This document shows positions 1 through 64,000 of a stretch of 64,000 bases of DNA, piece by piece. Source of the DNA: Liolophura sinensis (Eukaryota; Mollusca; Polyplacophora; Chitonida; Chitonidae); the NCBI RefSeq assembly GCF_032854445.1, contig NC_088295.1, positions 78,582,028-78,646,027 of the forward strand, read 5' to 3'. A program made the position numbers and the translations under genes. The notes under the pieces are model-generated. The model was not told the DNA's origin, searched no databases, and saw nothing but the letters and a program-made list of their open reading frames with translations. The number at the start of each line of letters is the position of its first letter. Positions within the stretch are counted from its first letter, which is position 1.

Positions 1-280
1 AAATAAATTACAATCCAACATACAATAAAATTACGTTTCTTATTTATTATAATGCTCTAATAGTTGGTATTATTTAGGCTAAATTTAAAAATGAGGACGG
101 CATCATCCTTGCATATCATCGGGATAAAGATGAGTGCTTTTTAATCGTTAGGTCACTTGAGATGTGTGTTCCGTCTCATTTCTGGATAGAAAATTTATAT
201 TATATTTAAACATAGTTTACATTCACATATATCATACCATCTGTTTTCAAAATTGAAATTCTTGACGGGTTTTCTTTCAG

Positions 281-2697
281 AATGTCGAGAGATGTGCTAC
301 ACATGTAGTTACACGATCAACTCCCTAAAACAAGGCATCGAGTGTGTTCACGCGCCTAAAAACGTGACGATCGGACAGTGGGCAAGTCAGTGTCCGTATA
401 AATGCCTCATTACCAGCGAGATTACCATCGGTAGGTGCGCCAATCTTTTGCTAATTTGCTAATAATTTCGTGAACCGTTTTAATTGTCTTGGTTTTTGGA
501 TTCCATCGTTTCATGTCGTTTCATTGTTCATGTAATACTGGATTTGCTAATGTAAATGGAGTGCCAGGAAAGTGGAGGGAAAGGGGTGCGTTGCATGACA
601 TGATTTAGGCCTAATTCAAAGCGTTTCTAGCGGAGTAAAACACAAATCAAGTAAATAAATAAATCAAGCCGACTGAGGGCCGAATGACCGAGTGGTTAGA
701 GCGCGAGCAGAGAAAAATAACACAAGAACGTCTCTCCAACGTGGTTGCTGTGAGTTTAAATCCAGCCCATGCTGACTACATGCTGAGGGCCGAATGACCG
801 AGTGGTTAGAGCGCGAGCAGAGAAAAATAACACAAGAACGTCTCTCCAACGTGGTTGCTGTGAGTTTAAATCCAGCCCATGCTGACTACATGTACTTCTC
901 AAGCTGTGTGTGGGAAGGTCTTGCAGCATCCTGCGGATGGTCGTGGGCTTTCCCTGACCTCTCTCCAGTTTCCTTCCGTCATAATGCTGGCCGCCGTCAT
1001 AGATATGAAATATTCTTGAGTACGGCGTAAAACAGCAATCAAATAAATGAATAAATCAATGAAACAATCAAGCGTAAGTCGCTTTCACTATTCGATTTGT
1101 CGTAGCGGCTCGTTATATATCAATAGCCGAATAAAAATGGGATAAGCTCAAGTTTCAATGTTCCTGAATCGTGCAGTTGGTACGACAATTCGTGTCATAC
1201 GACCAATTCGCAACGTGTGAACGCAACTTTATTTTAAAGAATGAAACTGTCAATTTATAGTATAGATCCATCCCCATACCTGTAGCGTGTCATTAGTCTA
1301 CCAATGATTTACCTCAGGCGAGCCTATGGGATAGTTGTGGAGCCCTCATAGGACATTTTCATCGGTTGGCGTGTTACCATTTCCACATGAGAACCGTACT
1401 CCGATACATTCTGCTTTGGCTTAGGCATTGTTTTTAAACATTCTGCAAAATGGAAATCTCTCTGTACACTCATTTTAACATGTGTGAAATGTTTACATGA
1501 GTTTGTGATCGGTGCATGTCAACATCATCCGCCAAGAAAATACCACGTGGTTTGTTTGATAAGAAAAGACCGACCGGTCGCCATGGAGGCAGAATCGTTT
1601 TGGCCTTGTGAAATCTTTTACAAAGATTTGTCCAAAACCCCACTTCCGAATCTATTTAGCGGCCAGCTGCAAGAAAATATTGTTGCGGAAAGAAGCAAAC
1701 ATTAGATTGGAAAAGAGTTAACTTCATCAAACAATGTTCAGTAAGTATTTAAACTAGACAAGTCGAGCACACGCCAGTGTTACGGTTTCTGTTGATCCCG
1801 CAAATCGCCATTACTGAAAGAACTGATGTTTTCAGGGTGCGGTCCACCATTAAAACGGAAATGAGTGATGTTCATTATGTATTCGGTGTGCAAAAAGTCA
1901 TATTATTTTGCTAGGAAAATTGCACAGTATCCGTATTGCAGACACACAAAACGTGCCTCTCTAGAACTGTAGTTGGGGTGAAGAGTTCATTTGTGTTGGA
2001 GTTTGGATAGGGTGGGGTGTTGAAGAGTGCTGTCAAACTGTTTGGTCTCCACGATGTGGTTTCAGCCCTGGCAAAGTGATGTCAAGCCCTCATCATTCAC
2101 TCCAACAGCCTGGCTCACAGTCATATTTCTCACCATCACAATTATCCTCCTCATCGTCATCATTCCACGTGTATAGGGATTTGGTATAAATCAAAATCAT
2201 ATATGTTATACACAGCGTCTTCCCGCAGCAAATATTTGATTTAGTTAACGGTGGACGATTTGGTGATCAACTTCCGCAGGTTTATCCCATTGTCTTTAAT
2301 CCAGTAAATGTGTTCATCATGTAAAACTCTCTACATTATGTACTCATCATATTACCGTGGACATTCCATGTCTAAGCTGACATCCACCAACAACGCGCGT
2401 GGCATTCAGTTTATCATTAACTGCAAAGATGAAACTTTCGTTTTTTAACAAACTGTTTCAGAAACTATGGAGATTCGTTCGTTTAACCGGATGTGTGGTT
2501 TTGATAACGGAGAGGATCGATGTGAAGAACACGGCCCCTACGAGATTTGCTACCACACATGCGCGGAAGATTTCTGTAACGACGGCATTATGGGATTGCT
2601 CAAGGGAGTCATCGAGGACGCTGAAAATGGCGCTGAGAAAAACAGGAGTTATTTGTGGATAATGACTGTTTTAGTTTTGCTGCGTCTTTCCGTATGA
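281..2697 (+). CDS. Ly6/uPAR three-finger protein (quiver-like), 3' two exons, 5' partial
   Basis: Two exons join in phase 1. The first is 281-430 (acceptor after tttctttcag, donor GTAGGT at 431) and the last is 2462-2697 (acceptor after aactgtttcag, stop TGA 2695-2697). The joined product has CYTC near the start, then spaced cysteines (GIEC, ASQC, YKC, RMC, DRC, EIC, HTC) and ends with CAEDFCND. That gives ten cysteines from CYTC on, in the Ly6/uPAR layout, with one extra cysteine just upstream. A hydrophobic tail (LWIMTVLVLL) at the C terminus suits a GPI-anchor signal, so a secreted, membrane-tethered protein is inferred. NVT is a possible glycosylation site. The signal-peptide exon is not visible and probably lies outside the window. 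The family includes sleepless/quiver regulators of channels and receptors; the specific role here is unknown. Confidence 0.75.
628..1070 (+). repeat. tRNA-derived SINE with tandemly duplicated head, inserted behind another SINE tail
   Basis: The 110-bp head (gccgaatgaccgagtggtta...) occurs twice in a row at 673-782 and 783-892, nearly identical. A single body and tail follow (ggccgccgtcatagatatgaa, then AAATAAATGAATAAATC). The stretch just before, 628-672, is the 3' tail of another SINE (gtaaaacacaaatcaagtaaataaataaat). It lies in the intron of the Ly6-like gene. Confidence 0.85.
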
Positions 2698-3762
2698 ACA
2701 TTTTTGGAGATAATTTTACGCTTATCTATTTCGCGAAGGATGTTTGTTGTAAATATATTTTTAATTTTAATATATTTATTGTAACCGTGTCTGAAATTTG
2801 TAACTAATATAAACATTTACCCCATTCAGCGTTATTCATATCGATACTTAGTTTACATGGTGCTGGCGACATGTTTCATCATTTTTATTCATTAGGACAA
2901 TGGTTTATATACTTGTCCATCAGTTTCGAACGCTAAAATTGCGGCTTACAATCGATACTTTAATTTTATAAAATTTGACTCCTTGAAAGCTTATAACACG
3001 AAATCTAAGTCTAATCTAATCTATCCTCAGTGAACATTCGCCGTCTGTGTTATCTTCTATAATCCATGAAGCTATATCTTTCCGCACACTTAATTTGACT
3101 TTATCAATCCAGGATATAATGAATTTGTGGCTAGTTGCTACGAACATAATTAGAATTCACATGAAGCAGCAGTTAATTAGCCTCTTAATCGCACGTATCA
3201 CACAAACACTTACAGAGGATCATTTGTCATCACGACCTCGTGTTTACGGAGCGAGGCATTTTTACACAGATATCAATATGTACCCTTTACCTAAGTTTAC
3301 TTTCATCTGGACTTGCTTTTTTGTCCTCCATGTGTAATAAAACAACATTGTGTGGGCATTGCATTGTGTCATCTTTTATTGTATCGATTAAAACCGTGCT
3401 GTATTGAATGCGGTGGAAAACATTGAATTTTCAAGCCTAAAATTATACATGTAATATGGGCAAGTGACTAAACCGGTCCTGATTATAACGTCGTGACGGC
3501 TGCTAGCTTCTCTGTCTAAGCCGTACATTATTTCATTTGAGGAAAAGATAACTCAAGGGTTTAACCTACATATTGTTAAACAAGAACATATAGTTTACTA
3601 TTTGTGAAAAGCGGAATCTTCATATACTCAGTATGACACAGTATAATCAATTTTTTTTAAATAATAAAAATGTGTATAAAAGAGTCGTATGTAAATTGCC
3701 ATATCTTAGTTGACATTTTGCTTGATAATTCACTTTGCCTCAAGTTTCAATCTTTCAGAAGA
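2698..3762. other. 3' flank of the Ly6-like gene, no further gene seen
   Basis: This is AT-rich. The likely 3' UTR follows the stop at 2697, and an AATATA-type polyadenylation variant lies near 2806. Open frames here are short and show no family features. Confidence 0.4.
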
Positions 3763-4027
3763 TACACTCAAAAAATTAACCTGTTAATTTCAAGAGAATG
3801 TCTGTTGTCTGGAATGTGTTCTGTTATTATACTCTCACTGTATAACTATTCTGCTGTGCCATATTCAACATAATATCCTGTTAGTCTAATAGAATCTTTA
3901 GGTTGAATTAATAGAATATGTGTGTTATATTTAACAGAATAATCTGTTGCAATAGCAGAATACATTCTGACACTACTCAGATAACAGATTTTCTGTTTAA
4001 ATCAACAGATTAATTTTTCGAGTGTAA
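3763..4027. mobile_element. MITE-like element with about 50-bp terminal inverted repeats
   Basis: The left end TACACTCaaaaaattaacct and the reverse complement of the right end (TACACTCgaaaaattaatct) match over about 50 bp with roughly 80% identity. The 265-bp element has no coding capacity. It is full of short palindromic motifs around CTGTTAA / TTAACAG. A TA dinucleotide at each end could be the target-site duplication. Confidence 0.7.
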
Positions 4028-6209
4028 CTTGAGTCGACTATTTCCCATTTTGAGTATTTGGCCCCAACTCACTTGATTTACTCAATGCATTCGAAGACTG
4101 AAGGCCCATGTTCGGTAACTCTCAGACACAATGGCTGCTCTCAAACCTCGCAAGTATATAAAACTTTATAGCGTTAATCTGGCTAGTCACATTCATTTGT
4201 TTGTCATTATACACGAGGCCCTTATTTTATGCACAACTATTTTCGATTCACGCATTATCGTTACGATTGTTTTCTGTTCCCATTGTCTTGTTGATTATGA
4301 AATGAGAAAATGCTCGGAAGTCAACATCATGTCCATTTCCAACTCCGCTGAGGTCATCTTTTATTTTTCTTAGTTAATGCTTGGATATACTTCATTCACG
4401 TCTTGTGCAATATCTGATATTCGTAGTTTAACCACCCTTTCACCTGTTCTAGCTTTCAATTTTATAATTACTAATGCTTTTTTCTTCATTAATTTTCTGA
4501 ACAGAAATGAACCATAAAATCATTTCAGGTCATTAGACCAAGATTAATTGAAGGTAGGGTCACATTGATTTTACAGGTAAGATCCATTGAGAAATTCCCC
4601 ACCTATACTCTTTATGCCTGTTCCAAGTCCATCAGTGTTAATCCGCCAATAGCGTGCTTTCCAGCCACCGGATTGTCGCTCTGTTTTCCCCCTTTGAACT
4701 TAACGACACAAGATTACAGATACTGTCAAAGACAGGTTTCTATTTTAGGCCATTGGCTTAATTATTGGTCTGTGTACTATTAAACGTCTCCGTAAGCAAA
4801 TGCTATATTTCATATGGGTAATTTGTTGATTTCATTTGACCTAGTTCTGTTAAAACGAACCAGTTTCGTGCGACAATTTAAATGTTTTCCGCTTTAAATG
4901 TCGGGATAAAGTCATTGACAGGAAAAATTGCAAATGCACATGCTTAATGATCAACGTATATCAAGAATGCAGTTATCACAACCACTTAACGTTTTATTCT
5001 TAATACCGTAAACTCTCGTCTTCTTAAAACCTTGCCAGCCAGGGAGTCATATGCTCAAAATGCAATGATTTTTGAGCATAAGCTGTGTTTATAGTAAAAG
5101 CAGTTACAATAAAAGCGTAACAAAGATACCTTTACACTTTTTCTTGATTCATAGCATGATATTTTGTATAATACAAATAATGACCTTGTTAATGTTTTAA
5201 GCAAGTGTTATCGACTAGGTACATGGTTTGAAGCATCGGTTATTACACACGAATGCCTTTCATAGAAAACTTCTTCTACTTCCAAATAACAATCTTCCGT
5301 TCACTGTTTGACGACCTGAACTGTGATTTAGATCCTTCGTTTATTTGAAACAGATATTAAAAGCAAGCAATCCTAGCTGTGGGGAAAATCGGTGATCTGA
5401 GAGTATTATTGTACAAATGTTAGAAAAGACAACATGTAAGTAAGAGTTTATTAGTACAACACCACGTACTAGAACAATGAGTTAGACAGTCAATAAATAT
5501 ACATAAAACTGGGAATAACGAAGGTGCTCATAAACATGGAAGAGTGTGCACATTCAACACACAGCCCTAGGCCTACACATGCACATCAAAAAGACGATAG
5601 TATATCACAGTAATGATCCGTATCACAGAATGATGAAACGCGTTTTTTACATTAATGTATTCTTGAATGAGCAAGTGAGGGAAAAGTGTCAGTATATAAC
5701 AGATGTAAGGAAAAACAGTTCTCAGTATTTGTGTGTTTGCTTCTGATGTGCGGCAAGGAAATGACAGTATGTGGTCATGTAGGGTGGTCTACAGCTTGCA
5801 GCATCTCTCAGGTGTACCTACAACATTGTTGTTGTCATTATTAACTGACACCTAAATGGTAGTTAATTATCAATATCATTTAGACCGCATCACCAACAAT
5901 AGCAAACATTCAGGTGGACGCCCTTTGTAGGGTTGATATTGGTTGTGCCCAAGAGAAAGGCATTTGTTAGCTATAATATCCAATACTGAGAACATCCCCA
6001 TGTCAACAACATTACATTTATATGCAGAAGATCAACATTTGTGTTAAGTGAAAAATATCCATCGATGATGTTATACAAAGTGAAATATCTCTTGAAATGT
6101 CAATATCATATAGGTTTCATCATACCCAAGTGCTTACTTTCACTCTTGAATACCCATCCAACAATAAAATGCATCCAACGATTTTGAGGAAAGAAAACAA
6201 CTTGTTGAT
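4028..6209. other. Intergenic / probable 3' UTR of the minus-strand gene
   Basis: No exon with splice signals or family features was found. A minus-strand AATAAA lies at 5452-5447, about 760 bp beyond the stop of the 6.2-12.2 kb gene, and could end its transcript. Confidence 0.35.
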
Positions 6210-9200
6210 CTACGTCTGTGCCAGGAAATTGTTAATTTCCGCTTGAAAGGCTGGGTTCATAACAGCCTTCACCATTCGGCGGTCATTTTCTGAGTCTGTC
6301 GATTTTATTGGTTTCTTGCCTTTCGTATTGTCTATAACATCTTGAATATTGGCGTCCACCATTTTGTCTAATGCATCTATTGTAGATTTCATTTCACCTG
6401 GACTCATGTCAATCAAAGACAAAGGTTTCTTGTCCTCTTTCGATTTTTCCTTTTTCTCCGGCTTCTGTGGCGCATTTTCTCTTGCTGCATCCGCTTTCGG
6501 CCCTTTAACTTTCGGCTTGTCAGCTTTACTGGCTTCCTCTGCCACTTTAGCAGACAACTTTCTGTCCTTTCTTTGTTTCTTGTTCTCTTTGGTTTTCTCT
6601 TTTTTGGTTTTCTCCGAATTGTTCGCTTTGATGGCAACAGCCGCCGCGGTTCCTGCCCCCGCCGCCACTGCCCCCGCCGTTACAGCTTCAGCCACAGGGA
6701 AGTTATCGTCTTCCTCTGATTCCTCTTGTTGAAGGGACCCACTGTCATCCGTGACCGGAGGGGTACCGATGCCCGGTAGAACAGGGTGGGGATTCAGGTC
6801 AGATCCCGCCATGGAAGGACGGGATTTAGTCCCGCTTTCCGGTCTCTCGAAATTCTCACTTATAACTCCATCGGGTGATTTGGTGGATATGGCAGACGAC
6901 ACCTCATCGCGGCTCGTTACTGGGGAATTCCCAGATGAGGATTCAGATCTATGAGAGACCACTGTCTGGATGGATTCACGTCCGTGGTGTTTTGTCTTCT
7001 CAGTCGACTCCTTCACTACATCCTCTTTGACCTCCGATTCCTCTGCCCAGGCCGCTTCCTTGGTGCTGGATTCAGCGACTTCATCAATGGTCGTCTGCAA
7101 TACATAGAGAAGCGATCCAAGACAACACATGCCAAACATAAAACTGTCTATATGTTATTTTCGTTGAAAGAAACTGACGGAACTATATTTAATTATTCCC
7201 AGGCTTGCTGGATACTGATAAACTCTATGTATATCTTGCCTTTAGCTCCCTAAGTCATCAGAAAACACGGCAATAAATTGAGCTTACCTCCGGTTCCTGT
7301 CTGTCTATGTACTCCTCAACCTTCCGCTTAAGAATGATCTTCTGGGCGAGGTCAAGGTCATTCGCCTGCCGCTGTTGTTGCTTTTTCTTCACAGACTTCT
7401 CTCTCACTTCCCCCGGATCCGAAGACGCTGAATTTTGTCTGTAGTTAACTTTTCGATCTGTGGTGCTATGGTACGAGTTTCTCCGCTGATCATTGACTCT
7501 GCACGCCGCTGTTGCCATTTCTACCTGCTGAGCGTCCGCGTAGCCTGGTTTCACCTGGAGCTCGTAACGTTCGTGAAGCTCTTCGGACTTAGTGGACGAC
7601 TGACCTGATGACGACCGGGAATTCGGAGTTTTCTCCGATACCGTGGCAAGTGCGGCCACAGCCTCCGTCCTGTCTGTCTGACGTTCCTGGCGAACCTGTT
7701 GGGGGCCGTCCGTGAAAGTGGGCTGAGGAGTTGGGGTCCGATTGGGGTCCTCCCGGAGCCCCGCTATCTCTGACAGATCCACGCTCTGGAAGGCACTGTC
7801 CTGTCGGGTAGGAGCTTGGTGTTCGCGCTTTTCGTCGCCCTGAAATGTGAACAGTACTTCAGATTATTGTCGAAAACCATAAAAATAGTTCAGGTTACAA
7901 AATTAAGTTGTAATGTTTCAACACATTTCCTTTTTAACAAAACTGAATAATAATTTCATAATGGGAAACAGCAAAGTTATTTATTTTGAGGATTAATGAA
8001 ATAAATACAAGTACATAAATTAAATAAAAATAGCCATATTTCCTAAAACCAAATTGGTCCACATGTTGAAGTTTCAACGACATATATCCTGAGATAAATG
8101 TCTGCCTCCTATCATCAATAATTATCTCCTGTTACCTCTTCTTAGACCTGGAGGAAACACTTGCGTCACAGACTCTTGCCAAGCGAGGCCAAATAGCTTT
8201 CAAACTAAGATTCCATTCCGAAGAGACCAGAATCTGAATACCTCCCAGTAACAAACTTATGACATTGTCTATAACACAGTTCCCACCTGCCAGCACTAAA
8301 CAGTTTTGTGTTATAGTCATGATTTCCTTTATTCGGTGTGTTTGACAAGTCATATCTATGTCGAGAATAATTTTCGATAAAATATGTACTGATATACTGT
8401 TATATGCCTGCTTACCTCTGGAACGTCTTCGAGCGGTTGTTGCTGAAATACAAGAGAACAACAGTAAAATATGAGAAATAGCTTAACAGATTCTGTTGAC
8501 GTTTCTACTTCAACAAGAGTTTTACAAAACCAACTTAAAAATTAAAGGCAAATGACATCCAGGCGGGTGAGGCAGCCCGCCACATTATTATTTTGACTTT
8601 CACAAATCATACCATGTGTAGCTCATGTTTAACTTCTTTAACTGCCACTTTATGAAGGTATAAGTCAGCGAGTTAATCTTAATGAGCTTCTGACTAGAGC
8701 TGTTTAACATCTAGTCAAATTCTAATTCAGATTTTTGTAAGAATGTAAAAACACTCCACGCAACAGATAGTTGTTGAAAATGATATATTTGTGCCTGAGA
8801 ACATATTACATTCCAGTATTCTGTCTCTAAACATACGATTTTGACTGGATTTAGCGGGGCTAATCACCGATGAGGCACCGGTGATAACAGTATATGGCAT
8901 TTATAGACCATTATGAGGGAATCAAATGTATGCTTCACAGACAACACACCTTCATTCACCCATCTAGCACACGGTTCCCTTTCAGGTCAGCTGAGTTGTG
9001 GGTTTATAATCAGCGCCTGCGCAGATTCATGTCTCAGTGAGAACACACTCACTTCTCCATATGCTTCACAGACAACACACCTTCATTCACCAATGTACCA
9101 CACGCTGGCATTTGAGGTACACTTAAGTGTGAGTTTATAATCAGCGCCTGCGCAGATTCATGTCTAAATGAGAACATACTCACCTCTCCCATACCGACTG

Positions 9201-12200
9201 ACTGTCCACCACCTTTCCGTCTCCTGCTCTCCATGATGTAGTCGTACAATGTAGGGCCGTTTCGGGGACCACCCGCCATTTGCCTTTCCCGCTTTTTGCG
9301 CATGCGGGAATGAATAACCCGTCTGGCTGCCATGATTTCTGGGAGGTAGATTTTATTTAATGTCTTGTCCAGACGCGATATTCCATCATCCAAATTGTTT
9401 GCTGCAAAACAGAGAGGAACACTACATCATATACATGTCACCATAGTGGTTTTTCCAACCACAATATATCTTCATCACTTTGGACAGAACAGGGGTAACT
9501 TCATGGCTTTAGACAGAACAGCGGTGGTGTTTTCCCACCACAATATATCTTCATCATTTTGAACAGAACAGGGGTAAAGCTGTAGTGTTTTTGCAAACAC
9601 AATATACCTCCATGGCTTTGGACAGAATACGGGTAAAGTTATAGTGGTTTCCAAAGCACAATATACCAAAAAGCCTTTGAAATGGATTGTACAATACAAG
9701 AGGTTGTGGATTTCCCACTATAGGCATAACGCATTGCTCAAACTGGTTAGCTGATCTGTCTGAGAACCCTGGCCGGCCCACATGATACAAGGGTACTGCT
9801 GATGTACTCGGCAACCACACAACCGTTACCAATGGTGCCTATAAAACGCTGATTCTAAACACTACCTGCCTGGTCGATACTGGGAAAATGGTGTTCCATA
9901 TAGCCTGTCGCAGATTCACGCGATACTACGACCAAACTGGGACAGTAAAACGTCGTTCATTGCCCTAAGAACACATTCGTAAAGACAAATAACCAAAAAT
10001 ATTAAAGGCTCGAAAATAATAAAGGCTTAGTTTATTAGTCTAATCTTGAGGCAGACGCACAATAAGCAAGTGGTAGAAACCCAGTACAAAGTCAAGATTT
10101 CCACAAAGCCAGAGCGGTCCTGCAACGTCGTTACATGGCTGTCATCACCGTAATGTCACCATAATGGTATACGATCAAGATTCATCCAGCACAATTTACC
10201 GTGCTTAGCTAAGCGTAACACTTACCCACCTACTCTGTCAGGATAATCGTCACTGGTAAACTCACCTGGTTATCCAGTTATGGCCAAAACTGTGGTATTT
10301 GATGATTACGTTCTACGAAAATTACGAAAGGCACGCGGAGACCATATAGTGGGCCATAGCCTTTACCACGTCGCTCCTGGCTGCCAGATATAACAAAAAT
10401 CCATAATCTCAATCTCCACTACAAGGTTTGTTCAAATCACGGATCTTCCCAACATGATTCGCGTTCGCTTTTCCTTTTTCTGGATAACGGCGCCGGGCGA
10501 CCATTGTATTTCGCAGGCCTTTGATGGATCTCTATTGTATGTATGGGCATTCCATTCGCTACTCTGACGTATTATATCGTCAGTACCTTGTGGTACTATT
10601 GTACACGACCATACTTCTGTATCAGTTTGAACAGAAGAAGGCCAAAGCTATAATATTGGTTTCAGTACTCAATTTGCGCACCTGCAATCGGTAGAATTTT
10701 TTGTAAAAATACAGATGGGTGCATATTAGGAATTGCATTTTGTGTACGAAAGTTGTTTTTCTCCATTTACTTCCACCAGGATCCACATTACGAGCAACTG
10801 ATTCACGTTTGTTTGTTGGTTGTTTTAACGGTTTTGAGTTTAATTTGATTTCCACATTGTTTTCATCTTAATGCCAACATTTGCCTCAATGAAACACCGT
10901 GAGGAACATATGTTTAGACATTGACGTTTTGGCGCCTTATATTTTCAAGATAATTAGAAAGGACAAAAAGGACAAAAACTCTATGGATTATTGGGCAACA
11001 CGAAAAACATAAAGGTTTGAGCCTCTGCCTTGCAGGAACATCTTTGAGACCGATACTGAGGAATAGTTCAAGATATAATCAGCTATAATGTGACAGTTCA
11101 AATCCGACAGTTGGGCTGAATATGAACGCCTGGTATTTTCACATTTTTTGCATCCACAAAGGACAGTCATGTCTCATTGTAAATCAGCCGAAATGGACAA
11201 GAATCATGATATACATGTCCAATAAATAGGTCCATGGTTTTCATCAAAAACCACCATACACCATAAATCCATCATCTAATAAATTATCAATGTGTTCAAA
11301 TGTACCCGATGTGAAGTGAGTACAACGGCATTTCAAGAACCTTCTCTGGAGAAACAGTTCGTGATGATAAACTGATTCGCAACCATTGCGGGAAAGATAG
11401 ATATATAAACTATTTATACCTGTAAATGTTTACTCCCAGTCGTTATTCCCATTAGAAGAGCTAATGTTCCGCATGACGAACGATCTTATCAGCAATCATC
11501 GCACGACCTGTTTCCCAACGGGGTCAAAACCGAGTCGTGATTGCAGCCGTCAGTATCTAAACCAGTGGATTGATCGAATGCTAGCAAATCAGTGAATAAT
11601 TAAAAGCTGTGTTGTTGACAAACAATGGTAACTCGCACTGAACAACGTCATTACTACGTAGCGGATCCAGATAAGCAAAAATCTGGGGCAAACTTTTGTG
11701 ATACAATCCTAAGAAAGTGATGGATAAACTGTTACAAAAGCCATCCTTGATTGTGAGAATTTGTTCAAATGTCGTCGAAAATTGCAGCATATTGTGAATA
11801 CATGCGTGGGGCATCATATCTGACGTTCCGCGCACAGACGTTTTCCCGCTCTCCAGTGTAAACTAGATCACGCACGGAAATCAGTCAGCCAATCATACTT
11901 CACTTACACAATCGTTTTGAAAAGCTGAATTTTTTTGGTGTTTTGGAAACTTTTTAACGGTTATGCTGCCTGACTGTCCGAGATTAGGCATTCCAGTGAA
12001 GCAGCATTGTTACTGAAAACAGATTCGCATTGAGGCAGGTCGGTTAATAACAGACATCGTTGTGAAATGACTGAAGTTAAACTCCAGGTACACAAACAAC
12101 AGCTTGAATGAAGGGAACCGGTACCAACCATCAAAGGATCGTGAGGACCACTTTTGCACTTACAGTTGTGTAGTTATTACTTACCAGATGTACGACCATG

Positions 12201-12224
12201 TTGTTCGTTTGCTGTGTCTCCCAT
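6210..12224 (-). CDS. Unrecognised 573-aa Lys/Ala-rich protein, five coding exons
   Basis: The exons, in transcript order, are 12224-12185, 9401-9184, 8442-8416 (a 27-nt microexon), 7839-7288 and 7094-6210. All junctions are GT-AG, and the phases (1,0,0,0) close into one frame of 574 codons. The start MGDTANEQ follows no upstream in-frame candidate. Exon 2 carries a basic stretch (RKKRERQ) and a GPTLYDYIMESRRRK segment. Exon 4 is polar and Ser/Gln-rich. Exon 5 has an Ala-rich run, then a long Lys-rich low-complexity tract, and ends with a more ordered tail (MSPGEMKSTIDALDKMVD to NNFLAQT). No signal peptide is seen. A hydrophobic Ala/Val stretch before the Lys tract is too small and Ala-rich to call a membrane helix. 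I recognise no family; it may be a lineage-specific disordered protein. Confidence 0.72.
8931..9192. repeat. 131-bp tandem duplication carrying an exon end and its donor
   Basis: tgcttcacagacaacacacc recurs at 8931 and 9062, with related sequence over 131 bp. The copy at 9062-9192 includes the last nine bases of exon 2 of the unrecognised gene and its real donor. The other copy keeps an intact minus-strand GTGAGT near 9054-9049. Confidence 0.85.
9425..9690. repeat. Degenerate tandem repeat of small hairpins
   Basis: Units of roughly 60 bp combine an imperfect hairpin (gtggtttttccaaccac; ggtggtgttttcccaccac; tgtttttgcaaaca) with aatatatcttcatc and tttggacagaacaggggtaa. They lie in intron 1 of the unrecognised gene. 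Confidence 0.6.
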
Positions 12225-12589
12225 CTTGAATGTCTAAGAACTCTTTCTGTCCGCTAATATGCTAACAGTCGTGAGAAGGAAAACACTTCACGGGTTTGAA
12301 ATGATAGTTTCGCGGTTAGTATCTAGCTGAAGAAACATCCACGCGCATCTCAAATAATAAAGAAGCAGTTTCGTTTAACAAAAAATCATCCCCTTCTTAT
12401 TAATTCCGCATAGGTTCTTCACTGTTCTTTTATGAGTTGACAGGAGCTGGATTGTCTGGAAGACAACAAGAGGAAGGAAGGAAAGATAAATTTTATAATC
12501 AACGTTAAATTAGTTTTCAAAGTGCATGAAAGGCATACGCCAATGTTGACATAGTCAATATAGTCTTGCATACAAAAACCACTAGTGTT

Positions 12590-12890
12590 GTATGAATACA
12601 AACTTGTGTTCTTTATAACAAAACTCTTGTTTCATATTTGAACAACTCCATCTTGTGTTGAAGTAACACAAGGTCTTGCATTGATGTGCATAAATTATCT
12701 CATTTTGGTTTAACACAAGTTTGTGTTTTATTATTTTGTAACACAAAAATGTGAACTTCACATTTATTAAACACATGTGTGTGTGTTGGGGTAACACATT
12801 TCCGTGTTGAATTAAAACAACACAAGTTGTTGTGTTAGATTTCAACACAAGTGTGTGTACAACGTATTATGCGTTGTGTTGAAAAAGGCG
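12590..12890. repeat. Array of AACACAA / TTGTGTT palindromic motifs
   Basis: Short motifs AACACAAG and TTGTGTT alternate on both strands many times over 300 bp. The architecture resembles the MITE-like element at 3763-4027, but no clear terminal inverted repeat was found. Confidence 0.55.
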
Positions 12891-13088
12891 TAACTGTAGC
12901 CATAATGATTGATTAACTGCTAACGGTATACTCATGAATTAATCACTTTCACGATGACGATCAGTATTACTGGTGCAGGAAACCAGTGTGGGCAGACTTT
13001 TGGCAAGTGACTTTTATAAACGTGTCGTACAGACTTGTAAAGGTGACTTTAACATACTCGACCAGCATTATTCTTCGACAGCTTATTG

Positions 13089-13504
13089 TGACCAAGGCAC
13101 CTACGAACAGCCAAAACGCGCCATCATGAAACATCCCATGTTACCAAGACGCCTACGAACAGCCAGAACGGGGAATCATGAAACATCCCATGTTACCAAG
13201 GCGCCCACGAACAGCCAGAACGGGGAATCATGAAACATCCCATGTTACCAAGACGCTTACGAACAGCCAGAACGGGGAATCATGAAACTTGTTATGTTAC
13301 CAAGACGGTTACAAACAGCGAGAACGGGGAATCATGAAACATCCCATGTTACCAAGACGCCTACGAACAGCCAGAACGGGGAATCATGAAACATCCTATG
13401 TTACCAAGACGCCTACAAACAGCGAGAACGGGGTATCATGATACATCCCATCTTACCAAGACGCCTACGAACAGCCAGAACGGGGAATCATGAAACATCC
13501 CATG
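13089..13504. repeat. Minisatellite, 52-bp unit, eight copies
   Basis: Copies start at about 13089, 13141, 13193, 13245, 13297, 13349, 13401 and 13453. The core is ttaccaagacgcctacgaac followed by agccagaacggggaatcatg. Open reading frames here are by-products of the repeat. Confidence 0.92.
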
Positions 13505-16500
13505 TTAGCTTATTTTGACGTCATGAAATAACGGAAGCAACCAAGAAACATTGGGAAATGAGAAAGGTTTTAGATGTGTTGAAACTCACATATATGACAC
13601 GCAGCACTCGTATAGATGCTTTCATAATGCAAGTCTGGAACTGTGAACTAGTGAAACCATACACAAAAGATGCCATATCTCATTAGAGTTTAATAACAAA
13701 ATACACAGTCTTCATATGAATTAATGACTGTTTTTCATTGATACATGTTATACGTAAGGTTTATTCTGCACATTTTAGTTTCAAAAAAAGCATATGATTT
13801 CAGTTATGGCTTTGGTAAGATTGATTATCTAAAGGAAGTTAATATGTTTTAGTTTAAAACCTGTCAGAAAATAGTTAGTTATTCGAAACAGGTACACAGA
13901 AAGAGATGCTTGACTGTATCATATATATATTGCTTATACATTATCCTGAAATGACTGTGCCACAAGAATAATAATCTTGTTATTTCAGTTGAAAAAAAAG
14001 AGATGTCATCAAACAACTGAAGGAGAATTATCGTCGTGGAATTAAGTGTTTTGTCTCCTGATGAGAATTTTTCAGGTGTTCCAAGGATCCCGCTCTAATG
14101 TTTCCAGCAATCCAGTCTGCAGAAACACTGTGAATGAGCGATAAAACGTGATGTGGGCGAAAGACGACGTCGTCTAAGCAGAGCGACACCACGTACAAAC
14201 AACTATTGATATGGGCAAGTAAACCGAAGTCAATACATAACTGCAGTGTAGTGGCCTGACAAAGCCTTATGATAACGTGGTCAGGGGAATATGGATTCAA
14301 CAATGGGCCATACGGACTGCATGCTTATAATCCATTTTACACAAGGGTAATGTTTCGATTAAACGTTAACAGGTACGATCCTAGGATACTATATCCATAA
14401 GGCCAACAAAAAACGATCATTAGGGAGGCCGGACCTCTGAGGGACATTGGAGTCAGTCAGGCTGAATGTGCATGACAAAATTGTTTTGGGTCGCACACAC
14501 TTGGGTGTTGGTCGAGTAACACACCATAATCCTCGTGTAGCTTGAATACCTTCACTGGCGACATAATGCCGACGCCAATGCCAGTGTGCTTTGCGTTAAG
14601 TCAGAATGGTACGAACTACAAATGATATCTCATTAGTTTTGTCTAAAAATAGATAAAGCACGCAACAACAGCGCTGAAAATGTTGAATGTCTTGTAACAG
14701 TGTTTTAGCCCTTTTTATGTATTGAAAGTAAATCATTGTAAACCCGTAGGCCCTAGCCAGTAATGTTGCACCAAAGAACCCATCTGTGAACAGTACTAAG
14801 TTGTGCAAATGTACTGAGCCGACTCTCTAAATAACGTTAATCTCAACAAAGTGGAATCCATGGATAAGTTATGTTTGGTGTTTTCGTATATATTTGACAC
14901 TGTCTATGGTTAACTGTATTTGACACCGCCGTCGGAAATCCATTTTGACAATACTTACGGAAATCACATTTAACATTGTGTAAAGAAATCCATTCTTCAG
15001 TTCTGACACAAATAATAGTTTAAAAACCACCTCGTCTAGAAGTTGAACGGCTTCTTATTAAATTTCTATGATAGAAGAAATGATACAGTAAACCCTTTAC
15101 TTCATCAGGCATGCTTGTAAATATGTAAACGTTTATAAAACCACACATATGTAAATGCAGTCAAGAAATATGACAGCGGTCTTAAGGAATGTAAATAGCT
15201 GAAGGATCATATTTTATAATACCGTTGCCTTTATAATGACAGTGTTACTTCACTAATCCAGCTGTTTTCGTTACAGCGTTTAAAGTTTAGCATAGTTTAT
15301 CATATGAGGATGCCAATTAATAACATCAATGTGTATTGATTGACAGATATTAATATACTCCAATACATTTGCAATGATTGCTTCATAATTCAAACTGACC
15401 TCGATATAGTGTTTAAAGTTCATCATAGTTTATCAAAAGTCAAAAACTGCTAACTAATAATTCACGGTTTAGTGATGTCTCTCAGACATTGAGAATTGTT
15501 CTGTGTGCCGAAAACAGACAACAGGAATGTTATCACTGGCTAAAGTTTAACAGCATTTGATTGGCAGAGATGTAGCCGTACAGTGTATGGGAAAATATGC
15601 TTATTTTTTATTCCGATTGGAAACTTTAGATAAGTTAATGGTCATTGCGGTGAGCTTCATTAAGTGAAGTCATCTTCATTGCCATGACAACGGCTATTGT
15701 CTTCATCGTTACAGTTATAACCAACATCTTACGCCTATCAAAGTCCTTTTACTTGACTCGGCTTTTCTTTCATCCCGATTTCGTATGGTCTTTTAAAGTA
15801 AACCCCATGCATGACATGTATTGCCTTATGCTATCGTCCAGTTCCCGGATATTGTTTCCATCACGGATCGTTGATGTCCCTCTGTAGTGTTGTCCACTAA
15901 CTGCCAACCTTAAATCTCCCACGTTCGGGCAAAGTGCACTGTTTGTTCTCTGAAATCATCGACATATAGAAGTGTCGGCCAGCTGATGGATTAATCAATA
16001 CGAGACTAGCGTAAACTCACTCCGGAATTCCAAGTCCCTGTATTTACTCGATTCCTGGTTTACCTGACAAATCCAAGCGGCCTTCACAACCATAGGCCTA
16101 TAAGAGGAACTTTGTAGAGCGCACCTGTCACTCCAGGGGCATATGCTACTGAATTGTCTTAGTCCTCGCCAGACCCTGTTCCCTGCTTGTTTATCAAGGT
16201 CTCCAGTTGTGTATCAAGGTGTGTAGCATGACGGTAAACCAGTGTACCCTCATACTGATGCTAAAACATTTGCATCTTTCACGCCACTGACAACATCAAC
16301 GACGATATTTCTATAAGTCTAATATATACTTTCTAGGTTTTGAGAATTATTATAACTATAAAACGTTAGTGCGAACTTTCTTACGGAAATAACACCCTGA
16401 CAGAAGGGTGATATTAAATTTAAATTTATAATTAATAGATCCATTGGTCATTATATATTTTAACCTTTGCTTATCCACAATGTGAAACAATTCGTTGTAT

Positions 16501-16629
16501 GTAGTCGACTTAAACATGACTAATGGTTGCGTGTCGCATTGTTTAAAATAGACTCGAGTAGAACTTGTTCACATAGGTACGATATCAGAAAGACAAAATT
16601 TTAGAAATGTAAACACAAGCTTTACCTAC
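13505..16629. other. Gene-poor AT-rich sequence
   Basis: I see no supported exon. A weak roughly 30-bp degenerate repeat (tatttgacac / ggaaatccattttgaca) lies near 14888-14998. Confidence 0.4.
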
Positions 16630-16735
16630 CGGAGAGTATCCATGTCTAAATTCCTTCCTGGACCTCTTCGCTCTGTTTCATGTCAACACAGACCTGTCCT
16701 ATCTCACGGCTATACAGTCCGCGCATGCGTTTTAC
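16630..16735 (-). promoter_or_regulatory. Possible promoter and untranslated first exon of the 6.2-12.2 kb gene
   Basis: A GCGCATGCG motif at 16721-16729 matches the NRF1 consensus in 9 of 10 positions. On the minus strand a donor-like CTCCG|GTAGGT ends at 16630. A possible partner acceptor, gttcttag, lies just upstream of the ATG at 12224. The connection is inference. Confidence 0.3.
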
Positions 16736-16949
16736 CGCTGCACGTGAATGGGCTCTAATGATGATCGGTGTTAACGGAAACCGGATTTTATCGATTCTGA
16801 TTGGTAAATGTATAACATATCGATCGACATCTCTTGGAAACACAGCGATGTTTTTCCCGTTGTATGAGACAAGCACGACAAAGGCGACAACAGTCGGCTG
16901 ATACACAATAGCATGCCGTGTGATCGTTAATACCACCAATTTAACCAAA

Positions 16950-19900
16950 TAACAGGTAAGGAAATTAAAGAACTCTCACTGATTACTTCAGGCGTATCCA
17001 TCTACGAATAATGGTAATCTTGGAATTAAAATCTTATGAAATATGCAAATTAAATTATACCCTAACTGTCTCGTGATCGAGTAAATTTGCATATGAATCG
17101 GTATACACATTTTAACCGATTTTCCAGTTACTAGGGGCTCAGTGAAAATATACAAGACTCCTAACCAAACATCTTGACCAGTTCCGTATAAATTATGTAC
17201 GTTAAAAAATTAAACACTCCTAAGAAAAGACACCATGTAATATCCATCTTTTGGCCCAATATGTATGTTGTCACATGTCTCCCATCCACCTCTGCGTGGG
17301 TAGAAGCGACTTCGTCTTCCAACCTTGGTATGTGGTAATTTCCCCCCCCCCCTTCCCAACCTTGGTGTACAGTAACACCCTCCATTCATAGGTCTTTTGT
17401 GGGGTAACACCTCTATCCCCAGGCCTTGATGCGTGGTAATTTCCTTCCTCCTGCAACCTTGTGTGTGTGGTCACCCACTTCGTCATTTTGTGTGGTACTT
17501 TCTTCCATTTCCCAAGCGTGTTATGTTGTAATTTCCTTCATCCCCTGACCTTGTAGTCTGGTAATTTCCTTCATCCCCTGACGTTGTTACGTGTTTCATA
17601 ACCTCTTTCATTTCCTAGTTTGTTCTACGCGATGACACATTTCAGCGAAGACCCCAGAATCTTCTTTATGCCTCGATCTCATCAGCTTGCGCATTCTTTT
17701 AGGTGCAATGTACCATGACCACCCTGAATGTACACGTATAAGTCTTCGTCTTAATCTTTTATCAGGTCTCTAATTCTGTCCAATGACCTCGCTATATGCA
17801 TAGTAATCTTTCTTAATTCGCTTGATCTCGCTGTATACATGCATGGTAAACTTTCTTCGTGCCCTGAGATTATTGTTACTTGGCACAACGTTTCATTTTT
17901 TGACTTATTTTGATGTTAGTTTTTATTTTCCTGACCTGGGTTGACATGGTTACTTCAAAATTTTACATGGCAATCTAAGACGTTCCAATGCTAATTTAAA
18001 ATCTGAACTCGACAATCTGGTATTTCATTGGTCAGCTCCGAACACAAAGTCAGCTTATCTAGAAAAAGGAACGCTTTCTTTTTCTTTTTTTTTTTCTATT
18101 AACGTTGATTTGTCTCGTTCTATGGCATGTTGAAATGAAGTTTTTTCTTATGAATCTGTGGCTTAAAACTTACATGAAACGTATCGGTAGGGCATATAGA
18201 TTTATGGGTTCCTAAACCTACTTCCAAAGTGTGTACAAAATCCCAAATGTGCACACCACCACGGTTTGTCATAGTCCATATATGGTGTTACGTCGATCTG
18301 CCCCGGAAGCTAAGTACACTCGTCACATATACCTTATATATTTTTTTATTTATTCAGTAGCTCAACCAGTATTGCCAAAACTGACAGCATCTTGCTATGG
18401 ACGTGATATGTGTAATTTTATAACAAAATTATAGGCGCAGGAAAGCACGATTTACGCTGATGAGTGCAGTATACCGGTAATTCCACTGTAGTGACAATTC
18501 GAATGAGTTCGCAAGGTGTTAAAATCGGCACCCATGCACGGAAATAGTTAATGTATCCGCTAACAAACCCTGTTAAATTGTTCCACTAATGGGCAAGGAC
18601 CACGAAAGAATGGATTATTAATTGATTTACTCTTCTCAAAAGGAGACTAACTCCAAAGCTGCGCGTTCGATCAGGTGTTGCCTTAGAGACGAGCGCGCGA
18701 CCTCCACCTACGGTTTCGGTTTTAATGCATGCTGCACCCAGATTTGCAAATTATACTGAATTAGGTCAACCGAAACAAACAAAGGTTTAATCTGTTGGCC
18801 CATTATCGAGGTCAGCAAAGGATGTAAACTTAATATGCATCATTTGATAGCGAATGCTTGGGTTTAACACTTTGATATCATTGATTGGCAGTATGATCAT
18901 CAAATATCAGCAAAGTTTTGGGCATAAAAACGCGTTATTGGACACAAGATGAGGGATTTGACATTTCAACAGTTTGCTTCTTTAAACACTACAAAAACCT
19001 GTATGTACAGATTTGTAAATGACAAATTATACATGCAGTATGTACTTTTGACTTATACAACAAAATGATATGCGCTTACTGTAAGTTATTTCCATTTGTG
19101 TTGTCACTTCTATAGATCGATACCGAAAGTAGTTATCTCTGCATTCTATCCCTTAGCTACGAGAATCAATTACATCCTGCCTTCTGCCGGCAAAACAAAT
19201 TTCCCAGATACCAATGTGACGTCGTTTAAAACACCACCCTTGTTGAGGCTCTTAGCTGTCAAAAAACACTAAGACGTGTACTTTTAACCTTCTCACTGCA
19301 TATTACCCACTTTCTTAAGATACATCACCGGGTGACCATAGGTCCGGGTGACGATTACAATTCTCGGCTGACGGTCGTTATGTACGTATTGTCCAGGTCC
19401 GATATATGTGTAAATAGGGGATAGGGTGGGACAACCCTATATTGAAAACATAAATGCCAAAAATCCCAGAAACAGTCAACAAAATCAAGTCAACATTTCG
19501 TAATACATATTTTGGTCCTTACATTGCATAGTCGTATCTCAACAACACAAATATGGCAAGGACAAATAAAATACATGTACGTTCTGTCAATATTTCTTTC
19601 TATCTTTACAGGATTATATCCAAATGTTCATCACATATAGTAAATGTAATTAATAGTTCATTCCACAATTTCACAGATAATTTCTTCAACCGACCATGAA
19701 AAACTTGGTATTGTGAGTTTGTTGGCATTTACTAATTAGGAAGACCAACTATTGGGCAGTAACCCAAGGGGTCAAGCAGTGCTACAGATAATTTTCAGAG
19801 GTAGTGCGGTACTCCTTACTTTTCCAAGAGAGGGAGCACTGGGTAAGCCTACCCAAGTATTCATTTTTTGAAAGTAGTCAACACTTCACTATTTTGGGTT

Positions 19901-22470
19901 CCCAGCAATGCACGTGGAAAGTGATTGAGTGAAGTGAGTTGAGAAAATTGAAAGACATACATGTGCATACATGTATAGGTCTACATAGACCTACCAGCAC
20001 AGAGATTCTCGTAGTTACATGTAGGACTACAAGTGCATGTATGTACATGTTGATTGCCCAGAATTACGACTTGTCATAACATTTATTTATTACACTTCAA
20101 GTTGCAGGCCTACTGGGTTTATTCCAATAACTCACTACCTGACAACTTTACCTTTTCATTTTGTTTTGATAGCGCTCTAATTTTGAACGCTTTTACACCT
20201 GCACGCCCGTTATCTGTAGCCCTGGGGTCAAGGTCAAATGGCATACTCGCCGTCTCATGGCTTCCACATTCTTTATTTTCACAATTTTGGTGACTAACAG
20301 AACGCTCGATTGCCGTAAGGTAAGGCCTAAATATTACTAGGAGCTTTTAAATACATGAACGTAGGCCACCTTATATGGTGTAATGTTTCGCCATATTCGC
20401 TATCACAGGCAATCACGATCCTAAACAAAAAAATAAACGAAAGCACGACTCCAAACATAATTAAACTTTTCATTCAATGCATAGGCCTAATCATAACATA
20501 TAAATCCCTAAGGTAATATTTGACCATAACACACGGTCTATTTCGTTAAGCGCAATGACACGTCGTACTTGGATGAAACTACTTCTGGCAATTTCTTCAC
20601 ATTTTTTCATGCCTCTATAATGGACCTCTGGCGATTCTCACCAATAGACTCCAAAAAATTATGCCTAGATTAGGTTTGTAACAATTCATATGTAGACTTT
20701 CCTCCAACACCACCATCTTGAGTCCGGACTGCAAGCCTCAAAATCAAAACTTGGCTGAATCTCGAACACACATTCAGAACATATTAACCATTGATTTATC
20801 TACATTCACGACGTATTGCGCGTGAATCGTGATGTCATCGAATGATTGGCTTGACTACATGTGGATGTGAAGCCGAGCTTAAAACTGTAAAACTTTATTT
20901 ACAGTGGGTTTATAGTCCATGATATAGGGCGTGAGTTTACATCTTGACGATATAGTACTTAGAAATCGGCGTTTCTACATACATGTATTTGCAGTATAAT
21001 GACTGTACGACGTCGTGTCGATGTCATGACCTGGGAAATATGCAAAACTCGACCTAAATACAATATAGGACTTAATGTCAGGCCAACGCCCCCATCATGA
21101 TCGTCATACCCATACATTACTATCATCAACAAACCATCGAAGTCTTCGTGACATATGGATTTATTCCAGAGAACGTAGTAAATATCGTCTGTCAGACCAC
21201 CTCTGCTGGATGTTCTATCGTCCGCCTATTAATATATAAAAAGACTCTTTGAGAATAAATTATACCTGCGACTATACGCCGTGCTTATTTGAGATGTCAA
21301 TCATAACAGGTTTAATAAGGCACTTCTGTATTCTGCTCGTTTGTCTTTTATCCCGAATCACGTCAGTGCGACAAATTAAACGGAAAAAGCAGACTTGTAT
21401 TTATCATGATAAAAACACTCTATGTAACTATATCAAAGATGAGACAAATTTAGCTCGACGGATCACAGAAATCTCTCATAGACCTCTTTGGTTCTACCCA
21501 TCACAACATGGTTTCGTTCTACTGCTTGGTTAAAGCCTTAAGCGTCGCTATCTGACGTAGACTAAATCGATGAGAAAACTTGTACAACAGTTAGACTGTA
21601 TGGACAAACAAATCGACGTGTTGTTATAGCAACTGGTACAGCTCGCTGTTGACGTGTCGTGTGAAACGGTTGTTGACGGTTCTGTAAAACACAATGACAA
21701 GACATGCATAATTCAAGGGTGTCGAGGATGGGCATTGTCAAGCGGTGTGAAACAAGTACGTTGCCATACTAACAGTCACACACACTGATGCGACTAAGAA
21801 CAAAGCTTTGGTGTGACCGTAACTATGTAGGTCTAACTGATTGATCCGTTGGTTTATAAGTTTGTCCGTGCAATTCTTCGGTTGGCATTGTTATCGATTT
21901 TAAATCTCATTCACTAATATTACGTCTCCTTGCAATCGCGTGCAACGTTCTATTGTCTGTGTTTGTCTGACGCAAAATATTTGCACTATACAGCGCCGCA
22001 AACCTGGTGATGCAGTTATTATCAAAGCAAACCACACCTCACATGATAACACATTGTCCGGGCCTTAATAACTACTCTCTCCAAACTTAGCAATCACTGC
22101 TAGCTATCCAATCGTTAGTACTTATGTTATAGCCGAATAGATACTATTAGTCGTGGTCCATTCAAGAACACTTCCTGAATGCGTGGTCCAGTATGACTGG
22201 GGAAGTCATCCGGAACCGGATGATTTACACTGATATCGTTATTATCGTCAACACATGCTCGCAGTTAAGTTAACAAAATCGTGTAACCTTGATGGTAAGC
22301 ATATCCACTTTATTTCGTCAATTTTTCCTTAAGAAATACCAGCTAGTCCAGGTTTTCACACGTGCCTAGACTCAAGCTGTTTCCAATAAATATACATAGG
22401 GATACTTCCGTTTCCAAGTCTAAATAATCTATATTAAGCAATAATGCTATGACAACGCATGTGTCTTAAC
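16950..22470. other. Gene-poor region
   Basis: No gene features were found on either strand. It holds a degenerate repeat at 17270-17600, a poly-T run near 18080 and AT-rich unique-looking sequence. Confidence 0.4.
17270..17600. repeat. Degenerate tandem repeat (aaccttggtgtgtggtaattt-like)
   Basis: Blocks of the type ccttg-tgtgtggtaatttccttc-tcccctgac recur about every 40-60 bp with many substitutions. Confidence 0.5.
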
Positions 22471-22714
22471 GTATTTATTTGAGTGGTATTTTACGTTAAG
22501 AATATTTCACTTATACGACGGTGGCCATAATTATGGTGAGAGGAAGCCGGGCAGAGCCCGAGGAAACTCACGACCATCCACAGGTTGTTGCAGGCCCCTC
22601 TCTGTACTACTGGAGAGCAAACCAGTAAGAGCTAGACTTGAACTCACAGCGACCACATTGGTGTGACGGTCATTACGCCTCGCTTGCACGCTAACCGCTT
22701 CGCCACGGAGGCCC
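22471..22714 (-). repeat. tRNA-derived SINE, near full length
   Basis: It reads on the minus strand from gggcctccgtggc (A-box region) through ggtcgctgtgagttcaa (B-box region) to the core and an AAATAC tail. It is diverged. Confidence 0.8.
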
Positions 22715-23136
22715 TTGGAGGTGTCATAGGTATACCTGACATCGTGGTTTCCTGTAAACTCTGTCCGGGTTTTTTACGTATATCATTGTGGTTGATTTAC
22801 CCCAGTGCATCCTTCTCAAAGTTGCTTCGGCGACCATTAAATCTGACGTCAGCGTTATCTTACATACAGACAATAATACGCGTGTCCTCGTAGCAGACTT
22901 GCCTATTGATCATGGCCTAGTTTGTCTCTCTATAAGATAATCATGCTTCAGACGCAATATGAGTTATTGTCATTTTAAATTGTATTTACTTACCCCTAGC
23001 ACCTTACAGAGTAAAATGTGTTAATGCTGGAACACATGCTACAGACAAGGTGCCAGAACCAAACATTTGTGCCCAAACAGGTGTTTCGTTTGGCTCTGTC
23101 ACTTGGAGGAAATTCTTTCTTCCTATATTTATCTGA

Positions 23137-23407
23137 GGGCCTCCGTGGCTCAGTTAGTTAGCGCGCTAGCGAAGCGTAATGACCCAGGAGCCTCTCAAGA
23201 ATGCAGTCCCAGTGAGTTCAAGACCAGTTCATGCTGGTTTCCTCTCCAGGTGTAAGTGGGAAGGTCTGGCAGCAACCTGCAGATGGTCGTGGGTTTCTGC
23301 CGTGCACTGCCTGGTTCCCTCCCACCATAATGCTGGCCGCCGTCGTATAAGTGAAATATTCTTGAGTAAGGCATAAAACACCAGTCAAATAAATAAATAA
23401 ATAAATA
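23137..23407 (+). repeat. tRNA-derived SINE, full length
   Basis: gggcctccgtggctcagtta starts the head, with an A-box TGGCTCAGTTAG and a B-box GAGTTCAAGACC. The core ggccgccgtcgtataagtga follows, then an AAATAAATAAATAAAT tail. Confidence 0.9.
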
Positions 23408-23804
23408 TATTTATCTCTACTTTCTGGCCCAAACACTGTAGCTGTACAGGAAATGTCCAAGTACCTTAGCCTCTCCATGTCATTGTCCATGTATCTTACA
23501 TGCCATTGTGCTGGTAACCCATATACAGTTGTATATGCATTATGTACTGAATGCTGTAAATTAAGGTCTAATTTGCCCTGCTCCTTCCTCTGTTTGTTCA
23601 GTACAACACTAATACTGCACTGGACTAATGGATTTTAGGCAGAAGAGGTACAGCCGTAACTATGTATCTAACTACTTATATGCCAAGAGACAAAATACAA
23701 TACCTTTGCAATTATAAACACACTTCCTTTTAATTGATATGCATAAAATAGCACTGTCACTTTCACATGTGAGAATTTTGTCCTGTGTTATGATGTTGAA
23801 ATCA

Positions 23805-26800
23805 TCAATGTGATGGCTCTGCTTTAGTCCTCATATCACTGACATTGTCCTGGTTACCGTCCTGGTTACCACCCTGGTTATCAACCTGGTGATCATCTAC
23901 GTTACCGTCCTGGTTACCATCTTGATTGCCAGATTCTGATCTCTGTGAGAACAAGTCACCGACATGAACATGCAGTTTACCATTATTCCCATTGCCATTT
24001 GGCAGCAGAATACTCATTAACCCCCAAGCCCGCTGTTTCTTCTCCCCATTTGTCTCCAAGTTCCAGAGGGCTGTCTCAAAAGCCTTCTTCAGTCTCTCAA
24101 ACTCAGGAATATTGATGTTCTTGCAGACATTTAGGTTAACATCCAGAGGGTTTTCTAGGTAGACAGGTGAGAAATCCGGCTTACTGAACGTCGTCCCTTC
24201 TATCACAGACATGCCCCGTGATTGAAAATCAAACGATGAGTAAAAGGCAAAAAAACCCTTCAGCAGTTCACCTAAAACAAATACACACTTAGAATTTGAA
24301 TACGCTATCGTATGTCAAAACAGTAGCTTTCTCCACAACCCCCCCTCTCCCTCCTCCCCAAAAAACATTAACAAACACTTTATCTGATTCGACTTTACCA
24401 CAATAGTCTAGGATATTTTTGACATAAACTCTCATCTCAACCAATCAGAGCTGAGTCTGAACAATCAACCTCTTCAATGACTCATCAACAGCCAATCAGC
24501 TGCAACAAAAGCTATGCTTTAGCCAAATGTCAGCATGGGTTCCCATGAAATGAAAAGTGTTTTATATAAAATTCTTTATATAAAACCTAAATAATAAATC
24601 GAATAACATTCAAATACATATAATTAAATAAAATACTATTTATATAAACATCAGGACTTCCCATTCCTTCCTGCTGCCAAATCACTCATCAAATCACTGC
24701 ACTAGTGGCCTATTAAGAGTTGTCTTCCCCTGTTTGCACTTACCTAAATCATCTGTATTTTTGGTTTTTGGCACTTTGGTATAATCTGACATGAATGGTG
24801 CACTAAAATCATCATGTGGATCTGAAAGAAAAAAAAAATGTTCTACTTTCATGCCTTTATAGTCATATCACTTCTATATCAATACATACTGTGTCGGTGT
24901 ATTTATAAATACATGTACCGCTTATGTATAGCTCTGCTTTGTCCATGATCATGCAGTGTTAGTCATTTTCAGAGCAGTCACCCTGGTCTCCTATGTTAAA
25001 CTATTCAGAGGGAATTAATAAATTTTATTCACAGGAATTTTCACAACAAACTGCAGTCACCGATCTGAGGTGAGAAACCGACATTTATGTGTCTTATAAC
25101 GGTTAATCTACTAATCGAACCCAAATGAGTTTAAGGCATTTCAAACAAGTTTATTAGTGATATAATATCTAATTATTCATTTATTTGATTGGTGTCTTGC
25201 GCCACACTCAAGTGTGTTTAAGTTCTTTTATATCAATAAAATAACCACAAAATTAGTCCACCTTTCATAGCTGCTGATTTACTAACATGAAGACAATGGG
25301 GAAAAAAAACACTCTGAAGGAATCTCAAACTTTCTCAGCGTAAGACTTACTGACTGGATGATACAGTGTGCGTAGTTTGGGTATGACAGGCTGGGGGTGG
25401 CTCTGTAAGAAGAACACCACAAGAGCTGTCAGCATGAAATTGGACACCCACGGGCCGGGGTGTTTACGATTCACCTCGTTAACCCGTGCCCAGTGTCTGA
25501 CACAAAAGACCAGAGGGGCGACACGAGGGTCCAACTCACTCAGCACCCACAGGACTTCTGACATACGGTGACCAGATCTGCCAGGCAAACCACAACATAA
25601 ATCACAATGTCAATTTCGACACAAATCACAACATTAAATCAAAACATGACAACCTAAATGACAATATAAATCCTCACAAACATCAAAACAGCTGCACATT
25701 AGTCAGTATATTAAATGATATGCTACATGCTTACAATATCCCCATTTAGGCCTATTTGGAGAATACTATTCTTTAAGACTGATATTGTCATCATAGGACT
25801 CAATAATCGTTAAGTATGATGTAAAACCAAAAGAACACATTTATTTAAGACAGATATAATTTATCAATTAAATGCCTTTAATTGAAATCAAAGCTATGTT
25901 TTTAACTGGAATAATGTGGATGATTCCGAAAAAATTACATCTATCTTTATAAGTTTTAACTGTAATAACATAAATCTGGGTAAACGGCTCGAAAAAGAAA
26001 GTCAAAACAGTATAATAGGGGCAATTTGATTTGCTCCATTTTCCAAGATTTATCAATTTCTAGTGAGGATGTAAACAGTGCATTTTTTTGTTTTTCTCGA
26101 TAGCAAGAGTTATTCCCCTTGACAACACTCACATATGGCTGAAGGAGAGATCACACTCAATATTGCAAGCATCATTTCTGAACTTGATGATAGGAACTCT
26201 GGCATTAAGGATTCTGTGAACACCCAAACACAGAGGAACAAACTGCTCAATGATATCAGCAACTGTCTGTAAACTCCTCTGAGTAAAGCCTCGCTCATTA
26301 TCTGTCCTCTTCTTTGTCATAAATTTAAGGTTTGGATTTTTTCCCACCTGTATACAGTACAAAAAACTGAATTTAAAGGTCTGTATTCTAAAGGCATTCA
26401 GTTAAACAAATGAAACAATATAAATCTGCATAAAACATAACACCTAATTAAAATTTTCTTCAATAATATCTAAACCTTTATTTGTTCCTTCTCCATGAAA
26501 AGGGTACACTTTAAATGTTAAACTAAAAATTTGCTGAACGGGTAAAATAATATGTAAGTATTTAGGGCATGGTGATTGAAGATCAAAATTCAAAGAAATA
26601 ATATTTACCATATTAATCAGTCAAAATATTTTCATTATGTACTGTATACATATTCATAATAAGTACTTCTCACCTGGTGCTCTGACTGGAGGAGAGACAA
26701 GGTCATATCAAGGTCACAGTCATGTTTTCCAAACCCATTCACTGTTGAGCCAAAAGGTAGGACAGCACAATGGGGAAAAAGACCAGACAACATGTCCTCT

Positions 26801-28958
26801 AGCTTTGAGCAGACAAAGAACCTCAGACGACATCCCAGATCTGTGAGATGATTTCTGTGATACAGGATCTCTATCTGATGTGATAACTGAAATAAAAAAG
26901 TTGTGTTACAATGTTTCCATCTGATATGAACAGCTATGATAAAGGAATATGAAACTATGACAATAATGGAAAGTATATAAGTACATATATGCGTACTTGG
27001 GGTTTTTAGTCATACTTAACAATTTAGCAGTTACTAGTATTAGGTGTGTGTAAGTATACTGTGTCTTCTTGTGGCAGGGTAAGCCAATGTCGCCACTGAA
27101 GTATCATGCTGAAGACGCCAGACATGACACCCCACCCAGTCACGTTATACTGACAGACAATGATCCAACCAGTCCTGTTTCCTTGCTCTAACCTCTTAGT
27201 GTTAAGCGAGGCAGCAACAAGTACCATTTTTAATGTCCTTGGTAGGACCTGACTCAGGTTTGATCCACACAGTAATGATACCTCTCCATCTGATGTGATG
27301 CTTAAAATAAACATCTATAATTCAGAACCTCCTGATATGTGACAACTGAAATGAACAGCAGTTCTTCTTATATCATTTACCCCAGTGGCATTGTAGCAGT
27401 CTGAGATCTCAAATTTCTCCTTAGGGTCAGACTGAACAGGTAACGGGATCGTCTGTTTTCCAACCGACTCGAAGCCTCCTGTCAGCAGTAAAACTCTAGA
27501 CTCCACAGGAATCTTCTCATCATTGGAGAAGTGAGAAGCTGATCTTAGGACACGCTGTACAGCAGCTCTGCTTTCTAACTCAATCAGGGCATAGTCCTAC
27601 GAACACACAAAACATTCTGATAAAACTCTTCACACCTTTCACTGTCAAATAATAATAAATATAAAATTACACTGCAAATAATTTAGATATGGAGACACTG
27701 ACTACCCACATCAATAGGTCAGCTAATGGTCTCACTGACTACCCTCATCAACAGGTCATCTAATGGTCTCACTGACTACCCTCATCAGCAGGTCATCTAA
27801 TGGTCTCACTGACTACCCTCATCAACAGGTCATCTAATGGTCTCACTGACTACCCACATCAATAGGTCAGCTAATGGTCTCACTGACTACCCTCATCAAC
27901 AGGTCATCTAATGGTCTCACTGACTACCCTCATCAATATGTCATAATGGTCTCACTGACTACCCTCATCAACAGGTCATCTAATGGTCTTACTGACTACC
28001 CTCATCAACAGGTCATCTAATGGTCTCACTGACTACCCTCATCAACAGGTCATCTAATGGTCTCACTGACTACACTCATCAACAGGTCATCTAATGGCCT
28101 CACTGGACTACCCTCATCAACAGGCAAATTAGATCATTAAACAGTCGCAGTGCAGGTTTCCCTATCTTTGACAGTTTTTTTTTCAGAAAGGATATCATTA
28201 TTAGCAATTAACAGACCTGTAACACTGTAATCCAGTCTGACCTGATCAATGTGATACTGAAAGGTCTGATTAAATTTATATGTCAGCGATCCATCTGACT
28301 TTGTTTGTCAATAAATTCTAGTCTAGTTACAGGCCTTCACTACATTACCACGTCTACAAGACACTGCAAGGCTACCAGGTACGTTACTTTTAACTTACCC
28401 GAATATGAGAAAAATGGAATATATTCATCACTTTTCCTAAAGGTTTTACTTGGTTGTATACAGAACTGATGTGTTTCTTGGACGGGATCTGCACAAGGAT
28501 ACTCCGGTGAGCTTCCTGACGACGAAGATGATACATCTGCTGGAAGGATACAGGGCGAGGGCTGGTAATATTCTGTATGATTTCATCAATTGGTCTCTGC
28601 ACTGAAATACAAAACCACAACATTTCTTGTGATTAAACTGTGACACAGATAGTCATGATCCTAAACAAACTGTCTAAATCACTAATTAGCTATGTACAGT
28701 TAAGATGATGCCATGGGTTTGATTTGAGCTTGTGAATTTTCAGGTTGTTGTTGTCAGCTCGACAGCCATCGGCGAAATGTAGTCTGACAATTTAGTGAGA
28801 GCTGTATCACAGACGTTTGCGAATGGAGAAACGAAACTACCTTTGGATGATGATTTCTGAATTTTTCGTTTGACCCCTTTGCCGCTGGAAAAACGCCGAA
28901 AACAACGTAGGGTTTTGCTACACATCATGTGCCCGACTTGGGCCATGGGGGCCGCCAT
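23805..28958 (-). CDS. MTPAP: Mitochondrial poly(A) RNA polymerase, complete, 8 exons, 578 aa
   Basis: Exons are 28958-28841, 28601-28399, 27596-27381, 26886-26674, 26347-26133, 25577-25351, 24821-24744 and 24271-23805. All introns are GT-AG, and the phases 1,0,0,0,2,1,1 give 579 codons, close to the 582 aa of the human protein. The basic N terminus (CSKTLRCFRRFSSGKGVKRK) looks like a mitochondrial transit peptide. Exons 2-3 encode the RNA-binding-like region (HRSILVQIP...DYALIELES). Exon 4 holds the nucleotidyltransferase signature FGSTVNGFGKHDCDLDM, giving Asp237 and Asp239; the third catalytic Asp is about residue 316 (IECDLS). The PAP-associated part follows (GPWVSNFMLTALVVFFLQ). The expected role is adding poly(A) tails to mitochondrial transcripts. 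The C-terminal tail is an unusual Gly/Asn/Gln/Asp repeat. It is head-to-head with the paralogue TUT1. Confidence 0.93.
25172..25213 (-). repeat. SINE 3' tail fragment
   Basis: catttatttgattggtgtct is the reverse complement of the SINE tail, here in intron 6 of MTPAP. Confidence 0.6.
27696..28131. repeat. Minisatellite, 37-bp unit, about 12 copies, in MTPAP intron 2
   Basis: cactgactaccctcatcaac followed by aggtcatctaatggtct repeats every 37 bp from 27696. One unit is 3 bp shorter. It does not resemble the flanking exon ends. Confidence 0.92.
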
Positions 28959-29323
28959 ATTGCAAATGGGAGCACTTAAATATTACCCGTGGAAAGATAT
29001 GATGAATGTTGTATATTACAATTTTGTGACGTCAGCGTTTCCACGGCAAGGTCTAATATTGCTTCCGAACGGCTGTAGTACATAAGTTTGTAGAAAAAAA
29101 TGTAACTGTTTGATTGTGTGGGGGGAAAATGTTAGCGTCGAAATATCTAAAATGACCCCATATCAGCCCGAATGTCGTGTAGTAGCAATGCTCCGTCACG
29201 TATGATTGGCTGCTGATGTCTTTGTTTCAGTGTACAATCACAGTGTGCACAGTTAGGCCGTGGGTAAATGTGACTCGTGGATAAGCTACTCCAGTGTCAC
29301 TACGGCGCGAATCGACCATAACG
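28951..29323. promoter_or_regulatory. Candidate bidirectional promoter between MTPAP and TUT1
   Basis: The two start codons (28958 minus, 29324 plus) are 365 bp apart and point outward. A perfect CRE palindrome TGACGTCA lies at 29027-29034. A YY1-type ATATGGCGGC lies at 28960-28951 on the minus strand, overlapping the MTPAP start. No TATA box stands out. Shared control is inference. Confidence 0.55.
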
Positions 29324-32300
29324 ATGAGTCTGTCTTGCGAAGTTTGTAACATAACTGTGCATTCTGGTACGTCTTTGCTATTGGTTGTTACACATTTAAA
29401 CTTAACCTTTAGCTAGTGTGACCTGTGTCTTGGAGCACAAATGGTACAATTACAAGCTGGCTGTTTCATTCAACATAACATCATTTAGGCCTGAGAATGA
29501 ATGTTATGGAAATTTTTTATTCCATTACTTTCATTTTCGTTTTGGATTTGGCCACAGAGGACATGTTTTGTCATGTCATTGTTAAACTTCGGCCAAATAA
29601 ATTACTTGTAGACTTATAATTTGAATAAAAGGCCTTCAGTGGAACTAGTGACAAACAGTATTAGTATTATTGACACATTACTTCAACTCAGGTTAGCCGA
29701 CAATTATCAGAGTGCCCTCTTTCACGTTTTGCCGCCACAGTATGGCTGAAATATGGCGTAACGCTTTGGTGGGCCATCATGGATGTAGCGGTTAACATGC
29801 CGGTGCGGCGCTATGACCCAGGAGCCTCTCACCAATACAGTCGCTGTGAGTTGAAGTCTATGTCATGAGGGGCTTCCTCTCCAGTCATGCGTGGGAAGGT
29901 CTGCAAACCGGTGGATGGTCTTTCCCAAGGCTTTGCCCGGTTTTCTTCGTCCAAAATGCTGGCTGCCATTGTATGAGTGAAATATTCTTGACTATGGCCT
30001 AGAATACCAGTCAAATATAAATAAATAAATTATTTCCATTTTGATATTAAATTAAGGTTCCAGATAACAACCCAACATTTAGGAGGGTGTATTAAAAGAT
30101 AACAAGCACGTACAAAGCACTTTTTCAGTTTTAGCTTGTATATATGTTAAGTATGTAGGAGTGGGCCTACAGGTGAGATCAGGCGTTTGTCTTTGATTCA
30201 GACGCACAAGTCACTGGTTCAGTTCCAGCCTCAGGCAGATATAATTTTTTGATTCTTAGGGGCCTTGTTTAGTGACAGCAAGTGGTAGGCTGCACATTTA
30301 TTTTCAGTACAGTGTTGTGGTAAGTAAGCTTTTCTGGAGATCACTCCTAGTCACTTCTCATATGACTGAAACATTATTCATGTTAATCATACAAGTGTGA
30401 TAGAAAGTGAAATAATTCTTCAAAATTATTTTTATCATACAAATCAATCAGTAGGGGTCTGTCAGCAACCTGCGAATGGTTGTGGGTTTCCCCCTGGCTG
30501 TGCTCGGTTTCTACCCGCCATAATGTGGGTCGCCATCTTATAAGTGAAATATTCTTGGGTACGTTTTAAATCAAATCACCAATCAAATAAATAAATAAAT
30601 CAATCAGTAGGTATTTAAGCTTGTGGTCTATGTTGGTTTGGTGTTTCCTTTTATTAGTTCATATAGAAGTTTGTTATGATTACTTGTGAACTAGATGACG
30701 TTTGTTTACTTTCAGACTCTGTGATGAAAGAACATTGTCAAGGAAGAAACATAAGCGAAACCAGATTTTGTATGACAGACGTAAAGACCTTGCAGACAGG
30801 AGTGTATTCACAAGGGGCTTCCCCCCCAAAACAGAAGAGAGCACGCTGAAGGAATATTTCTCTAAATATGGAGAAGTCCAGAGAATCCTTCAGGACAAGG
30901 ACAGAGTAAGATGACTTTTTCTTTTTTGTATTCGTTCGTCATTTATTCCTCAGCAGTTTAGTAAATCTGTCCCTCTGTGGCTAGAGGAAGTATTTAAACC
31001 TGTAGGTGAGGACTGGATATGTGGTCTGTAGCTTGTTCCCATGTGACAGTTTCCTCTTCATGGAAGTTTAGTGTTGTTTACCTAAAATTTGGTATGCCAA
31101 ATGCTTTTTCAGAAGTTGTTCTGAAAATTAATCAAATTGTTCATAAATCTCATTAAGGCAAATGAATCAAACAGATTCAAGCAAAATGTGTCCATTGAAA
31201 AATACTAAATTTTAGGTGAAATATGGTAATTTGTCTTCCACAGATAGCCGGCCATTGATCCCGCCTACAAAAAGGAAATTGTTCAGTTAAAAACAAAACC
31301 ATGAAAACACAAAAATGAAAAAAAAGATCAATTTTCAAACCAAACCGTGGACAAAAAGCAATGTGTGGGCAGGCTCAAAATTGTAGTGAACCTTTTACTT
31401 GTTGGGCTACACCATCAGGAGGATATGTAGGGTACATAGAATTTACACTGATTTTCTCCTCCCATAAATTCAGCTGCTTTTGTGTAAATGCATTATTCAT
31501 GAGTATGGCATAAAATTCAAGTAAATGACTCAAAATGGCTGCAGCCTGTGAATGATCAACATGTTGGTGTGAGCTACAGATGGGATGTGAACTCTGCTGT
31601 CAGCTCAATATGCCTCACTACAGTTACATGTAGAGTGCATGCCTGAAGGGTGCACTGGTTCATATCAACATATCACACTCTATGCTATTTATTTCCTGTG
31701 TTCTAAAAAGAATGACATTGGGAATCAATAAGAATAACCTGCATTCATGAAATGAAAAAGGAGTACAAGTGCAACCTAGTTCATAAAACATTTTAATAAC
31801 AGTGTTAACTTGTCATTTATTTTTTTAACTTTTAATTGTTGTTTTATATACATTATTTAAGTGAGAATGTCCTGGTTGTTTTGTAGGGTGTATATGCCAT
31901 TATTGAGTTCACAAATGGGGATGCCTTGTCAAAGATTTTCATGGAAAAACATCACGTAATATCTGGACATAAAATTGTGATCAAGCCACGGGAGTTCAAG
32001 CCCCCTGTGGCCAAGCCGTCTGACCCAGGGGCCCGTGTCCCACAGAAGAGACAAGGGGTGTTCCAGCCGGTGGCTTGCAAGATGCGGGAAAGTCATGCGT
32101 TACTGACAGACTTTGACTTCAGGGTGGACTGTTTGCCAGAGCCAGAGAGTTTGAGGAGAGTTCTCCAGTCCTGTCACACGGTTAGTATTTAAGGGTCTCC
32201 AGTCCTGTCATTCAGTCAGTATTTTAGGATTTCCAGTCCTGTCCCATAGTCAGTACTGAGGGGCATTCAGTCCTGTCCCACAGTCAGTACTTAGGGGTGT

Positions 32301-35300
32301 CCAGCCCTGTCCCACAGTCAGTACTTAGGGATGTCCAGTCCTGTCCCACAGTCAGTACTTAGGGATGTCAAGTCCTGTCCCACAGTCAGTACTTAGGGGT
32401 ATCCAGTCCTGTCCCACAGTCAGTACTCAGTGATGTCTAGTCCTGTCCCACAGCCAGTGCTTAGGGGTGTCCAGTCTTTCCCACAGCCAGTGCTTAGGGG
32501 TGTCCAGTCCTGTCACACAGTCAGTACTCAGTGATGTCTAGTCCTGTCCCACAGCCAGTGCTTAGGGGTGTCCAGTCTTTCCCACAGCCAGTGCTTAGGG
32601 GTGTCCAGTCCTGTCACACAGTCAGTACTCAGTGATGTCTAGTCCTGTCCCACAGCCAGTGCTTAGGGGTGTCCAGTCTTTCCCACAGCCAGTGCTTAGG
32701 GGTGTCCAGTCCTGTCACACAGTCAGTACTCAGTGATGTCTAGTCCTGTCCCACAGCCAGTGCTTAGGGGTGTCCAGTCTTTCCCACAGCCAGTGCTTAG
32801 GGGTGTCCAGTCCTGTCACACAGTCAGTACTCAGTGATGTCTAGTCCTGTCCCACAGCCAGTGCTTAGGGGTGTCCAGTCTTTCCCACAGCCAGTGCTTA
32901 GGGGTGTCCAGTCTTTCCCACAGCCAGTGCTTAGGGGTGTCCAGTCCTGTCACACAGTCAGTACTCAGTGATGTCTAGTCCTGTCCCACAGCCAGTGCTT
33001 AGGGGTGTCCAGCCTTTCCCACAGTCAGTGCTTAGGGGCATCCAGTCCTGTCACACAGTCAATACTTATGAATCTCTAATCCTGTCCCATGGTTAATACT
33101 TAAGGGCCTCCAGTCCTAGCACAAGGTCAGCACTTAACAGTGTCCAGTCCGGTCATCCTGTGCAGTGCTGTGTGGCTGCTGTAGGGTACGGCAAGGCTAC
33201 TACTCAGGGTTGTCCAGTCCTGTCCCACAGTCAGTACTCTGCGACGTCTAGTCCTGTCCCACAGCCAGTGCTTAGGGGTGTCCAGTCTTTCCCACAGCCA
33301 GTGCTTAGGGGTGTCCAGTCCTTCCCACAGTCAGTGCTTAGGGGCATCCAGTCCTGTCACACAGTCAATACTTATGAATCTCTAATCCTGTCCCATGGTT
33401 AATACTTAAGGGCCTCCAGTCCTAGCACAAGGTCAGCACTTAACAGTGTCCAGTCCGGTCATCCTGTGCAGTGCTGTGTGGCTGCTGTAGGGTACGGCAA
33501 GGCTACTACTCAGGGTTGTCCAGTCCTGTCCCACAGCCAGTACTCAGGGGCATCCAGTCCTGTCCCACAGCCAGTGCTTAGGGGTGTCTAGTCCTTCCCA
33601 CAGCCAGTGCTTAGGGGTGTCCAGTCCTTCCCACAGTCAGTGCTTAGGGGCATCCAGTCCTGTCACACAGTCAATACTTATGAATCTCTAGTCCTGTCCC
33701 ATGGTTAATACTTAAGGGCCTCCAGTCCTAGCACAAGGTCAGCACTTAACCAGTGTCCAGTCCGGTCATCCTGCGCAGTGCTGTGTGGCTGCTGTAAGGT
33801 ACCCCAAAGCTACTGTGCATTGCTGTGTGGCTGCTGTAGGATCCCGCAAGGCTACTGTGCAGTGCTGTGTGGCTGCTGTAGGGTACGGCAAGGCTACTGC
33901 ACAGTGCTGTGTGGCTGCTGTAGGGTACGGCAAGGCTACTGCGCAGTGCTGTGTGGCTGCTGGAGGGTACCGTAGGATTACTGTGCAGTGCTGTGTGGCT
34001 GCTGTAAAGTACCACAAGGCTACTGTGCATTGCTGTGTGGCTGCTGTAGGGTACAGCAAGGCTACTGTGCTGTGCTGTGCTGTGTGGCTGCTGTAGGGTA
34101 CAGCAAGGCTACTGTGCTGTGCTGTGTGGCTGCTGTAGGGTACTGCAAGGCTACTGCGCAGTGCTGTGTGGCTGCTGTAGGGTATGGCAAGGCTACTGCA
34201 CAGTGCTGTGTGGCTGCTTTAGGGACCGCAAGGCTACTGCGCAGTGCTGTGTGGCTGCTGGAGGGTACCGTAGGGTTACTGTGCAGTGCTGTGTGGCTGC
34301 TGTAAAGTACCACAAGGCTACTGCGCAGTGCTGTGTGGCTGCTGTAGGGGCCGCATATTTTTACTGTTTGGTTCTCAGTTTCTCACAAAAAGTGAGGTCA
34401 GTTTATTGTAAATTCTAACATACTTTGAAAAAGGTTAACTCTGAAAGCAATGTTGAGTGAAGTGTGCCCAAATTTATCATCTATGCACAGTTGCCGTCCT
34501 CATCACAGAGCTTTGGACGGTCTCATTTTGAAAATAAAATAGGAGGGGCTGGGTTGTGCTGTCAAAACGTTTATTTTCTTCAAAATTTATTAGCTCACAT
34601 TTTTCTGAGGAAAAAATGAAGGCAAAATGAATTTACATATAATTGTTTCCTCTACTCGCCTAGGTGGAGGGCCAGATGAAGGTTCTGTGTGAGGAGTTGG
34701 AACTGGAGCGGGACGATCTTAAAGCCAGATCCAAGATTGTTTCCACGTTGAATGAGCTCTTTGAACAGTTTTTTGCTGGTGAGGTCTTCTGCAATTTGCT
34801 GTGTGCAGTTTTGTTTCCTCTGATAATAGTTGAAGTAATAAGAGTTAAGACATGACAGTACATGTACCATTGTGTACTAGGTTGTTGGTTACACATATTT
34901 GACTCCTTTGACAGTGACTTTCGAACAGTGAGTTATGACAAAGGACCATTGTGTACTAGGTTGTTGGTTACACATATTTGACTCCTTTGACAGTGACTTT
35001 CGAACAGTGAGTTATGACAAAGGACCATTGTTTATTAGGTTGTAGGATACATATATTTGGTATTCTCTTGTAACTGGTTACAGGACAGTGAGTTATGACA
35101 AAGGACCGTTGTTTATTAGGTTGTAAGATACATATATTTGGTATCCTCTTGTCAATGGCTACAAGACAGTGAGTTATGACAAAGGACCATTGTTTATTAG
35201 GTTGTATGATACATATATTTGGTATCCTCTTGTCAATGGCTACAAGACAGTGAGTTATGACAAAGGACCGTTGTTTATTAGGTTGTAGGATACATATATT

Positions 35301-38300
35301 TGGTATCCTCTTGTCAATGGCTACAGGACAGTGAGTTATTACAAAGGACCGTTGTTTATTAGGTTGTAGGATACATATATTTGGTATCCTCTTGTCAATG
35401 GCTACAGGACAGTGAGTTATGACAAAGGAGCGTTGTCTATTAAGTTGTAGGATACATATATTTGGTATCCTCTTGTCAATGGCTACAGGACAGTGAGTTA
35501 TGACAAAGGACCGTTCTTTATTAGGCTGTAGGATACATACATTTGGTAACCTCTTGTCAATGACTACAGGACAGTGAGTTATGACAAAGGACCGTTGTTT
35601 ATTAGGTTGTAGGATACATATATTTGGTATCCTCTTGTAACTGGCTACAGGACATAGAGTTATGACAAAGGACCGTTGTTTATTAGGTTGTATGATACAT
35701 ATATTTGGTATCCTCTTGTCAATGGCTACAGGACAGTGAGTTATGACAAAGGACCGTTGTTTATTAGGTTGTAGGATACATATATTTGGTATCCTCTTGT
35801 CAATGGCTACAGGACAGTGAGTTATGACAAAGGACCGTTGTTTATTAGGTTGTATGATACATATATTTGGTATCCTCTTGTCAATGGCTACAGGACAGTG
35901 AGTTATGACAAAGGACCATTGTTTATTAGGTTGTAGGATACATATATTTGGTATCCTCTTGTCAATGGCTACAGGACAGTGAGTTATTACAAAGGACCGT
36001 TGTTTATTAGGTTGTAGGATACATATATTTGGTATCCTCTTGTCAATGGCTACAGGACAGTGAGTTATGACAAAGGAGCGTTGTCTATTAGGCTGTAGGA
36101 TACATACATTTGGTATCCTCTTGTCAATGGCTACAGGACAGTGAGTTATGACAAAGGACCATTGTTTATTAGGTTGAAGGATACATATATTTGGTTCTTC
36201 TTGTCAGTGTCTTTAGTACAAGGAGTTATGACAATGGATCATTGTTTATTAGCTTGTAGGTTAGATATATTTGGCTCCTCTGACAATGGTTTTGGCACAA
36301 AGGGTTGTGACATGGACCTGTTTCTTGACTTGAGGACTGCAGAGAGGCTGGAAAAGGAGAAGTCTGGAAAAGTCCAGTATCCAGTGCATGTCATCAATCT
36401 CACCTCCTGTAATTGTGTGAGTATGCATCTAATGTCTCAGGAGCCTCCCATCTTAAAAGTAAGAAGAGTATTGTTATGATACATATATTTGGTATCCTCT
36501 TGTCAATGGCTACACATTGTAACAATTAAATCCAGAATGATTATATACTAGAGTGCTGTTTAATCTTGTACCGTACTCAAGAAAGGTTGACTTGTACAAT
36601 CATCGCCAGGTTTACAGGTGGAAGAAACGCTTTATTCGATCCTATGACGGGTCAAAATGTTTGATACTTTGAGTTCTTCCGAGTCAGTCAGTCAGGCGTC
36701 TGACTGCATGAGGTAAAGTCATCATTTTGATGACCGGGGCTCAATGTGAGGCATGATGCAAAGTCATCATTTTGATGACCGGGGATAAATGTGAGGTCAT
36801 TTTTGTTTTAAGCTTTTAAAGACTAGTGATTGACCAGACATTTAGACCTCCATGTGACCTCATTAAGTAAGGTTTTGAAAGAGCCTGATGGTCATCATAA
36901 AATGATGATGCAGTCAGATATGATTTTAATGAAAAAATTCTGTTACCAATATCCTTATGATTCAAACATCATGATACGTGAATGCGGACAACATGTTGAA
37001 TTGATTTTTTCAGCCAAAGTGTAAAGAAGATGTTGAGCCCAAGTATTCACAACTGCATCTAAGAGGTATAAAGTCTTTGGAAGGAAAAGAGTTTCCTGTG
37101 TCTGCGAAAAGTCTGTCAGAGGTCACGTTATTCGACAAGGTCAAATTGGTGGGACGAATTCTGACTCAGTTCCACCCTGGGTGTAGTGATGCTCACGTCA
37201 TTCCAAGCATCCGCTGTCCAGTTGTGCGATTCAGTCATGCCCCAACGGGGATCAAGTGTGACCTCTCTGTTAATAACAGGTACAATACTTCCTCTATTTC
37301 ACACAGTTCACCTACTTTCTCTAAAGCACTTTTTTTCAGTGAAATCTATGCATACAATTACTACAAAAATGACTCCATAATTATTTGTTTGTATAACTAC
37401 AGATGCAAGGTGCATAAAAATGTGTAAATTCTTTCTCTGCACCCCAAAGCTCTTTCAGAATGTTTAAAATATTGGTTGTAGTGGCAGAAGAAAAGGTTGA
37501 AGAATCAGGGTAACTCAGATTACCCTTATATCTCTAAATAAGTCATGAACGCGAGAGTGGAAATTTCTTAAGTTCGTTGTGAAACTCCAGTCTCATAAAT
37601 GATCTAGATGGCACCACAAAGGCACAAACCTTTTCCGCAGCTAAATGTACAAATCCACTCATTGCAACCAAAGGGACAGTACTCTGTCCTCTCTATAAAT
37701 AGGGAAGAATGGTTTAAAATATTCATGGATCACCACCAAAATGTAATAGGCTGGTCCTTAGCCTTAGGCCAACGAGTGCACAAAATTTCATCTAATTCCT
37801 TGTGTTTCCACAAGTTTGCGGAAAGACAGACAAATAATTGGCAGCAAAAAGCCTTCTCTTTTCACTCATGATTGTCTGTAGGCGATTATTGTTCAGTGTT
37901 ATTTTTATTAAAGTGATCAGATGTGTACAGTGTTCTTATTTCACCATAGAAGTGTCATCAAAAATTGATCAGATGTGTACAATGTACTTATTTCACCACA
38001 GAAGTGTCATCAAAAATTGATCAGATGTGTACAATGTACTTATTTCACCATAGAATTGTCATCAAAATAATAAGCTCAACTGCCTTTTCCTTTTAGACTT
38101 GGGCTGCAAAACACCAAACTTCTGAAGTTTTTCTGTAACGTTGACCCCCGAGTTCGCCCTCTTGTGTTCGCCCTGAGGTATTGGGGGAAGCTCAAGGAAG
38201 TATCGACTAATCCTGTGTCTGGACCACGTCTTACAAACTATGCTTTGAGTCTCCTTGTGGTTTTCTTCCTGCAGAACACACAGCCACCCGTATTACCCAC

Positions 38301-41300
38301 TATGGCTGAGTTAGAAGTGTTACCAGGTAACATTGCCTTTATCAACCTTACCAAGTAAAACTGCCTTTATCAGCCTCACCAGGCAATACCGCATTTATTC
38401 ACCTCACTAACACGCAGGTTTCCATGGCAATCACAATTGGTGTGTGATAAACATTATACATAAAACATACTTGACTTTTCCCACATGTAGTTAACAGTTA
38501 ATAAATGTCCTTAGTTTGATTCCAAACTATTCAAAGGTTATGAACAAAAATGCCAATCCATGCTCAGAATAAAAACATTTTGGATGTGTGCCCATTTTGT
38601 GTTGATTGAAAACAGACTGTCATGCCATCACCAAGCCTGCACCAGAAGAACAGTTCCACAGCAGGCTTGCAGATATCTGTGGGGTTATACTCATACTTAT
38701 TCAAGTCCATACTTACATGTAGCTGACACACCTGTGTTTTAGAAAATACCTCGAGGACAATGATAGATGGATGGGACTGTTCATTCCAAGGCCAAAAGCC
38801 TGAGGGGAGAGAGGAGAACAAGAGTTCAGCAGGTCAGTCTGCTGGTATGAAGAGAGAAAGTTGAACAGCCAGAATTCAATTGCTGATACTAAACCCTTCT
38901 TTCTTCATGCAGATTAGGCTGTTTAATTATTCCAAGCTTTTCACTTGATGAAAAAAGGCTGATATTTGGATTAAGTCAGACATGGTTTGGGAATATGGTA
39001 TATAAACAAGCACCAGAAGACTCGAAAAACAAATCTCAAACACAGATCTCATCTCAACTCATCCGAAATTGCACAGTATTGAGTTCCACAGGTATGGAAA
39101 ATGAATGCCAGCTGAAAATTTTTCGGCGTTATTCACCACCATATCAAAGTTATGTTCCCAGAATGCACATTTCTAGGATTCAAACTGAAAAGGCACTTTC
39201 ATAATGATGGCGAATGGAACATGAAAATTTACCACCAGTTTAAATGTTGCTTCGGTTCTCTGTACTGAGGCCAGTCATGATCATGGGATGTGACATTTAT
39301 GTCAAGTGCATTATGGATGACAGTGTCGAGAATTTGTCAAAATGATGCCAGGTCTGAATACATACGTTTCACAGTCTTTAATTTGTAGTTTATTATGGAT
39401 TTGTAATGAAAGTGTAAAAGTAGGCGAGATCTGAATACATACGTTTCACAATCTTTAATTTGTAGTTTATTATGGATTTGTAATGAAAGTGTAAAAGTAG
39501 GCGAGATCTGAATACATACGTTTCACAGTCTTTAATTTGTAGTTTATTATGGATTTGTAATGAAAGTGTAAAAGTAGGCGAGATCTGAATACATACGTCT
39601 CACAGTCTTTAATTTGTAGTTTATTATGGATTTGTAATGAAAGTGTAAAAGTAGGCGAGATCTGAATACATACGTTTCACAGTCTTTAATTTGTAGTTTA
39701 TTATGGATTTGTAATGAAAGTGTAAAAGTAGGCGAGATCTGAATACATACGTTTCACAGTCTTTAATTTGTAGTTTATTATGGATTTGTAATGAAAGTGT
39801 AAAAGTAGGCGAGATCTGAATACATACGTCTCACAGTCTTTAATTTGTAGTTTATTATGGATTTGTAATGAAAGTGTAAAAGTAGGCGAGATCTGAATAC
39901 ATACGTTTCACAGTCTTTAATTTGTAGTTTATTATGGATTTGTAATGAAAGTGTAAAAGTAGGCGAGATCTGAATACATACATTTCACAGTCTTTAATTT
40001 GTAGTTTATTATGGATTTGTAATGAAAGTGTAAAAGTAGGCGAGATCTGAATACATACGTTTCACAGTCTTCAATTTGTAGTTTAATATAGATTTGTATT
40101 GAAAGTGTACATGTTGTTTAAATTCCAGAAGACTTGCTGGTGCAGTTTTTCCAGTTTTACTGCAGTATTGACTTCAGTAATGTGGTGTTATCAACACGAA
40201 CAGGCCGGATCATTCCAGTGTCTGAATTTTATGAATCTTTAAGCAAGAACGATAGAGCTAAATACTTCAAGGTAAGCTTTTATCTCTGATGGAAACCAAT
40301 GCATAAATGATCTTGATAGATGTTTTGTGAAGGCTGTGCCAGGGAGTCAAACTTAATCTATTTTGTGTTTGAACACAGCTTTTGAACTGCGTGTAGGTCT
40401 GGCTGACTGTTTCCAAAAAGCTGTATATAACTGATTTAAACACAACTGTATTTTTTTAATCCTGGGAATTAAAGTGAAAAACAACTAACCAATGGGTAAA
40501 ACTTTAGATTTCCAGTACCAAAATTTGAGCATTTGAATGAGTAAAATCGAGATGACGCTATGGAATCGGCCACTGTGTTGTTATTTCATAATGGTATCCA
40601 CAGTTTTGCCTGTTCTATAAAGAGGATCTCTCTACATTCTGGGCATGTGCCGAGCACTGGAATCTACTTCCCCAAATATTCAAACCATTCACACTGCTAG
40701 TTATTGATACAGTAAATGTAACCCAATTATTTTCTTTCCTCAATACTTACAGCGCATTCTTCACAGCCTTCTACACCATTTTATGTTCTTCTTTTCTCAG
40801 ACAGGACCAATATCAGTGCAAGATCCATTTGTCCTTGACCACAACATCACCCTGAATGTCAACGACAAAGTGCGACTGAAACTGGTGGATGAGCTCAACA
40901 ACGCCCGGCAGATTTGTCAGGAGTCTTTTTCGCCTCCTGCAGATAAGCAGGAGTTATGGGGCCTGCTATTACTGTTTGACTCCTCACCAGAGGGTGCTAC
41001 TGGAGAGCTGAACACTTCTGGCTCTAAATCTGAAGGGAAGTCCATCCAAAATGCCTTCTGTGTTGTCCTGAAGATGTCTCAGATGTCTGAAAGCATGGTG
41101 AAATACCTGAACAGCTGCCCTGATTACAGGGTAGAGTGGGTGTTAGCTGTGTGTAGATTTCTACAGATCATGCTCACAGACATCTTATTGTTTGACTGTA
41201 CGGTAGAATGGGACGGCCAGGCAGTGTTACCCGAGACTGTGTGCAGCCAGGCTATGAACAGCGTCAAACTGCAGGCAGACTCAGGAGGGATACCCACATC

Positions 41301-42009
41301 TCAGTCAGACAAAGGGAGATCACCCAAAGCATCCTCCACTAGTGTTGTTGCTGCTGATAGAGTGGAAAGACCAAGTAGTGAGACACCCATGGCTGTAACA
41401 GACAGTGGAAATGAGTCCCCAGAAAATCCATCTGCACAGGTGTCTCAACGTCTTCCAGGTGACTCAGCGGCTCAGCGAGCTGACACAAATAAAAGATGCA
41501 GGAAGGAGGATGAAATCTCTTCAGATTCAGTGAAAAGGTGCAAAAATGAGACCAGCGTGAGTACAGGAGAGGTGAGTGACATGCAGAAGGTAGAGGCTGG
41601 CTGCTCCAAAACTGACAGACGTGAGCAGCATGACCTGGCACTGACGAGGTCAAGTGGTCGCCTGCCATGTCTAAGGCTTCAGTGCAGTTCTGTGTACCGA
41701 ACTTGGAATGGCAGGAAACCTGTGCGTAGACACCTGGTCAGCAATGGAGCTTGTGACAGCCTGGAGCTGGAGAGGAAAGTCACAGAGGGTTTGCTTAAGG
41801 CTGACATACCTGCTAAGAAACCTGTCCTCCAGTTTACCTGTGAGATAGAGGCTGTCATAGAACCAGGTAAAACTGCTGCACTCATCGCTTTTAAACCGGG
41901 AAAAGTCGGTGCAAAGGAGTTTACATGCTTTTATCCATTTGCCAAAACTTACCTGACGAAGGCTGTGGACAAGTACCTGGCAGAAACCATTCCACAACTC
42001 TCTGCTTAA
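29324..42009 (+). CDS. TUT1: U6 snRNA terminal uridylyltransferase / Star-PAP, about 914 aa
   Basis: Exons are 29324-29366 (tentative), 30716-30905, 31887-32180, 34664-34778, 36253-36416 (or to 36458), 37014-37279, 38097-38326, 38743-38832, 40129-40271 and 40801-42009, with stop TAA. Domain order matches vertebrate TUT1: an N-terminal C2H2-like finger (CEVC), an RRM (SVFTRGFPP ... GVYAIIEF ... KPREFK), then the catalytic signature FGSSDNGFGTKGCDMD with a third Asp in KCDLSVNN. Next come NYALSLLVVFFLQ, IDGWDCSF, VQDPFVLDHNI and a C-terminal KA-1-like region (YRTWNGRKP ... YLAETIPQL). A Lys/Arg cluster (KRCRKED...VKRCK) may be a nuclear signal. The expected role is U6 RNA 3' uridylation and poly(A) addition to selected mRNAs. 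The long Pro-rich insert of the human enzyme is much shorter here. Exon 1 does not join exon 2 in phase, so a small exon or a different start is missing from the model. An ATTAAA lies at 42321-42326. Confidence 0.9.
29771..30030 (+). repeat. Diverged SINE copy
   Basis: The head is degraded, but gacccaggagcctctcacca, cgctgtgagttgaag, the core and the ATAAATAAATAAAT tail are recognisable. It lies in TUT1 intron 1. Confidence 0.75.
30447..30606 (+). repeat. 5'-truncated SINE copy
   Basis: It starts inside the core (gtcagcaacctgcgaatggt) and ends with an AAATAAATAAATAAATC tail. Confidence 0.75.
32163..33775. repeat. 34-bp tandem array derived from the TUT1 exon 3 donor
   Basis: The first unit starts at 32163 inside exon 3 and spans the exon end at 32180 (ctccagtcctgtcacacg, then gttagtattt). 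The next units begin at 32197, 32231 and 32265, and several dozen follow. Toward the end the array is organised in roughly 306-bp higher-order blocks (near 33139, 33445 and 33752), which also contain single 42-bp units of the next array. Confidence 0.93.
33776..34350. repeat. 42-bp tandem array in TUT1 intron 3
   Basis: cagtgctgtgtggctgctgt followed by agggtacggcaaggctactg repeats about 13 times. Because 42 is divisible by three, open frames run through it on both strands. These are repeat artefacts, not genes. Confidence 0.92.
34865..36252. repeat. 81-bp tandem array derived from the TUT1 catalytic-exon acceptor
   Basis: About 17 units with an 81-bp period (for example at 35011, 35092, 35173 and 35254) each contain ttgtttattag, then ttgtaggatacatatatttg. 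The last unit runs into the true acceptor (ttgtttattag at 36242-36252) and exon 5, which begins cttgtaggttagatatatttg. A partial unit recurs after the exon at 36475-36516. Confidence 0.95.
37322..37512 (+). repeat. Undescribed interspersed repeat, copy 1
   Basis: It shares most bases over about 190 bp with 50462-50650: tatgcatacaatta, a central gcaaggtgc/gcaagcttc block, cagaatgttt and agaat-aggg. It lies in TUT1 intron 6. Confidence 0.65.
37660..37845 (+). repeat. Possible retroelement remnant
   Basis: catggatcaccaccaaaatg ... cacaaaatttcatctaattc ... gacagacaaataattgg resembles a widespread metazoan repeat tail. Identification is from memory only. Confidence 0.3.
37914..38069. repeat. 52-bp tandem repeat, three copies
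   Basis: tgatcagatgtgtacaatgt starts at 37914, 37966 and 38018, in TUT1 intron 6. Confidence 0.9.
38320..38403 (+). repeat. 28-bp triplicate of the TUT1 exon 7 donor
   Basis: Units at 38320, 38348 and 38376 begin ttaccagGTAAC, ttaccaaGTAAA and tcaccagGCAAT. The first spans the real exon-intron junction at 38326/38327. Confidence 0.85.
39345..40114. repeat. 77-bp tandem array, about ten copies, in TUT1 intron 8
   Basis: aggcgagatctgaatacata starts at 39422, 39499, 39576 and so on to about 40038, with a first, variant copy near 39345. The array ends some 14 bp before the acceptor of exon 9 (AG at 40127-40128). Confidence 0.95.
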
Positions 42010-42326
42010 CTTCTTTATTGAAAAAAGATTTTATCCACGTTTATAAGGATGCATATTTTTTATTGATACCATGTTGATTGTGATACAAGCTGTTAACCTG
42101 ACTCTAGGTGAGAAAGGCCATTATAATAAGTACAAATTTTAAAAATGGTTTCAAAGTGTGTAGAGGTTTTAAAGATAATTAAGTTATGAATATGTTATCT
42201 GCAACGGAATACTTTCGAAGTTTTGTGAACTTTTCATCTTGTGCTGTGATTACAAGTGAATCAGAATGTAAAGTTTAACATACATACATATCTTTCATAT
42301 TAATGTGTGATTTCAATTTAATTAAA

Positions 42327-43784
42327 GTGAGATTGGATGTAAACTGCACCATAGATATCCATGATCTGAAATCAGTGAATTAACCTCAGGTGACATGCAA
42401 TGACGGAAGCCTTGAGAGGACACCTCCACAACTGACCAATCAACACAAAAGTTTCATCTGCAAAAGGGGATTCCCCAGGCTGAGCTTTACTGATTGGCTA
42501 CAGTGGCATCACCTATTGTATATGCTGGATAGTGTGAGCAGGTTAAAACATTGCTGTGCAGCAGTTTACGTACAATCCGACTTTAGTTACCAGCGCCTTA
42601 TATAGTCACTTTGGTTCTGGAAAACATTTAAGCTCCCAGACTGCTGCCTGCCCAAACTAAACAAGCTGTATTAAAACTAACAGGTAATTAAAACAAAAAT
42701 ATGATGGTTTACCTATAAACAGTTAAGTTTTCATATAAATGAAAAAGATTTAAAAGCTCTTAGAAAACATCATTTTGAGATGCATTTTTAAAATTTCTTT
42801 ATGCACAGTCACAATGTCATCATTAAAGTTTGGGATCAGAAGCTAACATGTTTTTCTAGATATAGCCCTGGTTACATATACATTCCATGGAAAACTACCA
42901 ACATGTTATGGTACGGGAATGTTAAAATATGACACAAGAGACCCTAAAGCTGTGAAGAGAATTGTCTACATAACATTTGTATTCTGGACTAAGCGCACAT
43001 GTATTTCATATACAACATATGGCAGGCTGTATCCGTTTCTCCATTCCAACATTAATAGTCTGTATCAGATTATAAACTCAGATCATACTAATGTAACAAC
43101 TGCATCCTCAAGAATAGATGCAGTGCCAGCTATGGCTGTCACGCTCTAAATACGAATACTTTATCACAACTGTTAGCATCACAGCGTGTTAAAACAAAAC
43201 AACATGCTGACGCGTAATATTATTTAAGCACATGATTTATCAAATAAATTAACAAGTACAAATCGACAATAGCTAAAATAGCAAGACAGATGTGCATCAC
43301 ATGAACTAGGGATAAATGTCTGGTTGATCCAATGTGTAAAAAACACACACTAGCCATGAAAGTCAAGTAAAGCTACAGTCAAGAACAGAATGCACTGTTG
43401 AAGCCCTGATACATACATCATTTTACATGTATATCACCAGCAATATGCACAATACTCTCAAAATAGAATACATCACCTGAGACTACAAAAGTATGGCCAC
43501 TTACAGGTATACCTCTCTAGTAAGTACAAAGCCACATAAACACTTGCTCTATTTTTAAAATAAATATAAGCCACCTGACAGGAATTTCTGAATAAAATTG
43601 TAAAAATTTAACTCCATACATTAATATGTAAACTTGACAGATTCAATTCTTCACTATTTGAAAGATCTCTTAAAATGTTCTAAATTAATAAATAACATTA
43701 AATGTTTTAATACGTATCTATATTTATGAATACATCTATTTTGGGCATTTTTGTGCACCGTCTTGCCAGTAAGAGAATATATAT
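42327..43784. other. Convergent intergenic region between TUT1 and the annexin gene
   Basis: TUT1 (+) and the annexin gene (-) end toward each other here. The region is AT-rich and no exon is supported. Confidence 0.4.
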
Positions 43785-46700
43785 CTATTTCTTCTTCGCA
43801 GCATTCTCGTCTCTGATCAAGGCCAAGCACAACTTACGGTAATCCCCTGAAATATCATCCTGTAATGGACAAACAGGTTGAAAATATATCATAATTCTAT
43901 AAAGTTCACATCATTTACCAAGACTGCACATTATATGAAACACTAAGGATATTTTCACAGAACTACTGAATTTAATTTCTAATTTTTTGGAACTGACATG
44001 CAGACTTTAATGCCAGAAGACAAAGTGATTTACTGTGGAACACAAAAAGGCTGGAGAAAGTTCATTTACCAAGTTCTGTGGAAGTGCATTCTGTTTTTCC
44101 ATTGTCTAATGATCAGTCCACTTAATACACAAATAGAGTTACTCTAATTTCTCAACCTTTTCGCATGTGAAAGAGCAACTTTCAGTGCAATTCATGCGTA
44201 TTTTTAATTTGATTTTGGAGACCACATTTGTTGGATTTGCCAGTCCCAGGGCTTCACAAAAAATATAATTTTATCAGTTAAAACAAAGGGTTGAAGAATT
44301 ACAGTAGGTATAAAATGATTGTACCCACAGAGCATGGGCAAACCATTTGCTTGATGTCTACAATCGATACATGTATACGAATTGTGGAATGCACTAGAAA
44401 TGTGCTTGCAATAGGCACATGGAGTCATTCAACAGCATTTAAAGTGTTACACGCAGATGTACTGTCTTAAAAATAGCACATGTTTGGGATACACATTGTA
44501 AAACAATACCTTTATAAACATGCCAAGTGTTTGTTTGTAAAGTCGTTGGAATTGCTCCTTTATCTGGACCATGTCAACTTCACAGCGTGACACAAGAACA
44601 CGGCAGACTGTGTCATCATCTGTGCCCAACCCTTTCATAGCACCATGCAGCTCATTGGCAAAGTGGGCAGCTTTGTTCCTGATACAACGCACTGCAGGCA
44701 AAATATCAGGTGTCTAAGTATTAGAAGTGAGGATAAAAGACGCAATAGTGAGTACGCAGAAAAAACAAATCTGCAGGTGTTCTGGAGGAAATCTTGAAAG
44801 CCCTATATGTAAATGTGGCAACAACTTGTGAAAAGAATACTCTAACATTACCTTTTTTTCTGTGTTTCATGTTACACTTAAAAATATATCACTTGTTGGA
44901 AGGAAGCCAGGGCAGGGATCACAAAGCGATCTTAGACTTAAGTCAAAATTTCAATCCTTAAACTTGGTATGTTCTTTTCCATTACTTTAGCTGAAATTCA
45001 CATTGGTCAAGTAATATTTTGACATTGTTATGAAAATAACAATTTTAATGTGATTTGAGGCCAGAGAAATTTAATAACTCAAATTTAACTCAATACAATA
45101 CACATTTCATGTTCCCAAAAGTTCCAATTTTGATGTTTTTGTGTAAGTATATATCTACTTGCAGCATTTATAAATTTTTCCCACCTCATGCTGGCTCTGC
45201 TCGGTTTCCTCCCACCGGAAAGCTGGCTGTCGTCTTATAAGTGAAATATTCTTGAGTATGGCGTAAAACACAAATCAAATAAATAAATATAAATGTTTCC
45301 ACTTTCAATTTCAACATCCCAAAAGCAACAGATTACCTTAAAAATAGAAATTTATTATCAGCCTCAGATCCCCAAACAATGGGATGACTTACCTATGGAC
45401 AGCATGCCTGCCTTGAGATCCCCTGACATCTCTGAACTTATGGTATCCTCTATGTCATTGTTACATATCTTGGCATACTCCTGGAATGTCGCCCTGAGCT
45501 GTGCATAGCTTCTGGAGACCAGAATGGTGTGAAAGCGAGACTCATCCGTCCCCCATTTCTTCTCACCGGCATCCAATAAGGCCTGGGCATCTTGCTTAGC
45601 TTTGTTTCTGTCAAATTCCTTGCTCTCATCCCGAGTGGCTTGAAGCAGTCCAATGAGAAGACGTTTGAAGTGGCCGGATGTGTCAGAGCCTACTTCATTC
45701 TCCATATCCTTGCCAAACACTGTAACACACACAAAAAACCATCTCAATATACACCATGCCCAATTCGTCGACTAATGAAAGCAATGAAGATCCTACATTT
45801 TTCCACCATCACAACTACTTTATACAAATTGCTTTGCCATCTCTCAAAGTCAGGAGGGGGCCTCCGTGGCTCAGTCGGTTAGCGCGCTAGCGCAGCGTAA
45901 TGACCCAGGAGCCTCTCACTAATGCGGTTGCTGTGAGTTCAAGTCCAGCTCATGCTCTCCGGCCGTAAGTGGGAAGGTCTTCCAGCAACCTGCGGATGGT
46001 CGTGGGTTTCCCCCGGGCTGTACCCGGTTTCCACCCACCATAATGCTGGCCGCCGTCGTATAAGTGAAATATTCTTGAGTACGGCGTAAAACACCAATCA
46101 AAAAAAAAAAAAAAAAAAAAAAAATCAAAGTCAGGAGGCCATTACATTTTAAGCCTGTAAAAACCTACACTTCCTCCTTTTTCAAACTAACCACTTTGCC
46201 TGACGAACAGAAACAGATGAAGTTGGAGATGAACAGTTGTCAGCATTAAAGGTATTAGGCCTGTTTCAAAAACATATATTTTATAGACCTTGTACCCTGA
46301 ACAAACCCACTGTATATCGTTTGCCTCTACTCACATGTTTTGTATGCTTCCTTCATAGCTGTCAGCTGAGCATTGCTCCTAGTACAGATCATTTCAACAA
46401 GGACCTTCTCATCTGTGCCTAATCCCTGTAAAGCAAAATGAAGAATCAGTGTGAAATATTAACGTGTACATGTTGCATATATAAATGTAAAACTTAACTT
46501 TCGGGCATATGAGACAAGGTAAACGAACACCTCATCTTATGCAACTTACCAGGTGTTAAAAACCTGACAGACATTATTAAAATGAGCAAGAGTGGACATG
46601 TGACACAAACATCACAGAACATAGCACTGTTGATACTGATAAAGAAAATAAGAATCTGAGGTGCTAAACAGAGAATGAATATCCTTAATTGTACAGAGGT

Positions 46701-49700
46701 AGAGATTAATCAGTAACTGTCAGTAGAATGTTCAAGTACAGGGCTTATTTAAAATTTTTAACCGCATTTGATGTAAATATGCTGCTTACAAATAATCTTT
46801 AATTCATTCCATGGTTTCCATGGTTTTGCTGATGTTTGAAAACTTACCCGGATGGCTTTCTTCACCATGGTGGCATCAAAATCTGCAGAGGACAGACAGA
46901 GCCCTGTGGCCAGCTTACACAAGCCTCCACTCAACTCTCCCTTCAGCTCCTTGATAAGGTCCTGAAAACATGCACAGGATACAGATCAGACACGTCAGAG
47001 GAAAAGCACCAGAAAACCACCCCACCCGGTACCCGAGAGACTTTCAGGTGTATGGGCTCATCCTGGCTACTGGTGGTTGGACTTGAACATCCCACTTCAC
47101 TGGTTAAGGAATTATTAGCTTCTCAAGTGACAGATCTATACATTAGGCCACAGACAGAACAAGTCCTATCCTCAGTGCAGAAAAAATGACATGCATATAA
47201 CTCAACACTATGTGTGTGTGGAGAGTTGGAGGGGAGGTAAACACCTTAATTGTCAGCATATATTATAAAACTGAATACCAATGTACACCACAAAAATATC
47301 TTAAATGGCTCCCGGGGATATCTGCATATTCCAAAAACATATTATATCAACATGTTACCTTGCCAAACATGGTCTTGAAGGTTTTCACAATCTCCTGCCT
47401 TTGCTCATTTGATCTGTATGCCAACACACCAATAATGGCATCCTCATCTGTCCCTGTAAAGTAAATGTCACAGTTAGTTAACACATTGATTTGTCATGTG
47501 AAGTTTTATCAAAAAAAAATCCCATTTCATATACAGTATGTTGACCCTAATATTCTGGCTGATAGTTACATGTTTATGTCTGTCTGTAAAAGCCACTGAT
47601 CCTCATTACCAAGAAATATTAGATTCGCAGGTAAACCACTCAAAAACTGATCTAACTGTCATCGCAAAAAACAGTCAAAATCATATACCTTTACTAACTC
47701 GTTAATCTCAACATAATACACAATACATTCAGGGTGAGTTTTCTGTACCATATGGCTGTAGTATTTTTAACAACGTAAGTAAGGCTGTAGATGAGAAGAA
47801 ACAAATCTCGCGTTGAACTTAATACAATAATGAGTGATCCTCAGGCCTGAAGATGAACCTAAGACGTGACTTACCTAGACCTTTCATGGCCTTCCTCAGT
47901 ACCTCAGCATCTGTTTCTGCATTGAAATTTTCAGCTGGTGTAACAGTTGGATCTTCCTGTAAAACAAGGCCAAGCAGAATTACGCTCCGTTAAGATTCAA
48001 GGATTCAAAGCAGACCTTTCAAAAAGTTCATACCTGACTGTACAAAAGCATGTGTGTGCTTAGCAGCTTACATATATTGATATGTGGGGACTGCTGGCCA
48101 CTCTTTGCCCGAAAACTATGTGGACTAATGCTTACAAAGAGCTACCCCCTCGTTCAATTCTGATGCATGCACATTAGATTCGTCCTAAATACATATCAAG
48201 CAGAGCAATTCTGAAAGATAAAATATTTATGCACATTTTGCCTCAATTGCTACTTGCTTTTACATCACCATTTTCATGTAAATGTTAGACAAAGTCGAAA
48301 ATAGGCTCACATTTACCAGGTCACTATGCTCTGCAATGTTACTAAAATCTGGGTCAGTGAGGCACGAATGCACAGCAGCAGTTGACCTTTACATGAAATT
48401 AAGAATGGAAAGGATGTCGAAAATAACCCCCCTTTTTACTGCAAACTTTATTTGACAGTTTACACCAACTGTGGAGTCCCGTCATTCTGCTCCATAGCAT
48501 TTAGCCAATTGCAAATTCGCAGAACTGAGAGCCAGCTTATCAAAACGTCGTGAAAGGTCAACCATGTATGTGCGGGGAGCAATGACCCAATTTAATATGT
48601 CCCAATGCCACCTATGGATGGCAGGCATGCTGTCCATAGGTATGGAAGAGTAAATCACAAATCTGAACTATCTTGGATTTGCTGCTCATAAAGGTTACAG
48701 AATGTAGAAAAACTTGGCAGAGGAACAGAGAATGTCCTGGTGAACATAATTTATTGGAGTTTTGCCTGGTTAATGCAAGCATTGATCATTTTGCACGGAT
48801 TTTTATAGCACAGGCTTTCTCTGCGCTAAGCTGTTCTTAAATAACAATATTTCAACTGAGAAGACTCCTCTTGTGTGATCCATGCCTAGCCCGGTATTAA
48901 AAGATCACAGCTGAGATCCTTGGTTAGTGTATGTTGTTATCTGTAGGGAGAGAGATGCAGGTTTGGGTCTTGGTACATAAAGTTTATAACATAGAAAATT
49001 ATCCATCTTATCATACAAGCTCTCATTTTTTCTGTAGAATGTTCAAGCACTACCTGGACTGGCTCTGACTCCATTTTCACTTCCTCGTCCAGCTGCTCAT
49101 CCGTCTTACTCCTTGTGGCCTGTACAAAGGCTTTACCAGCTGAGAAGAAATGGCAAACCAAGAGATATTAACACAGAGTTTTCTCTAAATTTTTCATTTA
49201 CCCATTATGTCAATTACTTTAGAATTTAAGATCATCTGTTATATGGTGGTGACGACAATCAATGAAACATTTCCATGTTTTTACAAGCTTACTTCATATA
49301 ATTCATATCAAGGAATTTGCTCCCTCCTATAAATAGTGTGTCCACTACTGTTCTGTAAGATATGGGAACAAAAGTTTAGTCCGTTGACACAGGTGAGTGA
49401 GTTCCCTCCCCTTAGTGCACCTATTATCATTACATATGCCGAAGAGAGAATCGATGTTGAAACAGGGAGTTAAAAATACCTTAATAGTACTTTGTAGTAT
49501 ACTAGTATTCTTGTTATCATAAGCTATATGACTGAATTTTATAGCCACACCTTTATGAATCTTGGCTCGTGTATAAAGAAAATATGTAAGCTCAGACAAG
49601 TTGTTTTTTTGTTGGATATTGGGATATAAAGATGTAATAACTCACATTTGGCACTGCTCTCTGGGGGAGGGCCTCCAACAACCAGGGACAGGATAATCTT

Positions 49701-52700
49701 ACGATAGTCTCCTGATAAGTCATCCTGAAGAGAGGCAAAACTCAGCGTAAGTTTCTTATCATCAGAACTTGAAGCAAAGCAGTAGAAACAAGCATGGCAG
49801 GCATGTTAATTTACATTAGGTTCACTTCAATGTCACTGTTACAACTGGGCCCTGTAATAATTTGTTTTAATATCTTGTTTTGTAGTTGCTGAATGCCATA
49901 CTAAACAATATGGGCCCTTTTATAATACACGCACATGTGGGTATAAAACTTAAAGGGACACAGAATCAATTCTGACTGGCTGGTGTGAGAGACAGGTAGT
50001 TAGATAAGTCCAGGTTGTGCCGTGTCTAAGCTGAATTTTAGGTATGATACATTTATGCAAGTCTGACCACGGCTGCAGATTTAACCCTGGAAACCTTGTT
50101 CCCATTGCCAGTTAATCAGAAACGATTCTGAATTCATTTAAATGAAGGCACTGACTACATAACATATTGCTGGAAGATACTCACAGCTATAAACTGTTCC
50201 AAGGTTTGACCGGTGAGTTTCTCAAATTCCTCTTTGATCTGGACCATATCAATTTCGCAGCGTGAGATGACCACTCGTAGTAGTGTGTCATCGTCCGTCC
50301 CTAGCCCCTTCATCGTCTTCTGTAGCTGACGGGCAAAGTGAGCTGCTTTGTTCTTCACACAGCGTACTGAAACCCAGACATAATGATATTTAGTTCATGG
50401 AAACTGTTAAAATGACCAAACCTTTACAAAACTGTAAATCTTCAATCTTTTTGACCTCTAAGGCCTTTTTCAGTGACATTTATGCATACAATTAAAATGA
50501 AAATGACGCTAATATATTATGTTTGTGTCACTAAAGGTGCAAGCTTCACAAAATTGTGCAAATTATTTCCCTACACCTCATACTTCTCTCAGAATGTTTC
50601 AAAATACTGGTTACTGAGGCAGTTGAACGGGTTACAGAATTAGGGTATGTACATGTATTTTGAAGTATCAAATTATACAGGTAATTTTGTTGAGTATGCG
50701 TATTAAAGCCCAAATCTCCAGGTCATTCTCATTTCAAGGGTTCCTTAACACTGGTATATGTATTTAATATCTTTCTCCAAATGTCACATCACACAATTCT
50801 CCAGGTATATTTGACCTTCTGTAAGTCTCTGTACCTACCTATAGTTAGCATTCCCCTTAACAAATCTCCTGACAACTCGCTCTTCAGTACTTCCTCTATT
50901 TCCTTCTTGGAAATCTTGCGATATTCCTCAAACGTGGCTCGGAGTTGAGCGTAACTACGAGACACAAGAATGACATTAAAACGAGATTCATCTGTTCCCC
51001 ATTTCTTCTCTCCAGCCTCATACATAGCTTTGGCATCTTGGTGTGCCTTGTTTCTGTCAATCTCACTGCTGTCTGAGCGATTAGCCTGAACCAAGCCCAC
51101 CAGCAATCGCTTCAAATGTCCAGACGTGTCTGATACAATATCCTTCTCCAGGTCTTTGTTAAACACTGAATAACAAACACACAAGTGCTTTTTTTTTTAG
51201 AAAAGTAAGACAGATGGCCTCACAAGATCACATTGAAATAGGACATAAACACAAAAAATATACAGTTTCTGCTGATTTCACATCACAAGTCAGATGAAGA
51301 TGGCAACTGCTCTAGGTTTACAGCTGCTACACTACTATATATAGGACAGTGTAGTGTATTACTCTATTTTATTTGATTGGTGCCTTATGCTGTACTCAAC
51401 AATATTTCACTCACACGACGGCAGCCAGCATTAAGGTGGGAGGAAACCGGGCAGAGAACAGGGGAAAACTCTCTGACCCTCTGAAGGTTGCTGACAGGCG
51501 AGATGATGTTTTATCATCATAAAGTAATGTAATACATGTAATTCACTTGAAAATTAGATTGCACCTATACCTGTACTTTTGGAGCATACATCATTATGTA
51601 CATTATTACTTTATCTACATTATGTACTAAATATGACAAAACAAAAAAGGAAACAAGTAACTTGCTTTCTTTGTATTTCTTGATGATTTCTTTTATCTGT
51701 GCATTTGATCGAGTGCAGAGAATTTCAATGAGGACATCTTCATCTGTTCCCAATCCCTGAAATGAATGACACAACAAAGCTACATCTGTGTAGTGTTCAG
51801 TCCATTCCACTCACATGTAGCCCTGCTATAAGGGTACATAAATGTTTCAGGCCAGGATACCTATATCAGAATATGAACTCTAGGTACTCAGACAAGTGTC
51901 AGGTTTTCATACATATGAAGGTATGGAATGTGGTTCTAATTGACAATCTTCTAATTTGGTTGTGTAATAGTTTCTGTGAGTTGCTTGCAGAGTACAAAAT
52001 AAGATTACTAAAAAAAAAGTTGTATATGTATTTCACATATACAACTTCACATAAGTACTTCACATATACAACTGTATACATACATGGAACATTTTGTGAT
52101 TACTGATGTGGAATAGCCTCATTGCGCAGAATGCTAGACATGGAGTAAAACACTGTGATCAATGAATAAAAAAATCTAACATATCAGTCTGATGTGATGT
52201 CACTGCACAACAAATTTAAGCTTACATAACAGAAAGGAATGTACCAAATCTAATGATTAAAATTTTGACTAAAGTCTAAGATCGCCATCTGACCCCAGGG
52301 CCTGATCTCAGGTGGTCTGAGAATTGATAGCAAGGTGACCAAAGAGCTCACCCGTGTGAAACGCATGAATGCAAATCTTCAGCTCAATGAACAAAGAACT
52401 GAAATCATGAATTTGATAATTTATGGTAATATGCTCAGAGAGGATCAGTGATGGAACATTGCATCTGTGCTTTATATGTAATACTTCAGGTCAATACATA
52501 CAATACTTTTTAAGATACCAGCCCCAACATTTTGTTTAACAGAGTCTCTAATACACAATACACTAAGTCAGGAATTCAGTAATTTATAGTATTTAATATG
52601 CACACAACTAACCAACAATGTAATATCACCCTCCCGCTATTGTGCTCTACATGTGAGCAAACCCTGGGCTCAATAAATGCAGTACTTTTTGAAAACCACC

Positions 52701-54737
52701 CTAACACTTTGCTAAAGAATGATTCTTATACACAATATACTAAGTTAAGAATAAGGTAGTATACAGTATTTAATAGGCAAACATCCAATCAACGATGGAA
52801 TATTGCCCTCATGCTATTGTGCTCCACATCTGTGCAAACCCTGAGCTAAATACCTGCAATATTTTTCAACGTTTTGTTTAACATTGCTGTCTGTATTATT
52901 GGACACCGACACCAATTCTCTGGGTAACACATAAGCTACGCCTGTCTTGTATACAGACGAGCTAAAATGTCTGTGTTCTTTAGGAAGTATGTAGTATGTT
53001 CCAAGTACATCTAAACTATGACCTACCTTGATGGCATTCCTGAGCTCCTTAGCGTCAAACGCTGCAGGTCCCAGACACAGTCTCTTCACAGTCTCCAGCA
53101 GGTTGCCACTCAGCTCACTCTTAAAATCCTCAATTAAATCCTGAAAAATATGATATATTAGCTAAACAAGACAGTCTAACTTATGTCCAAAATAACATCA
53201 ATTAATATCTGTAAAGTAATATTTTTCTCATGAATAAAATTTCAATCTTGTTTGATTTAATTTATTAGCATGATGCATCTACGGATACACACGTATATAC
53301 TACATGGATCATGTAAAATGTGTAAAGCAGAGATAAACAAAAATAGGATGTAAACTCCAAGAGCAGAAACCATGTGTGGCATAATTATGCACCTTCATAT
53401 GGGAACTAAATGTACAATATCCAAAACATAGCTACTGTGCCAAAAGTAGATATTTTTTAAATAAAAACCCAAGCTGCACTGTAAAGTGCATGACAATTTT
53501 AATGATGCCAACCTTACCTTCCCAAACAGGGTCTTGTACGTGCTGACAATTTCTACCCTTTGAGGACTGGATCTGTAAGCCATAATGTTAATTATTGCCT
53601 CTTCATCAGTTCCTGGGGAGGAAAAAAAACCCTGCTGAATATTTATTTAGAACTGTTTTGGACACCACTCTCTCAAAGTACTGCTACACAATCCATACCA
53701 TGTGTGCTGCATGAAACATCCTTGGGAAGGTCATCTCCAAGGTGGCCATGAAGGTTAATTTTATACTTGGTACTATATATACTAAAGACTTTCACACTCC
53801 TTTTTTCTCACCCCCTGGTTTTCATTAAATAAAAAGTAATTTATTTATTTCAGTGGTCTTTTACACCGTATTCAAGAATATTTCACTTGTATGACAGCGG
53901 CCAGCATTATGGTGGGAGGGAACCACGCTTAGCCCGGGGGAACCCACGATCGATCATCTGCAGGTGTGCAGGTGTCTGCTCACGTGTGGACATAAAAGTG
54001 AATTATTCTTGAAAGGAAAGCACACACCAAATAAAACTTCCTTAGTTGTCTTCTCCTGAGTTTTTCACGGCAACTCACCAATTCCTTTCATAGCACTCCG
54101 CAATACCTCACAATCTTGTTCAGCATTAAAGTTCGGGTAAGGCTTGACAGTTCCTTCAGTCTAAAATCAGAATAATACATATTACACTGATTTTCCTTAA
54201 CATAAACCGACAAATGCTTGTGAATTTGGAGTTGTACTGTGGGACTACCGTACTTCTGTTTATTACACTTACCACAAAGTACTGCTTATAGCCTTTTCTC
54301 TACTGTATGACCACAATTATACAAAATCATGATTTATGACACAAAAACTCAAACAATCTCGTCAGGTGAAGTTTATTTCAAAAACAAATAACAAATGAAT
54401 ACTAGTATATTCTATGGGCTATATGCCTACACTTGTTCAGTCTGACATTGTTATGTCCATGTATACATCCATGTATACACTAAAATGCGAAGGAATGAGA
54501 TTCATGTTAGTGAGGAGGGAATATAAATTAAGGAAAAATATCACATAAGCGATGTATTATAATTCTAATCTAAATTATTTCTCACATTCAAGTTTTCAGT
54601 CTCCATGTCAAAGTAAGGATCAGCCTTGGGTTTGGGCTTAGGTTTGGTTTCTTTAGTCGATGATGTTGATGGTTTCCTCTTTGTCGTGGACGGAGGTGGT
54701 GCCTCCTTAACTTTGGGTGGTTTACGCACAGCTCCTC
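43785..54737 (-). CDS. Eight-repeat annexin (two fused annexin cores), 5' end incomplete
   Basis: The 16 exons, in transcript order, are 54737-54586, 54160-54079, 53612-53518, 53140-53027, 51756-51666, 51165-50839, 50366-50185, 49724-49646, 49139-49054, 47956-47875, 47453-47359, 46961-46848, 46425-46335, 45719-45393, 44691-44510 and 43859-43785 (stop TAG). They give about 724 residues. A basic Pro/Lys-rich head precedes core 1. A linker ([17 protein letters not shown]...) joins it to core 2. All eight repeats keep a type II calcium-site loop (GIGTDE, GLGTDE, KWGTDE, GLGTDD in each core, the first being GLGTDE in core 2) with downstream acidic partners such as SELSG and DDLSGDY. The expected role is calcium-dependent binding of phospholipid membranes. 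The size resembles vertebrate annexin A6 (673 aa). Intron 5 is GC-AG. The first coding exon, which must end in phase 1, was not found. Confidence 0.92.
45180..45291 (+). repeat. SINE 3' fragment
   Basis: ggctctgctcggtttcctcc leads to cgtcttataagtgaaatatt and an AAATAAATAAAT tail, in an annexin intron. Confidence 0.75.
45844..46138 (+). mobile_element. Full-length young SINE with 14-bp target-site duplication
   Basis: The element (45858-46124) has an A-box TGGCTCAGTCGG, a B-box GAGTTCAAGTCC and the conserved core, and ends in a pure A run. It is flanked by perfect tcaaagtcaggagg at 45844-45857 and 46125-46138. It lies in the annexin intron upstream of exon 45719-45393, antisense to the gene. 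Confidence 0.95.
50462..50650 (+). repeat. Undescribed interspersed repeat, copy 2
   Basis: It is the partner of 37322-37512, same orientation, in the annexin intron between exons 51165-50839 and 50366-50185. Confidence 0.65.
51362..51500 (-). repeat. SINE 3' fragment
   Basis: ttatttgattggtgccttat is followed by the reverse-complement core (cacacgacggcagccagcat), in an annexin intron. Confidence 0.75.
52450..52890. repeat. Degenerate tandem repeat, roughly 176-bp period, about 2.4 copies
   Basis: gctattgtgctc followed by tgtg-gcaaaccctg-gct recurs at 52637 and 52813. Matching blocks include tacacaatacactaagt / tacacaatatactaagt. It lies in an annexin intron. Confidence 0.7.
53838..53990 (-). 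repeat. SINE 3' fragment
   Basis: atttatttatttcagtggtc leads into the reverse-complement core (gacagcggccagcattatgg). Confidence 0.75.
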
Positions 54738-54859
54738 CTGAGAAGACCCAGCACCAAACATTACTTGGACGAAAGCTGAATCTCTTGTTTTTCACATTTA
54801 GTCATTTAGTACAATCGTTAAAACTGCAATATTTTTTTATCACCTTTAAATCAACCACA

Positions 54860-54865
54860 TTTATT
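54860..54865 (-). terminator. Polyadenylation signal AATAAA for the DZANK1-like gene
   Basis: A minus-strand AATAAA lies 317 bp beyond the stop at 55182. It sits only about 125 bp before the first identified annexin exon. Confidence 0.5.
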
Positions 54866-55181
54866 TACACGAACAACCCATGCTGTGGGTGAAAGATCAG
54901 CCCTGGTTGCTAGCTCCTTGAGAAATTTGCATACTCAATGTTGGCATTAATACCAAATGACCACGTTGATAAATAGGGCTATCTAATGGCCTCTTATCTG
55001 TTGAATTCAGAATATTTGTGCTTAATGATTTTGTGATAAAATGTAAAATGTAAAATCAACTTAGTTCATACAAATAGGCTCAAATCTTTGTGTGGATGAT
55101 GCATTTTCTAACATCAAAAAAAAATCACAATATAGTCTGGCATATCACAGTGTTTGTATCAGCTCAGTAAAATTGTTAACA

Positions 55182-58100
55182 TTAGTCATCAGAGTGCACA
55201 TCTGTTATTTCTGTATCAGAGGGCGTACTTGGAACTCCTGGCTTGGCAAGAACCACGGACACTCTGTAGCCATCGCCTTCATCAACCATCTCAGCTGACA
55301 ACATCTGAAACACGTAAAATTCATAATCTGTTAATGACCCAATTTCTTTCCAAACAGTGTATTATTACAGGCAAAAAATGTCATAAATCACTACTTTTGG
55401 TGCACAAACTTACATTTTTCTGGTAGAATATCATCCTATATTCCTGTGCAAAGATGAATGAAACTCTCAGAATGAAGAATAATGAGTACCAAAGACCAGG
55501 GTAACTGCCCATTTTTTTTATTTCAAAGCTCATAATATTCCACCTGTCTAGCTCCAACCAATCAGTTACTGACTGACAATCCTAATGGACAAGCCTACTT
55601 TTAGGCCGAATATAACATGTAGTTCATAACCCTTATCTTATAGATTATTTTTTAAAAAGTGTTGTGTGGGCAAAGCCACCCCATCATGGAGAGACTCTGC
55701 CCGTAGTATAGTTTTATTGCCAATAGTGATTACAAGAAGAAACTAGGTTGGCTTTGCCCATTTATTAGGTCTTTAAATAAGGAGAAATACAAAAATGAAA
55801 AAATAGTTTTACAATAAACTCTGCAACACAATGTTTCATTCGAAATACGAAGATCCCAACCTTCTTCAGAAGAAATTGGATAGATAATGCTCACAACATT
55901 AAACTTAACTTTGTGCACCATGAAACTATCAATGGTAACTTAAAAATGTCATCTCAACAATAAGCCTGCTGGTGCATGTCTGCAAGATCTACAGCCAAAG
56001 TCTGCACTAAATGAAAATCTTTCCTGGAGTAATTCCTCACGATTTGGAAGGACACCAACAATCTGACTCCACTCAACATCTACCAAATCAATTTTATCAG
56101 GAGAAATGAACTTCCCTCCTTTGCTGGGATGCAGAAAAGAGACTTCTGCATCACTGTAGCCATGCACATGAATCACATTCCCGATAAAGTGTTTGAGCGC
56201 CCTTTTTGTGGCATATACGACTACAACATATTAACCAGGTGACAAGTCCCTTACCTGACTCAAAATTAGTAAAACTCACCTTTCCCATTTTGGGCTCAGA
56301 AACTTTAATCTTGAAGTCAGTATGGCCTTTTGCATATTCAAGCATGTGGGAATAAATGTGCAGTATTTGCTCCTTCCATTCTCCTGTTGAAATAAGTTAA
56401 CAAATAGGTTTAGGTCCAAGTTGTGGAAACATTATAAATCAGGGGTGGAAATGTTAAACAAATAAACAAATGACATACAATTTTGGTAAGTATATTCAAG
56501 GACATAATTACTACAATCATCATGGCAGTGGTATGGTTATAAGTCCTGGCTGTTGCAAGAGGCAACCATCACCATGATTTGATAAAATTTTTCAATGACA
56601 CCGGTTATTATTTTTGACTGCTATTTTGTTTGAATTCTAAAATCAGTCAGGCACAGGAGGTAATTTGTAACAATTTTTTTTTCTTGATTTATTTCTTTGT
56701 TTGATTGGTGTTTTATGCCATACTCTTGTTTTTGTTGAATAGGTTGTTTCAGGTACCGTTCTTTAATATTTTAATTCATGATTAGCTAAAGTATTCGGAT
56801 TAGTCCTGTGTTACACTTCATCATCATTTATACCAGTATATACTGTACCTTCTCAATACTTACAGACTCGTGTTTGAGGCCCATTAAAGAATGGAATATG
56901 GATGACTGGCGTTTGATCATTGAATTAAATATGCTGCATCACGAATCAGAATAAATACAGGAAACGTGCGTGTCCGACTTGTAGGTAGACTTCCCGTTTA
57001 TTAGTGACCACGTGTATTACCACAGGTATTTCAAGAAAAAGTTAGTACTGCATGTACATTCATGTATATAAGTCATTAAATTAGCTAAACTGGGCTTTAT
57101 ACTATTATTATGAACCAGACGACCTTGAGAGAATATCGATCTCTGGGTATATATGTTTTCTACCCAAATACCATGTACCTTCTCTATATAGAAGAAATTT
57201 CTGTCCAAAATTTCGTCTTCTTACTGCAGTTGACATTTGCAAAGTATGTCAGTATTTTTCTTGTAGTAAATTGAACCACATGTAAATTTCTAGTTCTCTT
57301 TATGAGACTACATGTATGTACTTTCTGGCTGTCACCCCCAACTTTCAGCTGGGTTACAGGTCATTTTGGGAACTGGCCGCGCGATGATTGACCTGGAACG
57401 TCCTTATTGGATGACGGCTGGTCTACGAATGTCTGTTTTGAGGCATAGATGAAAGGATCTTGCAGCCAACTCACACCACATGTTGTTGTGATAGAAATGG
57501 CCTTAAAATTGAAAGAACTGTAAGGGAAAGACTTAAAAGGTGGTTATTCGCTAGCTATTTTACATACTCATCCAAGAGTCCGAATGTTGATCGTGTCAAA
57601 TGCAGGATCTGTAGGCCTACGACAATGCAGGCCGAAATACAGGTGGGAGCAGGATTTCATCTTTCAAAGTACTCATAATCGTACTGTTTGCTGGGACAGT
57701 ACCAGTAATTACGAGCATGTGCTTAGTCCCTCTACACGGACTCGGCATTTTTTGTTTTGTTTTACGTCTTCACATTCATAACAACACTGAGTCCATCCCT
57801 GCCTCTTGCAATCATTCAAAGGAAAAATGTGAATCTTTAAAAAACCGGAAGTGTGTTTCTCGGCCCCTACCCATCTTGCCAAGATGGTGAGGCTCACTGA
57901 GGCCTGACAGAGGTGTGGGCAGCGGTCACTGATCCACTACTCCTCCACTACTTAAGACAACAGCCCTCGCACGGCACTATGGTATACAGTTTCTGAAAAT
58001 CCATCTGTAATTATTGAGAAGGTACAGTACATATAGTAAGTGCACGCATGACTTACCCTTGCCCGGACTGATAGCATTCACAGGTGGATCCTTATACACA

Positions 58101-61100
58101 GGGTACTCAATGGCCTTGACAGGAGATGGGGGAGGCTCTTTAGGTTTCTGGTCCTCCAAGGCTTTCCTCAGGTCACCCACCGTCAAGCACTTATCTGTAG
58201 GCTTGCAGTTCTGATATAGGACAATATGAAGCCATGACAAGACATTTACAACCTAACCAGTATGTTGAGCATATACATACATGTATGTATTTCAAGATTC
58301 AGGAAAAAATCAAATATAGGTACCAAAATGGTGAATGGCACGAAAGATCACAACTAATTGTGAGGTACTGTACCAGCCCCAATGACAGTGATTAGACAAT
58401 TCATTGTGATTTTAAATTCAGTTTAATCTGTTTCACTGAATTTGTTACTGTAATGCTAATCAGCAGTATCAACAATGATTGTTCTCTAAATCTATAAAAA
58501 TTAAAAAGGGGTCAGGGAAAGTTATTGTTTTTAAATTCAGGAAAGGAACAAATACAAAAGTAAACAAGAAAATGTAATGTAAAACACAATTTTCTTACAC
58601 TGCAGCCTCAGCTAAACATGAACTGAAAACCTACCCCTTCTTCCCCTAGAAGGAATGTCACTGGTGAAAAATTCATCATCAAAATTAACTGACTTTTAAT
58701 ACACACTTGTATTATTATTGCTACAAAAAGAGTACCTTTATCATCTGCTCAGTGAGGAATCCATACTGGGTGTTGGGATGGGATGCCCCTGTTGGGTTGC
58801 CAGGTCCCATGGTGACAGTACCATTGGGGTTTACCTGCATGCTCTGCCCAGATGTCGAGCCCCACACATTTATCTGGGTGCCAGAGTAATTTGTGGGATT
58901 GAAAGGTCCTTCTGGCACAGCTGCAACGAAACAGGATATGAACAGAGTATGACAACACATGTATAATAACTTCTTTCAATGGCATTTAGAAGTTGAGTTG
59001 GATAACATAACAAATATATGGATCACAACTTCTCAATTTACTCAGTGAGCAACAATTCGGTATAGGTACTGTCTATTGTTTATCTTATGTATGTTTCGTC
59101 TATTGTATGCTTCATCTGTTGTTCATTTTCTTAATCAACATTGTACCATCAATCTTGTGAATCTGTTGTATGTTTCTTCTATTCTTCACATACTGAAATC
59201 AGCAATTTAGCGCTCTCTTTAAATATCCATTGTTGTCACCAATTGATCATTATGCTCGTTAACGGTATTAGTACCTATACTGATGTGTCGCTTACTGAGT
59301 AAATAGAAGTTTTGATCCATATATTTGTTATGTCACAAGTAACATAGTAAGGTCCAGTACATAATGTTTCACACTGTAAGCATTGCATATCTCAGCGGTG
59401 GGTACAAAAGTTTTTTTTACAAAGCATCTTTACAGAATGGGCCATGGTCTAGTAACTAAAGGTGCTGGCCTTCCAATCAATGAGAAACATGAGGTTCAAA
59501 ATGGACTTTTCCCCTGTTCTCACTGCTTGTGGGGTCTCAGTAACAACAAGCAGTTGATCACACTCATGTGGTTGTTGACGCGATCTAACACTCGTCTTCC
59601 ACCAGTATAGCGGCACATGGCCCACAGCAAGTAATGTGTTGTCTTTGTTGATGTACAAAATGCACATGTGAATGCTGCAGAACACATGCATTCATGGGAT
59701 TCATTTATTTATTTGATTGGAGTTTAACGCCATACTCAAGAATATTCCCCTTATACGATGGCTGTCAACACTATGGCAGTTGGAAACCAGGCAGAGCCAG
59801 GGAGAAAGTATTATGGGAAAGTTCACCAGTAATATTCCAAAACTCAGTGTTTACTCCATGCATTCCGAGCACCCATAAACCTTCATATAAGTCAAAAATT
59901 CTTCAGTATAGCATTAAACAAATGTTAATAAATGAACAAAATAGGTTTAAATTCCACTTGTAATTGCAGTTAAGTAGGACAACATTAATACGCTTTTGAA
60001 CAACTAAACCCAGTAGTTACCTGTGCTGTCATATCCTGAAGTGCCTGCCACCCTGTCTATTTGAGTGTTGCTGGCAGCCCAGGCCTCTCTTGGGGTAGTT
60101 TGCAAAGGTCGGCGGCTGGGTGACCCCTGAAAACCGAACAGATACATTCAGACAATGTTCAGCTTATTGGCGACGTACAAACCAAATTGTAAACAAATCA
60201 CCTCTCGTTGATTTTTTGATAGAAACACAAGGTATCCAAATATTTGTAACATGCCCTGTGTTAGTAAAATGTATAATACTGGTAGAGTCAAGAAGTCTCC
60301 AGCAGGCCAGAACACACATCTTACAAAAGCATAAACCAAATAACACCAAATATTACTTACAATATAATTATGTTATGCAGATGAAAAGCATATTTGAAAA
60401 ATATGTGTTGTAAATGTTCACATTGCAAAATTAAATTATGAGCAGGCAAGTTGCTTGGAAGGGAAGATACAATGCATGGATCCAACAGTATGGAATTGTT
60501 TCCCGTGTCACAGAATTGTATCAGTACCTTTTTCCTAGGTTTTGTTCGACTTCTAGACCTAGGTTTATCATCATCCGATTCAACACATGTGGAAGTGGAA
60601 TCATATTCTGAGGTAGAAGTATATGTTGTGGTTGTAAATCCTATGTCATCAACTGTCAGTGTCTTTGTCACCACATCACTTTCTCGCATTCCATCTCTGT
60701 TCAGGCAAAGGTCAGAAATTCAATAAGTGGTAACAACACAAAATACCTTGCAGGGATATGAATGAAGTGTAATTGTTATTTCAGCCTGACACTGTCTGAC
60801 AATCTGATGATGAAATATCACCCTTCAAGCCCATCATATTTACATTAACTACAAAATATGACCAACTGGTGGTCTGACTAAACAGAGAATTCAGCGAACT
60901 CTACAAAAATAACTGCTAGATATATGAGGCTGTGAAATATAACTTTCTCATATATGTGTATGTTATGAAGTCTGCAAGACAGGAAACGAATGCCAACCTG
61001 GAAACTGCTACACATTTTAAGGTCCTCTTTCCAGGTTTAAGAGTGAATGGGGCAATGTATTTGAAGGTAACTTCTCTGCCTGTAATTATCCTTTGAAATG

Positions 61101-61512
61101 GACTAGGCTTGGTTCCATCTGTTGTGAAATATATCTTAGCACCGGGAGACTCTGAAATTGAAGAGACAAACTTAAACCTCTTCAAAGAATAATATGACAC
61201 TTTATAATGAAATATATCTGTGAATCAGGTTATAGTTAAAGCGGCTAAACTTGGGATATGTTTGGTCTCTGTTTAGGACTAAATATTTCCTCATATATAC
61301 GTATGTACAGCTAGATATATAGTATACATGTATCTGTATCATAAAAAAATTAAGAACTAAAGGGTGTTACTAGAGATGCATAGGTTACAAATGCAATTAC
61401 CTGAGTAAAGCTCTAAGAAAGTTGAAGAATCAACTCTGTTTGAGGCTAAACCTGGGTATGGTTCCCTCAGAGGTATGATTTGTGGAGGACAGATCGCTCC
61501 TGCACTGGGCAT
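55182..61512 (-). CDS. Compact DZANK1-like protein, 368 aa, lacking zinc ribbons and ankyrin repeats
   Basis: Exons are 61512-61401 (ATG at 61512), 61151-60998, 60696-60528, 60126-60021, 58920-58736, 58210-58057, 56383-56280 and 55304-55182 (stop TAA). Phases 1,2,0,1,0,1,0 close into 369 codons. The N terminus (PPQIIPLREPYPG) and exon 2 (KIYFTTDGTKPSPFQR ... TFKYIAPFTLKPGK ... CVAVS) match the chitobiase-like / Fn3-associated N-terminal domain of human DZANK1. Exons 6-8 (NAISPGKGEWKEQILHIYSH ... SEPKMGK) match its segment after the zinc ribbons. The middle (residues about 145-242) is a Ser/Asn/Gly-rich stretch with no CxxC pairs. DZANK1 is linked to ciliary / dynein-associated transport in vertebrates; whether this short form does the same is unknown. 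Confidence 0.82.
56686..56735 (-). repeat. SINE 3' tail fragment
   Basis: ttctttgtttgattggtgtt followed by ttatgccatactc is the reverse complement of the SINE tail. Confidence 0.5.
59005..59333. mobile_element. Non-autonomous DNA element with about 66-bp terminal inverted repeats
   Basis: The left end acataacaaatatatggatc ... ggtataggtact pairs with the right end agtacctatact ... gatccatatatttgttatgt over about 66 bp, with roughly 85% identity. The element is 329 bp, non-coding, and lies in intron 4 of the DZANK1-like gene. No clear target-site duplication was seen. Confidence 0.78.
59701..59833 (-). repeat. SINE 3' fragment, diverged
   Basis: catttatttatttgattgga leads to ctcaagaatattccccttat and a degraded core, in intron 4 of the DZANK1-like gene. 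Confidence 0.7.
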
Positions 61513-61667
61513 TTTGAATCTCTCAGTGAATTCTACCTAAAAATTCACATCAACATCTGAAAAAGAAAGAAAGAGAACAGAAAAGAAAAACAGTAAAAAT
61601 GTGAAAACTTTCCTTTAACATAAGTCTTCCATTTCAACAATGCCAGCCACCGTGTGATTAATTTATA

Positions 61668-61925
61668 GATAGGGTGAGTGGGGTTGCATGCCAGCATGGC
61701 ACGATGAACCAGAAGCCTCTTACCACTGCCGTCAATGTGAGCTCAAGTCCAGTTTGTGCTGGCTTCCTCTCTGGCCCTATGTGGGAAGGCCTTCCACCAA
61801 CCTGCAGATGGTTGTGGGTTTCCCCCGAGCTATGCCCGTTTCCTCCCATCATAATGCTGACCGCTGTCGTATAAGTGAAATGTTCACGAGTGCAGTGTAA
61901 AACACCTATCAAATATATAAATTTA
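61668..61925 (+). repeat. Diverged SINE copy
   Basis: The head is degraded; gtcaatgtgagctcaagtcc (B-box region), gttgtgggtttcccccgagc and ccgctgtcgtataagtgaaa are clear. It lies upstream of the DZANK1-like coding region. Confidence 0.75.
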
Positions 61926-62611
61926 TAGATAAATATCTCGAAATATGAGTTCATTTAAATTAAGTTCTATTTCTGCCCTTTAGTCTTTAGCTTCAGTGCA
62001 CTTTCAGAGTTAACAAAAATACTTACTTACTCTTAAATACTCTTACTTTTTGCCAATTATAAATTTATGTACTATATGTCTACTATCTGTTCAGTTAATT
62101 GTTTATCAAAATGCAATTTAATCAAACTGATAACGGGTTTATCTCATTCTGTCAAACCTACAGTCCGAGTACATTGACTATACTTGGTTGAGACATATTT
62201 GGAAACACTGCATATAATCACGGCTGTTCAATGGCAAAGCAGGGTTCTGACAGGGTTCAATTTCACACATTATTTTTTTTTCTGTATATAAAACACAATG
62301 ATGAACCTCAGTATCTACATTATCTGTTGAGCGGATAAGAATTTGTTTATTTACTTATTTACATTTGTTTAAAATTCACATTAAGTATGAAAATTTATCA
62401 CACTAAAATAACTTAAAAGGTAATGAAAATTTGGAGCCACCGATAATGGCATACATGCAAATACTCTTCCATGCCTCACCCCTTAGCTCCTGCAGGTGAG
62501 ACTCCAGTCAGTGCCCGTCTCAACAAATACAATTCTTTTGCTGATACTCATTTCAGTGAAGAGAATAAAGCTGATAAACTACAAGACTTATGTTAATCCT
62601 TCTTCACTTAC

Positions 62612-62763
62612 CGGAAGCCCAATCGTGTTGAGATATATAACACCTTAGCACGAAAGAAATGTCTAACATCCACAGCAAACAGCACTGTTTACGTTGTCGT
62701 CAAGTGGCCATCTTCCTTCAGTTCTCAATATGCGCACGCGTGGATGTTAACGGAAGTGACGTC
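62612..62763. promoter_or_regulatory. Promoter-like motif cluster of the DZANK1-like gene
   Basis: A minus-strand donor CTTCCG|GTAAGT ends a probable 5' UTR exon at 62612. Upstream of it lie a YY1-type AAGATGGCCA (62714-62705, minus), an NRF1-type TGCGCACGCG (62731-62740), an ETS site CGGAAGTG (62751-62758) and a CRE-like TGACGTC (62757-62763). Confidence 0.55.
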
Positions 62764-63242
62764 TGGAAATTCCTTTTCCCATCTCATTGGGGTTTCTGAC
62801 TCAAGCGGACAGCTTACAGGTGAGAAAAAAGTGTGTGAATATCACATAATTTTGAAGCCATCTACCGCCAAAGAATCGTGTTTCTTGTAGAAAAGGATTT
62901 TTTAAAAACAGGTTGTTATCTGAACCAACAATATAAGTCGACTGGCAGAGAAAACACGGGAGCAACATCCGGTACTTCAAATAACCACGTTGTGATCCAA
63001 ACAAGATGTCTGTTTCTCGAGAGGGTTGTGTTTTCTCTTGTATTGAAAACGAGTGTTCGTACTTACTCAAGATAAAACACTGTGTTTACCAAACGAGTTT
63101 ATCAGACCCCTCGATGTAGAAGTAATGGCATCGTAAATCCCACGTGTTGTGTGTCACGGAGGCGGGAAGTTCATCAGGCATGTTTCCACTACTCTAGTTA
63201 TCAGCAGTTTTCTGAGGGTGTTGTAAAGCAGAGGCTGCTTTG

Positions 63243-63294
63243 ATGTTTCCATTGACAGTGGTTAAACTCTTTGTCAGAAGCTCATTGCGAAAAG
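63243..63294 (+). CDS. Possible first coding exon of a + strand gene, presequence-like
   Basis: ATG at 63243 opens MFPLTVVKLFVRSSLRK, which is basic and hydrophobic with no acidic residues, as in mitochondrial presequences. A GT donor follows at 63295 (AAAAG|GTATTT), phase 1. No downstream exon is visible before the window ends, so this is weak. Confidence 0.22.
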
Positions 63295-64000
63295 GTATTT
63301 TGTGAACTGACATACTACTAGTCTTATACAAATGATATGGTTCTGTGTTGTATAGTTTTGATTGTACACAGTTTTACCTCCAGCTTATTGTAGCTGAGGG
63401 AAAACTGCCGTTGCAACCATTATAAGTCGAAGACATCGATCCCCGTCAAACTTTTCTTCTGTTATGCACAGCTCTTTGAAGCTTATGAAATCCTTTGTTT
63501 TGAAAAAGCCAAGTCGGACAGCATGGAAAGCTTGTGATAAATACTGTGCATGGAACTCAGTTTCCTGTGAACTAACCCCAGCATGATAAGTCCTTCAGCA
63601 CATACCTAAACTGTAGCCGTCATTAATAGCAAAAATTTGAGATTGTTCAAAATATTGGCAGTTATAAAGACCAGGGTAATATTTATGTGCAGCGTTCTAC
63701 ATCATTACTCAGGTTGATTCATTCATGTTTCCCTGACGAGACACTTTTCAGATGTTGTCCAGGTGACAAAAGCATGTGACTCACACACATTCACATTCAA
63801 TCCTCACAATGTTCGCCTGGCTTAAAAGATGTCTGAAAACGACATCCCTGGCACATAATACTGCTCAGAAATCTCACATATGACAAACTTGCCAGAAACT
63901 AGATTAAGATCTTATATACTCTGTTTTTCTCTGTGTGCAAATTGAACATCTCCCCTTTCAATTTTCAATTGGGGGGAATGACATCCGAATGCATTTGGAA
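63295..64000. other. Window end, no supported exon
   Basis: The sequence is AT-rich with no exon or repeat that I can support. Confidence 0.35.

Follow-up and report, generated by a model that had tools for sequence, protein, structure and literature searches.

The window analysed here is a stretch of 64,000 nucleotides from the chiton Liolophura sinensis (RefSeq assembly GCF_032854445.1, contig NC_088295.1, positions 78,582,028 to 78,646,027 of the forward strand), and it carries a gene in which several splice sites lie inside tandem repeats. Eight exons of this gene were found (30716-30905, 31887-32180, 34664-34778, 36253-36416, 37014-37279, 38097-38326, 40129-40271 and 40801-42009), and their spliced frame is clean over 869 residues; the exon numbering used here allows for one earlier, first exon that was not located. 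The predicted protein contains the Pfam domains RRM_1, MTPAP-like_central, PAP_assoc and TUTase, and also the RL domain. A search of solved structures with 529 of the 869 residues returned Star-PAP/TUT1 entries as the best matches (E 3.1e-67), with mitochondrial relatives at E 7.1e-50 and 1.9e-43 for the same 529 residues; the names of these entries are ones that we take to denote TUT1 and MTPAP. Domains and nearest structures support the identification of the gene as TUT1 that had been made from a sequence-only reading. Mitochondrial poly(A) polymerase, suggested by exon 5 alone, appears the more distant of the two enzymes and is rejected on the spliced protein. TUT1 has a zinc finger at its N-terminus, and a simple pattern matched no zinc finger in 27001-30716 of the plus strand. 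Published abstracts describe TUT1 as the enzyme that makes the U6 snRNA 3′ tail, which is required for splicing. Annexin exons lie downstream of TUT1 on the minus strand (44447-45771).

Table 1. Features in and around the boundary-spanning arrays of TUT1, in window coordinates; a slash marks a splice site.
Feature	Position	Strand	Description
Exon 3 donor array	32163..33753	+	34-bp units that begin within the final 18 nt of exon 3 and its donor
TUT1 exon 4	34664..34778	+	Donor CTG/gtgagg; clean spliced frame; aligned to TUT1 structures
ACATGTACC in intron tail	34860..34868	+	8/9 identical to ACATGGACC; candidate breakpoint homology
Units 1-2	34864..35021	+	79 bp each; ungapped exon match of 73%
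Units 3-17	35022..36252	+	81-bp family, last unit 80 bp; acceptor in all but unit 8
Units 3-17, donors and end	35022..36252	+	Putative donor ACA/gtgagt in 13/15; ends in the true acceptor, ttgtttattag/C
TUT1 exon 5, catalytic (FGSSDNGFGTKGCDMD)	36253..36416	+	Donor TGT/gtgagt
ACATGGACC in exon 5	36310..36318	+	Partner of ACATGTACC in the candidate breakpoint homology
Unit piece in intron 5	36475..36514	+	40 nt, identical (100%) to the corresponding part of three units
Exon 7 donor array	38320..38407	+	Short; 28-bp units across the donor; found by TRF only

Intron 4 contains 17 tandem decoy units, the first with its exon-like start at 34881 and the last at 36173, and the real exon 5 follows at 36253. 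This is the position at which the array had been reported from the sequence alone; the span then given, 34865-36516, holds for the array, and its distal part takes in a piece that belongs to intron 5. Exon 5 stands between the array and this displaced 40-nt piece. The Tandem Repeats Finder output (34925-36289, 81 bp x 16.9, 92% matches) places the array among the minisatellites, and the unit holds both the intron end and the exon start of the adjoining real exon: the intron end accounts for about 17 nt, and each of the 17 units shares 13-16 of 17 of these letters with the real site; the other 62-64 nt or so are homologous to the first part of exon 5. Units 1 and 2 are 79 bp long, the last is 80 bp, and the others are 81 bp. 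Among the matches listed, the DNA of the array matches only its own locus in the assembly.

The derivation of the units from the acceptor and first bases of the catalytic exon, as originally proposed, is borne out by alignment. In local alignments with exon 5 the exon part of all 17 units outscores every one of 200 dinucleotide shuffles, a result that answers the concern that the resemblance might be no better than chance; unit 2 scores 48 against 27 for the best shuffle, and the narrowest margins are those of unit 9 (26, best shuffle 22) and unit 11 (36, best shuffle 30). Units 1 and 2 align with exon 5 without gaps across the boundary (79 nt, 73% identical), in agreement with the earlier observation that the first two units match further into the exon. 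The uniformity ascribed to the units is overstated, since the 11-mer ttgtttattag and the 20-mer exon relic, both said to be kept in each unit, are exact in 12 and 8 of the 17, respectively. The description of some 17 decoy 3′ splice sites is right as to the number of units; the acceptor AG is kept in 16, unit 8 having none at the aligned position. Judged by these alignments, the array is real and homologous to exon 5.

Many of the units also carry a putative 5′ splice site, ACA/gtgagt, which is present in 15 of the 17 and went unnoticed in the sequence-only reading, as did two more arrays at exon boundaries of this gene (below). An AG and a donor occur together in 14 units, which therefore resemble complete pseudoexons of 47-49 nt. 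Splice-site strength was scored with a model trained on exons sampled from this genome (79 donors and 73 acceptors from 82 loci, described below); the model is rough, with sites picked automatically, eight loci with boundary arrays excluded from training, and general consensus frequencies as the seed. By this score the real exon 5 acceptor is weak (5.4, near the 5th percentile of sampled-exon acceptors), and nine of the 17 decoys reach 5.8-6.1; in most units the decoy acceptor scores 4.3-6.1, and the lowest tenth of sampled-exon acceptors corresponds to 6.0. The decoy donor scores 5.7 in 15 of the 17 units, compared with 4.6 for the donor of exon 5 itself.

Use of these sites would be expected to bring an early stop. 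When exon 4 is joined to any of the 17 decoys and read to the real donor, a stop is met within 1-33 codons; the 15 pseudoexons that were modelled each lead to one after 11-19 codons if included. Once the units are left out, exons 4 to 6 read through in one open frame. An early stop in every modelled case supports the prediction that use of a decoy would cost the cell the enzyme. The related statement that the units stop in frame after the exon relic holds for units 3-16, which stop after 11 or 17 codons, and for unit 17, which stops after one, and fails for units 1 and 2, whose frame meets a stop only in the following unit. Both splice sites together with a premature stop on use, one of the marks of a regulated poison exon, are predicted from the letters of 14 of the 17 units.

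Two further splice sites of TUT1 lie in arrays of the same anatomy. At the exon 3 donor there are 32 copies within 11 mismatches of 34, the real one counted, and one more with 14; the best match to this unit in most of the remaining window has 15 mismatches of 34. Most of intron 3 is occupied by two minisatellites (32163-34349), with periods of 34/306 bp and 42 bp, the first of which begins within exon 3. At the exon 7 donor the next copies match at 24/28 and 20/28 positions, and the last has GC in place of GT. Arrays make up 42% of the TUT1 gene body.

The frequency of such arrays elsewhere was estimated from exon loci picked independently of arrays. The chiton assembly has been described as 632 scaffolds with a total of 609,495,693 bp, a longest scaffold of 96,433,062 bp and an N50 of 37,343,639 bp (PMC11068029, in the part of the paper drawn on here), and the species was renamed Liolophura sinensis by a correction (PMC12441733); the assembly used holds 609,464,459 bases in 632 contigs, with the window on contig 1. 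The sample of 82 loci drew on 38 of 135 kinase matches, at 35 loci, and on 47 of 73 myosin-head matches, at 47 loci; these were chosen mostly for short open frames and taken with flanks of 1,000 and 500 bases; several loci overlap or share one gene, and at three (L042, L063 and L072) two matched exons were counted as one. A splice site lies inside a minisatellite at 8 of the 82 loci, three as acceptors and five as donors, and these are evenly divided between kinase (L041, L043, L049, L055) and myosin-head loci (L083, L094, L104, L118), the splice point of L094 being uncertain by six bases. Near misses at L064, L078, L088 (both sides), L097, L099 and L107 were excluded after the letters were read. 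At L104 (C3:25740387-25741581) about 115 bp of a myosin-head exon, together with its donor, recurs in tandem, with 5.1 copies at 98% in the sampled stretch. With the three in TUT1 the total is eleven boundary arrays, so the peculiarity to TUT1 or its catalytic exon that the sequence-only reading had implied is not supported.

In TUT1 itself, 3 of 15 splice sites fall in arrays, compared with 6.3 expected from circular shifts with array bounds set by hand. Arrays cover 6.6% of the flanks in the kinase sample and 19.1% in the myosin sample, from which about 4.6 kinase and 17.9 myosin edges would be expected inside arrays, compared with four observed in each (8 of a nominal 164 sampled edges). 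No enrichment of arrays at splice sites relative to flanking sequence was seen in TUT1 or the 82 loci; the number of sites in arrays does not exceed the prediction from placement, and splice sites are therefore not the targets of arrays. Minisatellites abound around these exons. Since the myosin edges fall below the prediction from coverage, arrays at edges may carry a cost, and some that cross an exon edge survive, perhaps at that cost. These placement and frequency figures are rough, as the loci are few, tend to cluster by gene and in part overlap; within that limit the sample suggests that boundary arrays are frequent in Liolophura sinensis. In 8 of the 11 boundary arrays the real site is equalled or outscored by one decoy or more; the exceptions are the exon 7 donor of TUT1, L041 and L118, where no decoy reaches the real score. 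Site strength alone therefore does not set real sites apart, and as the reason that decoys are passed over it is insufficient in those 8 cases.

Arrays of this anatomy have been described in amphioxus, a cephalochordate, where PMC3087553 reports boundary arrays in globin genes, cites the case of Adh3, uses the name mirages and proposes that introns are gained from them; PMC3902484 adds the genes TnC and PGBD5. As far as the excerpted text of both papers goes, the likeness to the chiton is close in Adh3, the globins BflGb6 and BflGb9, TnC and PGBD5: the unit spans the intron-exon boundary, the arrays lie at an acceptor or a donor with AG or GT signals in many units, and the inner units are homogenised and the edge units are not. 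The published amphioxus genes thus also count against a peculiarity of TUT1. The two systems differ in host, which is no part of the definition, and in dimensions, the chiton unit being 81 bp compared with 10-72 bp in Adh3 and 150-160 bp in the globins (PMC3087553, same excerpts), and the chiton array having 17 decoys compared with 6 and 3 units in two BflGb6 haplotypes. Unlike the amphioxus mirages described, those of chiton TUT1 number three in one gene, one of them at the catalytic exon. By anatomy the chiton arrays are the same kind of element as the amphioxus mirages, in another phylum. Minisatellites with variable internal tandem repeats in human segmental duplications likewise sit at exon-intron boundaries (PMC2812944, in the text available); there transcripts support new introns, whereas the chiton copies, by reading frame alone, appear to be entirely intronic. 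Intron gain by tandem genomic duplication (PMC4974935, PMC2891723, as excerpted) shares with the chiton the tandem copying of a boundary segment, but no new intron position was seen in the chiton. In the abalone TSSK1-like gene an intron minisatellite with a 27-bp array is reported, the excerpt not stating whether it crosses a boundary (PMC6905558), and among the papers listed there was no published case of a boundary-spanning minisatellite in a mollusc.

The TUT1 array is very probably a mirage, that is, a minisatellite expansion that is tolerated and ignored by the spliceosome, probably through exon definition. It may have begun with one tandem duplication of about 79 bp (about 20 nt from the end of the intron with about 58 nt from the start of the exon) in an intron 4 that would have been about 100 nt long. 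A candidate breakpoint homology, the near-match between ACATGTACC in the intron tail and ACATGGACC in the exon, perhaps aided this step; these nine bases, at 34860 and 36310, would predict a 78-bp unit, and the outermost two units have 79 bp. Slippage or unequal exchange would then have expanded and homogenised the units, and the 92% likeness within the array, set against 73% between units 1-2 and the exon, suggests that both processes came after the first duplication. Selection would act only on the copy joined to the exon body, leaving the rest to decay as intron. Under exon definition an acceptor would be paired with a donor lying downstream, at the end of an exon of normal size, and it is proposed that the units are tolerated because this pairing bypasses short upstream pseudoexons; at donor arrays the same rule would favour whichever copy lies closest to the exon body. 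In amphioxus, RT-PCR reportedly points to regular splicing (PMC3087553, restated in PMC3902484, both in part), from which we infer that the decoys are passed over in the chiton as well. Being ignored is no rule, since boundary repeats in human duplicated genes are reported to lead to alternative splicing and new introns (PMC2812944, likewise in excerpt).

The same sites could be read as a bank of regulatory poison exons, used at some rate to yield premature stops and mRNA decay, with array length setting the level of TUT1. The 14 units with both AG and a donor stronger than that of exon 5, the nine acceptors that outscore the real one, and the stops in all 17 exon extensions and all 15 pseudoexon inclusions fit this reading, but decayed copies are expected to hold stops, most decoy acceptors lie near the lowest tenth of sampled acceptors, and the same anatomy recurs at unrelated genes and at donors. 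An exon of 47-49 nt is, moreover, short. A regulatory bank is thus very improbable; no function of the array in TUT1 need be assumed, and a regulatory use is unsupported. A variant in which the array acts as a splice-based feedback sensor, a change in the supply of U6 or of the spliceosome raising decoy use and hence the share of stop-containing TUT1 mRNA, with length as the gain, would be a long shot.

An intron gain under way, in which a unit becomes a real exon and the remainder a new intron, would suit units 1 and 2, which are open through their own exon relic, and the 14 units with an AG and a donor, and such a model was proposed for the amphioxus globins (PMC3087553, in the text excerpted); every modelled present use nevertheless ends in a stop, and with an intact frame from exon 4 to exon 6 when the units are omitted this is very unlikely. 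A misassembly of the array, or of the number of its copies, is more doubtful still, common as this fault is at tandem repeats: many units differ, which makes reads easier to place, and boundary arrays of this kind number eleven in total. The read depth of 14X speaks for an artefact, but the reads are PacBio HiFi with a mean of 8,347 bp, compared with an array of 1.4 kb (PMC11068029, from the same part of that paper).

The chiton arrays extend to a mollusc the boundary minisatellites that were suggested as possibly more general among cephalochordates (PMC3087553, as excerpted). About one exon locus in ten (8/82), in a small and clustered sample, lies beside such an array. If this is true genome-wide, the chiton would offer natural decoy experiments on how the spliceosome chooses real splice sites, and a source of intron-gain candidates caught early. 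More generally, repeated decoys, often as strong as the real sites by a simple score, must be ignored for proteins to be made.

Two observations lie apart from TUT1. At 673-892 the window holds two identical 110-bp tandem copies that look tRNA-like by eye; scans of the whole window for tRNAs (ARAGORN) and with Rfam found none. On contig G000:C99, seven COX1 matches, one of them lower-scoring, recur at a spacing of about 15.5 kb, as if a mitochondrial genome had been assembled as a concatemer; the mitochondrial order reads nad3-nad2-cox1-cox2-atp6, which is the molluscan order.
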